Source of the DNA: Acidobacteriota bacterium
GTDB taxonomy: Bacteria > Acidobacteriota > Terriglobia > Bryobacterales > Bryobacteraceae
Direction: 5' to 3'
NCBI GenBank assembly: GCA_026394055.1
Contig: JAPKYZ010000043.1
Span: forward strand, 1-64,000
Length of the DNA: 64,000 nt
This document shows, piece by piece, positions 1 to 64,000 of this stretch (position 1 is its first letter; the number at the start of each line of letters is the position of its first letter). The notes under the pieces were generated by a model. That model was given only the letters and a program-made list of their open reading frames with translations. It was not told the origin of the DNA and did no database searches. A program made the translations under genes and the position numbers.

Positions 1-382
1 GCCCACCGCCGCCGGTAGTGCTGGTGGGGCACCCCCGCGTTCTCGCCGGGGTGGTCAGGTTCTGCGGCACCGGGGCAAGGCATGCTCCGGTGCCGCTTCC
101 GTTTGAGGAACTAGTTTTGCGCTTGGTCAAGGGCTGCCCGGCGCAGACAGTTTCCCGACCGAGTGCCCTCGCGGCGCACCACCGCCCTCCGGCCTGCGAC
201 GATTCGGGGTCCGATCTTGTGGGGCGGTCGTGGAGGTGGGGTCGACTCCGCTCCATTCTGTCGCGGCTCAGCGTGCGGCATTGGCGGTGAGGTTGTGCGG
301 TGGTGGTTGGCTTGAAATAAGCCGCTCCCACGGTGAACTACCGCAAAGCTTCGGTCCGGACGGGGCACGAGCACTGCGCCGT
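1..382. other. Gene-free stretch with inverted repeats
   Basis: No convincing coding frame lies here. The open frames on both strands have the composition of antisense or random GC-rich frames. The clearest structure is a perfect 10-bp inverted repeat, arms 64-73 (GCGGCACCGG) and 87-96, with a 13-nt loop. A weaker hairpin spans about 30-53. Neither is followed by a clear T-run, so a terminator for a gene left of the window is possible but not shown. Confidence 0.5.
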
Positions 383-2581
383 CTACTGGCCGGCAAGCCG
401 CTTCCGGTACTCTTCCTTCGCGAAATCGTAGGCTTGGTTGAACTCCTCCACTTCGCTCGGCCGGATGCGGCCCAGCTTGGCGTTGCGGCATTGGTCGACG
501 GCACGGAGGCACCATTCGATGCTCTGGCGCTCTCGCACAGGCTGCTTGCCGACGGTGACCCAGATGGGGTTGGTGTGCGAGCTCGGGATCACCCGCAGCG
601 CCACCCAGGAGCTGCGCGGGATGTTGACGTTGAAGGCGACGTCCCGCGGCTTGCCGTCGGCCTCGATCTCTTGACGAGCGACGGCAATGCCGTTCACCAC
701 CAGTTCCACCGGGACCCGGCGCGTCGCCCCCACGCGGGCCCGCTCGACATGCCAGTACGGCTTCTGGTCCGCCCGGCGCGCCCGAAGTTCGGCATTGGGC
801 GTTTCATCCAGCATCGCCGCTACTTGAGCCGTGACCTTGACGCTGCCGGGAGCGCTCAATTCAATGTCTTGCCCCGTGCCCATCTCGACGCCGTTCACCT
901 TGAAATCGATCAAGTGGCTGCGGCCATCGGAGACATAGTTGCGGCCTTGCTTGATGCCTTGCACCCAGTCGTCGTAGTCGAGCGCGGCTTGCCGGACGTA
1001 GCTGCGGCCCAGGCCCACGCGCTCATCGTAGATGCAGGGGAAATCGGTCTCGCCGGAAATGCGGGTGCGGTAGCCGGCGTTCAGCGTGTGGTACCAGATG
1101 TTCAGCTCCCAGTGATAAGGCGTGTCGACGGCCGAGATCACGTCGGTCAGGCCATGGGTGACGCTGGCGATGTATTCGTTGGCCCCGATGCCATCAAAGG
1201 GCGGCATCTCATAGCTCAACAACTCTTCCGCCTTGATCGGCAAGCCCCAGCCGGAGTGCGTATAGCCCACCACCGCGCCCTGCTCCTTGGCCCACCGCAA
1301 GATCGGCATGCCCCAGGTGGGCCAGTCTTCAATGCGCTCCAGGCCCTTGTACTCCATCTGCTTCACTTGCAGCAGCAGCAGGTGGCCGCTGTGGCTGGAA
1401 GGGTGGCCCGAGACTTCCACGTCGTAGCGGATGCGGTTGTCGTTGGTGGAGACCGCGTTGTCCTTGCCTTCGAAGAATGTCTTCTGGAAATACCAGCCGG
1501 GGCCCCAGGTGAGCACGCTACCGATCTTGAGATCTTCACCCAGCACGTGCCGCATCATGTCCTTGGGGTAGACGCCTTCGGTGGGCCGCTCATAGTGGGA
1601 GCAGCCGGCAGCGTGGATGTGATGGTCGCCGGAAAACCAGCGCGGCTTGCCGGGAGCCGGGTTGGCGGGGTCGATCCAGCGTTCGAGTTGAAAGGCCACT
1701 TCCTGCGGCTTGTCGCCAATGGTGACGGTCTGCTTTTTCTTGCGATACTCCGGGCCGCGCGAGTATTCGAAGGTGTACTGCCCCGGCGGCAGCAGAATGG
1801 TTTCGCCATCCTCGCGGTAGACCTGAGGATGAAAGAAGAAGTCGCCGCCCAGCCGCTTGGCGGGCGAAGGGTAGACGCGCCCCATCAGGTCCCGCACTTC
1901 AAACGCAGCCATCTGCGGACGGCCATCGTAATCCTTGACGCGGAGCTTCACCGTGGTGGAAGCTTTGGCCGCGAACAGGATGTCCACTTCGCTGCGGAAG
2001 CCCAGATCCTGCGAGCCCTGGCCGACGTCGAAGATCAGCTTGGCCTCGCGCTTTCCGGCATCGCGCGAGAAGAGCTGGATGATGCGGTATTCCAGCGCCA
2101 GTCCGCTTAAGTGGATCTTCATCGGCTGCTTATTGAACATCCGCAGGTCGATCCATTTGCGGTTCACGGCCCCTTCGGGCGAATTGGCCAGTTGCCCGGA
2201 GTTAGGCGAGTCCGCCGCCAGCACGGCGGTCAAGCCGGCCTCATTGTGGACCTTCACCAGAAACGTGCGCCAGCCGTTCTGCATCAGCTCGGCCTTGGCT
2301 TCGCCTTGCTCCACCTTGACGCGCGCCTCCGGGTTGATGTTGACGCCGATGAGGCACAGCTTGTCGAGGATGTTCTGGATGTCAGTAACAGTGCGCGCGG
2401 TGGCGAGGGACCGCTGAGCGGCAATCTGCGGCTCGCCCAATATTTCGAGCGCCTGCAGCACCCGTTGCGCCTGCGCGGCCAAGGGCTGCAGCTCGACGTT
2501 CGAAACCAGGGGCAGTTCTTCGGCCATCGCCAGTGAGCCCGTGGCGGAGGCAAGCAAGAGAGCAAGAGTCAGCGTGCGCAT
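383..2581 (-). CDS. Secreted CehA/McbA-type PHP metallohydrolase
   Basis: A protein of about 732 aa with an N-terminal signal peptide (MRTLTLALLLAS... cut near AMA-EE). A beta-rich N-terminal half is followed by a PHP-type metallohydrolase region starting at a DHHIHA motif (about residues 319-324), with further His/Asp-rich segments such as YTHSGWG and SGETDFP. CehA/McbA-family proteins are metal-dependent hydrolases, some acting on carbamates; the substrate here is unknown. A GTG lies two codons upstream, but the ATG at 2581 has GGAGG five bases before it, so I chose the ATG. It stands alone on the minus strand, 57 bp downstream of the DinB gene. The family call rests on the His motif and overall pattern. 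Confidence 0.75.
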   Translation of the reverse strand: MRTLTLALLLASATGSLAMAEELPLVSNVELQPLAAQAQRVLQALEILGEPQIAAQRSLATARTVTDIQNILDKLCLIGVNINPEARVKVEQGEAKAELMQNGWRTFLVKVHNEAGLTAVLAADSPNSGQLANSPEGAVNRKWIDLRMFNKQPMKIHLSGLALEYRIIQLFSRDAGKREAKLIFDVGQGSQDLGFRSEVDILFAAKASTTVKLRVKDYDGRPQMAAFEVRDLMGRVYPSPAKRLGGDFFFHPQVYREDGETILLPPGQYTFEYSRGPEYRKKKQTVTIGDKPQEVAFQLERWIDPANPAPGKPRWFSGDHHIHAAGCSHYERPTEGVYPKDMMRHVLGEDLKIGSVLTWGPGWYFQKTFFEGKDNAVSTNDNRIRYDVEVSGHPSSHSGHLLLLQVKQMEYKGLERIEDWPTWGMPILRWAKEQGAVVGYTHSGWGLPIKAEELLSYEMPPFDGIGANEYIASVTHGLTDVISAVDTPYHWELNIWYHTLNAGYRTRISGETDFPCIYDERVGLGRSYVRQAALDYDDWVQGIKQGRNYVSDGRSHLIDFKVNGVEMGTGQDIELSAPGSVKVTAQVAAMLDETPNAELRARRADQKPYWHVERARVGATRRVPVELVVNGIAVARQEIEADGKPRDVAFNVNIPRSSWVALRVIPSSHTNPIWVTVGKQPVRERQSIEWCLRAVDQCRNAKLGRIRPSEVEEFNQAYDFAKEEYRKRLAGQ

Positions 2582-2638
2582 CAGCACCTCCAGCGCGGCT
2601 TCAAAACCGCATGGAGGGAATCTATCAGATCGCCGGAG

Positions 2639-3139
2639 CTAGCGGGGCGCGGGACGGCCGTAGGCCAACCACTCTTCGCGCGACGGTCCATAGACGCCGG
2701 GCACGGCAAGTCCGGCCTGGCGCATCAGCACGGTCATCTGCCCGCGATGGTGGGTCTGGTGGCCCATCAGCGCGCCCAGCACGACGCCGCGCGTCCAGGA
2801 CTGGCCATACATCGGCACTTCTTCCAGCAGCATGGCGTCGGTCCAGTGCGCCTTCAGCTCGTCGACGACCGCTTGCGCCGCCTTAGCGTAGATGGCGGCG
2901 ATTTCAGCTGCGCTGGCTGGAATCTCCTGGCCGTCGTGAGTGACATGGATCGGAAGACCGGCCTGCGTCATCATCTCGCTGGGCGTTTCCGCGATGTGCC
3001 AAGCGAGTTCAGCCAGTGAGCGGCCCTCGGGCGTTATGCGCTGGGCGAGCGAAGCGTCCGTGAGCGTGGCCAGCACTTTGCCGGTGGCCTCTACTTCGTA
3101 GGCCCAATCTTTGTAGAAGTCTTCCAGTTGTCGGAACAT
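2639..3139 (-). CDS. DinB-fold protein
   Basis: A 166-aa cytosolic protein with the DinB/YfiT four-helix pattern. The likely metal-binding triad is H48 (LAWHIAE), H127 and H131 (HQTHHRGQM). DinB-fold proteins are metal-binding and often act as thiol-dependent transferases; the substrate cannot be read here. The frame stays open upstream, but that part is antisense to the divergent gene, so I used the ATG at 3139. It is divergent from a second DinB-superfamily gene across 54 bp, which suggests a shared control region. Confidence 0.82.
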   Translation of the reverse strand: MFRQLEDFYKDWAYEVEATGKVLATLTDASLAQRITPEGRSLAELAWHIAETPSEMMTQAGLPIHVTHDGQEIPASAAEIAAIYAKAAQAVVDELKAHWTDAMLLEEVPMYGQSWTRGVVLGALMGHQTHHRGQMTVLMRQAGLAVPGVYGPSREEWLAYGRPAPR

Positions 3140-3193
3140 CTTCTGTATCTGAACCGATTCCGCGCCGGAGGTCAAGCGGGTGATGATAGAGAC

Positions 3194-3742
3194 ATGGCCC
3201 TGGAATTCACCACCTCGTATCTGGACGACTCCATCGCAGTTTTTCATCAGTACAAGAAGCTGGCCGAGGGCGCGATGGCGCAACTGGGCGAGGAGCAGTT
3301 GACCGCCGTGCTGGACCCGGAGATGAACTCCATCGCGCTGATCGTCAAGCACATGGCCGGCAACATGCGCTCCCGCTGGACGGACTTTTTGACCACCGAC
3401 GGCGAGAAGCCTGACCGGAACCGCGATACCGAATTCGAAGCGCCACCCGCCACGCGTGCTGAGCTAATGGCGCTGTGGGATCAGGGCTGGTCGCTCGTCT
3501 TCACGACGCTCGGCAGCCTGAGCGAGGGCGACTTGACCGCCACCATCACCATCCGCGGTGAAGCGATGTCGGTCATGCAAGCCATCAACCGGCAAGTGGC
3601 CCACTATGCTCTGCACGTGGGGCAGATCATCTTCCTGGCCAAGCATCTGCAGAGCACGAACTGGAAGTCGCTCAGCGTGCCGCGTGGCCAGTCGGCCGCC
3701 TACACGCGGAAGGTCTATGCGGGAGAAGTGAGCCAGCGGTAG
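3194..3742 (+). CDS. DUF1572 protein (DinB superfamily)
   Basis: A 182-aa protein resembling the DUF1572 branch of the DinB superfamily. The pattern is an N-terminal helix, then VKHMAGNMRSRW (H53) and a C-terminal HYALHVGQI segment supplying the other candidate metal ligands. I took the ATG at 3194 because upstream codons overlap the neighbouring gene on the other strand. Its function is unknown; the family is used for metal-dependent transfer or detoxification reactions. It is followed 44 bp later by the mazEF pair. Confidence 0.8.
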   Translation: MALEFTTSYLDDSIAVFHQYKKLAEGAMAQLGEEQLTAVLDPEMNSIALIVKHMAGNMRSRWTDFLTTDGEKPDRNRDTEFEAPPATRAELMALWDQGWSLVFTTLGSLSEGDLTATITIRGEAMSVMQAINRQVAHYALHVGQIIFLAKHLQSTNWKSLSVPRGQSAAYTRKVYAGEVSQR

Positions 3743-3786
3743 ACGATGACGCGGCGGCTCGTCCTGTATAGTCAATGTAGAGCCAC

Positions 3787-4035
3787 ATGTTCAGCGATAC
3801 GCAAGTTTCGAAATGGGGCAATAGCCTCGCCATCCGGATACCGCAGGCGGTCCTGAAGGCGGCCCAGTTGGCGGAAGGTGATCGCTTGGCGCTGGACGTC
3901 AATGCGGATGGCAGCATCGTGCTCCGGGCCATGGCGCCGCGCTATACGTTGGACGAACTTGTCGCCGGGATCACGCCCAAGAACCGGCATGAGGCGGCCG
4001 ATTGGGGCAAGCCGCAGGGCGAGGAATCCTGGTAG
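3787..4035 (+). CDS. mazE: AbrB/MazE-type antitoxin
   Basis: An 82-aa SpoVT/AbrB-fold DNA-binding antitoxin. The N-terminus has the hallmark KWGNSLAIRIP followed by a swapped-hairpin core (about residues 8-50). The C-terminal tail (TLDELVAGITPKN) fits the toxin-neutralising segment of MazE. Its stop overlaps the start of the toxin gene by one base (TAGTG). MazE homologues usually repress their own operon together with MazF, so the 44-bp upstream spacer probably holds the operator. Confidence 0.92.
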   Translation: MFSDTQVSKWGNSLAIRIPQAVLKAAQLAEGDRLALDVNADGSIVLRAMAPRYTLDELVAGITPKNRHEAADWGKPQGEESW

Positions 4036-4370
4036 TGGCGGCCTATGTCCCCGATGCGGGTGATCTGGTCTGGTTGACCTTCGACCCGCAAGCAGGCCAC
4101 GAGCAGGCAGGACGCCGTCCGGCACTGGTGCTCAGCCCACGCCTGTACAACCAGCGCTCCGGGTTGATGCTGGCTTGTCCCATAACCAGCCAAGTGAAGG
4201 GCTATCCGTTCGAGGTGCCGGTATCATCCGGGAGCATCGAAGGTGTTGTCCTGGCCGATCAGGTGAAAAGTCTCGATTGGAAATCCCGCCGGGCGGAGCG
4301 GGCTGGCGTGGCAGGCGATGCGGTGTTGGCGGAATTGCGGGCGCGGTTGGCTCCACTGCTGGGATATTAG
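4035..4370 (+). CDS. mazF: MazF-type endoribonuclease toxin
   Basis: A 111-aa PemK/MazF toxin. It has the typical start YVPDAGDLVWLTFDPQAGHEQ, the RPALVLSP core strand, a central ACPIT segment and a C-terminal DQVKSLDW. MazF cleaves RNA at short sequence motifs and is held inactive by MazE. The frame continues upstream of the antitoxin stop, but the GTG at 4035 gives the family-standard N-terminus and a one-base overlap with mazE, a sign of translational coupling. No truncation is seen. Confidence 0.92.
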   Translation: MAAYVPDAGDLVWLTFDPQAGHEQAGRRPALVLSPRLYNQRSGLMLACPITSQVKGYPFEVPVSSGSIEGVVLADQVKSLDWKSRRAERAGVAGDAVLAELRARLAPLLGY

Positions 4371-4388
4371 CCCGCTGTGCGGGTACCG

Positions 4389-4542
4389 GTTCGGACCGAG
4401 CCGCGACTTGCAGGAGCGGGCTGCCCTCACCACGCACATCCGTCCGTGTCGCGGCGAATCCTGATTGGGCCAGTTCCTTGGCTTGTCAAGATGCAGCCGC
4501 CACGGGAGAGGCCCCTCCCGCGAGTCGGGGCTCGGTCTGAAC
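4389..4542. repeat. Inverted pair of repeat family C
   Basis: Two related units of about 34 bp face each other: 4389-4422 on the minus strand and 4509-4542 on the plus strand. Both end in a core like GGGGCTCGGTCYGA and share a CCC..C..G..GTCG block. A third copy lies at 28288-28320. The pair fills most of the 183-bp spacer between the convergent mazF and parA-like genes and could form a long stem or act as a REP/BIME-type element. Confidence 0.65.
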
Positions 4543-4553
4543 GCGTTCCCGGG

Positions 4554-5411
4554 CTAACCCTTGGTGATGTGCAGGATCTGCTCGGTCAGCCCGGAGAAGG
4601 CGTCAAAGGCCGTCCCGGAGTAGCCGTACTTTTGCTTGAGCGTGGTGTACTTCAAGTGGAAGTTGGCCGCTTCGGCAATGTGGACGCTGTCCGGGATGAA
4701 GGGCGCCAGCACGGGCGGGTAGCCCGAGTGCTCGCTCAATAATTCGAGCGTCGCATTGTGCAGATTGCTCACCGACTTGTAGCGGCCCACCACGATGCCC
4801 AGCGGCTTGATCCGCCGTTCGATGCGTTTGGAGAACTCGCGCACTTTGTCGAGGATCGGCTTCACCCCGTAAGTGGAAAGCACATCCGGGATCACCGGGA
4901 TCAGAAAGCCATCGGCGATCCGGAGGCCGTTCAGCGTCACGGTGCCCAAGGCGGGCGGACAATCGAGCAGGACGTAGTCGTAGTTTTCGATCACTTTACT
5001 GGCCGAGCGCCACAGCACGTCGGCCGCGCTTTTGAGGCGGTAGGAGGCGGGTGACACGGGCGGGATCTGGTCTTGCAGGTCGATCAGGTCGAGGCTCGAG
5101 GGGATCATGTCGACGGTGGTGACGGTGTCGACGTTGCCGACTTCCTGCTGGACGCACGCGCCCAGATCAAAGCGGCCTTTGCGATCCTCCACCTCGTGCC
5201 GGAATAGGCCCGCGAGCGTCAGGTCCTGCTTGTTGAGCTGCCTCCACTTCTCCTGCCCGATCAGCATGATGGTCGAGTTGGTCTGCGGGTCCAGGTCCAT
5301 CACCAGGACGCGCTTGCCGTGATGGGCCGACAGCATTTCAGCCAGGGCGACCGTGAGCGTGGTCTTGCCCACACCGCCCTTCAAGTTGATGACCGCAATC
5401 ACCTTCGGCAT
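4554..5411 (-). CDS. ParA-family ATPase
   Basis: A 285-aa P-loop ATPase of the ParA/MinD/Soj type. The deviant Walker A is KGGVGKTT (residues 11-18) and a Walker B-like LLDCPPALG lies near residue 150. ParA proteins segregate plasmids or chromosomes, or position large complexes, using a ParB-like partner. No parB or parS-like gene is adjacent, so this is an orphan ParA. The ATG at 5411 gives the standard MPKVIAVINLKGG start; the longer frame runs back through the upstream gene's terminator. Confidence 0.87.
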   Translation of the reverse strand: MPKVIAVINLKGGVGKTTLTVALAEMLSAHHGKRVLVMDLDPQTNSTIMLIGQEKWRQLNKQDLTLAGLFRHEVEDRKGRFDLGACVQQEVGNVDTVTTVDMIPSSLDLIDLQDQIPPVSPASYRLKSAADVLWRSASKVIENYDYVLLDCPPALGTVTLNGLRIADGFLIPVIPDVLSTYGVKPILDKVREFSKRIERRIKPLGIVVGRYKSVSNLHNATLELLSEHSGYPPVLAPFIPDSVHIAEAANFHLKYTTLKQKYGYSGTAFDAFSGLTEQILHITKG

Positions 5412-5445
5412 AAGACACCAATTTAGCCTATCGCCCGCAGGTCCG

Positions 5446-5479
5446 GAAAAAGCAAAAGGCCACCCCGAAAGGTGGCCTT
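5446..5479 (-). terminator. Rho-independent terminator of the DUF1326 gene
   Basis: A perfect 9-bp stem (arms 5456-5464 and 5471-5479, AAGGCCACC/GGTGGCCTT) with a 6-nt loop. Read on the minus strand it is followed by TTGCTTTTT. It lies 25 bp after the stop of the DUF1326 gene and separates the oxidoreductase operon from the ParA gene. Confidence 0.8.
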
Positions 5480-5504
5480 CGACCATTCAGTTGAAGCGAA
5501 GCGA

Positions 5505-6176
5505 CTATTCGCTCAGGTGGAAGGTGCCCACAAAGGCAGAGCGCTTCTGGCTGGACCAGCGGGTGCCCAGGTCCATGCCGGTGTACTTGTTCTCGGCAGC
5601 AAAGGCCGGCATCGCGTGGTCGACATTGGTCAACGGCGAGTACCAGACTTCTTCGTGACGGCAGATCTGATCGGTCTCAACCAACGGACGGGTCTCGATC
5701 TGGGCCAGTTCGCCAGCGGTCAGCTTCACGCGCATCGAGTGGATGTTGTTGTTGGCCACTTCGATCTTCACCGGACGCGTCTGCACGGCCACGACGTCCT
5801 GCAGCAGGTCGCCCGCCATCCGCTTGGCAAAGCCAATCAGCGCAGCCTTCTGCTCAACGGTCGCCTTCTCGTCGACGATGATCACGGACTTCACCGGGTA
5901 GGAACTGTTGTGGACATCGCCCAACGTCGCGTTGGCCTTCACCACACCCAGAACACCCAGGCCGTTGAGTTCGACCCCATCGTAGCTGCCCTTGTCGATC
6001 ACCCAGCCAAACACGGCTTCGTGACCCATCAGGTTCACTTCCGCATTGGCATAGCAAGCACCGGTGTAGATGTCCGCCGTGCGGGCTTCCACGTAGCGGC
6101 CTTCAATGTTGGCCTTGGGCAGGCTGCCGGCCACGGTGGCGGTGGCAGCAAGAATCGCGATCAAGATATAACGCAT
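5505..6176 (-). CDS. Secreted DUF1326 protein
   Basis: A 223-aa protein with a short signal peptide (MRYILIAILAATATVAGS). The body resembles DUF1326: a GRYVEARTADIYTG start, then GVELNGLGVLGVV and a middle region VEQKAALIGFAKRMAGDLL. The role of this family is unknown. It is the last gene of the minus-strand run behind the molybdenum oxidoreductase genes, 89 bp after the 73-aa peptide gene, and ends at a clear terminator. The position suggests, but does not prove, a link with the oxidoreductase. Confidence 0.8.
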   Translation of the reverse strand: MRYILIAILAATATVAGSLPKANIEGRYVEARTADIYTGACYANAEVNLMGHEAVFGWVIDKGSYDGVELNGLGVLGVVKANATLGDVHNSSYPVKSVIIVDEKATVEQKAALIGFAKRMAGDLLQDVVAVQTRPVKIEVANNNIHSMRVKLTAGELAQIETRPLVETDQICRHEEVWYSPLTNVDHAMPAFAAENKYTGMDLGTRWSSQKRSAFVGTFHLSE

Positions 6177-6265
6177 GCGGCTCTCCTAGGCTTCATATTA
6201 GAACAAGTTGATCAAAAAGTGGAGCATGCCAGCGTCCACTTGGAAATTGCTCGGGGCTCCCGAGG

Positions 6266-6487
6266 CTACAGCGGCTTGTAGCAACTACGAGTCTCGTTGC
6301 ACTCGTAGTCGTCCACCAGCCGGCTGTCGGGCCCGAGTGGGGCCATTGTTTTGTGACACCAGAAGAGACGATCATTGCCGTGCTGAACGGTGGAGTCCCA
6401 TTCAGCGTCGATGTACATCCCCTTCCAACAGAGGTTGTAGCAACGGTCGTCGTCCTGATCGATGCGCGCAAGTCCGGCGCGTTCCAT
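6266..6487 (-). CDS. Small Cys-containing hypothetical protein
   Basis: I do not recognise this 73-aa protein. It contains five Cys: C16 and C20 in CYNLC, C44 in FWCHK, and C63 and C69 near the end. It also has several Trp/Tyr and no signal peptide. The start is well supported: GAGGGA lies just before the ATG at 6487 on the minus strand, and the gene begins 17 bp after the FAD-subunit stop. It sits between the oxidoreductase and the DUF1326 gene in the same orientation. Metal or thiol binding is possible but only inferred from the Cys content. Confidence 0.6.
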   Translation of the reverse strand: MERAGLARIDQDDDRCYNLCWKGMYIDAEWDSTVQHGNDRLFWCHKTMAPLGPDSRLVDDYECNETRSCYKPL

Positions 6488-6504
6488 GATTCCCTCTTTT
6501 GCGT

Positions 6505-7485
6505 TTAGGCCTTGATGCCCGCAGCGGCCAGAAGAGCGCGCTTCACGGCAACCTTGGCTAGGTGTACCTTGTAGATGTTCTGCGACAGCGGCTTGGCACT
6601 GGCCAAGGCCGCATCGGCAGCTTTCGCGGCGACGTCGGCGTCAATTGACTTGCCCGCCAGCATCTTGCCCGCCTCAGCCGCATTCCACGGAGTGGTGGCT
6701 ACGTGACCAAGCACCACCTGCGCGGACTTCACCTTGTTACCGTCCATCGTCAGCGCCACCGACGCCGTTGCGAGCGGCCAATCGAGCGCGTCCTTGTGAC
6801 GCACTTCATAGGTGGCGTTGCGGGTGTTGCGAGCGGCCGGCAGAATCACCGCCGTCACAATCTCATTCGGGGCCAGGGCGATTTCGCGATCCGAGTCGCT
6901 CTTGGGGTCGAGGAAGAACTTCGAAGCTTCCACTTCCTTCTCACCGCTCGCCGAAGCGATCTTGATCTTGGCGCCGAGGGCGACCAAGGCCGGTCCGAGG
7001 CTGGAGGCCGAGACAAACTTGCCCGGGCCTTCGCCGAAGATGGCGTGGTACTTGTTCTCGCCGTTGGTGACCAGGCTCTTGCCGCCCTGCATGGCGAGAA
7101 GGCCATGGCCCTGGCGGAAGTACCAGCAGCGCGGGCGCTGGCAGATGTCACCACCCACGGTGCCCATGTTGCGGATTTGCGGGCTGGCGATGCCGGCCGC
7201 CGCCGCGTGCAGCGACGGGTAGTTGGTGCGGAGGCTGGCGTAGTTCACCAGTTCATCCATGGTCACCGCCGCGCCGATCTTGAGACCGCCGCCGGCGGGA
7301 CTGATGCCCTGCAGTTCCTTGATGTTCTTGATGTTGACGACGCGCTTGGGCGACATCACATAATCCTTCATCAAGCTGAGCAGATCGGTGCCGCCCGCCA
7401 GCACGGCCGCGTCGGCCCAAGTGGCGCCCAGCATTCCGACAGCTTCCTTCACCGAAGTGGGGTTCGCGTATTCAAAGGCTTGCAT
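6505..7485 (-). CDS. Aldehyde/xanthine oxidoreductase FAD subunit
   Basis: A 326-aa FAD-binding subunit of the CoxM/YagS type, the middle electron-transfer subunit of molybdenum hydroxylases. It has the FAD motif AGGTDLLSLMKD (about residues 31-42) and TVGGDICQRPRCWYFR (near 115-130), followed by a CO-dehydrogenase flavoprotein C-terminal domain. QRPRCWYFR resembles E. coli PaoB/YagS. The Cys-rich insert that holds a 4Fe-4S cluster in PaoB is not evident here; only two Cys are seen in that stretch. AAGGAG precedes the ATG. It lies 18 bp after the large-subunit stop. Confidence 0.9.
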   Translation of the reverse strand: MQAFEYANPTSVKEAVGMLGATWADAAVLAGGTDLLSLMKDYVMSPKRVVNIKNIKELQGISPAGGGLKIGAAVTMDELVNYASLRTNYPSLHAAAAGIASPQIRNMGTVGGDICQRPRCWYFRQGHGLLAMQGGKSLVTNGENKYHAIFGEGPGKFVSASSLGPALVALGAKIKIASASGEKEVEASKFFLDPKSDSDREIALAPNEIVTAVILPAARNTRNATYEVRHKDALDWPLATASVALTMDGNKVKSAQVVLGHVATTPWNAAEAGKMLAGKSIDADVAAKAADAALASAKPLSQNIYKVHLAKVAVKRALLAAAGIKA

Positions 7486-7503
7486 GGTTAAGAATCTCCT
7501 TGA

Positions 7504-9678
7504 CTACGCCAGCGACTGCCGGCCGAGCTTATCACCGTAGAGCGCCGCCAGCACCTTATCAGGCGTCACCGGCAGGGTGGGCACGCGAACACCAATCGCA
7601 TTGGCGACCGCATTGGCGATGGCCGCCACGCCGCCGATGGCGCAGGGTTCGCCCAAACCAATCACGCCGCGCTTGTCGTGCTCCGGCGAGATGTCCATGT
7701 GGACCTGCATCTCGCCAATATCGGAGATGCCGGCCAGCTTGTAGAACTCCATGTCGGCGTTCATCACGCGGCCCGTCATTTCGTCCATGATGCGCTCTTC
7801 CATCAGCGCACCGCAGACGCTCATGATCATGGCGCCGTAGACTTGGCTTTCGGCGGTCTTGGGGTTCACGACCAGGCCGCAATCCTGCACAGCGATGATC
7901 TTGTTCACCTTCACGACGCCGGTTTCGATGTCGACGGTGACGTCGGCCATCTGGATGCCGCCCACGCCCTGGGTGTTCAAGCCACCGGGGTTCTTGGGGT
8001 CGTTCTTGCCGGTCTCGGAGATCGACTTGACGCCCAACTTCTGGCAGGCCGCCTTCCAGGAGATCTGCTTCGAGGGGTTGCCCTTGACGCGGATCGTGGA
8101 ATCGACTGCTTCCAGTTGATCCGCCGTGGTGCCGAGCGAGCCAGCTACCGCTTCCATCAACTTTTCGAGCGCGTTGGCTGCTGCTTTCAGCGACGATGAC
8201 GAAACGCCGCCGATCGTGGTGGAACCACCCGATGCGCCCGAGGGCGGATAGATGTTCTCACCCAGCTTCACCTTCACTTCGGTGTGCGAAAGGCCCAGCA
8301 TTTCGGCCACCACCATGGCGATCGCGGTCCGGGTACCGGTGCCGATGTCCTGGCTGCCGATCTCGATCTCGACCACACCATCCGGATGCACGTTCACGCG
8401 GCATTCACTGGCGTGACCCGCGCCACCCCAGGTGGCAATACCCATGCCCAGGCCGCGGCGCAAGTGGCTCGATCCGGCCACCAAGCTGATCTTGTGCTTT
8501 TCGCCGCGCTGATGCCAGTGCTGCGACCATTCGATCATTTCCTTGGCCTTGGCGATCTGCTTGCGGTAGACGTCCGCGCGCGCCGTGTAGCCCAGGTTCT
8601 TGTCGAACAGCTCCGTCGGGTCCATCTTCAGCTTGGCCGCCAGATCTTCCAGCGCCGCGCAAGTGATGAAAGAGGCCTGCGGGTGATTCGGAGCGCGCCA
8701 CGCCCGGGCGCCACCCGTGTTGGTGGAGACCGCCGTGTGGTTCATCCGCTTGTTCGGGATGGACGTGAAGACATAAGGGATGGGGGCCATGCCGCCACCA
8801 CCAACGCCGCCCGTGGCCCAGCTATCGGACTGCCAACCAGTAATCGTGCCGTCCTTCTTGGCCGAAACCTTCACCTTGGCGTAGGCCGAGGGACGGACGC
8901 CCGCGATGGTCAGCTCTTGTGCCCGATCCAGGAACAGCTTCACCGGCTTGCCGCCCGCCGTCTTCGACATCAGCGCGCTTTCGCGGCCCCAGATGTCGGA
9001 GGGGAACTTGGCGCCGAAACCGCCGCCCATGTAGTCCATCTTGACGTTGACACTGTTGACCGGCACGCTGAGGGAGCGCGCCAAGTCACCACCAATGCCC
9101 GAGACATTCTGCGTCGAGGGGAAGTATTCGATCTTGTCGCCCTTCCACTCCACCACTTGGCCGTGGCCTTCGAGACAACAGTGCGTCAACACCGGAATGC
9201 CATAGGAGCCTTCAACGGTGACGTCGGCTTCACGGAACGCCTTGTCCGGATCGCCGGTCACCTGCTCACCCGCTGCCTTAGCGCGAGGACCGGCCTTGGC
9301 CAGATCATCTTCGCGCACCAGGTGCGGCATCACTTCGTAATCCACCTTGATGGCGCGCATCGCGTCGCGAGCAATCGGCTCGGTCTCAGCGGCGATGTAG
9401 GCGATCTCCGCGCCCGCCCACTGAATCTCCGTGCCGGCCGGAGCCACCACGCGGATGTCAGCGACGCCCTTCATGGCTTTGGCGGCGGCCAGATCGATCG
9501 ACTTCACCTTCGCGTGAGCGTGCGGGCTGGTCAAGATCACGCCGAACAGCGTGCCGGGCCGGTTCAGGTCTGAAGGGTACTTTGCCTTGCCGCTCGACTT
9601 TGCAATGCCATCCAAGCGGCTGATCCGCTTGCCGACAACGCGGCGCTTTTCCATCGGTGGCCATTTGTATTCGGGCAT
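7504..9678 (-). CDS. Molybdopterin-binding aldehyde oxidoreductase subunit
   Basis: A 724-aa catalytic subunit of the xanthine dehydrogenase family (YagR/PaoC-like, which is 732 aa in E. coli). It has the N-terminal a/b hammerhead domain (GKRISRLDGIAKSSGKAKY), the Mo-cofactor domains with GGGFGAKFPS, and the conserved active-site Glu in GLGEPCAIGG (about E677). It oxidises aldehydes or N-heterocycles with water as oxygen source; the exact substrate is not readable. It has no signal peptide of its own and would be exported with the Tat-carrying Fe-S subunit, as in PaoABC. It lies 30 bp after the Fe-S gene. Confidence 0.93.
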   Translation of the reverse strand: MPEYKWPPMEKRRVVGKRISRLDGIAKSSGKAKYPSDLNRPGTLFGVILTSPHAHAKVKSIDLAAAKAMKGVADIRVVAPAGTEIQWAGAEIAYIAAETEPIARDAMRAIKVDYEVMPHLVREDDLAKAGPRAKAAGEQVTGDPDKAFREADVTVEGSYGIPVLTHCCLEGHGQVVEWKGDKIEYFPSTQNVSGIGGDLARSLSVPVNSVNVKMDYMGGGFGAKFPSDIWGRESALMSKTAGGKPVKLFLDRAQELTIAGVRPSAYAKVKVSAKKDGTITGWQSDSWATGGVGGGGMAPIPYVFTSIPNKRMNHTAVSTNTGGARAWRAPNHPQASFITCAALEDLAAKLKMDPTELFDKNLGYTARADVYRKQIAKAKEMIEWSQHWHQRGEKHKISLVAGSSHLRRGLGMGIATWGGAGHASECRVNVHPDGVVEIEIGSQDIGTGTRTAIAMVVAEMLGLSHTEVKVKLGENIYPPSGASGGSTTIGGVSSSSLKAAANALEKLMEAVAGSLGTTADQLEAVDSTIRVKGNPSKQISWKAACQKLGVKSISETGKNDPKNPGGLNTQGVGGIQMADVTVDIETGVVKVNKIIAVQDCGLVVNPKTAESQVYGAMIMSVCGALMEERIMDEMTGRVMNADMEFYKLAGISDIGEMQVHMDISPEHDKRGVIGLGEPCAIGGVAAIANAVANAIGVRVPTLPVTPDKVLAALYGDKLGRQSLA

Positions 9679-9708
9679 CGTGGGTTCCTTTCCTCTTCTC
9701 CGGTTCGA

Positions 9709-10323
9709 CTACGCCTTCAGATTCTTGGCCGCCGTCAGCACTGCCTGACGAATGCCGACATACGTACCGCAGCGGCAGAGATTGCCACCCAAACCGGCCT
9801 TCACCTGGTCATAGGTGGGTGACGGGTTGCGGTCCAAAAAGCCCTTGGAGGCCATGACGAAGCCGGGCGTGCAATAACCGCACTGCTGGGCGTCGTGCTC
9901 GACAAAGGCGGGGACGATCGGGTGCGGCTTGGAGCCCGCGGTGAGGCTTTCGATCGTTTCGATCTTCTTGCCTTGGGCGTCCACCGCCAGCATGGTGCAG
10001 CTGTAGACCACGCGGCCATTGGTGATGACGGTGCAGGCGCCGCAGGTGCCACGGTCGCAAACGCGCTTGGCCCCGGTCAGGTCCAGCTTATTGCGCATCG
10101 TGTCGAGGAGTGTCCAGCGAGGCTCAACGGAGGTCTTCATTTCCTTGCCGTTGATGTTCAGCGTGACGGGCACTTCGCCCGGGCCCATCGCTTTGCCGGA
10201 CTGGGCGAGTGCGTCCTGTTCGAGCAGTGCGACACCGGCGCCAGCGGCACTGGTCGATTGCAGGAACCCGCGGCGGGAAAATCCCGACGCCTTTTTGGTG
10301 GTTGGAGTTTTCGGTGTGCTCAC
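9709..10323 (-). CDS. Oxidoreductase 2Fe-2S subunit with Tat signal
   Basis: A 204-aa small subunit of the molybdenum hydroxylase. A twin-arginine signal (SRRGFLQST, residues 16-24) leads to two 2Fe-2S domains. The plant-type cluster ligands are C89, C94, C97 and C109; the second cluster uses C148, C151, C183 and C185 (CGYC and CRC). Size and Tat signal match E. coli PaoA/YagT. It is the first gene of the operon; the promoter should lie in the 137-bp AT-richer spacer shared with the divergent gene at 10461. Confidence 0.93.
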   Translation of the reverse strand: MSTPKTPTTKKASGFSRRGFLQSTSAAGAGVALLEQDALAQSGKAMGPGEVPVTLNINGKEMKTSVEPRWTLLDTMRNKLDLTGAKRVCDRGTCGACTVITNGRVVYSCTMLAVDAQGKKIETIESLTAGSKPHPIVPAFVEHDAQQCGYCTPGFVMASKGFLDRNPSPTYDQVKAGLGGNLCRCGTYVGIRQAVLTAAKNLKA

Positions 10324-10460
10324 GTGGGAATGCGGCCTCCTGTAGCCGAAAGTCGAATATATCAGATGCTACACGATGTTGTAGAGGTTACCTTTTCGCG
10401 TCAAAAGAAATTTTCGTGACGCCCCAGCACGGCGGCGTCCGACTGCGATATAAGCAGGGG

Positions 10461-11426
10461 GTGCTGAATCGCATTTTTGCTTCCCTCCTGATTCCCGGCT
10501 GCCTGCTGGCGGCCTCCTCTAGCGTGCTGATCCGGACCACGGATGGCCAGCGACTGGAAGGGCAGGCGGAGCTGACCTTGGTGGTGACGCAGGCCGGCAA
10601 GCCGGTGAAGGTAGCGGCGGCAGATCTGCTGACCGTCCACAGTGCGGCGCCGGCGTCTGATGCTGAGACGGCGAAGATCACCGCTGGCTTGGCCGCCATT
10701 GCCGGTACCGACCGCGCCGCCCGCGATTCTGCCGTACTCGAATTGACTGCCCTGGGCCTGCCCGTACTGACGCCGCTGCTGAAGGCGCTGAAAGACACCG
10801 ACCAGCATGAGCCCCGCCCGCTCTATCGCCTGTTTGAGCGCCTGATCCCGAGCTCGGCCGACGGCTTTGACCGGACCGCCAGCCTGGTCCGACTAGCCAA
10901 CGGCACCGCCCTGCGCGGCGGGCTGCCCACCGGGTCACTGAAGGTGAAGAAGGCGGATGGCAGCTCGGTGGATGTCGCCTGGAACTCTATCCGTACGCTC
11001 GCCGTCCGCCGCAAAGCGGTCTCGCGCACGGTGGGTGTGCATTCGCTGAAGCACTGCGTGCAGATCGAATATCTCGACACGGGCGTGGTGCTGAGCGCGA
11101 CTTCAAAGCTCGATTCCAGCGCCAAAGGCTTCGTGCGCCTCAGCTGGAATGACGACGGCTGGGCCACCGACGCCGATGGTTTGAAGAAGCCCGGGTCGCC
11201 TGCGTACAAGACCAATCTGGTGAACGGCCACCCGTTCGGCGCTCTGGTGGGGCGCATCGAGACGGGCGAGATGTTCACGCTGGGGCAGAAGGCATCAAAG
11301 ACGGGCCTCGCGGCGGGGCGACTGACGCTGGCGGTGAATGACAACGGGCACTGGCAGAACAATGTGGGGACTTTTGCGGTGACCTTCACCGCGACGGATG
11401 CTTATGATTTGGGGGATGCGCAGTAG
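10461..11426 (+). CDS. Secreted protein with LecA-like C-terminal domain
   Basis: A protein of about 321 aa with a hydrophobic leader (NRIFASLLIPGCLLAAS), possibly a weak lipobox around PGC. The middle part has a helical repeat-like segment followed by a small beta domain (RLANGTALRGGLPTGSLKVK). The last 110 residues (NGHPFGALVGRIETGE..., LTLAVNDN..., NVGTF) resemble the PA-IL/LecA-type sugar-binding beta-sandwich. No ATG fits. GTG at 10461 is the best start before the leader and GTG at 10416 is an alternative. Its role is unknown; carbohydrate binding is an inference from the domain pattern. Confidence 0.65.
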   Translation: MLNRIFASLLIPGCLLAASSSVLIRTTDGQRLEGQAELTLVVTQAGKPVKVAAADLLTVHSAAPASDAETAKITAGLAAIAGTDRAARDSAVLELTALGLPVLTPLLKALKDTDQHEPRPLYRLFERLIPSSADGFDRTASLVRLANGTALRGGLPTGSLKVKKADGSSVDVAWNSIRTLAVRRKAVSRTVGVHSLKHCVQIEYLDTGVVLSATSKLDSSAKGFVRLSWNDDGWATDADGLKKPGSPAYKTNLVNGHPFGALVGRIETGEMFTLGQKASKTGLAAGRLTLAVNDNGHWQNNVGTFAVTFTATDAYDLGDAQ

Positions 11427-11505
11427 TTAATCTGGTGAGCGTCAACCTGAACCCAGAACGAGCGATCGGCATTCGTGACAAGGAACAGAAAGCAGCACCA
11501 ACCTT

Positions 11506-11691
11506 GTGAAGGTCCGTGATGTTTTAAAAATGCTGCGGGGCGATGGCTGGGTACTGAGGAATCAGGAGGGCAGTCACCGCCAGTTCGTCCATCCCAAGAA
11601 ACAGGGAAAGGTTACCGTCGCCGGACACGAGTCAGACGAGATGCCACCGAAAACGATGAAGTCTATACTGAAGCAAGCAGGCATTTCATGA
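11506..11691 (+). CDS. hicA: HicA-type mRNA interferase toxin
   Basis: A 61-aa double-stranded-RNA-binding-fold toxin. It has the full HicA signature: KVRDVLKMLRGDGW, then the catalytic-His segment GSHRQFVHPKKQGKVTV, and the end MKSILKQAGIS. HicA cleaves mRNA and is blocked by HicB. It starts at GTG 11506. Its stop overlaps the hicB start in ATGA, so the toxin comes first, as in classical hicAB. Confidence 0.93.
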   Translation: MKVRDVLKMLRGDGWVLRNQEGSHRQFVHPKKQGKVTVAGHESDEMPPKTMKSILKQAGIS

Positions 11692-11897
11692 ATACCTTCC
11701 TCGTACTTTTCGAGAAATCTTCCACCGGCTACGGGGCCTATGCGCCTGATCTCCCTGGCTGTGTCGCGACGGGGCGAACTCTGGAGGAGACCCGGACGCG
11801 GATGGCGAAGGCGATGGAAATGCACCTGTCTGCGATGCGTGAGGATGGCGATCCGATCCCCGAGCCGTCACACTTCGAGCTGGTGGAAGCGCTCTAG
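11688..11897 (+). CDS. hicB: HicB-type antitoxin
   Basis: A 69-aa antitoxin with the HicB partial RNase-H-like fold: FLVLFEKSSTGYGAYAPDLPGCVATGRTLEET (residues 4-35), then a helix ending in IPEPSHFELVEAL. It is short, with no C-terminal helix-turn-helix or ribbon-helix-helix domain, so autoregulation may be weak or need another factor. It overlaps hicA by 4 nt. Confidence 0.92.
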   Translation: MNTFLVLFEKSSTGYGAYAPDLPGCVATGRTLEETRTRMAKAMEMHLSAMREDGDPIPEPSHFELVEAL

Positions 11898-11978
11898 CGT
11901 GGTCTCGCACCATAACTGACGAGTCGCAGCGCCTCGCAGGCCAACCAGCCTATGCTGGCTTACCCGCCGTCTGGCCTT

Positions 11979-12551
11979 TCACTGTTGCAGCCGCCGCACG
12001 TCGTACCGCAGCGCCACCATGCCGCTTTGGTAGGCCTTGACCTCCGACAAGTGGAGAGCGACGTCGCGGTCCAGCTTTTCGAAGAACGGTATTCCTGTGC
12101 CAATTAGGACGGGCGCGATGGAGTACCGGACTTCGTCGGCCAGCCCCTGGCGCAGGCAGTCGCCGCACAGGCGACCGCCGCCGACGAACCAGATGGAGCG
12201 GAACGCCGGCCGCAGGCGCTGGTTCACGAACTGGGCTAGGTCGCCGGAATAGAACTCCACCGCATCCCGCCGCGGCAAGTCCCGACTGGTGAGCACAAAG
12301 ACTGGCTTGTCGCCGTACGCCCACCCGAACCCCTTGGCCTCAAACGCCAAGGCAGTCTCATAGGTGCGCGATCCCACGACGTAGCAGTCAATCGTCTTGA
12401 GAAACGCTTCTATGTAGGCCGGGTCGAGCGTCTCGCCGCCAGGGAATTCGTCGGCTGTCTCCAGCCAGTCAACACTACCGTCCTGGCGAGCAACAAAGCC
12501 GTCCAGGCTGGCTACCATGTGGATGGTGACGCGAGAATCCAGCAATTCCAT
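11979..12551 (-). CDS. Dihydrofolate reductase-like (RibD C-terminal) protein
   Basis: A 190-aa protein of the DHFR/RibD C-terminal-domain superfamily, seen in HMVASLDGFVARQDGSVDWL (near residue 11), the nucleotide-binding VVGSRTYETAL and WFVGGGRLCGDCL, and the end APVLIGTGIPFFE. These are NAD(P)H-dependent reductases of mostly unassigned substrates. It is complete, with no signal peptide. It sits 17 bp downstream of the dienelactone hydrolase gene on the same strand, so the two are probably co-transcribed. Confidence 0.88.
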   Translation of the reverse strand: MELLDSRVTIHMVASLDGFVARQDGSVDWLETADEFPGGETLDPAYIEAFLKTIDCYVVGSRTYETALAFEAKGFGWAYGDKPVFVLTSRDLPRRDAVEFYSGDLAQFVNQRLRPAFRSIWFVGGGRLCGDCLRQGLADEVRYSIAPVLIGTGIPFFEKLDRDVALHLSEVKAYQSGMVALRYDVRRLQQ

Positions 12552-12568
12552 CGTTGCCTCGATGAGCT

Positions 12569-13462
12569 CTACCCGCGCAGGTACTTGTTGAAGAAGTCCA
12601 TCGTCCGCTTCCAGCTCAACTCCGCCGCCGCCTTGTCGTAGCGGGGCGTGGTGTCGTTGTGGAAGCCGTGGTTGGCGCCTTCGTACATGTGCATCGTGTA
12701 GGTGGCGTGGTTGGCCTTCAGAGCTTCTTCGTAGGCGGGCCAGTTGCCGTTGATGCGGGTGTCGAGCGAGGCGTAGTGCAGCAGCAGCGGAGCCTTGATT
12801 TTGGGCACATCAGCGGCCGGAGCCTGGCCGCCGTAGTAGGGCGCGGCGGCGCTTAGGTCAGCGCCCATGCGGACGGCGAGAGTGTTCGACATACCGCCGC
12901 CGAAGCAGAAGCCGACGACGCCCACTTTGCCGTTGCAGTCCGGCCGGGCCTTCAGCCAGCGGGCGGCGGCAATGAAATCTTCCGCCATCTTCTGCTTGTC
13001 GACGCCCTGGAATAGCTTGCCGCCGGCTTCGTCGTTGCCGGGATAGCCACCGGCACTGGTGAGTCCATCGGGAGCGAAGGCGATGAAGTTTTCGGTGGCG
13101 GCGCGGCGGGCGACGTCTTCGATATAGGGGTTTAGGCCGCGGTTTTCATGGATCACCAGCACGGCCGGCAGCTTTCCGATGGCCTTGGCGGGCTTCGCAA
13201 AGTGGCCCTTGATTGCGCCATGGCCCAGCGGCGAATCGACACTGATGGTGTCGGTGACGATGCGCTTGTCGTCTTTGGGCACTTGCTGTGCCCAGGCGTA
13301 GTTGGGGGCCAGGCTCTCATAGAGCATGGTGGCCGTCACGCCACCGACGGCAAACTTCTGCGCGCCATCAAGAAACGCCCGCCGGTCGATGTCACCGTGG
13401 ACGTAAAGGTCAAACAGGTTCAGCAGTTCTTGCGGGAATTCAGAGGCGAGTTTGCGTTCCAT
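12569..13462 (-). CDS. Dienelactone hydrolase-family protein
   Basis: A 297-aa alpha/beta hydrolase of the dienelactone hydrolase family. The catalytic triad is visible as C186 in GFCFGG, D233 in SLDTR and H264 in ANHGFH, with the conserved Glu of HENRGL at E106. The first 60 residues form an extra helical region with a hydrophobic [13 protein letters not shown], typical of the YghX-like subgroup; it may be a leader or membrane-associated segment. A Cys nucleophile favours activated esters or lactones. Confidence 0.9.
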
Positions 13463-13517
13463 AAGGCTCCTTGAAGTTGAGGGAATGCGAAGAGCATAGC
13501 ATCTCGGCGGGATAATG

Positions 13518-13568
13518 CGTATCGGCGGCGATCAACAGTGTTAGACGACGCCATTATCTGCCGATACG
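13518..13568 (+). promoter_or_regulatory. Candidate operator of the Phd-YoeB module
   Basis: A 9-bp inverted repeat, CGTATCGGC at 13518-13526 and GCCGATACG at 13560-13568, lies just upstream of the antitoxin ATG at 13587. The 10-mer CGGCGGGATA also occurs twice (13505 and 13568 areas). Phd/YefM antitoxins bind palindromes at their own promoter, so this is a reasonable operator candidate. Confidence 0.45.
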
Positions 13569-13586
13569 GCGGGATATCATAGAGGC

Positions 13587-13829
13587 ATGACCCAGGTAAC
13601 GGCCACCGACGCCATGGCGGATTTGCCCCGGCTGCTGGATGAGACCTCCCGCGATCATCAGCCTCTGCTCATTACAGGACCGCGCACCAACGGCGTCCTA
13701 GTGGCCGAAGAGGACTGGAATGCCCTGCAGGAAACCCTGTACCTGGTTTCCTCCCCCGGCCTGCGGCAATCGATCTTGGACGGGATGAACACTCCGCTCA
13801 GCGAGTGTGAAGATACGCCGGGCTGGTGA
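13587..13829 (+). CDS. Phd/YefM-family antitoxin
   Basis: An 80-aa antitoxin of the Phd/YefM fold. An N-terminal VTATDAMADLPRLLDET segment (strand-helix) is followed by a GVLVAEEDWNALQETLYLVS segment and an acidic C-terminal tail. It neutralises the toxin encoded next and normally represses the operon. The stop overlaps the toxin start in GTGA. Confidence 0.9.
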   Translation: MTQVTATDAMADLPRLLDETSRDHQPLLITGPRTNGVLVAEEDWNALQETLYLVSSPGLRQSILDGMNTPLSECEDTPGW

Positions 13830-14098
13830 GCCAAACGGTGTGGAAACTGGTCTACACCAAGGACGCCCGCAAGGACGCCGCCCGCTTGGTCCAATCCAAC
13901 CTGCGCGGTCGAGCGGAAACGCTGCTCCGGCTGATTGAGACCGATCCCTATCAGCAGCCACCGCCACTGGAGAAACTGGTGGGCGATCTCAACGGTGCCT
14001 TTTCCCGCCGCATCAATATTCAACACCGCCTTGTCTATCAGGTCTATCCGGCCGAGCGGACGGTGAAGATCTTGCGCATGTGGACCCACTACGAGTAG
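13826..14098 (+). CDS. YoeB/RelE-type mRNA interferase toxin
   Basis: A 90-aa Txe/YoeB toxin with the pattern WKLVYTKDARKDAARL, LEKLVGDLNGAFSRRINIQHRLVYQV and the C-terminal ILRMWTHYE. YoeB cleaves mRNA at the ribosomal A site using Glu, Arg, His and Tyr residues; counterparts are present in RRINIQHRLVY and the final H-Y. GTG at 13826 is the start, coupled to the antitoxin. Confidence 0.92.
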   Translation: MSQTVWKLVYTKDARKDAARLVQSNLRGRAETLLRLIETDPYQQPPPLEKLVGDLNGAFSRRINIQHRLVYQVYPAERTVKILRMWTHYE

Positions 14099-14156
14099 CC
14101 GACAATCCCAGCCTGCCGGTTCCATTACTGAGCGCGGCGTCATATACTCACGGTCG

Positions 14157-15491
14157 ATGCTCCGACGCACTTTTCTTTCGACCACCGCGGGCTCACTCGC
14201 CGCCAGTCAACTCCCGATCGACTCCAAGCCTCGCCGCGTGGGGCTGATTGGCACGGGGTGGTACGGCAAAGGCGATCTGATCCGTTTGCTGCAGGTGGCG
14301 CCGAACACCGAAGTGGTCTCGCTGTGCGACGTCGACAAGCGCATGCTGGCCGCGGCGGCGGACCAGATTGGGGCGCGGCAGACGTCCAAGAAGAAGCCGC
14401 GGACCTATGGCGACTACCGCGAGATGCTAAAGCAGAAGGATCTCGACATCGTCCTGATCGCGACGCCCGACCACTGGCATGCGCTGCCGATGATTGAGGC
14501 GGTGAAGAGCGGCGCGGACGTCTACTGCCAGAAGCCAATTTCGCTGGATGTCATTGAAGGCCAGGCGATGCTGGCGGCGGCGCGGAAGTACAACAAGGTG
14601 GTGCAGATCGGCACGCAACGCCGGTCGACCCCGCACTTGATTGAGGCGCGGGACCGCATCATCAAGGAAGGCAAGCTGGGCAAGATCGCCTACGCCGAGG
14701 TCTACTGCTACTACCACATGCGGGCTACGCAAACGCCGCCCGATTCCGCCCCGCCCGACTACCTCGACTACGAAATGTGGACCGGACCCGCCGCCATGCG
14801 GCCCTACAATTCACTGATCCATCCGCGCAGTTGGCGAGCGTTTGAAGAGTACGGCAACGGCATCATGGGCGACATGTGCGTCCACATGCTGGACATGGTG
14901 CGTTGGATGCTGGACCTGGGGGCGCCAACGAAAATCAGCTCCGCCGGCGGCATCTTGATCGACAAGGCCAGCAAGGCCAACATCCCGGATACGCAGGAAG
15001 CGACGTTTGATTTTGGGCCGATCAAAGTGAACTGGACACACCGCAGCTGGGGCCATCCGCCGGACCCGGCGTATCCGTGGGGCGCCACCATCTATGGCGA
15101 CAAGGGCACGCTGAAGGCCAGCGTGATGAGCTACGACTTTACCCCACTGGGCGGTGGCCAGCCCGTGCACAAGGACGTCACCTACGAGTTCGAGCAGTAC
15201 CCCGAAGACCGCACCGAGAAGGATCTGGAGCGCCACGTCGCCCCGGCCATCCGCGGCCACATGGTGGACCTGCTGCAAGCCATCGAGAAGCGCAGCAAGC
15301 CGGTGGCGGATATCGAGCAGGGCTACATCTCCTCCACCGCCTGCATTCTGGCCAACCTGGCACTCAAGACCGGACGCACGATCAACTGGGATCCGGTGAA
15401 GGGCCGCGCGGTTGGCGATGAAGAGATCAACCGGATGCTGGCGCGCCCGTACCGCAAGCCGTGGGTGCATCCGACGCCGGACAAGGTTTAG
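14157..15491 (+). CDS. Tat-exported Gfo/Idh/MocA oxidoreductase
   Basis: A 444-aa NAD(P)-dependent oxidoreductase. A twin-arginine leader (MLRRTFLSTTAGS) precedes a Rossmann fold with GTGWYG (residues 32-37), the IATPDHWH strand and K126 in the QKPISLD motif that holds the catalytic Lys. The C-terminal Gfo/Idh beta-sheet domain follows. Family members act on sugars, inositols or glycosides. The Tat signal implies a periplasmic protein carrying its own bound cofactor, common in this lineage. It is monocistronic; a second family member lies at 58335. Confidence 0.92.
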   Translation: MLRRTFLSTTAGSLAASQLPIDSKPRRVGLIGTGWYGKGDLIRLLQVAPNTEVVSLCDVDKRMLAAAADQIGARQTSKKKPRTYGDYREMLKQKDLDIVLIATPDHWHALPMIEAVKSGADVYCQKPISLDVIEGQAMLAAARKYNKVVQIGTQRRSTPHLIEARDRIIKEGKLGKIAYAEVYCYYHMRATQTPPDSAPPDYLDYEMWTGPAAMRPYNSLIHPRSWRAFEEYGNGIMGDMCVHMLDMVRWMLDLGAPTKISSAGGILIDKASKANIPDTQEATFDFGPIKVNWTHRSWGHPPDPAYPWGATIYGDKGTLKASVMSYDFTPLGGGQPVHKDVTYEFEQYPEDRTEKDLERHVAPAIRGHMVDLLQAIEKRSKPVADIEQGYISSTACILANLALKTGRTINWDPVKGRAVGDEEINRMLARPYRKPWVHPTPDKV

Positions 15492-15568
15492 CCAACGCCG
15501 GTTTCTTGCTGGCAAACTTCCGTGGGGCGTGATGTCCCATTTTTGACTGCGCGCTCGCTGTAGCAGTC

Positions 15569-16777
15569 ATGAATCGAATTTGCGTTCTGTTTACCATCAG
15601 CGCGGCGGGAATCCTCACACAGGCACCTGCTGCCTTTAGCCAAGCGCCGGTGGCACCGGTCATCAGCCCGGTTACCGCCAGCTCAACGACGATCACTGTG
15701 AATTGCACGAGCGGCGCGACCGTGCGATTGACCTTTGCCAGCCCTGACTTGGATCCGATCGACCAGCCCTGCGCGGCCAATGGGACGGCCACCATCACCG
15801 TCTCTGCGGGCGGGCTCACGCCGGGCCAAGTGATCAATGCCATTCAGTCCAGCAACGGGGCGGACAGCGGACTGGCGACCATTACCGTGCCGGCCACAAA
15901 CCTGTTCTGGGGCCGGACCCGCGCAAATGGGTCGGCGGGCATCATGCTCTCCAAGGATCGGGAGGATTTCTCCAAGGCCGACATGTTTTTGGAGTTGGAG
16001 ACCGAAAAGAACTGGATTCAATCGAAGAACAAGCGGGTCTTTGTGACCACATTCTTCGACGCCTTCGTGACGGCTGTCCCGGTGGCGCCCAACAATCCAA
16101 CCAGTACGGTCACCGCACCCCCGACGCCTGCGTCCGGCGGGACGGGGAACGGAACGGGCACGGGGACGGGCATGACCGGGAACACGGGCACCACCGCAAC
16201 CACAACGCCCGGCAACTTCGACTTTGACACGTTCAAAGCCTCAAAGAAGGCGGCAATCCTGCGGGTGGGTTTGTACGTGCCTGTCGTCATCTCCAAATGG
16301 CAGTTCGGTGGGGCCGAGCATGGACTGTTCGTTGCACCGGTCGGCAAGGCTGGCATCCAAACAATTCTCGACCGGAAGGATCAGCAGACGGGTGGCGCGG
16401 TTACCAGCAACACGCAGGTCTATGACGACCTCTACAACTTTCACTCGATCGGTGCCCGGTTCGGCCATCTGGAACTGAACAAGGACCGCAACAGTGCGCC
16501 GGAACTAATGAGTTATCTCGATTTCTCAATGGGCCGGTTTGAGAACTTTGAGTTCTGCCGCGTCGCGAAGGGACAGTCCGAACTGACTTCCTGCACCAAT
16601 CCGGTGCTGAAGGACTTCTACCGGGTCCGCCCGTGGCGGTACGTCTTCGAGGGGCGCTTGAAGATTCCTACGAAGATCCCGATGTACGTGGGGTTCTATG
16701 CCAATGGCGGCAAGGGTCCGGACGATCTCCGGTTCGTCTTTGGCACGTCGTTCGACTTGGCGAAGCTGAAGTTCTGA
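15569..16777 (+). CDS. Putative outer-membrane protein of unknown function
   Basis: A 402-aa exported protein I cannot assign. A signal peptide (MNRICVLFTISAAG... to FSQ-AP) is followed by an Ig-like beta domain (about residues 28-110) with two Cys. A linker rich in Gly, Thr and Pro (about 175-215, GTGTGTG type) interrupts the second half. Residues 225-402 have alternating beta-strand character and end in LKF, as outer-membrane barrels do. The Gly/Thr linker DNA (16136-16200) is a short imperfect repeat that may vary in length. Confidence 0.7.
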   Translation: MNRICVLFTISAAGILTQAPAAFSQAPVAPVISPVTASSTTITVNCTSGATVRLTFASPDLDPIDQPCAANGTATITVSAGGLTPGQVINAIQSSNGADSGLATITVPATNLFWGRTRANGSAGIMLSKDREDFSKADMFLELETEKNWIQSKNKRVFVTTFFDAFVTAVPVAPNNPTSTVTAPPTPASGGTGNGTGTGTGMTGNTGTTATTTPGNFDFDTFKASKKAAILRVGLYVPVVISKWQFGGAEHGLFVAPVGKAGIQTILDRKDQQTGGAVTSNTQVYDDLYNFHSIGARFGHLELNKDRNSAPELMSYLDFSMGRFENFEFCRVAKGQSELTSCTNPVLKDFYRVRPWRYVFEGRLKIPTKIPMYVGFYANGGKGPDDLRFVFGTSFDLAKLKF

Positions 16778-17258
16778 CGGCCAAGTTCTTGGGCGCCCGC
16801 CCGTTGGCTGCGGCAGCGGCGGGAGGGCGCCAAGAATCTGGCGTTTGGCAATTGCTCAACTCGGGTGAAACACCGTGTCAGGCTCAAAGGGAATGACATG
16901 GCCGGGTGGGGCGTTAAGGTGGGCAAATAGAAGATAGTATGGGAGTTACAACAGGTAGGAAATGGGGAACGGGGAACGGCCTGGAAGTCCTTTGAGCCTT
17001 TCGGGTCTTGCATTGCACCTCTAGCCGTGCATGCAGCGGGCCAAACGCGCCCGTCCCCCTACCGCCGCCCCGCACTCCACGGGGGCTCTGCTAGCAAACT
17101 CGTTTCAGGTCCGCGCCATAACTCTACTCATTGGCCACTCATTGGCCACCCAAGGGGCGCCGTCCCGGCCCCTCAAGCGCCATCGCACAACCGTCATCCC
17201 TTCCTCATCATCTAGTCAACTTAGACTTGTAAACTAGCTCATTTCTGGGAGGAAATGC
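16778..17258. other. Long intergenic region before TonB receptor
   Basis: No coding frame of credible composition lies here. It opens with a long imperfect inverted repeat (16781-16841). In the middle, around 17130-17150, TTGGCCACTCA is tandemly repeated. The right end holds the receptor's ribosome-binding site GGGAGGAAATGC before the ATG at 17259. The region probably carries the receptor promoter, but I cannot point to a convincing -35/-10 pair. Confidence 0.5.
16781..16841. repeat. Imperfect inverted repeat after the 15569 gene
   Basis: The left arm (about 16781-16803) and right arm (about 16818-16841) pair over roughly 20 positions, including TTCTTGGGCGCCC against GGGCGCCAAGAA with one bulge. 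It starts 4 bp after the stop at 16777. There is no T-run, so it could be a stabilising 3' hairpin or a mobile REP-type palindrome rather than an intrinsic terminator. Confidence 0.5.
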
Positions 17259-20200
17259 ATGACTAGACTGCGCCTGATGGCGGCTTTGGCTTTGCTTTGG
17301 ATGACGCCGGTGGTGAAGGCTCAATTTGAAACGGCGACGGTGCTGGGCAGCGTGCGCGATGCGTCCGGGGCGGTGATTCCGGGGGCGGCGGTGGCGCTGG
17401 AAAGCCTGGAGACCGGCGTGGTGACCCGCGGGCTGACCGACGAGACCGGCAACTACGAGTTCTTTAACGTCCGCATCGGGCGGTACACGGTGAAGGTGAC
17501 CAAGGAAGGCTTCGCTCCGGCCCAGGCGGCCGAGTTTACGGTGGTGGTGGGGGCGCGGCAGAGAGTGGATCTGGTGATCCGCGTTGGTTCAACCTCCGAG
17601 ACCATCACGGTGAGTGATGTGGCCCGCGTGCTGGAAGGCGATTCAAGCGATCGCGGCCAGATCATCACGCGCGAAAACATCGTCAACCTGCCGCTGAACG
17701 GACGTTCCTACGCCGATCTGGCGTTGCTCGCGCCGGGCGTACGATCGAGCGCGTTTGCCTACACGGGCGAAGGCGGACGGGCGCGGAATGCGTCGTTCAA
17801 CGTCAACGGCATGCGCTCCTCACTGAACAACTTCATCATTGATGGCGTCGACAACAACTCTTACGGCACCTCCAACCAGGGCTTCTCGAACCAGGTGGTG
17901 CAGCTGGCGCCGGATGCGGTGGCGGAGTTTAAGGTGGTGACCAACAACTTCTCAGCCGAATACGGCCGTGCCGGTGGCGCCATCATCAACGCCAGCGTGC
18001 GCAGCGGCTCCAATGCGGTGCACGGAGCCGTCTGGGAGTTTTTGCGGAACACGCAGTTAAACGCCATCGGCTTCTTTCAACCGGCGGGCGGAAAAAAACC
18101 GACCCTGGTGCAGAACCAGTTTGGCGGTGCGGTAGGCGGCCCGATCCGGCGTGACAAGCTGTTCTATTTCGCCAACTACGAAGGCTTCCGGCGCTCCACC
18201 ACCTCGTTTGCACTGGCGACGATTGCCACGGCGGAGCAGCGCAATGGCCAGATTCTCGATGGCGCCGGCCTGCCGCTGGCGCTCCGGAATCCGCTGACGG
18301 GGGGCGTCTATGCCGACGGCCGCATCCCCGCTTCCGAGATCACCGCCTTTGGCCGCAAGGTACTCAATGAACTGCCGGCGCCCAACCGTCCCGGCTTGGC
18401 CAACAACTTTGAGGCGCTGCCTCTGGCGCAGCAGCAGGACGACAAGGGCGACATCAAAGTGGACTACTACGTGTCGAGCAAAGTGAACGTGTTCGGCCGC
18501 TACAGCCACCGGTTGGCGAACGCCTTTGAGGCGGCTAGCCTGCCGGCGCCCTCCGGCGGGTCCAGCAACGGCTTTGTCCGCGAGATGAACCGGCAAGGCG
18601 TGTTTGGCCTGAACTACACGCTGAATTCCACTTCCGTGCTCGATTTCCGGATGGGGCTGTCCCGCAGCGAAGGCGGCCGCCGTCCGATCGACTTGGGCCA
18701 GGGCAACATGAAGACGCTGTACGGCATCTCCGGCCTCACCGAGGATCCGGAGTACGCGGGCGGCCTCAACACCCAGAACATTGGCGGCTACACCAGCCTG
18801 GGCCGGCAGGCCAGCAACCCGCAGTTCCAGAATCCGACGGTGTTCAACCCCAAGGTGAACTACTCCAAGTCCTTGGGCCGCTGGAGCCTGAAGGCCGGCT
18901 ATGAGCATCAGCGCGTGCACACCGAGATCCAGGATTTCACGCCCCAGTATGGCCGCGATAGCTACAGCGGCCAGTTCACGCGGCCCGATGGCCGGGCGGC
19001 CAACAGCATCTACAACATTGCGGATTTTCTGCTGGGGCTCCGCAACAACTATGACGCGGCCAACGTGCTGGTGGCGCAGTACCGGCAGCAGATGCACTTT
19101 GGCTATGTCCAGACGGACTGGAAGTTCTCGCCGCGGTTGACCGTGAATCTGGGTGTGCGGTATGAGTTTGCGACACCCCAGTATGAGGCCCAAAACCGGC
19201 TTTCCAACTTTGACCCTGCCACGCGCACGCTGGTGGCCGCCAAGGATGGGTCCATCCGCAGCCGCACCGGCATTGACCCGGACTTCAACAACTGGGCGCC
19301 GCGCCTTGGTATCGCCTACACGGTGACGCCCAAAACCGTCATCCGCACCGGCTTCGGGATGAGCTACATCCACTTCAACCGCATGGGCGGCGAAAACATT
19401 CTGGCGGGCAATATCCCGTGGGTCCTGCGGCCCAGCATCGCCCAGCTGCCGACGCAAGGCCGTTGCGCCGCCGGACAGGCGCCCCAGACCTGCTTCCGTC
19501 CCACCCAGGATGGCTACCCGGAAGGCTTCCTGGACCCCAAAAACGTCAGCACGCTGACGACGCGGACGCTGCACATCCCCACGGATCTGCGCACGGCGTA
19601 CTCGATGAATTGGCACTTTTCGATCCAGCGCGAGATCGCGCGCAATCTGGTGCTCGACATCGGCTATGTCGGCAACAAGTCGGAGAAGCTGATGATCCTG
19701 GGCGACTTGAACATGGCCCGCGTCAATGCGCCGGGTGAGAACCTGACCGTGGAACAGCGCCGGCCGATCGCGGGCTTTACCCAGATCCAGTCGGCTCCGG
19801 CGTTGGGCTTTGCCAACTACAACGCCCTGCAGGTCCGGCTGGAGCGGCGCTTCACCTCCGGCCTCTACCTGCTGAACTCCTTCACCTGGTCGAAGGCCTT
19901 GGACAACGCGGCCGGGCATCTGGAGACCTTCTATGGCGATGATTCGCGCACGAATATCTTCAATTTGAGCAACGAAAAGGGCGTCTCCAGCTATCACCAG
20001 ACGCTGAATAACACGACGACCGTGGTGTGGGACTTGCCGTTTGGCCGGGGCAAGAAGTTCGGCGCCCATTGGAATCGCGCGGCTGACGCGTTGCTGGGCG
20101 GGTGGCGGGCCACGTTGATCAACACCATGACCAGCGGCCTGCCGGGAACGCTCCGCTACAACGCGGTGGCCCGGCAGAACATCGGCACCGTAGGGGTGGC

Positions 20201-20558
20201 GGTCCGGCCTAACGTCACCGGCGCCAGCCTCTACTTCCCCGACAGCCAGCGGGACTGGTTCCGTTGGTTGGACCCGGCGGCCGTCCAAGTGGTGGACCCC
20301 AGCCAGGGCAGCCCCTTCGGCAACTCCGGCCGCGGCACCGTGCGCGGTGAGCCGTTCTATCAGGCTGATCTCGGTTTGCACAAGACCTTCACGCTGACCG
20401 AGCGGTTCAACCTGGAGTTCCGTTCCGAGGCGTTCAATCTGCTGAACTCGACCAACTTTCTGGTGCCAGATACCAACCGGTCTAACCTGACCTACGGCAC
20501 CGTGACGGGCACCCGGGCAGCGCGCCAGGCACAGTTCGCCCTGAAGCTGATCTTCTGA
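17259..20558 (+). CDS. TonB-dependent receptor, Oar-like
   Basis: A 1099-aa outer-membrane receptor. A signal peptide (to VKA-QF, about residue 22) is followed by a carboxypeptidase-regulatory/CnaB-like domain (about 24-100: VLGSVRDASGAVIPGA, DETGNYEF). Then come a plug domain (NGRSYADLALLAPGV, VNGMRSSLNNFIIDGVDNN) and a large beta-barrel ending in LKLIF with terminal Phe. No TonB box is obvious. Such receptors are abundant in Acidobacteriota and are thought to import oligosaccharides or other large substrates; the ligand is not readable. It has a strong Shine-Dalgarno (GGGAGG) and its own terminator. A 1204-aa paralogue lies at 50156. Confidence 0.93.
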   Translation: MTRLRLMAALALLWMTPVVKAQFETATVLGSVRDASGAVIPGAAVALESLETGVVTRGLTDETGNYEFFNVRIGRYTVKVTKEGFAPAQAAEFTVVVGARQRVDLVIRVGSTSETITVSDVARVLEGDSSDRGQIITRENIVNLPLNGRSYADLALLAPGVRSSAFAYTGEGGRARNASFNVNGMRSSLNNFIIDGVDNNSYGTSNQGFSNQVVQLAPDAVAEFKVVTNNFSAEYGRAGGAIINASVRSGSNAVHGAVWEFLRNTQLNAIGFFQPAGGKKPTLVQNQFGGAVGGPIRRDKLFYFANYEGFRRSTTSFALATIATAEQRNGQILDGAGLPLALRNPLTGGVYADGRIPASEITAFGRKVLNELPAPNRPGLANNFEALPLAQQQDDKGDIKVDYYVSSKVNVFGRYSHRLANAFEAASLPAPSGGSSNGFVREMNRQGVFGLNYTLNSTSVLDFRMGLSRSEGGRRPIDLGQGNMKTLYGISGLTEDPEYAGGLNTQNIGGYTSLGRQASNPQFQNPTVFNPKVNYSKSLGRWSLKAGYEHQRVHTEIQDFTPQYGRDSYSGQFTRPDGRAANSIYNIADFLLGLRNNYDAANVLVAQYRQQMHFGYVQTDWKFSPRLTVNLGVRYEFATPQYEAQNRLSNFDPATRTLVAAKDGSIRSRTGIDPDFNNWAPRLGIAYTVTPKTVIRTGFGMSYIHFNRMGGENILAGNIPWVLRPSIAQLPTQGRCAAGQAPQTCFRPTQDGYPEGFLDPKNVSTLTTRTLHIPTDLRTAYSMNWHFSIQREIARNLVLDIGYVGNKSEKLMILGDLNMARVNAPGENLTVEQRRPIAGFTQIQSAPALGFANYNALQVRLERRFTSGLYLLNSFTWSKALDNAAGHLETFYGDDSRTNIFNLSNEKGVSSYHQTLNNTTTVVWDLPFGRGKKFGAHWNRAADALLGGWRATLINTMTSGLPGTLRYNAVARQNIGTVGVAVRPNVTGASLYFPDSQRDWFRWLDPAAVQVVDPSQGSPFGNSGRGTVRGEPFYQADLGLHKTFTLTERFNLEFRSEAFNLLNSTNFLVPDTNRSNLTYGTVTGTRAARQAQFALKLIF

Positions 20559-20576
20559 TCCAGCTGACATTCCATC

Positions 20577-20607
20577 GGGGGCCGCTCTTCGGGGCGGCCC
20601 CTTTTTT
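20577..20607 (+). terminator. Rho-independent terminator of TonB receptor
   Basis: An 8-bp GC stem (GGGGCCGC, 20577-20584, with GCGGCCCC, 20594-20601) is followed by six T residues. It starts 18 bp after the receptor stop codon. Confidence 0.9.
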
Positions 20608-20613
20608 ACGTGT

Positions 20614-21120
20614 CTAGCGCCCCAGGTAGGCCCGGCAGCGTTCCGGCTGGTGGCAGTTGAGGAAGATAAAGAGCTCAGAGCGGATCTTCCAGCCGTTGGG
20701 CGTGCGCCGCCACATGGCCAGGTAGGTGCCGCCGAAGGCCTTCTGGCGGCTGGGATCATGGCCGAGCCAAGTGCCGTGCTCCGCCGCGAGATCGCCGCTT
20801 TGCGCAAGGCTCACCCGGTCCGTCACGCGCTCAAAGCGCACGGCTTGCCGATCGGCAAAGGTGCGGGTCATCGATTCGCGGTAGGCGGCCGCGGAGACGA
20901 TCTCGGTGCCGTTGCCGCGGATGCCGCGATAGTCCTCTGCCAGGCTCACGCCAAAGGCTTGGACATCGCCGCGTACGATCGCTTGATTGGAGGCCCGGCG
21001 CGCAGCCCGGATCTCCTGGTCCGCATTCTGGCTGGCCGCGCTCTGGTTGGCCGCACTCTGGCTGGCCGTACTTTGGCCCCACAGAGTGGCGGCGGATAGC
21101 AGGGCCCACATTGGTCTCAT
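20614..21120 (-). CDS. Secreted DUF4440/SnoaL-like protein
   Basis: A protein of about 168 aa with a short leader (MRPMWALLSAATLWGQS). A repetitive Gln/Ser/Ala linker is followed by an NTF2-like DUF4440 fold: ADQEIRAARRASNQAIVRGDVQAF, YRESMTRTFADR, and the end GTYLAMWRRTPNGWKIRSELFIF. DUF4440 domains bind small ligands or act as isomerase-like folds; the role is unknown. ATG 21120 is preferred because the upstream extension lacks leader character. The linker is encoded by a tandem repeat of about 15 bp (21029-21075). Confidence 0.75.
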   Translation of the reverse strand: MRPMWALLSAATLWGQSTASQSAANQSAASQNADQEIRAARRASNQAIVRGDVQAFGVSLAEDYRGIRGNGTEIVSAAAYRESMTRTFADRQAVRFERVTDRVSLAQSGDLAAEHGTWLGHDPSRQKAFGGTYLAMWRRTPNGWKIRSELFIFLNCHQPERCRAYLGR

Positions 21121-21182
21121 GCGGGGCAGAATAGCAGAGCCGCGGCCAGCCATTCCGCGCCGGTCCAGGTGTCCCGGCGAGC

Positions 21183-21218
21183 AAAAGAAAAGGGCCCCGG
21201 CAATCACGCCAGGGCCCC
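21183..21218 (-). terminator. Rho-independent terminator of the TolC gene
   Basis: On the minus strand a GC-rich stem (21192-21218, GGGGCCC against GGGCCCC with further pairing inside) is followed by TTTTCTTTT at 21183-21191. It lies 23 bp after the TolC stop codon. Confidence 0.85.
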
Positions 21219-21241
21219 AAGTTCAGAATCAGCAATCTCGG

Positions 21242-23167
21242 CTAGTTGGCCGGCGGCAAGGCGGTGGGAGAGCGCTTTACTTCGCCCTTCATCGCTTCAT
21301 TGATGTCGACGTTGTTGGCCTCGAGCACGCGGCCCAAGGCCACATCCAGGCCGTTCTTGGCCCGGCTGTAGTTGGACATCGCCGAGACTTCATTGGCCTG
21401 GGCCTGCACCAAGTCGCGTTGCGTTTGGACCACCACGAAGATGGTGGACGAACCGAGCGCAAACTTCTTCTGCTCCGCATCCAGCGTCTGCTCCTGCAAC
21501 ACGCGGGTCTTCTGCGCGGACTGGTAATTGGCACGCGCTTGCAGCAGCGCGATCACCGCGTTCTGCACGTCCACGCGAATCGAATTCAGCTGGCGCTGCT
21601 CCTGCAGTTCTTGCTGGCGGAGGCGCAGCGTGTCGTTGGTGATATCGGCCTGCGCGGCGCGGTTGCGCAGCGGGACGTTCAACTGGAAGCCCACCGCATA
21701 GTCGGGGAAGTTGCGGCGGAACAACTGGCCGTAGAAATCGCCAACGCCGCCCAGGAAGTAGGGGTCCGCGCCGGGGCGGGTGGAAGGCAGCAAGGGGTTA
21801 CGGGTACCCACCAAGCCGTTGTTGGTGCCGGACGCGAAGACGTCCAGCGAAGGCAGCAGCGCATTGCGGGAGCCGTTGAGGCCGATCTTGGTGTTATCGA
21901 TCTGGATGCGCGTCTGTTCAATCTCCGGCCGCTGGGCCAAAGCCTGATCCATCAACTGGGCCAGATTCGGCACCGGGTCGTTGGCGGGCACCGGCAGCGT
22001 GTCGGTGGGAATGATGCGGGCGTCGCGGAAGGTGGGGCTGACCACGCCGGTGCGGCTCAGCTGATTCTTGAGAATCGTTTCCTGCTGCAGCACCCGGGTC
22101 TCGGAGACGGTCAAGTCGGTCTGCGTCTGGGCCAGCTGCGCTTCTGCGCGGACCACTTCAATCGGCGCCAGCGTGCCGATCTCGACCTGCTTTTTGTTGT
22201 CCTCGTACAGCTTCTGGGCCAACGCCACGGCCTGATTGCGGACCTTCAGGTCTTCATTGAAGCTGACCAGGTCGAGATAGAGGTTCACGGTGGAGCGCAC
22301 GGTCTCGATCACCTGCTGCTTGAAGGTGATGTCGGAGACCTTCAGGTTGTTCTTCGAGATCTTGATGTTGCGGGAGTTGGCCGCCATCCCGAAGCCTTGC
22401 AGCAACCGTTGCGTAATCTGCAACTGGAAGTTGCCGCGGTAGAAGGGATTCAAGTCGTTGTTGGGCGAGTTGGTGGAGATCTTGTTTTGCTGCCAGGAGA
22501 AGGTGACGCCGGTACCGGTCAGCCACTGCTTGGAGAGCGACGAGTTGAAGGTCTGCGAATCTGTATTCAGCGCCGTCAAGCCGCTCGTGAAAGAGTTGGT
22601 CTGCGGGCTGGCGCTCTTGGCCTTCTGGAAGCTGAACGCCAGGTTGGGATCAAGGTTGGGGATCGCGCTGCCGGTCACCTGGAACACGGTGCCCGACTGC
22701 GAAGTGGCCGTCGCCGTGCCACCGCCGCCTTGACCGCCGCCCGCGCCACCGCCACCGGTGACGAAGTTGACCGCCGACTGGGCTCCGGCCGTTACCGCAT
22801 TGCTGACGCCGCGGATCTGGCCGCCGGCTTGGGCACGCAGCAAGTCAGCCTGCGCCAACTTGGGGGTATAACGGGCCAGCTCAATATCGAGATTGTTCTC
22901 GAGCGCCAGGGCGATGGCGTCGGCCAGCGACAAGTAGATCTTGCCCGCCCGCAATAGGCTTTCCGCGCGATTAGAGTTGCGCAGGTTCACCGGATCAATA
23001 TTCTTCGGCTGATAAGGCCGGACGAAGGCATTTTTGCCCCAGTCGTTCCAGGACATACGCCCGGCCGGCGCGGCGGCTGGCGCAGCCGGAGCCTGTTGAG
23101 CGAAGCTCACCGGATGAATCATCACACCGACGCCAATGAGTGCAACTATAGATTGAACTGAACGCAT
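21242..23167 (-). CDS. TolC-family outer-membrane efflux protein
   Basis: A 641-aa TolC-like channel. A signal peptide (to FAQ-QAP) is followed by an Ala/Pro-rich stretch. Two outer-membrane-efflux repeats start near LYLSLADAIALALENNLDIELARY (about residues 77-100) and again around PNLAQLMDQALAQRPEIEQTRIQIDNTKIGLNGSRNALLPSLDVFAS. Long helical stretches such as LRQQELQEQRQLNSIRVDVQNAVIALLQARANYQSAQKTR form the periplasmic tunnel. A low-complexity GGGGAGGGQGGGG loop lies near residue 140. TolC proteins work with an inner-membrane pump and an adaptor; neither is adjacent. Confidence 0.9.
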   Translation of the reverse strand: MRSVQSIVALIGVGVMIHPVSFAQQAPAAPAAAPAGRMSWNDWGKNAFVRPYQPKNIDPVNLRNSNRAESLLRAGKIYLSLADAIALALENNLDIELARYTPKLAQADLLRAQAGGQIRGVSNAVTAGAQSAVNFVTGGGGAGGGQGGGGTATATSQSGTVFQVTGSAIPNLDPNLAFSFQKAKSASPQTNSFTSGLTALNTDSQTFNSSLSKQWLTGTGVTFSWQQNKISTNSPNNDLNPFYRGNFQLQITQRLLQGFGMAANSRNIKISKNNLKVSDITFKQQVIETVRSTVNLYLDLVSFNEDLKVRNQAVALAQKLYEDNKKQVEIGTLAPIEVVRAEAQLAQTQTDLTVSETRVLQQETILKNQLSRTGVVSPTFRDARIIPTDTLPVPANDPVPNLAQLMDQALAQRPEIEQTRIQIDNTKIGLNGSRNALLPSLDVFASGTNNGLVGTRNPLLPSTRPGADPYFLGGVGDFYGQLFRRNFPDYAVGFQLNVPLRNRAAQADITNDTLRLRQQELQEQRQLNSIRVDVQNAVIALLQARANYQSAQKTRVLQEQTLDAEQKKFALGSSTIFVVVQTQRDLVQAQANEVSAMSNYSRAKNGLDVALGRVLEANNVDINEAMKGEVKRSPTALPPAN

Positions 23168-23336
23168 TTACCCTGCCTTATGGTCTAAACGGGAATACCG
23201 AGCAAAGAGTTCCCGCTCGTCTCGGGGAATTCTTCATGGTATCGCTTTGGATCGCCTTCCGCTCAAAGTGTTCGCTTGTGGGACACAAGCCTTCTCCCGC
23301 GGACACCGCCACGTACATTGCTATTCTGAGTTTGCG

Positions 23337-23930
23337 GTGGACGATCAATCAACACTTTCTCTCTTTGATCGCACGGGAGCCCGGCTGAAAGGCCATTTTC
23401 GGCTGACCAGCGGTCTTCATAGCGATCAATATCTTCAATGCGCGCTGGTGCTGCAACATCCGGCCAACGCCTCCGAACTGGGAGCAGCCCTGGCGGACCG
23501 GCTCACCATAACCAACGAAGTTGCAGGTAAAGGGCCAATCACGCTGACCGTTTCGCCGGCCATGGGTGGCCTGATGATCGGCCATGAGGTGGCGCGTCAC
23601 CTGAATACCCGCCACATCTTTACCGAGCGGGACTCCGCAGGAAAGATGACGCTGCGCCGGGGGTTCAGCGTTACCCCGGGCGATGCCGCGGTGATTATTG
23701 AGGATGTCATCACCACCGGCGGCTCGACGCGCGAGGTGGTGGACTTGCTGCGCGAGCTGGGGGCCGACGTACGCGCCGCCGCCTCGATTATCGACCGCTC
23801 TGGTGGCACAGCCGATGTGGGGATTCCGCGCGTGGCGCTGGCCACGCTCCAGGTGCAGACCTGGGATCCGGCAGTCTGCCCGCTCTGCGCGGCCGGTGGC
23901 GAAGCCATCAAGCCGGGCTCCCGCAAGTAG
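23337..23930 (+). CDS. pyrE: Orotate phosphoribosyltransferase
   Basis: A 197-aa type I phosphoribosyltransferase that joins orotate to PRPP to make OMP in de novo pyrimidine synthesis. Visible are the N-terminal GHFRLTSGLHSDQYLQCALVLQHP, the SPAMGGLMIGHEVAR segment, the FTERDS loop and the PRPP motif VIIEDVITTGGST (about residues 119-131). The frame is open back to 23247, but GTG 23337 gives the usual N-terminus for the family; no strong Shine-Dalgarno is seen. It is divergent from the TolC gene and stands alone. Confidence 0.92.
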   Translation: MDDQSTLSLFDRTGARLKGHFRLTSGLHSDQYLQCALVLQHPANASELGAALADRLTITNEVAGKGPITLTVSPAMGGLMIGHEVARHLNTRHIFTERDSAGKMTLRRGFSVTPGDAAVIIEDVITTGGSTREVVDLLRELGADVRAAASIIDRSGGTADVGIPRVALATLQVQTWDPAVCPLCAAGGEAIKPGSRK

Positions 23931-23951
23931 TCCCGACGCGGCAAGCCCCGA

Positions 23952-24081
23952 GGTGGCGCAGGCTTCAGCCTGCAGCGGGACTTCAGCCCCGCCTGTTCAC
24001 GCAAACCACAGCAGCTCATGCTCTCCCTGAGCCCTACCGCAGCCTCTTCACTCCGCCCGCAGGCTGAAAGCCCGCGCCACC
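23952..24081. repeat. Inverted pair of repeat family A
   Basis: The plus copy at 23952-24000 contains the palindromic core GCAGGCTTCAGCCTGC and a GCGGGACTTCAGCCCCGC hairpin. An inverted partner at 24055-24081 (GCAGGCTGAAAGCCCGCGCC) lies inside the 3' end of the cytochrome gene on the minus strand. The plus copy is identical over 31 bases to the copy at 32771. It sits between convergent pyrE and cytochrome genes. Confidence 0.8.
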
Positions 24082-24762
24082 TTGCGTCGGCTGCGTTTTG
24101 GCCGGTGAGGGTTTCGCGATCGCGGTGCGGAAGTAGCCCTTCACGGGACCATTGGCTTCAAGGCGCGTGCCCGCAGGCAGAGCCATGGGGGTCCGCAGCC
24201 GGTAGACCGTGGCCGCGCGGGGAGCGGTGAGCACCCACAGCAATGGCTCGATGCGGCCATCGCTGAAGTGTGCCGTCACCCGCACGGGCGCCGCGGCTTC
24301 AAGAGCAGTCAAAGTGGTGCTGGCGAAGATATGCATCTGCGCTGAGATCGGCCGCAGTAGCCCGAGCGGGCGTGCCAGTGGCTCCGGCGCACGGGGCGCG
24401 GGCGGCAGCAGGTTGGGGTCCCCTTCGGGCGCGCCACCTTCCACCCATTCCGCGATCAGGATCAGCTCTTCCTGGGTAAGGCCGTGGTCCGGAGAGAAGT
24501 CGCCGAAGCCCTTGACGGCTCCCCAGGGCGGCATGCGACGGGTGAGCACTTCTTCCTGCATCGCTTTGGCCCAGGGGCGGGCCAGCTCATAATTATCCAG
24601 GCGCACCGCCGCGGCCGCGCCATCGGGCCGGTGGCAGGAAAGGCAGCGCTGGTTGACGATGCGCACGATCTCTTTCGACCAGGTGATTTTGGTCGAAATC
24701 GTGATGTGCGCAAAAAGAGAGGCCGCCGGCAGAGCGGCGGCCATCAACAGTTTCAACTTCAC
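24034..24762 (-). CDS. Secreted one-haem cytochrome c protein
   Basis: A 242-aa protein with a signal peptide (MKLKLLMAAALPAASLFAH) and one c-type haem site, C40-L-S-C43-H44. Then comes the helix ARPWAKAMQEEVLTRRMPPW and EWVEGGAPEG, as in the three larger neighbours. The C-terminal half is short and lacks the copper-ligand set of those neighbours, so it may be a truncated relative or a dedicated electron carrier. Its last residues (GGAGFQPAGG) are encoded by a copy of repeat family A, so the original end has probably been replaced. It lies 35 bp after the next gene upstream. Confidence 0.8.
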   Translation of the reverse strand: MKLKLLMAAALPAASLFAHITISTKITWSKEIVRIVNQRCLSCHRPDGAAAAVRLDNYELARPWAKAMQEEVLTRRMPPWGAVKGFGDFSPDHGLTQEELILIAEWVEGGAPEGDPNLLPPAPRAPEPLARPLGLLRPISAQMHIFASTTLTALEAAAPVRVTAHFSDGRIEPLLWVLTAPRAATVYRLRTPMALPAGTRLEANGPVKGYFRTAIAKPSPAKTQPTQGGAGFQPAGGVKRLR

Positions 24763-24797
24763 AAGTTCAACTTCACAGGAGACTCAAAGCCTGCAAG

Positions 24798-26093
24798 CTA
24801 TTCTTCCGTCTTGGGCGGCAGTTGCTTGCGCTGGAACCAGCTGTTGCGGTCGTGACGGGCATCAATCGCCACGTCAAAGAAGCCGTACATCATCTCTTCC
24901 CAGCTCTGTTCGCCCCAGGTGACGGTGGCTTTGGGGTCCGGGTTGTAGATGTTGTTGGCCGAGTTATCGAAGTATCCAACCGCTTCCAGCTTCATCCCGG
25001 CCTTCATCAGCATGGGCTTTTCCAGCTTGTAGGTCAGCTGCCAGTTGAAGTCGTACTTGTTCACCTTGAGCAGCGTCTCCTTCTGGTCCTCATTGATGAA
25101 GTTCATCTCGAAGGCCTTGCCGCGCAGGTGCATGTGGGGGAAGAAGCTCATCAGGGTGGCGTCATTGCGGAACGTCCAGGTGCCTGCAACGCGGTGGTTG
25201 TCAGCCCCTGGAGGAATCGCAAAGCCATCGTTACCCGCCGTCAGCGTCATGATCCGCTCCTCAGGCGCCTGCTTGGAATAGACCAAGCCGATCTTGGTCA
25301 TGTCGGAGGTGTCCTTTTTGGTGGACGTGTAGTGCATCTGGAACACAAGATCGGAGCCAGCCGGGAGAAGCTTGGCCTGCGTGGGCTTCCAGATATCGGG
25401 CAGATTGCCCGGGGTGTAGATGTGCAGAATCTCATTGCCGCCGCCGCCCACGTCAATGCGCCGGTCTTTCCCGGTGCGGTTGGGGATGTAGGGCACGCCG
25501 GGCTCCGCCTCGCGCAGCCACTTGGATTTCGCGTCACGGATGAAAACCACAATGTGGTGGACGACGCTACGGTCACTGGGCCGCGCTTCCACCATGTTCA
25601 CCCACTTGTCTTCCGTCAAGCCCGTGGGGATGACGATGTACTGGTAGTCGATCTTGGAGCCCGCCTGGACCGGGAAGGGCTTGGTCATACCGACCACCAG
25701 ATCCGGCGTCGGGATGTTCCAGCCGTCCACAAACGTCCGAGGTCCGCGCTTGTCCTTCTGGTTACCCTCCGGCGCGCCCGCGTCCACCCAAGCCGTGATG
25801 GTGTCGATCTCGGTCTGCGACATCGACCGGTCGTTGGAAAACTTGCCATGGTTGGCATCGGCAAACCACGGGGGCATCTTCTTGGAGGACACGGACGCCT
25901 TGATGGCTTTGGCCCAAGGGCGTACGTCCTGATAGCTCATCAGGGGCATCGGGCCGATTTCACCGGCGCGGTGGCATTCCTGGCACCGATTCATCATGAT
26001 CGGCTCGACGTCCTTGTAATACGTCGGCTTCTCGGTGGCAGGCCCAGCCAGCAGCGCGGTAGCGCCCAGGCTGAAAATGGCGGCAAGCTTCAT
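24798..26093 (-). CDS. Cytochrome c - PHM-like copper monooxygenase fusion 1
   Basis: A 431-aa secreted protein (signal peptide to LAG-PA). The N-terminal domain binds one haem c (C37-Q-E-C40-H41) and ends near AWVDAGAPEG (about residue 110). The C-terminal part shows the six copper ligands of peptidylglycine alpha-hydroxylating monooxygenase in order and spacing: H179-H180 (VVHHIVVF), H254 (QMHYTS), H320 and H322 (PHMHLRGK), and a Met in WEEMMYG (401/402). An ascorbate-type hydroxylase fed by the haem is an inference. The ATG at 26093 has AAGGAG in front. It is paralogous to the genes at 26815 and 28337. Confidence 0.82.
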   Translation of the reverse strand: MKLAAIFSLGATALLAGPATEKPTYYKDVEPIMMNRCQECHRAGEIGPMPLMSYQDVRPWAKAIKASVSSKKMPPWFADANHGKFSNDRSMSQTEIDTITAWVDAGAPEGNQKDKRGPRTFVDGWNIPTPDLVVGMTKPFPVQAGSKIDYQYIVIPTGLTEDKWVNMVEARPSDRSVVHHIVVFIRDAKSKWLREAEPGVPYIPNRTGKDRRIDVGGGGNEILHIYTPGNLPDIWKPTQAKLLPAGSDLVFQMHYTSTKKDTSDMTKIGLVYSKQAPEERIMTLTAGNDGFAIPPGADNHRVAGTWTFRNDATLMSFFPHMHLRGKAFEMNFINEDQKETLLKVNKYDFNWQLTYKLEKPMLMKAGMKLEAVGYFDNSANNIYNPDPKATVTWGEQSWEEMMYGFFDVAIDARHDRNSWFQRKQLPPKTEE

Positions 26094-26282
26094 GCCTTGT
26101 CTCCTTGAGTACAAATTGGTCTTTTTTCAGGATACGACGGATGGAGGTGTTGAGTTCCATCAGTCAAAGCTTCCACGAAAATGTTTCCGTATTTTTTTCA
26201 ACGCTGTGCCCACCCTTGAAACGTTGTTTGCTTGCTTCCGGCCCGATCCTTGGTGCAGCCTGGATCGCTAAAGCCAGGTACC

Positions 26283-26334
26283 CTTATCCGCCGATAAGAA
26301 GACCATTGCGACGCTTTTGAGTCTGCCGTACAAT
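26283..26334 (+). promoter_or_regulatory. Sigma-70-type promoter with flanking palindrome
   Basis: TTGCGA (26306-26311) and TACAAT (26329-26334) are separated by exactly 17 bases. A perfect 6-4-6 palindrome, CTTATC-N4-GATAAG (26283-26298), ends 7 bases before the -35. It precedes the two small coupled genes starting at 26386. The palindrome is a candidate operator. Confidence 0.55.
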
Positions 26335-26385
26335 CGGGCTATGGCGGCACCGGCTCCGATACCACTGTCAACAAGGAGCAAACCT

Positions 26386-26553
26386 ATGCCAATACCAGTG
26401 CACGAAGATCGACTTGCTTCATTGGCTCACCGCTATCGGGTAGTCTTGTTTACCAGCCCGGTATGGCTGGCGGTGGTGCTGATGATTTTGAGCCACTACT
26501 CCAGTTCCTTGCGCGGTACGCTCCAGTTTATGGCAGGTTCTCCGGTCAGATGA
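26386..26553 (+). CDS. Small single-pass membrane protein, unknown
   Basis: A 55-aa protein with one clear hydrophobic helix (VVLFTSPVWLAVVLMILS, about residues 22-39) after a charged N-terminus (HEDRLASLAHRYR). I do not recognise it. ATG 26386 has AAGGAG seven bases upstream and a good promoter 52 bases before it, so I prefer it to the ATG at 26341 or the earlier start at 26317. The stop overlaps the next gene in ATGA. Confidence 0.55.
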   Translation: MPIPVHEDRLASLAHRYRVVLFTSPVWLAVVLMILSHYSSSLRGTLQFMAGSPVR

Positions 26554-26810
26554 CTGGTGCCCGGATCTTCTGGTGGGGAGTCGCAGGAGCGATTGCGCCA
26601 GAGATCACTCGTTTGTTCAAGCTGGTTGCATCGGGGCATCCGCTACCAAATGTAAACTGGCCCCTCTATTTCCCACTGCTCGCGGTTTTTGCTTGCCTGG
26701 GTGGTTTCGTGGCGATTGCCTGGAAACCAGATAGCGAGTGGAAAGCTTTGTGGGTGGGGGCGTCTTTACCGGCCTTAGTGACGTCGCTGGTGCAGCTACC
26801 ACCCCCGTAA
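26550..26810 (+). CDS. Small membrane protein, unknown
   Basis: An 86-aa protein with two or three hydrophobic segments (ARIFWWGVAGAIAPEI, LYFPLLAVFACLGGFVAIAW and LWVGASLPALVTSLVQL), probably inner-membrane. I do not recognise the family. The frame is open further upstream, but the ATG at 26550 forms an ATGA overlap with the preceding small gene, arguing for translational coupling. It ends 4 bp before the stop of the convergent cytochrome fusion. Confidence 0.6.
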   Translation: MTGARIFWWGVAGAIAPEITRLFKLVASGHPLPNVNWPLYFPLLAVFACLGGFVAIAWKPDSEWKALWVGASLPALVTSLVQLPPP

Positions 26811-26814
26811 GCCG

Positions 26815-28119
26815 CTACTCTGCGGGAGCTTTCTTTTCGGGCCGCATGATCTGCATCGGGTCCAGCTTGGTCGGGAAGGCGACGTCGAACCAGCCGATCA
26901 TCATCTCCTCCCAGCTTTGATCTCCCCAGCGGACTTCGGCTTTGGGATCAGGGTTGGCGGGGTTGTTGGCGGAATTGTCAAAGTGGGCGGTGCACTCGAT
27001 CCGCGTGCCCTTAGGCAGCTTCTTGTTACCGGCCACGTAGTAGTAGAGCTGCCAGTTGAAGTCGTACTTGGGCACCCGCAGCAGGGTCTCCGTTTCGCCG
27101 GTGGGATAGATGGCGCGGTACTCAAAGTCCTTGCCCCGCAGGTGCATGTGGGGCATCAGCGAGACCAGCTCGGTCTCCTGGTAGAGCGTCATTTGAGAAT
27201 CGACGCGGTGGTTGGCCTCTTGCGGCGGGATCACGAAGCGGGCATTGGTGGCTTGCAGCGTCATCACTCGTTGCTTCGGTTCAGCCTTTGAGAAGATGAG
27301 GCCTAGCCGGGACCGGTCAGTAGTCGCTTTGCCATTCGAGGTGTAGTGCAATTGCAGGACGATGTCCGTCCCCGCCTTCACCAGCTTGGCTTGACCTTCG
27401 GGCAGCACCGCCGGAGGGAGACCGGGGGCATAGCCCACTAGCAGTTCCGTCGCCCCGCCGCCCTCGCCGCCGCCCTTCTTGGGGATAAACGGGACACCCA
27501 GCTCACGGCCGGCGAACCACTTGGAACCGGCTGGACGCAGGAAGGCGATCACATGGTGGGTGACGGCGCGGTCGCCCGGCCGGACTTCCGCCATCTGGAT
27601 CCATCGGTCTTCCTTGAAGCCCGTGGGGATGATCATGTAGGTGTATTCCACCGTGCCCGCGGCCGGCACTTCGACCGCCTGGGGCATCTCAATCACCAGA
27701 TCCGGCTGCCCGATCGACCAGCCCGTTACGAACTTGGCGGGCGCCGGAGCCTCTTTGGGGTTGCCAGCGGGTGCGCCACCATCGGCCCAGGCGGTGAGCG
27801 TCGCCAACTCGACCGGAGTCAGCTTGCGTTCGTTGTGGAACTTGCCAACGCCTTCTTCGGCAAACCACGGCGGCATCTTCTTGCTTGAGACCGAGGCCTT
27901 GATCGCTTTGGCCCAGGGCCGCACCTGATCGTATGTCGTCAACGCCATCGGCGCCGCTTCGCCCGCCCGGTGGCATTCCTGGCAGTTCCGTTGCAGGATC
28001 GGCAGCACGTCCTTATGGAAGGTCGGAACGGCGGCCAACAACATTGGCGTGCATCCGCTAATCATCGCGGCCAACCGTGCCATCGCGGCCAACTGAGCCG
28101 CTCGGGTCATCAATCGCAT
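26815..28119 (-). CDS. Cytochrome c - PHM-like copper monooxygenase fusion 2
   Basis: A 434-aa exported paralogue of the 24798 gene. The leader contains an SGC (residue 23), so lipoprotein processing is possible. The haem c site is C46-Q-E-C49-H50. The copper ligands line up as H188-H189 (THHVIAF), H258 (QLHYTS), H324 and H326 (PHMHLRGK) and Met 406/407 (WEEMMIGW). A Gly-rich loop KKGGGEGGGA lies near residue 216. ATG 28119 follows GGGGAGAG at a suitable distance; the frame extends upstream without leader character. The substrate is unknown. Confidence 0.82.
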   Translation of the reverse strand: MRLMTRAAQLAAMARLAAMISGCTPMLLAAVPTFHKDVLPILQRNCQECHRAGEAAPMALTTYDQVRPWAKAIKASVSSKKMPPWFAEEGVGKFHNERKLTPVELATLTAWADGGAPAGNPKEAPAPAKFVTGWSIGQPDLVIEMPQAVEVPAAGTVEYTYMIIPTGFKEDRWIQMAEVRPGDRAVTHHVIAFLRPAGSKWFAGRELGVPFIPKKGGGEGGGATELLVGYAPGLPPAVLPEGQAKLVKAGTDIVLQLHYTSNGKATTDRSRLGLIFSKAEPKQRVMTLQATNARFVIPPQEANHRVDSQMTLYQETELVSLMPHMHLRGKDFEYRAIYPTGETETLLRVPKYDFNWQLYYYVAGNKKLPKGTRIECTAHFDNSANNPANPDPKAEVRWGDQSWEEMMIGWFDVAFPTKLDPMQIMRPEKKAPAE

Positions 28120-28189
28120 GCGCACACTCTCCCCAGGCCGAATTATGGCATCGCTGGGACGATTCGGATAGAGGGATTTTGGGCCATTA

Positions 28190-28238
28190 GAAAAAAAAAC
28201 AGCCCGGAGGCGGGTGAGCACCCACCGTCTCGGGCTGT
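28190..28238 (-). terminator. Rho-independent terminator of cytochrome fusion 3
   Basis: On the minus strand a compound hairpin (outer stem ACAGCCCG at 28231-28238 with CGGGCTGT at 28199-28206, inner GGTGGGT/ACCCGCC) is followed by nine T residues (28191-28199). It lies about 100 bp downstream of the stop at 28337 and upstream of fusion 2, so fusion 3 is transcribed separately. Confidence 0.9.
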
Positions 28239-28287
28239 ATTTCGACTCTCAACATGCGGCAGCTTCGGCATGCTACGGCGATGGGAC

Positions 28288-28320
28288 AGGCCCCTGCTGC
28301 TGGTCGGGGCTCGGTCCGAG
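28288..28320 (+). repeat. Repeat family C, third copy
   Basis: This unit begins AGGCCCCT and ends GTCGGGGCTCGGTCCGAG. It matches the plus copy at 4509-4542 at both ends, with a divergent 8-base middle. It lies in the 3' spacer of cytochrome fusion 3, just before the terminator in the direction of transcription. Confidence 0.65.
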
Positions 28321-28336
28321 TTCCCCGACGGGAGGT

Positions 28337-29647
28337 CTATTCGAGCCCAGCGGCCGGAGTGGCGGGGGCTTTGCGTGCTGGGCGAAGCAGTTCCTGCGGG
28401 TCCTTGCTTGCGTCGAAGGTGATATTGAAGAAGCCGATCATCATCTCTTCCCAGCTCTGGTCGCCCCACTTGACGTCCTTGGTCGGGTCCGGGTTGAACT
28501 TGTTGTTGGCCGAGTTGTCAAACCAGGCGCTGGCCTCGATCTTGGACCCCTTGGTGAGCTGGAGCGGCTGGTCGAGCTCATAAAAAAGCTGCCAGTTGAA
28601 GTCCCAGCGCATGTGCAGCAGTTCAGTCTTGGTGCCATCGGGTTGGGCCAGCCGCATCTCAAACGCCTTGCCCCGCACGTGCATATGCGGCGCCAGGCCG
28701 ATCAGCTTGGCATCGCCCTGCAGGGTGAGCGCGGCATCGACGCGGTGATTGTCCGCGCCTGCGGGAATGGTGAAACGGCCTTCGGCAGCGGCCAAAGTCA
28801 TCACGCGCTCCTTGGGCTTCTCGGTGGCGAACTTCACGCCGATCTTGGAGCGATCCGCGCCCGCCTTGCCCGTCGCCGTGTAGTGGAGCTGCAGCACCAA
28901 GTCGGAGCCGGCCTTGATCAGCTTGGCCTGGCCGGGCAGGTAGCGCTCCGGCATCGTCCCGGGGGCGTAGCCCACCAGATATTCCGCCTGGAACAACCCG
29001 CCACCACCGCCGCCCCGGCGTTGACCTTCAACGCGCGGCAGCTGGTCCGGCGTGAAGATGACGCCCGGCTTGGCACCCGCCAGCCAGTTGGAGCCGGGCT
29101 CCCGGATGAAGGCAATGATGTGGTGGTTCACCGCGCGGTTGCTGGGCCGGGCCTCGACCGCGGTCACCCACTTATCTTCAGTGAAGCCCGTGGGGAGCAC
29201 GACGTACTGGTAGGCCACCGTGCCTTCCGCCGGCACATTGAACGCGTCCGGCATCTCGAAAACTTGGTCTGGCTTGCCCATCGACCAACCTTCGGCAAAG
29301 GTGACGGGCGCCGGAGCATCCTTGGGGTTGCCTTCGGCGGCGCCAGTATCGGCCCACGCCACCAATACATCCAGATCGGCCTTCGAAAGCGACCGGTCGT
29401 TGTGGAACTTCACGCCCGAATCGGCAAACCACGGCGGCATCTTCTTGGTCTGGACCGCCTGCTTGATCGCCTTAGCCCAGGGCCGGGTCTCCTTATAGTT
29501 CAGGAACGTCATCGGCGCCGTCTCGCCCGGCCGGTGGCAACCCTGACAGTTGCGCTGCAACACCGGCATCACGTCCTTGTGAAAAGTGACGGCCGGGGCC
29601 GCCATCAAAGTGGCGGAAACCGCCGATAGACACACTAAGATCCGCAT
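28337..29647 (-). CDS. Cytochrome c - PHM-like copper monooxygenase fusion 3
   Basis: A 436-aa secreted paralogue (leader MRILVCLSAVSATLMAA). The haem c site is C34-Q-G-C37-H38. The copper ligands are H175-H176 (NHHIIAF), H255 (QLHYTA), H321 and H323 (PHMHVRGK) and Met 402/403 (WEEMMIGF). A poly-Gly loop (RRGGGGGGL, near residue 211) sits where fusion 2 has its Gly-rich loop. ATG 29647 is preferred over the GTG two codons earlier because GAGAG lies six bases before it. It is divergent from the flgM operon and ends at a strong terminator. Confidence 0.82.
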   Translation of the reverse strand: MRILVCLSAVSATLMAAPAVTFHKDVMPVLQRNCQGCHRPGETAPMTFLNYKETRPWAKAIKQAVQTKKMPPWFADSGVKFHNDRSLSKADLDVLVAWADTGAAEGNPKDAPAPVTFAEGWSMGKPDQVFEMPDAFNVPAEGTVAYQYVVLPTGFTEDKWVTAVEARPSNRAVNHHIIAFIREPGSNWLAGAKPGVIFTPDQLPRVEGQRRGGGGGGLFQAEYLVGYAPGTMPERYLPGQAKLIKAGSDLVLQLHYTATGKAGADRSKIGVKFATEKPKERVMTLAAAEGRFTIPAGADNHRVDAALTLQGDAKLIGLAPHMHVRGKAFEMRLAQPDGTKTELLHMRWDFNWQLFYELDQPLQLTKGSKIEASAWFDNSANNKFNPDPTKDVKWGDQSWEEMMIGFFNITFDASKDPQELLRPARKAPATPAAGLE

Positions 29648-29705
29648 AGGCACTCTCTAGACAACTATACGGAACTTTCGCCATTGAAGGTCCAACAAAA
29701 CGCTA

Positions 29706-29733
29706 TAAAGTTGAGGCTGCGCCCAGACGATAT
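29706..29733 (+). promoter_or_regulatory. Candidate sigma-28 (FliA) promoter of flgM operon
   Basis: TAAAGTTG (29706-29713) and GACGATAT (29726-29733) match the flagellar sigma-28 consensus TAAAGTTT - N11 - GCCGATAA at 7 of 8 and 6 of 8 positions, with a 12-base spacer. It lies 28 bases before the flgM ATG. FliA-dependent control is expected for late flagellar genes. Confidence 0.55.
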
Positions 29734-29760
29734 GCTTAACGAGACGGAGTTCTGGAATTT

Positions 29761-30054
29761 ATGAAGATTGGCGACAGCAACCTTTCCGCGATCACGGCCT
29801 CCGCAGCTGGTACTAGTGGAACTGCGGCCACTCGGGCGCAGGGTAGCGAGCCAACGGCATCGGCCGCCTCCTCGAACACCACCGACGCGATTCAACTTTC
29901 TGACTTTGCCAAGCAAGTGAATGATCTCCAGCCTGAATCCCCGGCTCGGGCGGATCGGGTGGAGCAGTTGCGGAAGGCCTATTTATCGGGCAACTACCAA
30001 GTGGACTCCGCTAAAGTGGCCAGCCGGATTGTGGATGACGCCATCCGGGGCTAG
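29761..30054 (+). CDS. flgM: Anti-sigma-28 factor FlgM
   Basis: A 97-aa FlgM homologue. A disordered Ser/Ala/Thr-rich N-terminal half is followed by the conserved C-terminal helices (AIQLSDFAKQVNDLQ and RADRVEQLRKAYLSGNYQVDSAKVASRIVDDAI). FlgM binds and blocks FliA until the hook-basal body is finished, then leaves through the flagellar export channel. It heads a flgM-flgN-flgK-flgL order typical of late flagellar clusters. Confidence 0.88.
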   Translation: MKIGDSNLSAITASAAGTSGTAATRAQGSEPTASAASSNTTDAIQLSDFAKQVNDLQPESPARADRVEQLRKAYLSGNYQVDSAKVASRIVDDAIRG

Positions 30055-30069
30055 CTCCGGACTGCCGGT

Positions 30070-30396
30070 ATGAAAACCCTCTCCCCCCTCCAGCAGGCGC
30101 TCGCCTCGCTTGACCAGTCGGCGGCGGTTCTGATGAAACGTCCGGCCACGGGTCTCGATGAGTTTGCCCAGGTGATGATCACCTCCGCCGGCCACCTTCA
30201 CGATGCACTCAGCGCGCACCCCTATCGGGCATATCGGTCTGAGGTTGAGGATTTTCCACCGGAATTGGCCACGCTGACTACACAATTGGAGCGCGTCCGC
30301 CGATTACTCGCTCATGCGGGCCAGTTGGCCGGAGAACCGCCGCCCGACGTGGCTGCGCGGGAAGCCTCCGGCAGCACCATTCTGGCCATCGGCTAG
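30070..30396 (+). CDS. FlgN-like putative flagellar chaperone
   Basis: A 108-aa helical protein between flgM and flgK, where flgN usually sits. It has an N-terminal helix (PLQQALASLDQSAAVLMKR) and a C-terminal helix (ELATLTTQLERVRRLLAHAGQLAGE). FlgN binds FlgK and FlgL for export. The sequence alone does not identify it; the call rests on position, size and helix content. It starts 15 bp after flgM. Confidence 0.5.
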   Translation: MKTLSPLQQALASLDQSAAVLMKRPATGLDEFAQVMITSAGHLHDALSAHPYRAYRSEVEDFPPELATLTTQLERVRRLLAHAGQLAGEPPPDVAAREASGSTILAIG

Positions 30397-30426
30397 GCCG
30401 GGCGCCCCGCGCTCGGGCGACACACT

Positions 30427-31785
30427 ATGGGCGGCATATTCACCAGTCTCGTTACGGCCACCAACACGCTGAAAGCGTTTGAGCGCGGGCTGGCCGTTTC
30501 CCAGAACAACGTTTCCAACGCTTCGACACCCAACTTCGCCACCCAGCGCCCCACCTTTGAGGCTCTCCGCTTTGAACCGAGCGTCGGCATTCTGGGCGGC
30601 GTGGCCAACGGTCCGCTGGCCAGCTCCCGCAGCACGTACGCGGAAGGCTCCGTGTGGCGCCAGAATCAACTGAAGAACTACTACGAGCAGCAGCGCACGA
30701 ATCTGGAAGCGATTCAGCCGGTGTTTGATATCCGGGATGCCACCGGCGTCAGCGGCGCCATCAACCAGTTGTTCCAATCCGTGTCCCAGTGGAGCGTATC
30801 GCCCAACGACCGCTCCTCGCGGGAACTGGTACTGGCCCGCGCCGCCAACGTCGCCAGTAGCTTTCGCGGCACGGCCTCCCAGTTGAAGCAGGCCCAAGGC
30901 AACACCGACACCCAGATCAGAAACCTGGTGGACGGCATCAACGCAATCGGCGCGCGCGTGGCCAAGATCAACTCGGAGCGCCGCGCCAACTTCGGCTCCG
31001 GCCGGGACCCCGGCAGCGATGCCGTCCTCTACAAGACGCTGGAAGAGCTCTCCGGGCTGACCAACTTCACCACCATCGAGCAAGAGGATGGTTCGATCAC
31101 CGTCTTTCTGGGCGGCCAGACAACCTTTGCCATCGGCGACCGTTTGTACCCCATCCAGGCCGATCTTTCCAGCGGTACGGCCAAGATCATCAATGCGTCG
31201 AAGGACGACATCACCAACCAGTTGACCTCCGGCAAACTGCCGGCGCTGATCGCGTTTCGTGATAAGGCGCTGAACGGCTATCAGACCCAGCTGGACGTTT
31301 TGGCCAGCTCCTTTGCCGACATCGTCAACACGGGCCTGGCCCGCGGTGTCGATCAAGCCGGGGCTTCGCCGCGGACCGCCCTCTACACCTATGACCTATC
31401 GGCGGCCGCCGCCACAATCGACATGACCGACCTGACGGCGGCCGAACTGGCCGGCGCCTCACCAGACGCGCCGGGCGGCAATGGCAATGTCCTGGAACTG
31501 GCCAAGCTGGGCACCGCGAAAGTTCTCGACGGCCAGAGCTTCATCGATTACTACGCAACGCTGTCGTCGCAGCAGGGCCGCGACGTCGAGAGCGCTCGAA
31601 CGGCGGAGAAGACGCATGACGAGCTGTTAGGCCAAGCGATGACCTACCGCGAGGAGGTCTCAGCGGTCTCACTGGACGCCGAGGCGGCTTCGATCCTGCA
31701 GTTCCAACGCTCCTATCAGGCCGCCGCGCAGATCTTCAAAGTGGTGAACGACATGGCCGAAACCTTAATCGGCATCTTGCGATAA
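30427..31785 (+). CDS. flgK: Flagellar hook-associated protein FlgK
   Basis: A 452-aa hook-filament junction protein. The N-terminal rod/hook motif is LVTATNTLKAFERGLAVSQNNVSNASTPNF (about residues 7-36). The D0/D1 helices include VNDMAETLIGIL at the C-terminus. At 452 aa it is shorter than the E. coli protein (547 aa), mainly through a smaller surface domain. It is followed 26 bp later by flgL. Confidence 0.92.
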   Translation: MGGIFTSLVTATNTLKAFERGLAVSQNNVSNASTPNFATQRPTFEALRFEPSVGILGGVANGPLASSRSTYAEGSVWRQNQLKNYYEQQRTNLEAIQPVFDIRDATGVSGAINQLFQSVSQWSVSPNDRSSRELVLARAANVASSFRGTASQLKQAQGNTDTQIRNLVDGINAIGARVAKINSERRANFGSGRDPGSDAVLYKTLEELSGLTNFTTIEQEDGSITVFLGGQTTFAIGDRLYPIQADLSSGTAKIINASKDDITNQLTSGKLPALIAFRDKALNGYQTQLDVLASSFADIVNTGLARGVDQAGASPRTALYTYDLSAAAATIDMTDLTAAELAGASPDAPGGNGNVLELAKLGTAKVLDGQSFIDYYATLSSQQGRDVESARTAEKTHDELLGQAMTYREEVSAVSLDAEAASILQFQRSYQAAAQIFKVVNDMAETLIGILR

Positions 31786-31811
31786 CGCGATGGAAGGAGG
31801 AGTAACCCAAG

Positions 31812-32717
31812 ATGAACATTAACCTAAAAGCCAGCGATCAACGGTTTATTCGAGCCATGGGGGACATCACCGCCCGGCAAAACAAGGCGCAAACGCAAAT
31901 CTCCGCCGGACGCCGCTTGATCGTTCCGTCCGATTCGCCGGACGAGGTGGGCAATCTGCTGGCGGCCCGCGCCGACCGCGAACGGATCACGCAGATCCGC
32001 AGCAATCTGGACCGCGTCAGGACCGAGGTGGACACCGCCGAACTGGCCCTGCAGGCTTCCGTGCGCATCACCGACCGCGCCCGCGTTCTGGGGGCGCAAG
32101 GCGTCACCGGCACACAAACTGAGCAGAGCCGGCGCCAGATCGCCACCGAAGTCGGCAATCTGCTGCAACAGTTGTCGAACCAAGCCAACACCGTCGTGAA
32201 TGGCCGCTATATCTTTTCCGGTGACGCGGACGACCGAGCGGGCTTCTTGTTTATCCCCGGTGATCCGCCGGTGGTATCGAGCTATTTGGGCAATTCCGCC
32301 ACGCGCCAGGTGCTGCACCCCAGTGGCGGGAGTTTCCCGGTTTCTAAGGCCGGCGACGAGATCTTTTCCAATGGCGACCCGGAGAGAAACATCACCGGGG
32401 CATTGTCGGAACTGCACACCGCCCTCACGTCCAACAGTGAAGAAGCGATCAAGGCCGCCCTGGCCAAAGTCTCTTCCTCCAGCGAGCACATGAACGACAT
32501 GCTGGCCTACTACGGCACGGTGCAGAATCAAGTGACCGACGCCAGTTCCACCGCCGATAGCACGCTGCTCAATCTGAAGGCCCAGATCAGCGAGATCGAG
32601 GACACCGACATGACCGGCGCCATCGTCGCCCTCAATCGCGCCAGCTATGAGCAGCAGGCCGCCTTGGGCGCGCGCTCCAAGATGCCCACCACCACGCTGT
32701 TTGACTTCATGCGGTAA
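31812..32717 (+). CDS. flgL: Flagellar hook-filament junction protein FlgL
   Basis: A 301-aa flagellin-family protein. The N-terminal D0/D1 region (ITARQNKAQTQISAGRRLIVPSDSP) and the C-terminal helix (AQISEIEDTDMTGAIVALNRASYEQQAALGA) match FlgL. Residues 150-200 form a compact surface domain (YLGNSATRQVLHPSGG). GGAGGAG lies before the ATG. With FlgK it joins hook to filament. Confidence 0.92.
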   Translation: MNINLKASDQRFIRAMGDITARQNKAQTQISAGRRLIVPSDSPDEVGNLLAARADRERITQIRSNLDRVRTEVDTAELALQASVRITDRARVLGAQGVTGTQTEQSRRQIATEVGNLLQQLSNQANTVVNGRYIFSGDADDRAGFLFIPGDPPVVSSYLGNSATRQVLHPSGGSFPVSKAGDEIFSNGDPERNITGALSELHTALTSNSEEAIKAALAKVSSSSEHMNDMLAYYGTVQNQVTDASSTADSTLLNLKAQISEIEDTDMTGAIVALNRASYEQQAALGARSKMPTTTLFDFMR

Positions 32718-32770
32718 GCAGCCGGGTCCAGGCTAGTGTCGATGATGGCCGGACCGCTGAGATTGGGGCC

Positions 32771-32907
32771 AGTGGCGCAGGCTTCAGCCTGCAGCGGGAC
32801 TTTTTTAGTCCCGCCGGTTCACCGAAGACGCCTCCGATCAAAGCCTATTCTGCTTCTCATTGCCCACGAGGCGAAATGAATTCCGCCTGCAGAAAGCCTG
32901 CGTCACC
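32771..32907. repeat. Inverted pair of repeat family A
   Basis: The plus copy at 32771-32823 shares 31 identical bases with 23952-24000 (core GCAGGCTTCAGCCTGC). It continues with a strong GCGGGACT - TTTTT - AGTCCCGC hairpin (32794-32814). A decayed inverted partner lies at 32885-32907. It occupies the spacer between convergent flgL and the CPBP gene. Confidence 0.8.
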
Positions 32908-32935
32908 ACAACGCCGCCAGAATTTCTGACCCACA

Positions 32936-33667
32936 CTACCGCGCCAGGTTGACGAAGTAGCGGCCCAGGCCGATGGTGAACAGGAAGTCACCAAAGATGG
33001 CATGTTCCACGCAAGCCGCCATCAGGGATCCGGTCTGGATGTAGGTGATCGAGAACAGCACGCCGCCCACCGCGCTTAAGCCGACGCTCACCCAGTTGCC
33101 GTAGATGATGTGCACAAAGCCAAACGTCAAGGCACTGGCCAACACCATCGCCATGTCATCGCGGAACAGTGTGCGGTAGCGATGGAAAAAGTAGGTGCGG
33201 AACAGCAGTTCCTGCGGTAGCACCGACAGCAGCGGGTAGAGCAGGACGATCACGGCCCACAGGCCGGGGTTGCGGGTGACCAGTTCAAACAGCCGGTCCG
33301 GCGCAAACCACCAGACGCACAGCGCCATGGCGCCGCAACACAGCGCCGCCCGCACAAACACCAGTTGGAGCCTCCGCGCGCCGGGCCAGAAGGTGAGGTG
33401 CGTCAGGCGGAATCCCCAGCGATAGAGCTGAATGCCGGCTGCGAGGGCGGCCAGCAGCAACAGCGGAATGGCGGGAATTGCGATCAGCCGGCTGCGCAGC
33501 AACAGCGGCAGGCCGATGAAGACCAGCAGCAGTTCCAGCCACAGCAGGCGGTTCGCGAAGGTAGGGCGGAGCCTGGACATATCCCCTTCCGCGGTTGATC
33601 GGCGGAACGGCACCCCAACTTCAGGCGGGACCTCGGGTGGTGGTTCAGATCGTGAGGGCCCGGTCAT
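32936..33667 (-). CDS. CPBP/Abi-family membrane protein
   Basis: A 243-aa polytopic membrane protein of the CPBP (Abi, CAAX-protease-like) family, with about six hydrophobic segments. Motif 1 is Q152-E153-LLF-R157, where active members have EExxxR; motif 2 is FGFVH (H186) and motif 3 contains H222. The first Glu is thus Gln, so peptidase activity is doubtful. The start at 33667 overlaps the upstream AttH gene by 23 bp; a downstream ATG at 33580 is an alternative. It is the last gene of the exporter operon. Confidence 0.75.
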   Translation of the reverse strand: MTGPSRSEPPPEVPPEVGVPFRRSTAEGDMSRLRPTFANRLLWLELLLVFIGLPLLLRSRLIAIPAIPLLLLAALAAGIQLYRWGFRLTHLTFWPGARRLQLVFVRAALCCGAMALCVWWFAPDRLFELVTRNPGLWAVIVLLYPLLSVLPQELLFRTYFFHRYRTLFRDDMAMVLASALTFGFVHIIYGNWVSVGLSAVGGVLFSITYIQTGSLMAACVEHAIFGDFLFTIGLGRYFVNLAR

Positions 33668-34724
33668 ATCCAGTCATCTCCAGATACCCCACGCCCGGCC
33701 CCGGCTGGCCCTTGACGCGCACGGCACCTTCCCAATAGGACGGCGAAAACCGGTTAGTGGATACAAGTTGTTGGTTCTCCATTGGTGTGGAGACCTCGAG
33801 GTCAATGCCCAGTGACGGCACCTTCACCCGCCACTCCAGCGGATACCGGTTCCAGGTGCGGCCGGACGGCATGAAGCTGAACTCGTCCAGCGTCAGCCCG
33901 CGCGCTCGGCCAGCGGCGTCGACGAAGGTGCCATGAGACAGCGGCTCAATCGACCCATCCTTGCGCCGCAACCGGTAGACCATCAGCTCCGTGCCATTGG
34001 CCAACTGGAGCGACAGCCAGTCCCAGCCGCTCAGCTGATCACCCAGGTGGTTGGTGAAGATCTCGTGATCCATCCAGGCGGTACCCGCTAGCTTCAGCGT
34101 CTGCCCCGCCAGCTCCAGTTCGCCTTGCGCGAGCAGGCGCGTGAAAGAGATGTAGTGCGAGGCGCGGCCTTCGCCCGGTGACTTCTGGCTAATGCCATCG
34201 CGGCCATGGATCACCGGCGGCTTGCCGGAATGCAACGCCATCCGCAGGTTGAACTCGGGCGCGATGGCGGTGAGATGCTGGTCGCCGTTGCGCCATTCCA
34301 TCTGCCAGTTGCCATTCCAGATCCGCTGCCGTTCCGGATCGATGCCCGCTAAGCCGGGGCCGGAGCGGTTCAACCGTTCGTAGTGGTGGAAGCGCTGGCC
34401 TTGAATGTCAGACAGCGCCAGATGGGCCAGATAGACCTGATCCACGGCCCAGACATTCTCCGACCGCACCGGGTCGATGCCTTGCCGGAAGAAGGTCAGC
34501 TCAAAGCCGAACGGGCGGCCTTCCGGCGTGGAGACGTTGCCGGTGTAGTACCACCACTCCGTTTGAAACTCCGGGTGCGAGAAGTGGTCGCGCGGAAACT
34601 GGTAGCGATAGCCGGGCAGCGCCTTGCGCCAGGCGGGAGGCTTCGCTTCGGCGCCGGCGGCGGCCATGGGAAGCATAGCGAGCAACTGGCGACGGCTTAG
34701 GCGAGATGGGATGCGTTCGATCAT
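33645..34724 (-). CDS. AttH-type secreted lipocalin-like protein
   Basis: A 359-aa protein of the AttH/CrtC-like double-lipocalin family. A twin-arginine-type leader (RLSRRQLLAMLPMAAAGA) is followed by DHFSHPEFQTEWWYYTGNV, the family signature (about residues 45-63), then GTAWMDHEIF and GWDWLSLQL. It is encoded directly behind an ABC permease with an ATGA overlap, as in the attEFGH-type arrangement. The family probably binds or modifies the lipid-like substrate moved by the exporter; the substrate is unknown. Confidence 0.85.
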   Translation of the reverse strand: MIERIPSRLSRRQLLAMLPMAAAGAEAKPPAWRKALPGYRYQFPRDHFSHPEFQTEWWYYTGNVSTPEGRPFGFELTFFRQGIDPVRSENVWAVDQVYLAHLALSDIQGQRFHHYERLNRSGPGLAGIDPERQRIWNGNWQMEWRNGDQHLTAIAPEFNLRMALHSGKPPVIHGRDGISQKSPGEGRASHYISFTRLLAQGELELAGQTLKLAGTAWMDHEIFTNHLGDQLSGWDWLSLQLANGTELMVYRLRRKDGSIEPLSHGTFVDAAGRARGLTLDEFSFMPSGRTWNRYPLEWRVKVPSLGIDLEVSTPMENQQLVSTNRFSPSYWEGAVRVKGQPGPGVGYLEMTGYDRALTI

Positions 34725-37213
34725 TCTTCGTGCACCACTTCAATGGGATTCAGCCGCGTAGCGATGTGCGCCGGATAGAGCCCGGCCAACAGCGTGGCGA
34801 CGTAGACCAGGCTCAACGCACCGGTCAGCACGGCAACCGGCCAGTGGAACTGGATGGTCCATCCAAAGCTCTGCTTGTTGATGACGAACACCAGGATCAG
34901 CGACAGTGCCAGCCCCAGCAGGAACCCCGCCACATTCGCGAGCAGCCCCAGCAACCCCGCTTCGCACAGGATCAGTTTGCGGACTTGCCCGGTGGTGGCG
35001 CCCAGAAAGCGCAACAGGCCCAGTTCGCGCTTGCGGTCGATCACCAACGCCAGCAGGGCTCCGGCAATGCCCATGACGGCGACGATGATGGCGACGGCTT
35101 CCAGCGCATAGGTGATGGCGAAGGTCCGGTCAAAGATCTTGATGGCTTCGACGCGCAGGCTGCGGTTGGCAAAGACGGCGACGTTGGAGCCTTGGGCTGC
35201 CCGCTCCACCGCTAGCTTCGCTTGGTCGAGATCGACGCCCGGCTTCACCCAGACGGCCAGGTTTGAAGGTGCCGGATCGGGCAGATACTTCAGCAGCGTA
35301 CGGCGGTCCATGATGATGTAGCCGCGCTCGTTGGCGTAGTCGTAGTAGACGCCGATGATCTCGAAGCGGCCGAACGGTAGGGTGACTGAATCGCCGGTGG
35401 TCAGGTGGTGCTTGTTGGCAAACGGCTCACTGATGATGACGCACCGGCAGGTGGGCAGACGCCGCATGATGGAGGCTCGGTCGCCCGACATAAACTGCGC
35501 GCCACCACCCAGCTCGACCACCTGCGTTTCCCCACCCGCAAGCGTGGCGGGCAGGCCATTGTAGCTGATCGGGTAGGCGCGGAAGCGGTCCACGGCGCGG
35601 ACTTCGGGTAAGGCGGCGATGCGATCCGGCAGCGCGGCATCAAACGTCGGGAAGCGGTCTGCGGAGGCCGTGCCCGCGGGGCGCAAATAGATGTCGGCCT
35701 TCAGCTGGTTGTCCATCCAGATCAGCACCGTCTGCCGGAAGCTGCCCACCATGATGCCGACGCTCACCATCATGGCGATGGCCGTGGCGAGCGCGCCGAC
35801 CAGCACGGAGGTGCGGCGTAGCGAAGCGCTCAGGCTACGGGAGGCCAGCATGGCCTCCACCCCACCCAAGCGCAGCAAGAGGCGCGAGGAAAGCCGGTTG
35901 ATGCCATCCACCATCGCGGGAATCGCCATCGCGCCCGCACCAATCAACAACAGCGCCGCGGCATAGCCGCCGAATGGTTTACCGGCGACGGGCGGCTGTT
36001 GCGAAGCGACGAAGGCGAGCACAGCGAGCACCACGGCGAGCAGCAGATCGCGCCTTTGGTGGACTCGGGCGAGATAGTCGCTCCGGCCGCGCGCCATCGC
36101 CTCCGTGGGCGGCACGCCTGCGGCCTCTCGCGCTGGCGACCAGGCCGAAAGCACGGAGATGCTGATGCCGATCGTAAAGGCCAGCAGCGCGGAGACGGCA
36201 TTGATCTCAATGGCGGCCGGGCGGCTGGAGACGTAGAGCGATTCGACCGTCGCACCCAGCAGTTGCACCGCGCCCTCCGCCATCACCCGCCCCAGCAACA
36301 GCCCGACGGCTCCGCCCACGACGCCGAACACGGCCGCTTCACCCAGGAAGGCGGCCAGAATCGCCCCGCGCGTCGCGCCCAGGGCGCGCAAGATGCCAAT
36401 CTCCGAGCGGCGGCGAACCACGCTCACCGAAATCGTGTTGTAGATCAGGAACGCGCCGACGACCAGCGCAATGTAGCTAAGCACCCGCAGGTTCCAGCGG
36501 AACGCCTCCAGCATCCGGCGGTTCTCCTGCGTGCGCGCGCCTTGCAGGGCGACGGTGACGCCTGCGGGCATCTGCTGCTGCAACTGCTGTTGCCATTCAT
36601 CCACGGTGCGGGCGGGCGGCACCCAGACCAGGATGCGGTCCAGGCGCCCCGGGCGGCGGACCAGCCGTTGAGCGAGGCCGATGTCGGCGACGATGATCTT
36701 GCCCTTCTGCTTGAAGACGCCGCCGACGCGGTAGGTGCCGGGCTGGTCTTGGATTTGCAGCGCGATGCTGTCTCCGGCTTTCAGGCCCAACCCTTCGCTG
36801 ACCCAGACGGAGTCCTTGTCGGGCACCGGACCCGCTTCGCTCGTGATCCCCAACTCCAGGGCATCCGCCACCACATCAATCCCGATCAGCGGCACCACCG
36901 CGCCTTTGTCGGGGCCACCGCCCGAGAGCGTGGCGTAGTCTTCGAGGCGCACCTTCAGGCGCAAGGCTACGGGCAGGGTGGCCAGCTGGCCATAGACGGC
37001 TTCGGGGATGCCACCGACGGCCGTGATCTCGAGATCGGCGTCGCCCGTGAGAGTCTCTACCGACGACCGGAAAGATCCCGCTGCGGCTTCGCCCGCCAGG
37101 TCAATGGCCAGCACCACGGCCACGCCCAGCGCCACCGCAAACGCCGTCAGCAGCGCGCGAGCAGGCTCAGACTTCAGGGGCCGGAGGATGAGGCGGGCAA
37201 ACAGGCGCAGCAT
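34721..37213 (-). CDS. FtsX/MacB-type ABC exporter permease
   Basis: An 830-aa permease with two FtsX halves. TM1 (LLTAFAVALGVAVVLAIDL) and a large periplasmic domain are followed by three TM helices around residues 250-360. A central helix pair (about 390-430) joins a second periplasmic domain and the last three helices (IIVAVMGIAGALLALV and others). This COG0577-type architecture works mechanically across the envelope, for lipoprotein or lipid traffic, with the ATPase encoded 4 bp upstream. Confidence 0.9.
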   Translation of the reverse strand: MLRLFARLILRPLKSEPARALLTAFAVALGVAVVLAIDLAGEAAAGSFRSSVETLTGDADLEITAVGGIPEAVYGQLATLPVALRLKVRLEDYATLSGGGPDKGAVVPLIGIDVVADALELGITSEAGPVPDKDSVWVSEGLGLKAGDSIALQIQDQPGTYRVGGVFKQKGKIIVADIGLAQRLVRRPGRLDRILVWVPPARTVDEWQQQLQQQMPAGVTVALQGARTQENRRMLEAFRWNLRVLSYIALVVGAFLIYNTISVSVVRRRSEIGILRALGATRGAILAAFLGEAAVFGVVGGAVGLLLGRVMAEGAVQLLGATVESLYVSSRPAAIEINAVSALLAFTIGISISVLSAWSPAREAAGVPPTEAMARGRSDYLARVHQRRDLLLAVVLAVLAFVASQQPPVAGKPFGGYAAALLLIGAGAMAIPAMVDGINRLSSRLLLRLGGVEAMLASRSLSASLRRTSVLVGALATAIAMMVSVGIMVGSFRQTVLIWMDNQLKADIYLRPAGTASADRFPTFDAALPDRIAALPEVRAVDRFRAYPISYNGLPATLAGGETQVVELGGGAQFMSGDRASIMRRLPTCRCVIISEPFANKHHLTTGDSVTLPFGRFEIIGVYYDYANERGYIIMDRRTLLKYLPDPAPSNLAVWVKPGVDLDQAKLAVERAAQGSNVAVFANRSLRVEAIKIFDRTFAITYALEAVAIIVAVMGIAGALLALVIDRKRELGLLRFLGATTGQVRKLILCEAGLLGLLANVAGFLLGLALSLILVFVINKQSFGWTIQFHWPVAVLTGALSLVYVATLLAGLYPAHIATRLNPIEVVHEE

Positions 37214-37217
37214 CGGC

Positions 37218-37910
37218 TTACCGTGCGTCGCGGGTTTCTACCGCTTCAATTCGGCCATCGCGCAGGCGGACGATCTGGTCGCAGACGACAACTGACTCGG
37301 GCGAGTGCGTGGCCATCAGGATGGTGGTGCCGCGCTCCGTCACGATGCGGCGCAGCAGCTTCAAGATCAGGTCGCCCGTGGCCGTGTCAAGATTGCCGAT
37401 CGGCTCGTCGGCCAGCAGCAGCTTGGGCGCATGGACTACGGCGCGCGCAATCGCCACGCGCTGCATTTGGCCGCCCGAGAGCTGGTGGGGCAGCCGAGCT
37501 TCGTAACCATCGAGCTCCACCCAACCCAGTGCTTCGCGCGCCCGTTCTCGCGCCGAAGCACCGCCCGCGAGCAACAGCGGCAGCTCCACGTTTTCAGCGA
37601 CAGTGAGGTTGGCCAGCAGCTGGAACGATTGAAAGACAAAGCCCACCTTCTCGCGGCGCAGCTTGGTCAAGCCCGCGTCATCCAGGTGCAACGTGTCCTG
37701 ACCATCGAGCAGCACCCGGCCCGAGCTGGGCAGGTCCATGGCGCCCGCCATGTTCAACAACGTTGACTTGCCGCAGCCGCTGCGTCCCATCAAGGCGACG
37801 AATTGGCCGGGGGCGACGTCAAGCGAAAGTTCACGCAGCGCGTGGACCGGCTCGCCGTCGGCCAGATAGTCTTTCGAAACCCGCTCAAAGCGGATGAGTA
37901 TGGTGTCCAA
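37218..37910 (-). CDS. LolD/MacB-type ABC ATPase
   Basis: A 230-aa ABC ATPase. Walker A is GRSGCGKST (residues 42-50), the signature is LSGGQMQR, Walker B with D-loop is LLLADEPIGNLD, and the H-loop His is in ATHSPE. The closest relatives by pattern are LolD and MacB/FtsE-type ATPases that pair with FtsX-fold permeases. The start appears to be TTG at 37910, 7 bp after the aldolase stop, with no good Shine-Dalgarno; translation may depend on coupling. Confidence 0.92.
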   Translation of the reverse strand: MDTILIRFERVSKDYLADGEPVHALRELSLDVAPGQFVALMGRSGCGKSTLLNMAGAMDLPSSGRVLLDGQDTLHLDDAGLTKLRREKVGFVFQSFQLLANLTVAENVELPLLLAGGASARERAREALGWVELDGYEARLPHQLSGGQMQRVAIARAVVHAPKLLLADEPIGNLDTATGDLILKLLRRIVTERGTTILMATHSPESVVVCDQIVRLRDGRIEAVETRDAR

Positions 37911-37917
37911 ATCTAAT

Positions 37918-38700
37918 CTATTGGATGGGCGGAGCCGCCTTCAGGTCTTTAATGATTTCCGTGGCCCGCTCGTAAAGCATCGAGGTTTCATTCGAGCAGC
38001 CCAAAAACAGCATCCCATTCTCCTTCCAGAAACGGGCCAATTGAGTCGTGCGCGTCTGCGTGCCGGGGATGACGTTGTACTTGTGGCAGGTATCGCGAAT
38101 CTGCGTCATCGCCTCCACTTGCTTGGGGTTCATAAAGTCGCCGGGCACACCGAGCGAGATCGACAGATCCGCCGGGCCCACCATCAACACATCGACACCA
38201 GGGACGCTAATCAACTCATCGCGCCGTTCGACACCAGCGGCAGTTTCGATCTGGAAGGCCACCATCACGTTCCGGTTGATGTGTTCGATGGCCTGCGGAA
38301 TGGTCACCACTTCGTAGTCCAGATTGGTGGGCGTCAAGCCGTAGCCGCGAATGCCCTGGGGCGGGTACTTGGTCCAGGAGATGGCCTCTTCCAACTGGCG
38401 CGGGTCCTCCACGCGGGGCAGCATGATGCCTTCGGCCCCGCAATCGAGCGCCCGGGCCACCAGCGCATACTGCATCTCCGCCACGCGCACCACAGGCGAG
38501 AGCCCCACGAGGCGCGCCATGCGGCACAGGTCCTGGATGGTTTCAAAATCGAAGGCGCCATGCTCCATGTCAATAAACGCCCAGTTGAAGCCCGCCTTGG
38601 CCAGCGCATTGATCACTTCGGTCTGGCGGAGTTGCCCGTAGCCGCAACCGTACTGCACTTGGCCCGCACGGAGGGCTTTTAAGCAAAGGTTTTCTTTCAT
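37918..38700 (-). CDS. HpcH/HpaI-family aldolase
   Basis: A 260-aa class II pyruvate-dependent aldolase of the HpaI/citrate-lyase-beta family. The metal and catalytic residues are visible: H47 in FIDMEHGAF, R72 region in VVRVAEM, E152 in QIETAAG and D178 in VGPADLSISLG. These enzymes cleave 4-hydroxy-2-keto acids to pyruvate or a related oxo-acid plus an aldehyde. It is the first gene of the five-gene minus-strand run with the ABC exporter; a functional link with export is not obvious. Confidence 0.88.
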   Translation of the reverse strand: MKENLCLKALRAGQVQYGCGYGQLRQTEVINALAKAGFNWAFIDMEHGAFDFETIQDLCRMARLVGLSPVVRVAEMQYALVARALDCGAEGIMLPRVEDPRQLEEAISWTKYPPQGIRGYGLTPTNLDYEVVTIPQAIEHINRNVMVAFQIETAAGVERRDELISVPGVDVLMVGPADLSISLGVPGDFMNPKQVEAMTQIRDTCHKYNVIPGTQTRTTQLARFWKENGMLFLGCSNETSMLYERATEIIKDLKAAPPIQ

Positions 38701-38854
38701 GGATGACCTGACTAGAGCTTATCGTGCCGGCAGGGCCGGTGTCCGACGAGGACGTGGCTGGACCGCTGCCGCTGGCGTGCTGGAGGATAGATCAGATCTC
38801 GTTCGACATCGGGTTCACCCACATTTGATGACAAATCGGGTGAGCACTTTTCCC

Positions 38855-38883
38855 TTGACCTCCAGTATCTCTCGTGATAGTTT
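38855..38883 (+). promoter_or_regulatory. Sigma-70-type promoter of secreted pair
   Basis: TTGACC (38855-38860) and TAGTTT (38878-38883) are spaced by 17 bases. The gene start at 38943 is about 60 bases downstream, with GGAGG at 38934-38938. This is a good match to a housekeeping promoter in a relatively AT-rich spacer. Confidence 0.5.
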
Positions 38884-38942
38884 CTGCACTATGTAGTCTC
38901 GGTTTGTTTCGCAGCAACCGCAGTGAATGTCATGGAGGTAAT

Positions 38943-39431
38943 GTGACATACGATCGACGATTCTATTCCACTGTCAGCGCGATTGCGCTACTATCTTTCT
39001 CTTGCCTACTGGGATCGGCCCAGCAAGTAGGCAGTCCAGTACCAGATAGCATCGCTTACACTGCCCTCTACCACGTTGTTCACGACGCTCCGCCGCCCCA
39101 CTGGGACCGCGAAACCTGCCAATCGTGGCTGGCTGAACGGGGACTCACCGGATTTCACGCACAGGCGGTGATGTTTGCCGCCAACCGGTACATGCAAAAG
39201 CATGCGGAGATTGAATCCGAACTACGGACGCTAAACAGTCAAACCCGCAATTCACTGGCCTCCGAGGCCCAGGCGCGGCGCTCCGAGATCGAGACGCGGC
39301 GGAGCGCTGAGCTTTTAGCCAATGTGAAGGAACTAAAGCAGAGCCTAGGATCTGACGGAGCGGCTAAACTGGACAATCTCATTCAGGACGTGAAGAGCGG
39401 CATCAATATGAAGAGGAGTGCCATCAAATGA
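38943..39431 (+). CDS. Secreted coiled-coil protein, unknown
   Basis: A 162-aa protein with a signal peptide (FYSTVSAIALLSFSCLLGSAQQ). The mature part begins with a compact domain (YTALYHVVHDAPPPHWDRETCQSWLAERGL) and continues as a charged helix (KHAEIESELRTLNSQTRNSLASEAQARRSEIETRRSAELLANVKELKQSL), probably a coiled coil. GTG 38943 is chosen because GGAGG lies four bases before it. I do not recognise the family. It is coupled to the next gene by an ATGA overlap. Confidence 0.65.
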   Translation: MTYDRRFYSTVSAIALLSFSCLLGSAQQVGSPVPDSIAYTALYHVVHDAPPPHWDRETCQSWLAERGLTGFHAQAVMFAANRYMQKHAEIESELRTLNSQTRNSLASEAQARRSEIETRRSAELLANVKELKQSLGSDGAAKLDNLIQDVKSGINMKRSAIK

Positions 39432-40165
39432 AGACTCTCATACTCGCGCTCAGCAGCTTGAGCTTGCTTGCCCAGACACATCCATTTTCGAACGCGTGGT
39501 CTTACTACACCTCCGCCGTCACCTCCAGCGCCCAGTTCACCGCTACTACTGTGGCCGGAACGGGGGGCACGGCCACGCACACGATGAATACAATCGCCGT
39601 CTACGTTCGGAGCCCCAGTGGGTTGACCAATGCAGCCTATGACTATCCAAGCGGAACCAGCGGCCAAGCGACCACATATCTATCACTCTGCGGCGGCGGC
39701 ACTTGCGAGGATGGTCAATTCTTTATCTCCACCGCCAACACCAAGGAGTTGTGTGGCCAGACAAGTCAGCTTCTCGAGGTGTCGGCGCAGTCCGGTAATG
39801 AGAATCCCAAATGGGTAAGGTGGGTGTCGCCCGTCGCTGGGGCACTGAGCTCGTCTTCGATCTCCCGCACTAGCGGCCCGGTAACTTACACCGGCTCGCT
39901 AGAAAAGTCAACGAGCTGCACTGGTGTCTCCGATATATCCTGTAATCTATGGCCAAACCCTACTGGTATTCAGATCGCTTGTGACCCAAGCTCGTCAAAA
40001 GCGGCCACCTTTACGGGCAATAGTGGATCAGTGCAATGGACGATCAAGACCAACGCCTTAAACAGCTTCGCCGGCACAGCCCAGGTAGGCGCCGGCATCA
40101 ACGTTACGCCTTGCAGCGTTGCCGGTAGTCCCGGTGCCGATGCAGTTACTCTTACCGTGAACTGA
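39428..40165 (+). CDS. Secreted Ser/Thr-rich protein with Cys pairs, unknown
   Basis: A 245-aa protein with a short leader (MKTLILALSSLSLLAQT). The mature chain is rich in Ser, Thr and Gly and has about seven Cys (CGGGTC, LCGQ, SCTGVSDISC, ACDP, PCSV), suggesting disulphides in an extracellular beta structure. No family is recognised. ATGA overlap with the previous gene shows they are made together. A 10-bp stem-loop follows 29 bp after the stop. Confidence 0.65.
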   Translation: MKTLILALSSLSLLAQTHPFSNAWSYYTSAVTSSAQFTATTVAGTGGTATHTMNTIAVYVRSPSGLTNAAYDYPSGTSGQATTYLSLCGGGTCEDGQFFISTANTKELCGQTSQLLEVSAQSGNENPKWVRWVSPVAGALSSSSISRTSGPVTYTGSLEKSTSCTGVSDISCNLWPNPTGIQIACDPSSSKAATFTGNSGSVQWTIKTNALNSFAGTAQVGAGINVTPCSVAGSPGADAVTLTVN

Positions 40166-40193
40166 CCCTCCGATTCCATGAAGCCTTGCGGCG

Positions 40194-40222
40194 GGAGCCT
40201 CAAATGGCGCACTTGAGGCTCC
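40194..40222 (+). other. Perfect 10-bp stem-loop after the secreted pair
   Basis: Arms 40194-40203 (GGAGCCTCAA) and 40213-40222 (TTGAGGCTCC) enclose a 9-nt loop. There is no T-run, so it is either a weak terminator or an mRNA 3'-end stabiliser. Confidence 0.5.
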
Positions 40223-40354
40223 AAGGTCCCGCTCGAAAGGTGAGGTTTTCATGACGGCCATGAAGGCGCTGATCCCATGTATCGGGACGTGTTCGATTCT
40301 CAGCACCGAAATGATCACGGCGAATCGGCCCGGAAGGCTTACAATGACAGGATC

Positions 40355-41935
40355 ATGCTGACGCGGCGCAACTTTATCGCCACATCCTCGGGAATGCTTG
40401 CGGGAGGGGCCCTGGCGGGCAACCTTTTCGCGGATACCAAGGGTTCCAAGACTCCCAACGCCGAGCTGGAAAAGCTGGCGGACAATGCTCTGCGGGAGGC
40501 CAAGAAACTGAAGGCCACCTACTGCGACATCCGCATCGTCCGCCTGCGGGACCAGCGGGTGAGCCTGCGTGTCTCGCGCGAACGCGGCACGGGGCGCATC
40601 CTCTCCGTTCCCGGCGTGGCGGAGGATTCGAGTTTTGGCTTCGGCGTGCGCGTCATCGTCAATGGCGCCTGGGGCTTTGCGGCATCGCCCATCGTGACGG
40701 CGGAAGAGATCGCCCGCATCACCGGTGAGGCCGTCATTATCGCCAAGGCCAACGCCACCATCCAACCGAAGCCGGTGAAGCTGGCGCCGGTGAAGGCGTA
40801 TCGCGACCGTTGGGTAACGCCGCACGACAAAGATCCGCTGGTGGTGCCGATGGCGGAGAAGATCGGTCTGCTGGGCGAAGTGACCGATGCGATCCGCAAG
40901 AACACCAAAGTCTTCTCCGGCTCCGCGTCGTTGAGCCTGCGCAGCGAGGACAAGTACTTCGCGTCCTCCGAAGGCTCCTCGATTCAGCAGTACATCATCC
41001 AGATCTACGGCAATGCCGATGCCACGGCGGTCGATCGCGAGCGCAATATCTCGCGCACCCGCAACTACGTGCCCACGCAAGCCTCCGCCGGCTGGGAGTA
41101 TGTGCCGGAGATGAACTTGCCGGAACATGCGCACCTGATCTGCGATGAAGTGCTGCAGCACATCGAAGCTCCGGCGGTCACGCCCGGCAAGAAAGACTTG
41201 CTGCTGATGCCCAACCATCTGATGCTGACCATCCACGAAAGCGTCGCGCATCCGACCGAGCTCGACCGCGCGCTGGGCTACGAAGCCAACTACGCCGGCA
41301 CCAGCTACATCACGCCCTCGACGATCGGCAAACGGATCGCCAGCGACCATTGCACCTTCATCGGTGACCGGACGTCGTCGCGCGGCCTGGGCACCTGCGG
41401 CTACGACGACGACGGCGTAAAGGCCACCAGCTTCACCATCATCGACAAGGGCATCTTCAAGAGCTTCCAGACCACGCGCGACCAGGCGCACCTGATCGGC
41501 GAGAAGGAGTCGCATGGCTGCTCGCAAGCCGATTCCTGGGCGACGGTGCCGTTCCAGCGGATGCCGAATGTCTGGATGAAGCCGGGGCCGAAGGAGACGA
41601 CGCTCGAAAGCATGATCTCTGAGATCGACGACGGTGTATTGATCGACGGCCGCGGCAGCTATTCGATTGACCAGCAGCGCTACAACTTCCAGTTCGGCGG
41701 CGACGCGTTCTGGGAGATCAAAGGCGGCAAGAAGCGCGGTATGATCTCGCGGGTCTCCTATCAGGCGCGGACGCCGGATTTCTGGCAGGCCTGTGACGCC
41801 ACGGCCGGGCCATCTTACTGGCGCCAGTACGGCACCACCGGCGACGCCAAGGGCGAGCCGACGCAGATCAATTCGATCAGCCATGGCTGCTCCCCCACGC
41901 GGTTCCGCAGCATCGACGTCATTCTCACGGACTAA
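40355..41935 (+). CDS. Tat-exported TldD-family metalloprotease
   Basis: A 526-aa TldD-type protein. The N-terminus is a twin-arginine signal (LTRRNFIATSSGMLAGGALAG). The zinc motif HESVAH (about residues 294-299) is followed by PTELDRALGYEANYAGTSY, and the protein ends with a TldD C-terminal domain. Family members form TldD/TldE heterodimers that degrade unfolded or modified peptides, as in microcin B17 maturation, normally in the cytosol; export is unusual. ATG 40355 is chosen because it begins the Tat signal. The partner gene starts 2 bp later. Confidence 0.88.
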   Translation: MLTRRNFIATSSGMLAGGALAGNLFADTKGSKTPNAELEKLADNALREAKKLKATYCDIRIVRLRDQRVSLRVSRERGTGRILSVPGVAEDSSFGFGVRVIVNGAWGFAASPIVTAEEIARITGEAVIIAKANATIQPKPVKLAPVKAYRDRWVTPHDKDPLVVPMAEKIGLLGEVTDAIRKNTKVFSGSASLSLRSEDKYFASSEGSSIQQYIIQIYGNADATAVDRERNISRTRNYVPTQASAGWEYVPEMNLPEHAHLICDEVLQHIEAPAVTPGKKDLLLMPNHLMLTIHESVAHPTELDRALGYEANYAGTSYITPSTIGKRIASDHCTFIGDRTSSRGLGTCGYDDDGVKATSFTIIDKGIFKSFQTTRDQAHLIGEKESHGCSQADSWATVPFQRMPNVWMKPGPKETTLESMISEIDDGVLIDGRGSYSIDQQRYNFQFGGDAFWEIKGGKKRGMISRVSYQARTPDFWQACDATAGPSYWRQYGTTGDAKGEPTQINSISHGCSPTRFRSIDVILTD

Positions 41936-41937
41936 CC

Positions 41938-43311
41938 ATGATCACTCGCGACGAAGCACAGAAACTGACCCAGAAGGTGCTGGGCCTGACGTCTTTTCCG
42001 GAGTGCCACCTGACGCTCACGTCGTCTGAACAGGCCTACACCCGGTTCGCCAACAACGGCATCACCACGGCGTCGTTCAACCTACGGCACAACCTGTCGA
42101 TCACGGTGACGCGCGAAGGCCGCACAGGTTCGACGGCGGTGAATGATTTCGATGACACCTCGCTGAAGAGCGCGGTGAAGCTGGCCGAAGAACTGGCGGC
42201 GATTGCGCCCCCCAACTCAGAGCGGCTGGGCGCGGTGGGTCCGCAGGAGTTTCCTTCCACCAACGACCTGGACGAGCGGACGGCAGCAGCGCGCGCGCCG
42301 GAGATGATTCCGCATGTGAAGACCATCATCGATGCGGCGCTCAAAGAGAAGATGGTAGCCGCCGGGTTGATTGAGCGCTCTCTGCGCGTCACCTCGATTG
42401 CCAACAAGGCTGGCTTGTTCGGCTTTCACCGGTCCAGCGATTCGCAGTTGACGACGACCATTCGCATGGCTGATGGGTCGAGCTCCGGTTGGGCGGGGCA
42501 GCCGTCGATGAAGCTATCGGAGCTCGATAGCCCGGGCTTGGCGGCAGCAGCAATAGAGAAGTGCCGCCGCTGGAAGAACCCGCAGCGGCTGACGCCGGGC
42601 AAGTACACCGTTGTCCTGGAGCCAACCGCGACGGGCGATCTGGTCCGGCTGATGACGCCCGCCTTTTCAGCCCGCAATGCCGAAGAAGGCCGCACTTTCC
42701 TAAGCAAGCGCGGCGGTGGCACGCTGCTGGGCGATAAGCTTTTCCCCGAGTTCGTGACCCTGCGCATGGACCCGTTTGACCCGCGTCAACCCTCCTCACC
42801 CTGGACGGGAGACTATCTGCCGACGCGCGCGATGACCTGGATCGACAAGGGTGTCGTGGCCAATCTGGCGTATGACCGTTATTGGGCCAACAAGACCGGC
42901 AAGCAGCCCACGCCGGGAGCCTTTGGCGGCTTCGGCGGAGGACGCGGCGGCGGTGGTGGCGGTGCCGCGGGCAGCCTGATCATGGAAGGCGGCTCAGCGT
43001 CCCTTCAAGAATTGATCGCCTCCGTGGAGCGCGGCCTGCTGGTGACGCACCTATGGTACATCCGCCCGGTGAACCCGCAGACGCTACAGCAGACCGGCCT
43101 GACGCGTGATGGCCTGTTCCTGATCGAGAACGGCAAGATCACCACGCCGGTGATGAACATGCGGTTCCTGGAAAGCCCGGTACGCCTGCTGAAGAATGCG
43201 GTAAAGGTGGGCAAGGCGGTGCGCGTGCGGGGTCTCGAAGGCGGCATGATGATTGCGCCATCGTTGGTTGCTACCGACTTCCCGCTGCCGTCAGTCTCCG
43301 ACGCGGTGTAG
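41938..43311 (+). CDS. TldE/PmbA-family protease subunit
   Basis: A 457-aa TldE/PmbA-type partner without the HExxxH motif, as expected for the non-metal subunit. It starts ITRDEAQKLTQKVLGL and has the family TldE C-terminal region (AGSLIMEGGSASLQELIASVERGLLVTHLWYIRPVNPQT). A Gly-rich insert (FGGFGGGRGGGGGGAAG, about residues 325-342) lies in a loop. It has no signal peptide, while its partner carries one, so it may be exported together with TldD by hitchhiking. Confidence 0.88.
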   Translation: MITRDEAQKLTQKVLGLTSFPECHLTLTSSEQAYTRFANNGITTASFNLRHNLSITVTREGRTGSTAVNDFDDTSLKSAVKLAEELAAIAPPNSERLGAVGPQEFPSTNDLDERTAAARAPEMIPHVKTIIDAALKEKMVAAGLIERSLRVTSIANKAGLFGFHRSSDSQLTTTIRMADGSSSGWAGQPSMKLSELDSPGLAAAAIEKCRRWKNPQRLTPGKYTVVLEPTATGDLVRLMTPAFSARNAEEGRTFLSKRGGGTLLGDKLFPEFVTLRMDPFDPRQPSSPWTGDYLPTRAMTWIDKGVVANLAYDRYWANKTGKQPTPGAFGGFGGGRGGGGGGAAGSLIMEGGSASLQELIASVERGLLVTHLWYIRPVNPQTLQQTGLTRDGLFLIENGKITTPVMNMRFLESPVRLLKNAVKVGKAVRVRGLEGGMMIAPSLVATDFPLPSVSDAV

Positions 43312-43318
43312 CTTCGAT

Positions 43319-43387
43319 CAGCCCCATGCGCAAGCTTGGGGCCATGTCCGGTTCCGCGCAAAAGCCCCAAGCTCACGCATGGGGCTA
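43319..43387. repeat. Inverted pair of repeat family B
   Basis: A unit at 43319-43343 (CAGCCCCATGCG...) and its near-perfect reverse complement at 43363-43387 share the core AGCCCCA - N10 - TGGGGCT, itself a hairpin. The pair would fold into one long stem. It fills the spacer between convergent tldE and the protease gene. A third copy is at 59436-59460. Confidence 0.8.
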
Positions 43388-43418
43388 GACCACTTCCGAC
43401 AACTAAGGTTTGCTGAAG

Positions 43419-44795
43419 CTAGTCGCGTTCCAGCACCAGGTACTGTAGCTGACCTTGGCGTTCGACGTAAAGCGCAACGGGCTGGCCATGCTTCAAACCC
43501 GCCACCGCCTTGCGAACATCCGCAATGGAGCTGACCATCTGGTTGTTGATCTCATGCAGCACATCGCCGGCTTGCAGGTGGTTGTCGCCAATGCCCAGAT
43601 CGGACACCAGACCCGCCACCACGACCCCCGAAAGACGGCGCAGGGGCGGCAGTAAGGGCGTCACCTTTTCGTCGAGCTCCACCAGCAGCGCGCCCAGCGG
43701 CGTCACCAGATTCTCGCGACCCTTGACGAAACTGATCAGGCGGTCCGGATCGCGCGGGCGTTCGAGCACCGCCACATCGACGGTCTTGGGTTGTCCGTCG
43801 CGCAGCACGCCGATGGAGATCGTGCGCCCAGCATTGCGATAGATGGTGACGCCGAACTGGCGGGCGTTCTCCATGGGCCGCCCATTGAGCGATACGACGA
43901 TATCTTTCACCTGAAGCCCGGCGATCGCGGCGGCGCTGCCTTCGGTGACATCGGAGATCATGACGCCCCAATCCCGGTGCAGCCCCAGTGACTGGGCCAG
44001 CGGTATCGTGATCGTCTGCGCGATGACGCCGATCTGCCCGCGCTTGACGTGGCCATGATCGCGGATCTGCTCAAAGACGCTGCGGACGATGTTGCTGGGA
44101 ACGGCAAAGCCGACACCGTTGCTGGCGCCGGAAGGGGAGATGATGAACGTGTTGATGCCGACGATACCCCCTTCGCTATCGACCAGCGGACCACCGCTGT
44201 TGCCGGGGTTGATGGCGGCGTCGGTCTGGATGTAGATCATCGGGTCGTCGGCGTGCAGCTGGCGCGCCATCGAGCTGACGACGCCCATGGTGACGGAGTT
44301 GTCGAGTCCAAACGGGCTGCCGAAGGCGAACACCAGATGGCCCTGCCGCAGCTTTTCAGAATCGGAGAAGGGCAGGTGCGGCAGACCGGTTTCCGCGATC
44401 TTCAGCACGGCCAGATCCGCTTCCTTGTCGACGCCGATCACGTCGGCCGCCAGCAGCTTGCCGCCCGCTTTCAGCACGCTGTGGTGGCGCATCTCCATGT
44501 CGGAGCGCTGCGGCAGTAGCACCTCGACGCGGCGCGAGAAGCCCACGACGTGGGCGTTGGTGATGATGTAGCCGGCGGGGTCCACCACGACGCCGGAGCC
44601 ACTGCCGCGGCTGGCCCGCACAAACGTGCCGGAGCCTTCTTCCTCGGTGCTGAAGCCACGAGTGATAACTTGCACCACGGCCGGGTTCACCCGTTCGGTG
44701 AGTGCCTGGAAGCCTTGGCTGATCGCGGGCAGCGAGGCGGCCGTCTGGGCCGCGGCAGAAAGCGAAACAAGTAAGCAGACAAATAGGTAGATCAA
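43419..44795 (-). CDS. HtrA/DegP-type serine protease with PDZ domains
   Basis: A 458-aa periplasmic protease with a short leader ([17 protein letters not shown]). The trypsin-like domain has H82 (NAHVV), D127 (EADLAVL) and S200 (GNSGGP). A PDZ domain (about residues 265-350, IAGLQVKDIVVSLNGRPM) and a second PDZ-like one near the C-terminus (LGIGDNHLQAGDVLHEINNQMV) follow. Such proteins degrade or refold envelope proteins. Translation seems to start at a TTG that overlaps the queA stop in TTGA, so expression is coupled to queA. Confidence 0.9.
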   Translation of the reverse strand: MIYLFVCLLVSLSAAAQTAASLPAISQGFQALTERVNPAVVQVITRGFSTEEEGSGTFVRASRGSGSGVVVDPAGYIITNAHVVGFSRRVEVLLPQRSDMEMRHHSVLKAGGKLLAADVIGVDKEADLAVLKIAETGLPHLPFSDSEKLRQGHLVFAFGSPFGLDNSVTMGVVSSMARQLHADDPMIYIQTDAAINPGNSGGPLVDSEGGIVGINTFIISPSGASNGVGFAVPSNIVRSVFEQIRDHGHVKRGQIGVIAQTITIPLAQSLGLHRDWGVMISDVTEGSAAAIAGLQVKDIVVSLNGRPMENARQFGVTIYRNAGRTISIGVLRDGQPKTVDVAVLERPRDPDRLISFVKGRENLVTPLGALLVELDEKVTPLLPPLRRLSGVVVAGLVSDLGIGDNHLQAGDVLHEINNQMVSSIADVRKAVAGLKHGQPVALYVERQGQLQYLVLERD

Positions 44796-45802
44796 ACTAT
44801 CAGCATACAGTCGCCGTAGCTGAAAAAGCGGTACCGCTCCCGGACGGCGTGGCGGTAGGCGTCGAGCATCAGCTCCGTGCCCCCGAAAGCGCAGACCAGC
44901 AGCATGAGGCTCGATTCCGGCAAATGGAAGTTGGTGAGCATGGCGTCCACCAGCTTGAACTGATGCCCCGGGTAGATGAAGATGTCCGTTTCGCCCGCCA
45001 GTTCGTCACGCTGCCCCCAGGTTTCAAGCGTGCGGACCGAGGTGGTCCCCACCGCGACACGGCGCTTGGCGGCGGCGATTTTGGCCGCTTGAGGGCCTTC
45101 GATCTGGTAGCGCTCCGAATGCAGATGGACGGACTTCACTTCGTCCGTGTGCAGTGGCGAGAACGTGCCGAGGCCGACATGCAGGGTGACGCGCGCGATG
45201 TCGGCGCCCGCTTGCTGGCACTTGTCCAACATCTGCGTCGTAAAGTGCAGGCCCGCCGTGGGCGCGGCCGCCGAGCCCGCCTCCTGCGCATAGACGGTCT
45301 GGTAACGCTCCCGGTCCTGCTTGGTGTCATCACGCCGGATGTAGGGCGGCAAGGGCATGTGGCCGATGCGGTTCAGCACCTCATCGATATCGCCCCCGCC
45401 CAGCAGCTTCAACTTACGCTCCCCGCGCTCCCCGGTGTCCAGGATCACGCCGCCCAGGGTGTCATCGAACTCGACGACGGAGCCTTCATGCAGACGGCGT
45501 CCGGGGCGCACCAGCACCTGCCAGGTGCGCCGGTCGGTCGTCAGCGGTTTGAGGAACAAAACCTCGACGGAGCCAGTGCCCCCGGCGCGATGGCCGTACA
45601 GGCGCGACGGCATGACGCGCGAATCGTTCAACACCAGACAGTCGCCACCGCCCAGATAGAGAGGCAGGTCACGGAAGTGGCCATCCTTCCAGGTGCCGGT
45701 GGCCCGGTCGATCAGGAGCATGCGCGAAGCCGAGCGGTCCGCCAGTGGCTCCTGCGCGATCAAGTCGGGCGGAAGCTCGTAAGAAAAATCAGAGACCTTC
45801 AA
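44792..45802 (-). CDS. queA: tRNA S-adenosylmethionine ribosyltransferase-isomerase
   Basis: A 336-aa QueA, which transfers the ribosyl part of SAM to preQ1 in tRNA to form epoxyqueuosine. Motifs are [15 protein letters not shown] at the start, [20 protein letters not shown] (about residue 209), [10 protein letters not shown] and the end [13 protein letters not shown]...[13 protein letters not shown]. The length fits the family (E. coli 356). The start is TTG at 45802, giving the usual KVSDFSY N-terminus; the open extension upstream is antisense to tsaD. It is divergent from tsaD over 53 bp. Confidence 0.94.
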
Positions 45803-45855
45803 ATTGTCACAATAGCAGCGTGGGCTCTCCAACTGGCAACTCCCCGCTAGCGGGC

Positions 45856-46917
45856 GTGATTTTGGGCATTGAATCGTCGTGTGATGAAACCGCCGCCGCG
45901 GTGGTGGCCGACGGTGTCGAGGTGCGTTCGAACGTCGTCGCCTCGCAGCTGGACATCCATGGGCGCTGGGGTGGAGTAGTGCCGGAGCTCGCTTCACGGG
46001 AGCACCTGCGGGCCATCGTCCCGGTGGTGCGCGATGCGCTGGCGCAGGCGGGCGTCGGCGGGCGGTCGCTGAGCGCGATCGCGGTGACGGAGGGGCCGGG
46101 GCTGGTGGGCTCACTGTTGGTGGGGATCACCTACGCCAAAGCGCTCAGCCTCGCGTGGGGCGTGCCGCTGCTGGGCGTCAACCATATCGAAGGCCACATC
46201 CACGCCGTGGTGATGGAGCACCGCGAGCAACTGCAGTTCCCTGCCCTGGCCCTGGTGGTGAGCGGCGGGCATACGCACATGTTTGCGGTGACGGAAGGTT
46301 TCGTCTACCGCCTTCTGGGCCGGACGCGTGACGATGCAGCGGGGGAGGCGTTCGACAAGGTGGCGAAGCTGCTGGGCTTCGGCTACCCCGGCGGCCCGGT
46401 GATTGATCGCCTAGCGCCGTATGGGAACCCCAAGGCGGTGCGCTTTACGACGCCCAACATGAAGGGCAATACGCTGGACTTCAGCTTCAGCGGTATCAAG
46501 ACCGCAGTGCTGCGTTGGACCCAAGCGCGCACGATGGAAGAAGAGATTGCCGCGCGGCGCGCGCTGCTGAGAGAGACGCCACACCCCACGGTGGAGCAAT
46601 GGCGGGCTGTGACGCCACAGGCGACGCTCGACTTGCTGGCCAGCTTCCAGCGAGCAGTGGTGAAGGATCTGCTGGGACGGGCCACCGAGGCGGCGCGGGC
46701 GATGGGCGCCAAGTCATTGATTGTCTCGGGCGGCGTCGCCTGCAATAGCGGCCTGCGCGCGGCGGCTGGGGCCTTCTATCTACCCGCCTTCTTTCCGCGT
46801 GGCGAGCTGTCCACCGACAATGCCGTCATGATCGCCGCTGCCGGTTTTCCGAAGCTGGCTCGGCAAGAGTTCGCTGATTTCTCGCTGCGGGCGAAGGCGA
46901 ATCTGCGGCTGGTGTGA
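45856..46917 (+). CDS. tsaD: tRNA threonylcarbamoyladenosine synthase subunit TsaD
   Basis: A 353-aa Kae1/TsaD protein, the threonylcarbamoyl transferase that makes t6A37 on ANN-decoding tRNAs. It starts [16 protein letters not shown], has metal ligands H110 and H114 in [10 protein letters not shown], a GGHTHMF loop, and the ATPase-fold end [11 protein letters not shown]...[15 protein letters not shown] 45856 gives the standard N-terminus; GTG 45820 would add 12 residues. It is essential in most bacteria. It stands alone, convergent with a toxin-antitoxin pair. Confidence 0.95.
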
Positions 46918-46929
46918 GGTACAGTCACG

Positions 46930-47283
46930 TCAACGAGACGAGGGCGGCGACTTGCGGCTGAAGGTTCCACAGTTGACCGCCTGAAAAGAACCGGGCTCGG
47001 CGGCATTCACGGCCGCAAGAATCTCGGGCAAATAGTCCTTGATGATTCGCCATTCGATTGACGAGAGTGCGATGACGGCCAAGCGCCTCCGGGATAGGTT
47101 CTGTTCGTAGGCAAGCGTTTGATCTCCGGTGATCAGCACGTCAAAGCCGCCTCGCTCTGCAGCATCCAGCAGCTTGCCATTCTTGAGTCCGCCCCAACCT
47201 TGAAAACTGGCCGTCACCGCCTGGTGAGGCCCTAGGTGCTTCCGGAGACGGTGATCAAGATTCTCATCGAGCAGTACCTTCAC
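46930..47283 (-). CDS. DUF5615 PIN-like toxin
   Basis: A 117-aa PIN-like protein of the DUF5615 family: KVLLDENLDHRLRKHLG at the start and VLITGDQTLAYEQN in the centre (residues about 50-63), with acidic residues D6, E7 and D54 as the likely metal site. DUF5615 proteins pair with DUF433 proteins as toxin and antitoxin. The C-terminal 20 residues are low-complexity and may be a frame extension. It starts 2 bp after the DUF433 stop. Confidence 0.8.
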   Translation of the reverse strand: MKVLLDENLDHRLRKHLGPHQAVTASFQGWGGLKNGKLLDAAERGGFDVLITGDQTLAYEQNLSRRRLAVIALSSIEWRIIKDYLPEILAAVNAAEPGSFQAVNCGTFSRKSPPSSR

Positions 47284-47285
47284 GG

Positions 47286-47528
47286 CTACTGGCGAGCTCT
47301 TTGGGTATGCGCGAACTCAATCAGACGTTTGATCTGCGCAACCGAAAGGCTGGGAAAGCCTTCATGAATTTCTTCCAGGCTGTCGCCAAGGTCGTAGCTG
47401 TTGACGATTGGATCCGGCAAAATGCGCGTACCGCGAACAACAGGCCGGCCGGACACCTTGCCCGGCACCTGTTCAATCAGCTCGCACGCAATCCAATCAA
47501 TGTCCGCCGATGTTTCAAGATGGGTCAT
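47286..47528 (-). CDS. DUF433 antitoxin
   Basis: An 80-aa DUF433 protein: the hallmark is VSGRPVVRGTRILPDPIVNSYDLGDSLEEIHEGFPSLSVAQIKRLIEFA (about residues 24-72), with a helix-turn-helix-like arrangement. DUF433 is the usual upstream partner of a DUF5615 or other PIN-type toxin and probably binds its own promoter. It is the first gene of the minus-strand pair. Confidence 0.85.
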   Translation of the reverse strand: MTHLETSADIDWIACELIEQVPGKVSGRPVVRGTRILPDPIVNSYDLGDSLEEIHEGFPSLSVAQIKRLIEFAHTQRARQ

Positions 47529-47586
47529 GCTGCCTCCCTGGCTTCATGGTACTCCCGAAGAAGTTCAACCAGACCCTTCAGGATGC

Positions 47587-49440
47587 CTAGTTCAAGACAC
47601 CCACACCAATGCTGCTCCCACCCGCTTTGCCGCGATACACGCGGTGAGTGGCTTTTTGGAAGTCGCTGGCTTTGGCGTCGGGGATGTTGATGAACTTTTG
47701 GGGGTTGCGGTCCACCAGCGGGAACCAGCTGCTTTGGATGTGCACCATGATGCGGTGGCCCTTGCGGAAGGTGTGCTGGACGTCGGGCAAGGCAAAGGCG
47801 ACGCGTTCGCGCTTGCCGGGCGTGAGCGGCTCCGGCTTCTCAAAGCTGTTGCGGAACTTCGCCCGGAACGGCTCGCCGCGCACCAGCTGTTGATAGCCGC
47901 CCAGCTTCACGTTGTTCGGCCCGTCTTCGAGATCCCCAGGGTAGACGTCCACCAGCTTCACCACGAAGTCGGCATCCGTGCCCGTCGAGGAGACAAACAG
48001 CTCCGGTGTCAACGGACCGGAGATGGTGACGTCTTCGTCGAGGATGTTGCTTTCATAGACCAGCACATCGGGCCGGGTGGAGGCGTGGCGTTGGTCGGAG
48101 GTCATGTAGAAGCCCGAGTGGCCGGTGTGGATGTAGCTGACGTAGGGCACGGGCTTGTTGGGGTCCGCCAAGTATTCGTCATAGCCTTCGGTTTCGGCGG
48201 GTGGGTCAAACGACAGCTTGCCACCCGCGTGGAAGTAGAGCTTCTTCTGCTGCGCGGCTTTGGGCGGCCAAGTGTCAAAAGTGCGCCACTGGTTGGTGCC
48301 GGTCTCAAAGGCCCACGCGGTGGGGAACTTGCCGTCGCCCTTGGATTTCAGGTGGTAGGCGAAGAAAGGGAACTCAATCGAGTCGCGATAGTAAGCGCTG
48401 GTCTTGGAACCAAAGTTGATGTCGCCCACTTTGTCGCCATCGCCGCGGGAGAAGCCGCCATGGGTCCAGGGGCCCATTACGAGGTGGTTGCCGCTGGCGG
48501 GCGGAGTGTTGGCCTGGATCTGGCGGTAGACGCGCAGCGGACCTTGCAGATCTTCGGCGTCGAACCAGCCGCCCACGGTCAGCACCGCCGGCTTGATCGA
48601 CTTCAAGTGCGTTGCGATGTTGCGCGACTTCCAGAAGTCGTTCAAGTTGGGGTTGTTCATGGTGGCCAGCCAGTAGGGGTTGGCCTCCTTGTAGTACTTC
48701 TCGGTGGCGTTGGCGAGCGTACCGGCGCGCAGCAGGACATCATAGCCGTCGGGCGACTTGAAGGGGTTCATGCGGCCGAAATTCTCGGGCATCGTCGGTT
48801 CGAGGTGCGGCTTGAAGAACAGGTAGAAGCCGAAGTTGGCAGCCAGCATCAAGCCGCCGTTGTGGTAGCTGTCGTCGCCGCCGTACAGGTCAGTCACCGG
48901 AGCCTGTGGGGAGGCGGCCTTCAGCGCCGGGTGGGCATCGATCATGCCGGCGGTGACGTAGAAGCCAGGATAGGAGATGCCCCACATGCCGACACGGCCG
49001 TTGTTGTTGGGGATGTTCTTCACCAGCCAGTCGATGGTGTCGTAGGTGTCGCTCGATTCATCGACGTCCTTGGCCGAAGCCTTGTTGGGCTTGTGCGGCG
49101 TCATCTCCAGCCACTTGCCCTCCGACTGGTAGCGGCCCCGCACGTCCTGGTAGACGAAGATGAAACCGTCCTTGCCAAACTTCTCCGATGGGCCCAGGCT
49201 GGCGCGGTACTTGTCGACCCCATAGGGCGCCACCGAATAGGGCGTCCGCTGCATCATGATCGGATACTTCGTCGTGCTGGCGCCGTTCAGCGCCTCCTTC
49301 GGCACATAGACCGACGTGAACAGCTTCACGCCATCACGCACCGGCACCAGGTACTCAAACTTGGTGTAGTTGCCCTTGACGTACTCAACGCCTTGGCCCC
49401 ACAGGGAAACGGAAACGAGCAGGAAAGCGAAAAATCTCAT
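47587..49440 (-). CDS. Secreted CocE/NonD-family alpha/beta hydrolase
   Basis: A 617-aa serine hydrolase of the CocE/NonD (X-Pro dipeptidyl-peptidase S15) family. A leader (MRFFAFLLVSVSLWGQ) precedes the catalytic domain with S156 in GISYPGF and DVRGRYQSEG. The C-terminal jelly-roll domain holds SGPLTPELFVSSTGTDADFVVKLVDVYP and RKGHRIMVHIQSSWFP. Relatives cleave acyl esters or amides, including cocaine and glutaryl-7-ACA. The start at 49440 is adjacent to the toxin-antitoxin operator palindrome on the other strand. Confidence 0.92.
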   Translation of the reverse strand: MRFFAFLLVSVSLWGQGVEYVKGNYTKFEYLVPVRDGVKLFTSVYVPKEALNGASTTKYPIMMQRTPYSVAPYGVDKYRASLGPSEKFGKDGFIFVYQDVRGRYQSEGKWLEMTPHKPNKASAKDVDESSDTYDTIDWLVKNIPNNNGRVGMWGISYPGFYVTAGMIDAHPALKAASPQAPVTDLYGGDDSYHNGGLMLAANFGFYLFFKPHLEPTMPENFGRMNPFKSPDGYDVLLRAGTLANATEKYYKEANPYWLATMNNPNLNDFWKSRNIATHLKSIKPAVLTVGGWFDAEDLQGPLRVYRQIQANTPPASGNHLVMGPWTHGGFSRGDGDKVGDINFGSKTSAYYRDSIEFPFFAYHLKSKGDGKFPTAWAFETGTNQWRTFDTWPPKAAQQKKLYFHAGGKLSFDPPAETEGYDEYLADPNKPVPYVSYIHTGHSGFYMTSDQRHASTRPDVLVYESNILDEDVTISGPLTPELFVSSTGTDADFVVKLVDVYPGDLEDGPNNVKLGGYQQLVRGEPFRAKFRNSFEKPEPLTPGKRERVAFALPDVQHTFRKGHRIMVHIQSSWFPLVDRNPQKFINIPDAKASDFQKATHRVYRGKAGGSSIGVGVLN

Positions 49441-49441
49441 G

Positions 49442-49456
49442 TATAGTCGAACTATA
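49442..49456 (+). promoter_or_regulatory. Palindromic operator candidate of Phd-PIN module
   Basis: TATAGT-CGA-ACTATA is a perfect 6-3-6 palindrome 4 bases before the antitoxin ATG at 49461 and directly before the divergent hydrolase start at 49440. It is well placed for autorepression by a Phd-type antitoxin, and could also affect the hydrolase gene. Confidence 0.45.
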
Positions 49457-49460
49457 ACTG

Positions 49461-49853
49461 ATGAAGGCCACCGTCACCGATCTCCGGCTCCGCCTGAAGG
49501 ATGTTCTGGCTGCGCTTGACCGCGGCGAACCCGTCACGCTGACCTATCGCGGCAAGGATCGGGCGCAAATCAAGCCGGTTCAGAACGTCCGGCCTGATTG
49601 GGAAGAGCGGCTTCGCAAAATGCAGGCGCACCCGGCTATTGGCATGTGGGCGAATCGCGAAGACATGAAGGATCCCACGGCCTACATCATGAAAATGCGG
49701 GAGAGCCGCTACGATGCTTCTGGATTCCGACGTGATGATCTGGGCGTTCCGCAACGAGCCAGCGGCTCTGCTGGAGCTGGCAAGGGACGAAAAGCCAATG
49801 ATGTCCGTGGTGACGCTGATGGAAGTAATGCAAGGCGTCGGGTCCGCCGCTGA
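49461..49853 (+). CDS. Phd/YefM-type antitoxin, frame running into toxin
   Basis: The first 84 residues or so form a recognisable Phd-like antitoxin (MKATVTDLRLRLKDVLAAL, GEPVTLTYRGKDRAQIKP, then MKDPTAYIMKMRESRY). Normally such a frame stops at or near the toxin ATG. Here it has no stop until 49853 and overlaps the toxin gene by 140 nt in another frame. The tail (GFRRDDLGVPQRASGSAG...) has the composition of an out-of-frame read, so a lost stop codon or small indel is likely. Confidence 0.7.
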   Translation: MKATVTDLRLRLKDVLAALDRGEPVTLTYRGKDRAQIKPVQNVRPDWEERLRKMQAHPAIGMWANREDMKDPTAYIMKMRESRYDASGFRRDDLGVPQRASGSAGAGKGRKANDVRGDADGSNARRRVRR

Positions 49854-50109
49854 GCAGCGGGCCACGCGAACGTTTATCGCGTCATTCGGCATTGAGATCA
49901 TCCCGCTTTCAGCCTCGATCGGCGATCGGGCCGCGAAGTTGATTGATCAATATGCGATGGGGCACGGTCTGCGGGCGCTGGACGCCTTGATCGCCGCTAC
50001 CGCGCTGGAACTCGACCTGCCCTTGATCTCAGGCAACCGGAAGCACTTTGCGGTGATTGGCAAGCTGAACTACACGCAGTTCACCCCTCACCACAAACGG
50101 CGCCACTAG
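49714..50109 (+). CDS. PIN-domain (VapC-type) toxin
   Basis: A 131-aa PIN RNase. Acidic residues are D4 and D6 (LLDSDVMIW), E37 (TLMEVMQG) and D90 (LRALDALIAATAL), with N108 in the SGNRKHF segment where many members have Asp. VapC toxins cleave tRNA or rRNA. The partner antitoxin is encoded upstream and overlaps it. It is convergent with the TonB receptor across 46 bp. Confidence 0.9.
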   Translation: MLLDSDVMIWAFRNEPAALLELARDEKPMMSVVTLMEVMQGVGSAAEQRATRTFIASFGIEIIPLSASIGDRAAKLIDQYAMGHGLRALDALIAATALELDLPLISGNRKHFAVIGKLNYTQFTPHHKRRH

Positions 50110-50155
50110 ACCGAAGTCCAGGGCGCCGTGGCTGATCGACCGGCGCGACCCTTGC

Positions 50156-53100
50156 TCAGAACCGGTAGTACAACCCGAACTGCACGCGGCGCGGCGTGTT
50201 GCCTTGGTTGACGATACGGCCGAAGGTGGCGGAGTTGACGTCATAGTCGTAGCGCGTGCCGCCCTGGAACGTGTCGAACATCACGTTGTTCAAGGCGTTG
50301 GTCGATTCCATGCGCAGTTCCACCGTGTGGCCTTCGCGGATCGTGGTCAGCTTGTGGACGCCGAAATCGAAGTTAAAGAAGCGCGGCCCCGAGAAGTAGC
50401 GGCGCTGCAGAGCGCCCAATTCGCCCGCATTCGGGTTGAAGAACAACTGCCCGCTAAATGGAGCCGTGCCATCACCCGCCACGCCACGGCCGTCACGCGA
50501 GTTGATGGCGGCCTGATCGACGATGTAGGGGCCATTGCCGGTCATGTAGAAGCCCACGGTGCGCGAAAGGCCGTCGCCATCAAGCGTGGTGGTGACGGTG
50601 TTGTTGGCCGAGCGGCCGGCACGATTGAGGGTGCCCCGCTCCGAACCAATGGAGAAGGGGAAGCCGCTCTGCAGCGTCGTCAACCCGCTCACTGACCAGC
50701 CGCTGACGATGCGTGAGACCAGCGGGGCCGACGCGTTCAGGAACTTCTTGCCCTGCCCGAACGGCAGATCGAGCACGAAGTTGGTCTTGAAGGCATGCCG
50801 CAGATCGAACGGCGTCCGGGCACGCTCCAGCTTCGCGTTGTTGATGTCGAGGAACGGCTCAAAGTTCACCTGGCTGGTACCCGCGCTATCGGACAGCGCC
50901 TTCGCCCAGACGTAGTTCAACTGGAACGAGTAGCCGCGGGCAAAGCGGCGCGTGTAGTCCAGTTGCAGGCTGTCGTAGGCGGAGCGGCTGTAGTTGGTCA
51001 TCAGGTTGGTGCCCAGCGCATTGGCGTTACGGTAGAAGTTCACCGGACCATTCAGATTGCGGATCTGATAGAAGTTGCCGAGTTCCGCCGCCGCTTGGGT
51101 GCGGATCAGATTCAGCACGGTGGCATTGGTGAGCAAGCCGCCGTTGGGCATCGAATCGAAGACGGGCGTTGGCTGGCTGCCCGGAATCGCCGGGTTGTAC
51201 CGGGCATCAAAGGCACGGCCGGCGTTCTGCGCCGCGAGGCCATTGGCGTACGCACGGCGGAAGTCGGTCAGGAACCCACCCGCGGCGGGGTTGATCTGGT
51301 TGAAGTCGAACGCCCGGAACTGCTTTGTCCCGCGATTGCCGACATAGCGTACTTCCAGCACACCACCGCCCAACTTCTGTTGAACGCCCAAGCTGACCTG
51401 CTGCACGTAGGGCGTGCGGAGATTCGGGTCAATCGTGGCGAAGGCCGACTGCGTGTTCAGGGCATAGTTGTCGGCGAAGCTGCGAGGGACTTTGTAGACC
51501 GGAGTCGGAATGGTCGCCCCGGTGGACACGCGGCCGTTCACGTCGGTGATGTTGGCCTCCGCCTGCAAGCCGGCATTGGAGTTGGCCGCGTTGTAGGCCA
51601 TGGTGATGTGGTTATCGTTGACGAAGTGAACGCTGTAGCCCGCGCGCACGGCGGTCTTGCCGTTGCCGAAGACGTCCCAGGACAGGCCCACGTTGGGCGC
51701 AAAGTTGTTGCGGTCGGCGTTGTAGAACGGCCGGCCGCTGCTCTTGCCCGCCAGGGCGAGCTGGCTGTCGGCGTTGAGCAGAGTGGCGATGGGGTTGCCA
51801 TTCTGCAGCACCGGCAGCAGCGCCACGCCGCGCGTTTCGTCCACCACCGTGAAGTAGTCATAGCGGACACCGGCGGAAAGGCTCAGGCGGCGCGTGAGCT
51901 TCCAGTTGTCTTGCAGGTAACCGGCGTAGCTGCCGAAGGCCCAGTAACGCCGGTTCTCCTGTCCGGACACAAAACCGGAGCTGGCATCACGGACATTGAA
52001 GCGCTGCTGGGCTTGGTTGATCAAGCCCGCCACCGAAGCGAGCAGGGTATTGGCCGCGGTGATTTCATTGGGGCTGGCGCCGGGCAGATCGGCCGCAGTC
52101 ATACCGCGTGTTCTCGACCCAATGCCTAGCGTATAGAGCGGCGTGGTGATGAAGTAGTCGTAGGCGTTGACGCGAATGTTCTGGCTTTGGAAGCCGAAGT
52201 TCAGCGTGTGCTTGCCCTTCAGCCAGCTGGCATTGTTCGAGATGTTCCAGGTGTCGGTGAAGCGGCCCTCAGGCTGATAGGTCTGGACCGGCGAGGTGAA
52301 GGCCAGACCGGCGTTGCTGACATAGAACTTCTCGTCCGGCACAGTTTTGGAGAAGATTCCCGGTGCCTTGTTCAGGCCTCCGCGCAGCTCGTTGGTGAAG
52401 TTGGGCGACAGAGTGGAGCGCCAGCCGGTGGAGAAGAACTTGGTGCCGTTGTCATTGACGACCGACGGATTTGGCTCATAGCCCAGATTGCTGACCGTGG
52501 GCCGTTCGTTGAGATCGCGGTTCCAGATGTAGGTGCCAAACAGCGAGTGCTTGTCGCTTGCGTAGTAATCCACTTTGCCGGTGACGTTGTCGCGGTCTCG
52601 GTTGGTGCTCTGCAGGAACGAATAGCCGGCGGTGTTGCGGAGAGCGCCTTCGGTGGAATCACCAGCGCGGAAATTGTTGATGCGGCTGGCAGCGGGCAGC
52701 ATGTCGATCAAGCGCTTCATCGCGGGGTCTGCCGTGTAGCCGGTGATCTGGAGCAGGTTGCGCTGCTGCAGCGCGCCCGGTGCGCCATAGGTAAAGATGC
52801 CTTGACGGGCCGCATCAGTGAGGATGGTCCGCTGCAACTGGGTCTGCTGGCGGCGGCGGAAGGCCTCGTAGTTGGTGTAGAAGAACAGCTTGTTCTTGAT
52901 CACCGGTCCGCTGAAGCTGCCACCCGCCTGATTCTGATTCAAGAAGGGGATGTTCAAGCCGTCACGGTTCTCAAAGAATCCGTTGGCGGCCAGCGCGTTG
53001 TTGCGGTTGTACCAGTAGGCTGCTCCGTGCCACTTGTTGCTGCCGGACGGCGTCGAGAACGATACCTGCACGGCGCCGTTGCCCATGGCGGGGTTGGCGT

Positions 53101-53770
53101 TGGAGGTGCCGATGGAGAGTTCCGACACCTGGTCCAGCAACAGCAGGTTGGGCTGGAAGTCCAGCGAGTTTTCGCGGAAGTAGTTGTCCTGGATGTTGAC
53201 GCCGTCCAGCGTCACGTTGGCGTAGGAGACGCGGAGGCCATTGATCACAGTGTTGGTGCGGCCATTGTTGCCCACGCCCGGTTGCGTCGAGATCAGCGCC
53301 AGGATGTTGCGGTTTAGCTGGGGCAAGCGGCGGATCTGCTCGTTGGTGACGGTGGTGCCGATCTCCGCATTCGTGGTCTGGACACCGTTGGCGGTGGCCA
53401 CGACGTCCACCGATTGCGTGACCGAAGCGGGCTGCAGTGCGATGGGGGTGAGCGCCGTTTCCCGCGCCGTATCCACCTTGATGCCGACAGCCGTGGCGCT
53501 GGTGAAGCCCGCCAGTTGCACCGTGACATCGTAGACGCCCGGCTGCAGGCCGCTAAACGAATAAAGCCCTTCGCGCGACGTAGTCTGAACGGCGGCCACA
53601 GCGCCACCGCTTACCTTCACGCTGACGGAGGCGCTGGCGATAGCGGCGCCGGAGGCATCGACCACCGAGCCCGCCAAGCGGCCCGAAACTTGCGCACTCA
53701 ACGGTAAGGACAGGCAGACAGACGTGGCGATCAAAGACCACTGGGCCAAACGAGAGCGAAACAACATCAA
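50156..53770 (-). CDS. TonB-dependent receptor, Oar-like (large)
   Basis: A 1204-aa outer-membrane receptor: signal peptide (to LSA-QV), carboxypeptidase-regulatory domain (about residues 28-110: GRLAGSVVDASGAAIASA, REGLYSFSGLQPGVYDVTV), plug domain (NRNILALISTQPGV, VINGLRVSYANVTLDGVNIQDN) and a barrel ending in GLYYRF. It shares layout with the 1099-aa receptor at 17259, but the plug and barrel are clearly divergent. The ligand is unknown. A hairpin sits directly upstream of its ribosome-binding site. No partner genes are co-oriented and close. Confidence 0.93.
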   Translation of the reverse strand: MMLFRSRLAQWSLIATSVCLSLPLSAQVSGRLAGSVVDASGAAIASASVSVKVSGGAVAAVQTTSREGLYSFSGLQPGVYDVTVQLAGFTSATAVGIKVDTARETALTPIALQPASVTQSVDVVATANGVQTTNAEIGTTVTNEQIRRLPQLNRNILALISTQPGVGNNGRTNTVINGLRVSYANVTLDGVNIQDNYFRENSLDFQPNLLLLDQVSELSIGTSNANPAMGNGAVQVSFSTPSGSNKWHGAAYWYNRNNALAANGFFENRDGLNIPFLNQNQAGGSFSGPVIKNKLFFYTNYEAFRRRQQTQLQRTILTDAARQGIFTYGAPGALQQRNLLQITGYTADPAMKRLIDMLPAASRINNFRAGDSTEGALRNTAGYSFLQSTNRDRDNVTGKVDYYASDKHSLFGTYIWNRDLNERPTVSNLGYEPNPSVVNDNGTKFFSTGWRSTLSPNFTNELRGGLNKAPGIFSKTVPDEKFYVSNAGLAFTSPVQTYQPEGRFTDTWNISNNASWLKGKHTLNFGFQSQNIRVNAYDYFITTPLYTLGIGSRTRGMTAADLPGASPNEITAANTLLASVAGLINQAQQRFNVRDASSGFVSGQENRRYWAFGSYAGYLQDNWKLTRRLSLSAGVRYDYFTVVDETRGVALLPVLQNGNPIATLLNADSQLALAGKSSGRPFYNADRNNFAPNVGLSWDVFGNGKTAVRAGYSVHFVNDNHITMAYNAANSNAGLQAEANITDVNGRVSTGATIPTPVYKVPRSFADNYALNTQSAFATIDPNLRTPYVQQVSLGVQQKLGGGVLEVRYVGNRGTKQFRAFDFNQINPAAGGFLTDFRRAYANGLAAQNAGRAFDARYNPAIPGSQPTPVFDSMPNGGLLTNATVLNLIRTQAAAELGNFYQIRNLNGPVNFYRNANALGTNLMTNYSRSAYDSLQLDYTRRFARGYSFQLNYVWAKALSDSAGTSQVNFEPFLDINNAKLERARTPFDLRHAFKTNFVLDLPFGQGKKFLNASAPLVSRIVSGWSVSGLTTLQSGFPFSIGSERGTLNRAGRSANNTVTTTLDGDGLSRTVGFYMTGNGPYIVDQAAINSRDGRGVAGDGTAPFSGQLFFNPNAGELGALQRRYFSGPRFFNFDFGVHKLTTIREGHTVELRMESTNALNNVMFDTFQGGTRYDYDVNSATFGRIVNQGNTPRRVQFGLYYRF

Positions 53771-53781
53771 CAGATACCCCT

Positions 53782-53805
53782 TTGGAGAAAACTTCCTTTC
53801 TCCAA
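53782..53805 (-). promoter_or_regulatory. Hairpin in leader of TonB receptor mRNA
   Basis: A perfect 9-bp inverted repeat, TTGGAGAAA (53782-53790) with TTTCTCCAA (53797-53805), and a 6-nt loop. In the minus-strand transcript it ends right beside the AAAGGGG-like ribosome-binding site, about 11 bases before the ATG at 53770. It could hide or expose the site, or be an operator. Confidence 0.45.
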
Positions 53806-53914
53806 GGTAGGGATCAGATGGTGTCGAATCGGCTAAAAAAGGGGCCAGACGCGTACTTGGCGGGGCAGGTCACGCCGGCCAGGCGGCGAAACGGCATGCC
53901 CATACCGGGTAGCG

Positions 53915-54418
53915 TTACTTGTCGCGGCCGGGCCAGGCAACCTTCTTGAAAGGCCACGCCGCCGACACCCAAGCCCGAGCCAGCTTCTCCACTTCGGCAT
54001 CCACGCCGCGGTCGAAGTCGGCTTTGGTGACCCACATCCGCACCTGTGCCTCAAAGCCCGGTTGGCGGGACGGCGCGATGTAGACGCAGCCCACTTCGCG
54101 CTTCTTGTCTTTGGTGAGCACGGCGTAGGTGAAGGCCTTGCGAGCTTTGAAATTGGCGATCTCGCCTTCGACATCTTTGAGCGCCTCGGCCATGGTGATG
54201 CCGGGATGGGGCCACTTGCCGCCGTTGGTAAAGGTGGCTTTCAAGTGGTCAATCGAGCTCATGTAAGCGTCGAAATCCAGCTTCTCCAGGCCCGGCCCCA
54301 GCGGCACCAAAACGAACTGGGCCGTCTCATAACTGGCGGGAGGTTGGAACGCTGCGGGAACGAACTGCGCCGGCAGGCTTCCGGCCGCCAGCACCAAACA
54401 CGACAGGAGACGGCTCAC
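53915..54418 (-). CDS. Secreted hypothetical protein, possibly GNAT-like
   Basis: A 167-aa protein with a leader (MSRLLSCLVLAAGSLPAQ). The middle (FTYAVLTKDKKREVGCVYIAPSRQPGFEAQVRMWVTKADFDRGVDAEVEKLARAWV) resembles the beta4/beta5 core of GNAT acyltransferases, but the acyl-CoA pyrophosphate loop is not obvious. That, and export, make acetyltransferase activity doubtful. It follows the HMA-like gene by 2 bp on the same strand, so the two are co-transcribed. Confidence 0.6.
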   Translation of the reverse strand: MSRLLSCLVLAAGSLPAQFVPAAFQPPASYETAQFVLVPLGPGLEKLDFDAYMSSIDHLKATFTNGGKWPHPGITMAEALKDVEGEIANFKARKAFTYAVLTKDKKREVGCVYIAPSRQPGFEAQVRMWVTKADFDRGVDAEVEKLARAWVSAAWPFKKVAWPGRDK

Positions 54419-54420
54419 CG

Positions 54421-54639
54421 CTACTCCACCCGCCGCAGCGGAATGCCGCTCTGGGACAGCCGGCTTTCGACATGCGCCGGACGGAGCCGCGACGCATCGT
54501 ATTCCACCGTCACCCGGTCCATCGCGGACGAGAGTTTGACGTGGTTGATGCCGTAGATGCTGGTCGCTTTCGCGATCGCGTCCATCACGGCATCGTCGAT
54601 GGGGCGCGTGAGTTCGAAGTTCACCTGAACCTTGGTCAT
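54421..54639 (-). CDS. HMA-like small protein lacking CxxC
   Basis: A 72-aa protein with the beta-alpha-beta-beta-alpha-beta pattern of a heavy-metal-associated domain: VQVNFELTRPIDDAVMDAIAKATSIYGINHVKLSSAMDRVTVEYDASRLRPAHVESRLSQSGIPL. The metal-binding CxxC is absent, so it probably does not carry copper; a ligand- or protein-binding role is possible. It is the first gene of a two-gene unit with the secreted protein at 53915. Confidence 0.7.
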   Translation of the reverse strand: MTKVQVNFELTRPIDDAVMDAIAKATSIYGINHVKLSSAMDRVTVEYDASRLRPAHVESRLSQSGIPLRRVE

Positions 54640-54684
54640 GGGATCACTTGAAATTATCGCGCACCGGACGGGCAGGCGGGCTGG

Positions 54685-55377
54685 CTAGGGAAGTTGGGCC
54701 GGGGATTCGGACTGCCGTTTCGCTTGCCGGCGGAATCCAACCAGCAAGGCCACCGTCCCACATGCCATCATCAGCAGGGTCGACGGCTCCGGAACGCCGG
54801 TTGAGCTTGCGATGGGGGCGATGGATTCGGCCGACCCCTTGTAGAGCAGCCCGAACGGGCCGCCGCCGCGCTGGTAGACATCGAACTGCAGTTGATAGTT
54901 GCCGGAGGTGGTGAGGTAGGGCGTCAGGTTGATCGACTGGCCGTTCTGCGGCAGGCAGCCGATGGGCCCGTTGGCGCAGGCGCCACCCTGCACGGGGTTC
55001 GATTCAAACAGCAGCTGGACGCTCTGGTTGGGCAGGATCAACGAGACACGCGCCGTATCATCGGCCCACACCGTAATGGAGCCGGTGTTGGTGAGATAAG
55101 GCAGATAGAAGTTCTCCCAGAAGATGGCGGTGGGTGCTTTGGCGTTCTTGCCGGTGATGGTGCCGGAGACATTGGCTGGAGACAGGGGCTGGCCGTTGCC
55201 GGTGAGGCCGTAGCTGATCCACTTGGCGTCATCCGAGTTCTGCTGCCAAAGCGGGTGAGCGTTGATGAAGACGTTGGACGACGTCTTGTTGTTCAGCTCG
55301 TTCACCAGGTCGCTGTCGAGTTTGATGGTGGTGGCCAGCAGCGGCGTTGCCGCCAGGAGAAATACAAATCTCTTCAT
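54685..55377 (-). CDS. PEP-CTERM sorting-domain protein
   Basis: A 230-aa exported protein (leader MKRFVFLLAATPLLAT). Its C-terminal sorting signal is VPEPSTLLMMACGTVALLVGFRRQAKR (PEP motif, hydrophobic helix, basic tail). The body is a PA14-like or beta-sandwich fold (YGLTGNGQPLS, WADDTARVSLILPNQSVQLLFE, YQLQFDVYQRGGGPFGLLYKG). PEP-CTERM proteins are processed by exosortase and put on the surface with exopolysaccharide. No exosortase gene is visible in this window. Confidence 0.85.
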   Translation of the reverse strand: MKRFVFLLAATPLLATTIKLDSDLVNELNNKTSSNVFINAHPLWQQNSDDAKWISYGLTGNGQPLSPANVSGTITGKNAKAPTAIFWENFYLPYLTNTGSITVWADDTARVSLILPNQSVQLLFESNPVQGGACANGPIGCLPQNGQSINLTPYLTTSGNYQLQFDVYQRGGGPFGLLYKGSAESIAPIASSTGVPEPSTLLMMACGTVALLVGFRRQAKRQSESPAQLP

Positions 55378-55460
55378 CGCATCGCTTATCGGCTTTCGCG
55401 CCCGCTCCTTGAACGCGCCGCCGGGCCGGAGCGAGGTCTGCCGCGCGATGATGGTGTTGA

Positions 55461-56513
55461 GTGTCTACGCGAGCGTGGTGGTTGATCCATAAGTGGGCCG
55501 GGCTGGTGCTCGGATTGTTCCTTTTCGTGATCTGTTTATCGGGTACGGTGCTGGTGTTTCGGGAGGAGCTGGAGGCGGCGGGCAATCCGGCGATGCGCGT
55601 GGCGCCACAGGCCCAGCGCGCCTCGTGGGACCAAGTGCTGGCGGCGGCCGGCCCGAAGTGCTTCGGCTTTGTGATTCCAGGTGACCCGGCAATGGCGATC
55701 ACCGCCTACACGCCGGGCGGCTCCAAGCTGATCGACCCCTACACGGCACGCGTGACGGGAACGCGCCCGAGCGATGGCTGGCTGACGCTGCTGCGGCAGA
55801 TCCACATCCGGCTGGCGGCTCCCAGTTGGGAGGGGCGGCTGGCGGTGGGAGTTTTTGGCCTGGCGCTGCTGATCTCCGCCGTGACCGGCCTGGTGATCTA
55901 TTGGCCGTTTATGCGGGGCGTGTTTGCGCAAGGCCTTTCGTGGTGGCAGTTACGCGCGGGGCTGCGATTTGGTTTGGCCGATGGCCACAAGCTGGTGGGG
56001 ATCTCAAGCGTCGCCTTCATTCTGTTGATCGCGCTGACGGGCGCTGGATTGGGCTTCGAGACTCTGCTGCGCTACTGGCCAGAGACCGGGCGGCAGCTTC
56101 ACCCTTCGCCGTCAGCCCGGACGGTGGCGCAGGACCGGCCGCGTATTTCAGCAGAGCAGGCGCGGGCGGCGGCGCTAGCAACGATTCCCGGTTTGACGCC
56201 CACCAGCCTGCTGATGCCTTCACCCAAATCCGGCCACTACACGGTGTACGGCAACGCTCCGGGCCACTTCACCAGACATGCGGCCAGCTTCGTGCTGGTG
56301 GGCGCCTATGATGGCGCGATCGTGCAAGTGCACGATGCCAGCGCGGCGGGCCCCAGCACCAAGGTCTACGATGCGATGGAGCCGCTCCACTTTGGCACCT
56401 GGGGTTCAAGCGGCGGCACCTGGTTGCGAGCGCTCTACACGCTGCTGGGCTTGGCCGCGACGCTGCTGCCGATGAGCGGATTGCTGTTGTGGCGAGTATC
56501 GCGCAAGGGCTAG
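55461..56513 (+). CDS. PepSY-associated membrane protein
   Basis: A 350-aa inner-membrane protein of the PepSY-TM (PiuB/FoxB-like) family. TM1 is KWAGLVLGLFLFVICLSGTVLVFREEL (about residues 11-37), with further helices near 125-147 and 182-205 and the last near 325-345. HKWAGL and GDGHKLVGI-type His motifs suggest haem or metal binding. Relatives reduce or handle iron-siderophores, or act in flavin reduction. GTG 55461 immediately follows an in-frame TGA, fixing the start. It is divergent from the PEP-CTERM gene. Confidence 0.85.
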   Translation: MSTRAWWLIHKWAGLVLGLFLFVICLSGTVLVFREELEAAGNPAMRVAPQAQRASWDQVLAAAGPKCFGFVIPGDPAMAITAYTPGGSKLIDPYTARVTGTRPSDGWLTLLRQIHIRLAAPSWEGRLAVGVFGLALLISAVTGLVIYWPFMRGVFAQGLSWWQLRAGLRFGLADGHKLVGISSVAFILLIALTGAGLGFETLLRYWPETGRQLHPSPSARTVAQDRPRISAEQARAAALATIPGLTPTSLLMPSPKSGHYTVYGNAPGHFTRHAASFVLVGAYDGAIVQVHDASAAGPSTKVYDAMEPLHFGTWGSSGGTWLRALYTLLGLAATLLPMSGLLLWRVSRKG

Positions 56514-56565
56514 AGAGATGGATGGTGACTGACCCTGAGGGTGGCGGCGCGATAGAATCGCGGGC

Positions 56566-57699
56566 GTGATACGCAAGACGCTCTTCCTCGCCACTTCGCT
56601 CGCCCTCGCCGCTGGTCGGCCGCCCGAGGTCCCTTTCGACAAGATCACCATTGACCTGGGGGCCAACGAAACCTGCGCCTTTGTGGACGTGAACAAAGAC
56701 GGCAAGCTGGACATCGTTTCCGGCGAGAACTGGTTTGAAGCGCCCGCCTGGAAGAAGCACCCCTTCCGCGAGCTGTTCTACACCAACAACTACATCGACG
56801 CGTTCTCCGACCTGATCATCGACATCAACGGCGACGGCTACCCGGACATCGTCACCGCCAGCTGGTTCTCCAAAGGCGTCCGCTACTGGCTCCATCCGGG
56901 CAAGAGCGGCAAGCCTTGGACGCCGCAACCGGTGCAGGAAGGTTTTAATGTCGAGTTCGCCTTCCAGGTGGACATCGACAACGATGGCAAGGCCAACGAA
57001 GTGCTGCCGCAGTTCGGCAACACTAACGCTCCGCTGAGCTGGTATGAGTTTGTGAAAGGAGCTCCAGTGAAGCATCAGGTGAGCACCAAGAGCTACGGCC
57101 ACGGCATCGGCGCCGGCGACCTGAACGGCGATGGCCGCACCGACATCCTGACGCCGATGGGATGGTTTGAAGCGCCGGCCAATCCGCGGTCGGGCGAATG
57201 GAAGTGGCATGGCGATTGGGAAGACACCAAGCAGGGCTTGGGGTCGCTCGGCTTCATGCATGTGCTCGATGTCGATGGCGACGGCAAGAACGACATCGTG
57301 ACGTCGAAGGCGCATGACTACGGCATCTTCTGGTTGAAGAACCTGGGCGACGGCAAGTGGCAGGAGTCGATGATTGACGACTCCTGGTCACAGGCGCACT
57401 CGACAACGCTGGTGGACCTGAATGGCGACGGCAAGAAAGACCTGCTGACCGGCAAGCGCTTCATGGCCCACAACGGCAAAGATCCCGGCGAGCGCGAGCC
57501 GCTGGGCATCTACTGGTACGAATACAAGCGCACGCCCGACGGAGCCCGCATCGAGTGGGTGAAGCACACGGTGGACTATTCAACCCGCACCGGCGGCGGC
57601 ATGCAAATCCCGGCCGCCGATATCGACGGCGATGGCGACGTGGATTTTGCGGTGGGGGGCAAGAGCGGGGTGTATTTGTTTATCAACAAGACGAAGTAG
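56566..57699 (+). CDS. Secreted FG-GAP/VCBS repeat protein
   Basis: A 377-aa exported protein with about seven Asp-rich calcium-type repeats (DVNKDGKLDIV, DINGDGYPDIV, DIDNDGKANEV, DLNGDGRTDIL, DVDGDGKNDIV, DLNGDGKKDLL, DIDGDGDVDFA) spread over the whole length, the pattern of an integrin-like FG-GAP beta-propeller. The start is GTG 56566 followed by a short leader (IRKTLFLATSLALAA). It probably binds ligands or other proteins outside the cell with calcium; the target is unknown. Confidence 0.88.
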   Translation: MIRKTLFLATSLALAAGRPPEVPFDKITIDLGANETCAFVDVNKDGKLDIVSGENWFEAPAWKKHPFRELFYTNNYIDAFSDLIIDINGDGYPDIVTASWFSKGVRYWLHPGKSGKPWTPQPVQEGFNVEFAFQVDIDNDGKANEVLPQFGNTNAPLSWYEFVKGAPVKHQVSTKSYGHGIGAGDLNGDGRTDILTPMGWFEAPANPRSGEWKWHGDWEDTKQGLGSLGFMHVLDVDGDGKNDIVTSKAHDYGIFWLKNLGDGKWQESMIDDSWSQAHSTTLVDLNGDGKKDLLTGKRFMAHNGKDPGEREPLGIYWYEYKRTPDGARIEWVKHTVDYSTRTGGGMQIPAADIDGDGDVDFAVGGKSGVYLFINKTK

Positions 57700-57745
57700 C
57701 TTCCAACCACAGCCGGATCGATCAGAATCCGTCTTACCATTGGGT

Positions 57746-57952
57746 ATGGCTGCCACTACCGTCTCACCCAAGTTCCAGGTTGTGATCCCCAAGGAGATCC
57801 GCGAACTGACGGGTATTCAGGCGGGAGAGCGCCTCTCGGTCTACGAAGAAGACGGCGTCATCAAGATGGTGCGGATTCCGCCGCTGAAGCAGCTGCGGGG
57901 GATCGCAAAAGGGCTTCCGCCCTTTGAACGGGAGCGCGATCCGCGCCCATGA
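57746..57952 (+). CDS. AbrB-type antitoxin
   Basis: A 68-aa SpoVT/AbrB-fold antitoxin: TVSPKFQVVIPKEIRELTGIQAGERLSVYEEDGVIKMVRI, then a C-terminal tail with PPLKQLRGIAKGLPPFERERD that should bind the toxin. ATG 57746 is chosen over the longer frame that overlaps the previous gene. The stop overlaps the toxin start in ATGA. Confidence 0.9.
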   Translation: MAATTVSPKFQVVIPKEIRELTGIQAGERLSVYEEDGVIKMVRIPPLKQLRGIAKGLPPFERERDPRP

Positions 57953-58338
57953 TGCATCTGGTCGATTCATCCGGCTGGATTGAGTACTTCGCCGATGGTC
58001 CGCATGCTGCTAAATTCGAACCACTGCTGCAGGACACCGCCAATTTGCTGGTGCCGACGGTGGTGCTGTTCGAGGTGAAGAAGTACTTTTACCGCCACAG
58101 CGCCTCGATGGTGCCCGTGGTGGCCGCAACGATGGAAGAGGCGCTGGTGGTTGATTTGACGCCGGATGTGGCCACGCTGGCGGCGAAGCTGAGCATCCGG
58201 CACGGGCTTCACTTGGCCGACAGCGTGATCTTCTCGACGAAAACACTTCGCCACGCCACGCTCTGGACGCTCGACCAGCACTTCGAGAAACTCGCGGGCC
58301 CCGACGTACGGTATATTCGGCCCAGTAAACGAAAATGA
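57949..58338 (+). CDS. PIN-domain (VapC-type) toxin
   Basis: A 129-aa PIN RNase with acidic residues D6 (LVDSSGWIEYF), E42 (LFEVKK), D91 (LHLADSVIFSTK) and D109. Its last 4 nt overlap the start of the following Gfo/Idh oxidoreductase (ATGA), so the enzyme gene may be read through from the toxin operon. It pairs with the AbrB antitoxin upstream. Confidence 0.92.
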   Translation: MMHLVDSSGWIEYFADGPHAAKFEPLLQDTANLLVPTVVLFEVKKYFYRHSASMVPVVAATMEEALVVDLTPDVATLAAKLSIRHGLHLADSVIFSTKTLRHATLWTLDQHFEKLAGPDVRYIRPSKRK

Positions 58339-59420
58339 TCACTCGCCGCACTCTCCTCGCCACCGCGCCAGCCATACTGGCCGCCCAGACCAGCTCGAAG
58401 GAACTCCGCGTCGCCTATATCGGCGTCGGCAACCGGGGCAGCTCAACGCTGAAGTCCCTGCTGCAGGTGCCCGGCGCGAAGGTGGTGGCGGTCTGCGATC
58501 TCGACCCGGAGCGGGTGCAGAAGGCGATTGAGGCGATCGCGCAGAAGGGCGGGTCGGCGAAAGGCTATGCCGACTACCGCAAAATGCTCGACGAGATGAA
58601 GGACATTGACGCGGTGGTGATCGCCACGCCGGTGGACACGCACAAGAACATTGCCATTGCCACGCTGGAGCTAGGCAAGAACGTCTATCTCGAAAAGCCC
58701 GTCGGGATCGATGCCGCGGAAGTGGACCTGGTGGAAAAGGCGGCCCGCAGCGCCAAGGGCATCCTGCAAGTCGGCTTTCAATTGCGGCATGACCCCAACC
58801 GTGTCGCCGCCATGAAGTTCATCCAGTCCGGCGGCATTGGCGAAGTGATCTACTGCCACGCCATGCGCCACGGTGGCGACCTGCCGCGCAATACGCCGTG
58901 GCTGTTCGACAAGAAGCGTTCCGGCGACATCATCGTCGAGCAGGCCTGCCACATCATCGACCTGATGGTGTGGGCCATTGGAGCGCCTCCGCTGCGGGCC
59001 ATGGGTTCCGGCGGCATCAACCTCTACAAGAACGTGCCGCAGGGCCGCACGATCATGGACAACTGGAGCGTCATCTGGGAGTTTCCCAACGACGTGCGCC
59101 TGAACTTCTCGCAGATCTACTTTGACCCGCGCGGCTTCTCCGGCACCAACGAACGCGTCTTCGGCAGCAAAGGCGCGGTCGATTTGGGCAAGGCGATGTG
59201 GGGTGAAGTGGAGGGTCGCGAGTTGAAGAAGCTGGACGTCGAAAATGCCGACAAGGATGCCAACTACATGGCGATGGCGGCCTTTGTCGATAACTCGCTG
59301 GGGCACAAGACGCCGCTCGCCAATATTCAATCGGCCGGTATGTCGACGCGCGTGGCGGTGATGGGGCGGATGGCGATTGAGCAAAAGCGGATCGTCAATT
59401 GGTCCGAGGTGATCGGCTAG
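58335..59420 (+). CDS. Tat-exported Gfo/Idh/MocA oxidoreductase
   Basis: A 361-aa NAD(P)-dependent oxidoreductase with a twin-arginine leader (ITRRTLLATAPAIL). The Rossmann motif is IGVGNRG (about residues 29-35) and the conserved EKP is at 120-122 (YLEKPVGID). The C-terminal domain has HMR-H-type residues (CHAMRHGGD, EQACHIID) for substrate. It is shorter than, and distinct from, the 444-aa relative at 14157. It overlaps the VapC gene by 4 nt. Confidence 0.92.
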   Translation: MITRRTLLATAPAILAAQTSSKELRVAYIGVGNRGSSTLKSLLQVPGAKVVAVCDLDPERVQKAIEAIAQKGGSAKGYADYRKMLDEMKDIDAVVIATPVDTHKNIAIATLELGKNVYLEKPVGIDAAEVDLVEKAARSAKGILQVGFQLRHDPNRVAAMKFIQSGGIGEVIYCHAMRHGGDLPRNTPWLFDKKRSGDIIVEQACHIIDLMVWAIGAPPLRAMGSGGINLYKNVPQGRTIMDNWSVIWEFPNDVRLNFSQIYFDPRGFSGTNERVFGSKGAVDLGKAMWGEVEGRELKKLDVENADKDANYMAMAAFVDNSLGHKTPLANIQSAGMSTRVAVMGRMAIEQKRIVNWSEVIG

Positions 59421-59435
59421 TCTTGGCCGTCGACT

Positions 59436-59460
59436 CAGCCCCATGCGTGAGCTTGGGGCT
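59436..59460 (+). repeat. Repeat family B, single copy
   Basis: This copy (CAGCCCCATGCG...TTGGGGCT) is identical over 24 bases to the reverse complement of 43363-43387. It lies between the convergent oxidoreductase and anti-sigma genes. Confidence 0.8.
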
Positions 59461-59492
59461 GGAGCGGCAGACGCCGCTGGCGAACTGAGGCC

Positions 59493-60236
59493 CTACTCTG
59501 CCACTGGCGCAATGATAAACGGCGTCGTGGTGGGCGCAGTCGAGCCGGCTTCCGGCTCCAGCGACACGGCAATCGCCGCAGCGGATGCCAAGTCCACCGT
59601 ACCCGGCCGCACGTGCAGAGCAGTGCCCTGCGCCGTCGTCTGGAACAGGCCCATCGGCACGGGTCCGCCTTGCTTGGGAACCAGCCACATCTGGTAGATG
59701 CGGCCCTGGGCGGCGGGGGGGAGATTCGAGACCAGCAGCAGCACGCCCTTGTTCGGTGACACCAATACGCGTCCGCGGGGCGGGGCGGGTTGGGCGGTGC
59801 CGAAGGTGGTGAGCTTCAGTTCGGGCTCATTCAAGAACTCGAGCAACTGGGAAACGGTCTTGAGTTCGGCGCCTTGCGACATCAGCTGCTGCCGCATCTC
59901 GGCCAGTTCCTCGCCCTTCTTCTGTTCGCGCTGCCAGAAGTTGAACGCCACCACTGCCACCAAGGCCGTGGCGGTCGCCCAGACCCAGAACCAGCGCGGG
60001 AAGGTTTGCGGCTCCTGCGATACGGCGGCGACGATCTTGCGGCCGAGCCGCTCCGGCGGTTCCACATCGGGCGCCAGCAACGCCATCCCGGCCACCAGTT
60101 CGCGCGCCATCGCGACACCCCGCGCGACGTCCGGATCGCCCGCCGCCAGCTTTTCACGGATCTCATCCGCTACTTCGGGCTCCGCCACGCCGAGCACGAA
60201 GAGTTCGTATTGTTCGTTCAGCTCTTCGTTCGTCAT
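59493..60236 (-). CDS. RskA-type anti-sigma factor
   Basis: A 247-aa single-pass membrane anti-sigma factor. The cytosolic N-terminus (about residues 1-78) has the anti-sigma helices (ELNEQYELFVLGVAEPEVADEIREKL). The TM helix is FWVWATATALVAVVAFNFW (about 83-101), then a coiled linker and an RskA periplasmic domain (GVLLLVSNLPPAAQGRIYQMWLVPKQG...PMGLFQ). It holds the ECF sigma encoded just upstream (4-nt overlap). Release normally needs regulated proteolysis. Confidence 0.9.
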   Translation of the reverse strand: MTNEELNEQYELFVLGVAEPEVADEIREKLAAGDPDVARGVAMARELVAGMALLAPDVEPPERLGRKIVAAVSQEPQTFPRWFWVWATATALVAVVAFNFWQREQKKGEELAEMRQQLMSQGAELKTVSQLLEFLNEPELKLTTFGTAQPAPPRGRVLVSPNKGVLLLVSNLPPAAQGRIYQMWLVPKQGGPVPMGLFQTTAQGTALHVRPGTVDLASAAAIAVSLEPEAGSTAPTTTPFIIAPVAE

Positions 60237-60808
60237 ATCGCAGTCGTCTCGCCCAGGGCGTTGCGCAGCACCTGCAAAGCGGCCCGGGTCCAGGTCTTAA
60301 TGGTGCCCAATGGCTGGTTCAACTTGGTGGCCATTTCGCTCTGCGAAAGGCCCTCAAAATAGGCCAGCTCCATTACTTGGCGCTGGTTGTCGTTCAATTG
60401 TTCAAAGGCCGTCTTCAACCGGCGGCCCCGGTCAGAGTTAATGACGTCCTCATCCATACTGACGAAAAGCAGAGGCGATTCGGATGAGGATATTTCAATT
60501 GAGTTATGGCGCTGCCTCCCATCAACGGAGCGCAAATAGTCGATCGCCCGGTTGCGCGCAATGGCCAGCAGCCACGGTCCGAACTTGCCGCGTTCGCCGT
60601 CAAACCCTTGTACGCGGTTCCAGGCCCGCAGGAAGGTCTCCTGGGTGAGGTCTTCGGCCACGGCGGAATCGCGCACGACACGGAGGATCAGCGAGAACAC
60701 CAAACGCCCAAAACGTTTGTAGACCTCTTCCAGCGCCTCCGGATCGCGGCGCTTCATCCGGGCAATGATGGCCGGGATGTCGTCGCCTTCCAGGGCGGCA
60801 AACAGCAA
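60233..60808 (-). CDS. ECF-type RNA polymerase sigma factor
   Basis: A 191-aa ECF sigma-70. Region 2 is DPEALEEVYKRFGRLVFSLILRVVRDSAVAEDLTQETFLRAW; region 4 is LNDNQRQVMELAYFEGLSQSEMATKLNQPLGTIKTW, with its helix-turn-helix. It lies 14 bp after the DUF1501 stop and overlaps the anti-sigma gene. The start at 60808 appears to be TTG without a clear Shine-Dalgarno, so translation may be coupled to DUF1501; a later ATG at 60757 would cut into region 2. Confidence 0.92.
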   Translation of the reverse strand: MLFAALEGDDIPAIIARMKRRDPEALEEVYKRFGRLVFSLILRVVRDSAVAEDLTQETFLRAWNRVQGFDGERGKFGPWLLAIARNRAIDYLRSVDGRQRHNSIEISSSESPLLFVSMDEDVINSDRGRRLKTAFEQLNDNQRQVMELAYFEGLSQSEMATKLNQPLGTIKTWTRAALQVLRNALGETTAI

Positions 60809-60822
60809 TGGGAGGAAGAAGC

Positions 60823-62247
60823 TCAGGCCAGTAGCTCCTTGATGACGGAGCCGCTGACGATGGTGGGCCGTTCCGCGCGCCCGTTGTGCATGTAGGTGGT
60901 GCGGAGGTGGTCCATGCCCAGCAGGTGCAGGATGGTGGCGTGGATGTCGTGGACGTGGGCCGGACGCTCGACAGCGCGCAGGCCCAGTTCGTCAGTCGTG
61001 CCGACGGTCTGCCCGCCCTTGATTCCGCCGCCGGCGAACCACATGGAGAAGCCCCAGGGGTTGTGGTCCCGGCCGTTGCCCTTCTCATTGAACGGCGTGC
61101 GGCCAAATTCGCCGCCCCACACCACCAGCGTGTCGTCGAGCATGCCGTGAGACTTCAGATCGGTTAGCAGGCCCGCGATCGGCTTGTCGGAGGCGCGGCA
61201 CCATTTGCCGTGGTTGCCCTCGATGTTGGCATGCGCGTCCCAGCCCGAACCCGACCCGCAATAGAGCTCGACAAAGCGGACGCCGCGCTCCACCAGACGG
61301 CGCGCCATCAGGCAGTTGCGGCCGAACTCGTGCGTTGCAGGTTCATCCAAGCCATACAGGTGGCGCGTGGCCGCGGTTTCTTTGGTTAGATCGACTGCTT
61401 CGGGAGCCGTCGCCTGCATCTCAAACGCCAGCTCATAGCTGCGGATGCGGGCTTCGAGCTCGGTGTCTTCCTGCTTGTTGGCACCGAACCGGTCGTTGAT
61501 GGACCGCAGGAACTCGATCTTGTTGCGCTGCTGTTCCTTGGTGGTGCCCGCGGGCGGCTTCAAGTGGAAGATCGGGGTGTCGCCCTGACGGAACAGCGAG
61601 CCCTGGAAGCTGGCCGGGAGGAACCCGGCGCTCCAGTTCTTGGGGCCGCCGACCGGCTCGCGATCATCGAGCAGGATCACGAACGTGGGCAAGTTCTTGT
61701 TGGCCGCACCCAGGCCGTAGGTGACCCACGCGCCCATCGAAGGCCGACCAGCGAGGATGTCGCCCGTGTTCATCTGGCAGACGCTGCCGACGTGGTTCAA
61801 ACCGTTGGCCCAGCAGGAACGCAGGACGGCGATGTCGTCCATGTGCTCGGCGATATGGGGGTACCAATCGGAGACCCACAGGCCGGACTTGCCGTGCTGC
61901 TTCCACTTGCGCGGTGAGCCCATCAGCGTGTTGCTGGCGGTGCCCATCGCGGTGATCAGTTTGCCGTAGCTGGCCGGCACTGGCTGGCCATGCATCTCAT
62001 TGATCTTCGGTTTGGGGTCAAACAGATCAATGTGGCTGGGGCCACCTTCCATGAACAGCCAGATGACCGATTTAGCCTTGGCCGGGTGATGGCCGGGTTT
62101 GGGGGCCAGCGGGTCCACCGTCTTGGCCGCTTGCGCTTGATCTTGACCAGCCATGGACGCCAGGGCCATGCCCGCCAAGCCGGAGCCCGCCTGGGTGAAG
62201 AACTCGCGCCGGGTGCGCACGGGCCAGTGATGTGAGAGACGCTTCAT
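60823..62247 (-). CDS. Tat-exported DUF1501 protein
   Basis: A 474-aa DUF1501 protein, related to the alkaline-phosphatase/sulfatase superfamily. The Tat signal is TRREFFTQAGSGLAG. The core has WLFMEGGPSHIDLFDPKP (about residue 66), CYGSGSGWDAHANIEGNH and VVWGGEFGRTPF. These genes nearly always sit next to DUF1549/DUF1553 cytochrome genes in Planctomycetota and Acidobacteriota; the reaction is unknown. It starts 15 bp after its upstream partner's stop. Confidence 0.92.
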   Translation of the reverse strand: MKRLSHHWPVRTRREFFTQAGSGLAGMALASMAGQDQAQAAKTVDPLAPKPGHHPAKAKSVIWLFMEGGPSHIDLFDPKPKINEMHGQPVPASYGKLITAMGTASNTLMGSPRKWKQHGKSGLWVSDWYPHIAEHMDDIAVLRSCWANGLNHVGSVCQMNTGDILAGRPSMGAWVTYGLGAANKNLPTFVILLDDREPVGGPKNWSAGFLPASFQGSLFRQGDTPIFHLKPPAGTTKEQQRNKIEFLRSINDRFGANKQEDTELEARIRSYELAFEMQATAPEAVDLTKETAATRHLYGLDEPATHEFGRNCLMARRLVERGVRFVELYCGSGSGWDAHANIEGNHGKWCRASDKPIAGLLTDLKSHGMLDDTLVVWGGEFGRTPFNEKGNGRDHNPWGFSMWFAGGGIKGGQTVGTTDELGLRAVERPAHVHDIHATILHLLGMDHLRTTYMHNGRAERPTIVSGSVIKELLA

Positions 62248-62262
62248 GACGCTACTACCAGA

Positions 62263-64000
62263 CTAGTTGATGTAGAGAAATTCGTTCGAGTTCAACAGCA
62301 TGTGGCACAGGTCGGTCAGCGGTGATGAACTGCCGAGTGACGCCTGCTTCTTCATAAAGTCCAGTGCCAGCTTCTGCTCATCTTCGGCGGCCGGGCGCGC
62401 ATAGGCCAAGCGCCAGGCACGGTCCACTTGCGCTTCCGGCGTCAGGCCCTGGTCATTGCGGACCCGCCGGGCGAACGCCTGCGCCCAGTCGGTGACCAGA
62501 TGGTTGTTCATCAGTTCCAGCGCCTGCAACGGGGTGATGGTGTTGTTCCGGCGCGCGCAGCTTTCGTGCGTGTCCGGCATGTCGAAAGTTTCGAGCATCG
62601 GGTACCGCGTGTTGCGGCGGACAAAGATGTAGACACTGCGGCGGGCGGCATCGGCGGCATCTTCATGCTTCGCCCAGCCACCGCGGGAGGTCATGCCAGC
62701 CGGTAGCGGCGGGAACACTCCCGGGCCACCCATCTTCAGGTTGAGCATTCCAGCCGTCGCCAGCATGGAATCGCGGACGGCTTCGCCTTCCAGACGGCGG
62801 CGGTTGAAGTGCCACAGCAGCTTGTTCGATGGGTCCAGTTTGACGCTCGCTTCGTTTGAATCGCTCGACTGTTGATAGACGGCCGACAGCAGAATGCGCT
62901 TGTGCAGCTTCTTGATGCTCCAGCCTTCTTCCACAAACTTGGAGGTCAGATAGTCCAGCAACTGCGGATGCGTCGGGCGCTCGCCCATCATGCCGAAGTC
63001 GCTGGGCGTGCCCGCCAGACCCTTGCCGAAGTGCCAGTGCCAGACACGGTTGACGATCACGCGCGCCGAAAGCGGGTTCTTCGCGTCGGTCAGCCAGTTG
63101 GCCAACACGGAGCGGCGCCCGGTGGAGCCATTCACCGGCGTCACCTTGGCGTCGCTGGGATCGAGAATGGTGAGGAAGCCCGGCTGCACTTCTTCGAGCG
63201 GTGCATCATAGGCGCCGCCGGACAGCACATGGACGGAGGGCGAGTGGGTGCCGTGGTCGGTCATCACCTGGCCGAGCGGAATGTCCGCCGGCTTGATGCG
63301 GTTGAAGTGCGACAGTTCGCGCTCCATCGCCTGATACTGGGTTTTCTTTTCGCCCTTTAGCCGCGCTTCGATTTCGTCATCGCGGAAGGTCACCTGCGTC
63401 TGGGCCTTCAGGGCCATCTGCCACTGGAAGGGGTTGCGCTTCTCGGGCGCCATCTTCAGCGCTTCCTGGATCTCTTCCGGGAACCGCTGCATGCGCTCCT
63501 CATAGAAAGCGTCGCGGGCGGGCTTTAGAATGGCCTGCATCCGGTTCCGCAGGTCGCGCGTTTCGCCGTCCCACTTGGCGTACTTCTCGTCGTAGGCCGC
63601 GCGTTGCTGGCGCGAGATCAACTGCGCGTCGTCCTGGATACGGGTGTTGGCGAAGAAGGCCTGCAGGCGGTAGTAATCCTTGTGCAGGATGGGGTCGAAC
63701 TTGTGGTCGTGGCAGCGGGCGCACGCCATCGTCATGCCGATGAAGGTGTAGCCCACCACGTCCGTGATGTCATTCAGCAGTTCCTGGCGGCGTTGGGCGA
63801 TGTTCGCTGCATTTGATTCATCGGGGAAGTTGCGGTTGAAGCCGGTGGCGATCAAGGCGTCCTTGTCACCGGGGAACATCTCATCGCCGGCGATCTGTTC
63901 CTTCACAAACCGGTCGTAGGGCTTGTCTTCGTTGAAGCTCTTGATGACGTAATCGCGATAGCGCCAGATATTGGGGCGAGTCTCGTCGGCCTTAAAGCCT
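62263..64000 (-). CDS. DUF1549/DUF1553 protein, 5' part outside window
   Basis: The visible C-terminal part is about 579 aa and the frame stays open to the window edge. Residues at the edge (NIWRYRDYVIKSFNEDKPYDRF) belong to DUF1549; the rest is DUF1553 (GSTGRRSVLANWLTDAKNPLSARVIVNRVWHWHFGKGL...). Family members usually begin with a signal peptide and a planctomycete cytochrome c domain, which would lie beyond position 64000. It contains CARCHD (C-x-x-C-H) near 63715, a haem-c-like site. It heads the minus-strand cluster with DUF1501 and the sigma pair. Confidence 0.93.
   Translation of the reverse strand, partial: GFKADETRPNIWRYRDYVIKSFNEDKPYDRFVKEQIAGDEMFPGDKDALIATGFNRNFPDESNAANIAQRRQELLNDITDVVGYTFIGMTMACARCHDHKFDPILHKDYYRLQAFFANTRIQDDAQLISRQQRAAYDEKYAKWDGETRDLRNRMQAILKPARDAFYEERMQRFPEEIQEALKMAPEKRNPFQWQMALKAQTQVTFRDDEIEARLKGEKKTQYQAMERELSHFNRIKPADIPLGQVMTDHGTHSPSVHVLSGGAYDAPLEEVQPGFLTILDPSDAKVTPVNGSTGRRSVLANWLTDAKNPLSARVIVNRVWHWHFGKGLAGTPSDFGMMGERPTHPQLLDYLTSKFVEEGWSIKKLHKRILLSAVYQQSSDSNEASVKLDPSNKLLWHFNRRRLEGEAVRDSMLATAGMLNLKMGGPGVFPPLPAGMTSRGGWAKHEDAADAARRSVYIFVRRNTRYPMLETFDMPDTHESCARRNNTITPLQALELMNNHLVTDWAQAFARRVRNDQGLTPEAQVDRAWRLAYARPAAEDEQKLALDFMKKQASLGSSSPLTDLCHMLLNSNEFLYIN

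Follow-up and report, generated by a model that had tools for sequence, protein, structure and literature searches.

Between two cytochrome c-PHM genes in an Acidobacteriota genome lie two very short reading frames that overlap by four bases. The question raised by this locus is whether such small frames are genes at all and, if so, whether they serve the enzymes on either side or belong to a different system. We examined the surrounding 64-kb window (the whole stretch of DNA analyzed, 64,000 nucleotides) together with genomes of the same phylum. A sequence-only reading of positions 26283 to 26810 had described two tiny coupled membrane genes behind a textbook promoter, and the elements it named, namely a palindrome, a promoter match, AAGGAG, both frames, and the ATGA overlap, are all present where it placed them.

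A Conserved Pair of Small Membrane Genes

Gene 1 (26386-26553 including the stop, forward strand) encodes a short-tailed 55-aa protein for which a single membrane helix is predicted. This single-helix form is indicated by hydropathy and by a structure model with helices at residues 5-23 and 25-50 (pLDDT 70.5, built from two sequences with the last residue omitted). Gene 2 (26550-26810 including the stop, forward strand) encodes an 86-aa protein of three predicted helices from an unnamed family of small membrane proteins, and its model, also built from two sequences, has three helices and is of poor quality (pLDDT 59.8). The ATGA shared by the start of gene 2 and the stop of gene 1 occupies 26550-26553 on the forward strand. 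Frame length alone is no proof of genes, because shuffles of the 701-bp spacer produced an ATG frame of at least 55 aa in 425 of 1000 cases and of at least 86 aa in 109 of 1000.

That the genes are real is argued by a matching pair with the same overlap in another genome of the phylum. The 86-aa protein had one relative in a scan of genome contigs, JANXYJ010000054.1 (G169:C175), from a second Acidobacteriota genome, with 51% protein identity over residues 7-84. Upstream of this homologue is a small frame whose start could lie at any of several codons and whose ribosome site is weak; it ends in AGATGAC exactly as gene 1 does. The two small proteins have in common the pattern RYR...L.TSP...AV...I, and their comparison scored 57, where the best of 2000 shuffles scored 41. 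Over ungapped cores of 33 codons for gene 1 and 46 codons for gene 2, mismatches between the window and G169 at codon positions 1, 2, and 3 numbered 17, 8, and 25 for gene 1 and 16, 11, and 31 for gene 2, which is the pattern of protein-coding selection in both frames. Read in either of the other two frames, those cores are interrupted by stops in the window sequence, the G169 sequence, or both. When an equal number of changes was placed at random, 64 of 5000 trials reached the observed protein identity for gene 1 and 0 of 5000 did so for gene 2. The idea that these are open frames arising by chance draws on the shuffles, which do produce frames of such length, but a conserved pair with a common overlap, and with substitutions of the coding type at a protein identity of 51%, makes it hardly credible. 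The search for a conserved ATGA pair that the sequence-only reading had proposed therefore found both frames and their overlap in G169, conservation extends to each frame, and the description as two coupled membrane genes is supported. A 115-aa frame from the ATG at 26463 was considered as the true gene 2 and rejected, as G169 has an in-frame stop shortly upstream of the homologous start. The G169 locus lies in a different context from that of the window, with neighbors that by eye resemble recA, thiG, and cpaB.

Signals Upstream of the Pair

The signals before gene 1 are of unequal weight. The 6-4-6 palindrome CTTATC-CGCC-GATAAG (26283-26298) is of ordinary frequency, since the 64-kb window contains 18 perfect 6-4-6 palindromes and 133 when loops of 3-8 are allowed. 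CTTATC-N4-GATAAG occurs once in the genome, and the palindrome was rejected as a regulator site: it has one copy genome-wide, yet is of an ordinary kind. The sigma-70-like match TTGCGA-N17-TACAAT (26306-26334, forward strand) is indeed present, but with a score of 9/12 it is only suggestive. One match at this score was observed in 3 kb where 0.6 were expected, so it is suggestive by position alone, and 10 such matches occur in the 64-kb window on both strands; from those rates, a match would fall on the correct strand in the 100 bp before the ATG with an estimated chance of about 1%. A Shine-Dalgarno-like AAGGAG (26373-26378, forward strand) is recognizable by sequence before the ATG at 26386. 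The earlier judgment that the arrangement is unlikely by chance thus holds for the coupled frames, which are conserved in G169, holds weakly for the promoter match, and does not hold for the palindrome.

A Probable Insertion, Apparently Independent of the Cytochrome c-PHM Genes

The enzyme genes at 24034-29653 of the window are three in number, arranged in tandem, and of the cytochrome c + PHM-like (Cu2_monoox_C) type; a shorter gene in the same region is cytochrome c-like. The same three tandem genes are present in the same order in both congeners (G070 and G110) of a three-genome genus comparison that includes the window genome, and the spacer there is short. Marker words shared by the three genomes are 87 and 13 bp apart in the two congeners versus 699 bp here. 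The segment that is absent from the congeners spans approximately 26141-26825, and no common word of 7 or more bases was found at its two termini. The description of the pair as inserted between two cytochrome c-PHM genes is thus literally supported by near-empty sites in G070 and G110, and the A5 profile search (see below) found no match to the 86-aa family in either genome. Composition also sets the segment apart, with a GC content of 54.7% over 26141-26814 versus a mean of 62.4 (sd 2.6) in equal-size windows. The GC3 of genes 1 and 2 is 61.1 and 60.5%, whereas the three cytochrome c-PHM genes have 78.2-82.9% and two others nearby have 81.4 and 83.5%. The simplest reading is that the segment would have been gained in the window lineage; the alternative is its deletion in G070 and G110.

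It had also been suggested that the pair could anchor the neighboring cytochrome c-PHM proteins in the membrane or act in their assembly. Its placement between two of their genes is what speaks for this. However, the pair is on the opposite strand to these genes, its composition differs from theirs, and the congeners carry the same enzymes without it. When the three cytochrome c-PHM proteins were compared by tblastn with 16 stretches, only the two congener stretches matched; the enzyme was found in 0 of 14 stretches around three-helix family members, a set that includes two weak members (G436:C1 and G548) and is drawn from loci taken as more than a 3-kb piece, the Vibrio plasmid aside. With congeners that have the enzymes and no pair, and relatives of the pair that have no enzyme beside them, a link to the cytochrome c-PHM genes was rejected, and a role as their anchor or assembly factor is very improbable. 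The other suggestion made for the pair, an unrelated two-peptide membrane system, fits best among those put forward.

An Unnamed Three-Helix Family with Changing Partners

Gene 2 is related to an unnamed family (profile A5) over most of its 86 aa, including a conserved Gly and Pro in helix 3; the conserved positions in the three-helix proteins are G70 and P74. With weak rows included, profile A1 matched 8 of 396 genomes of the phylum (E at most 0.01), profile A3 matched 11 of 399 genomes of the class (E at most 0.001), and profile A5 matched 10 of 237 genomes of the bacterial family (E at most 0.001). Weak, short, or broken rows were dropped from the A1 search (G089, G228), the A3 search (G134, G068, G018, G764), the A5 search (G068, G134, G137, G117), and the search with the 86-aa protein as query (G117, G137, G142, G019, G006, G025). 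Six genomes were taken as full-length in the A5 search (G000, G124, G023, G041, G169, and G593), and these match by construction, their sequences being in the alignment, except for G593 and one G041 copy. Three subgroups of the family were joined by hhalign at E values of 1.7e-11, 1.4e-8, and 1.5e-16, scores of a kind that membrane composition inflates.

Gene 2 matched no family in Pfam, PHROGs, or PADLOC, its one NCBIfam row was at chance level (E 0.13), and it had no meaningful PDB match. The 86-aa protein likewise had no match in phages, plasmids, or viral contigs, and on this ground a phage or plasmid origin was rejected. The same searches with its relatives were also negative, with the exception of one Vibrio plasmid, whose protein as query matched itself alone. 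Literature searches, for which most subscription papers were out of reach, returned no description of such a pair or family. Two G041 copies of the three-helix gene (C146 at L006 and C169 at L014) each contain one in-frame TAG and are probably decayed; that G041 reads TAG as sense was rejected because nearby long frames there also end in TAG.

Three-helix genes often come second in a close unit whose first gene varies in type. A small upstream gene is found in the window, G169, G593, G041:C146, G318, G485, G519, G495, G730, and the Vibrio plasmid, while inspection by eye gave no clear upstream partner for G124, G023, and G436:C10. In the window and G169, the partners are homologous single-pass peptides. 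The 55-aa protein as query reached 10 of 237 genomes at E at most 0.1, with only itself under 0.02; G169 is its one clear relative and stands out with a two-row profile that includes it. Short hydrophobic frames of 55 and 52 aa lie just upstream in G593 and G041:C146, at gaps of 19 and 6 nt, and share identical residues in 16 of 55 columns. No homology to the 55-aa protein was detectable for these frames (the L006 score was reached by 613 of 2000 shuffles; hhalign E 0.097). The partners in G318 and G485 are soluble and mutually homologous (score of 89 versus a shuffle maximum of 53). At L036 (7031-7339) and L037, a small soluble protein that precedes the three-helix gene is homologous across two distant Acidobacteriota families. 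A fourth kind, which we have named winged-helix-like, precedes the three-helix gene in G519, G495, G730, and the Vibrio europaeus plasmid, where one base separates the two genes. The Vibrio partner resembles those of G519 and G730 beyond all of 2000 shuffles, whereas G730 and G519 do not resemble each other to this degree (89 of 2000). A common C-terminal docking tail was considered for the partners and found unsupported: only 3 of 21 tail comparisons were rare in shuffles (2, 3, and 6 of 1000), and two of these three fell within one partner type. On the V. europaeus plasmid (NZ_CP064859.1, L092 7691-8282), the 90-aa winged-helix-like gene and the three-helix gene lie between DUF4238 and DUF262 genes, and gene pairs of the same kind occur in Acidobacteriota.

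Possible Functions of the Pair

The anatomy of the pair argues for a two-subunit membrane complex whose parts would be made in matched amounts by coupled translation. We consider it reasonably probable that the segment is an accessory cassette, probably acquired horizontally, for such a complex and independent of the cytochrome c-PHM genes. One short mRNA would be read from the local promoter, and ribosomes ending gene 1 would reinitiate on gene 2, keeping the two products in balance. In the inner membrane, the single-pass 55-aa protein may then bind the three-helix 86-aa protein and set its stability or activity, with the latter as the constant core of the family and the small upstream partner as its exchangeable part. 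As a first guess, the complex, a candidate sensor, leak, or effector, may act on the membrane as a stress or conflict module.

Known systems offer partial parallels. The nearest described layout found is EACC1, a two-gene membrane-associated conflict system (Kaur et al. 2020, PMC7159879) in which the upstream gene encodes a short single-helix membrane protein and the second a caspase-type multidomain effector. The likeness is one of form alone, in having two genes with a short single-membrane-helix product upstream. Gene 2 of the window instead encodes an 86-aa three-helix protein, in which Pfam found no caspase or cyclase domain. The ATGA arrangement is that of termination-reinitiation overlap pairs, which often encode subunits of one complex (PMC6728339, PMC10666635), and subunits of heteromeric complexes are overrepresented among genes with short overlaps (PMC10666635). 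Termination-reinitiation is a general mechanism rather than a family, and coupling in the window pair is inferred from its sequence. Searches of phage families and records returned no phage holin or phage membrane protein for the pair. Small type I toxin peptides and holin pairs are also short membrane proteins, often in tight units; the window pair resembles them in being short membrane proteins and differs in lacking a phage match.

A more specific possibility is a small defense or toxin-like module, in which a trigger would cause gene 2 to perturb the inner membrane, with gene 1 restraining or anchoring it. The sparse distribution, varied contexts, and insertion are consistent with this, as are the hhalign ties between subgroups (E 1.4e-8 to 1.5e-16) and the neighbors of certain distant relatives. 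The G519 relative is directly upstream of a trypsin-like peptidase that matches PADLOC PDC-S45, the G742 relative has as its neighbor an FGE-domain protein, itself next to a DruE-like gene, in which caspase-like motifs were recognized by eye, and the Vibrio europaeus plasmid member follows its 90-aa partner and precedes the DUF262 gene. The pair itself, however, matched nothing in PADLOC (PADLOC-DB 2.0.0), PHROGs, or phage and viral records and has no defense-type neighbor; the two flanking cytochrome genes matched no PADLOC-DB 2.0.0 system. There is no peptidase at the window locus, nor beside the relatives in G495 and G223, the two other genomes of the G519 genus, in the stretches examined. 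Most contexts are by eye without a defense gene, in a survey where few neighbors were scanned against PADLOC, and relatives otherwise occupy unrelated places, with an NAD kinase (by eye) as the neighbor in G593. The earlier label of toxin-like or phage-defense-like therefore finds no counterpart among PADLOC and PHROGs families and some echo near distant relatives; a defense-like role is possible on the strength of two or three of these, and the specific module is a tentative proposition. Alternatively, the genes may form an accessory transport or stress pair with a mild housekeeping role, such as ion leak or lipid or metal handling. The conserved Gly and Pro (G70, P74) and the chromosomal location are compatible with this, plasmid searches with the window protein and with three relatives having been negative, but the pair is very sparse within the family and no link to transport genes was seen, which leaves such a role improbable. 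Because defense-type genes occur near distant relatives only and contexts are otherwise ordinary by eye, we prefer the accessory two-subunit complex to the defense module.

If the whole family is considered, one could speculate that it is a widespread, unnamed class of two-gene membrane modules spanning phyla, in which a constant three-helix core is combined with exchangeable upstream partners (winged-helix, coiled soluble, or single-pass membrane) as a sensor-effector system in bacterial conflict; we regard this as rather unlikely. The window pair would be its smallest, all-membrane form. The importance of the locus is at present moderate. It illustrates that tiny overlapping frames of a kind easily lost to annotation can be true accessory genes. 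It also outlines a family of small membrane proteins that has no name and whose upstream partners are swapped; should the defense-like reading prove true, a minimal membrane module would join the list of candidates. On a short G742 contig (L073 1824-3656, 2-1600), a protein with an FGE-sulfatase domain and, by eye, caspase-like motifs is encoded between the three-helix and DruE-like genes, and it is possible that this arrangement is an undescribed defense neighborhood.
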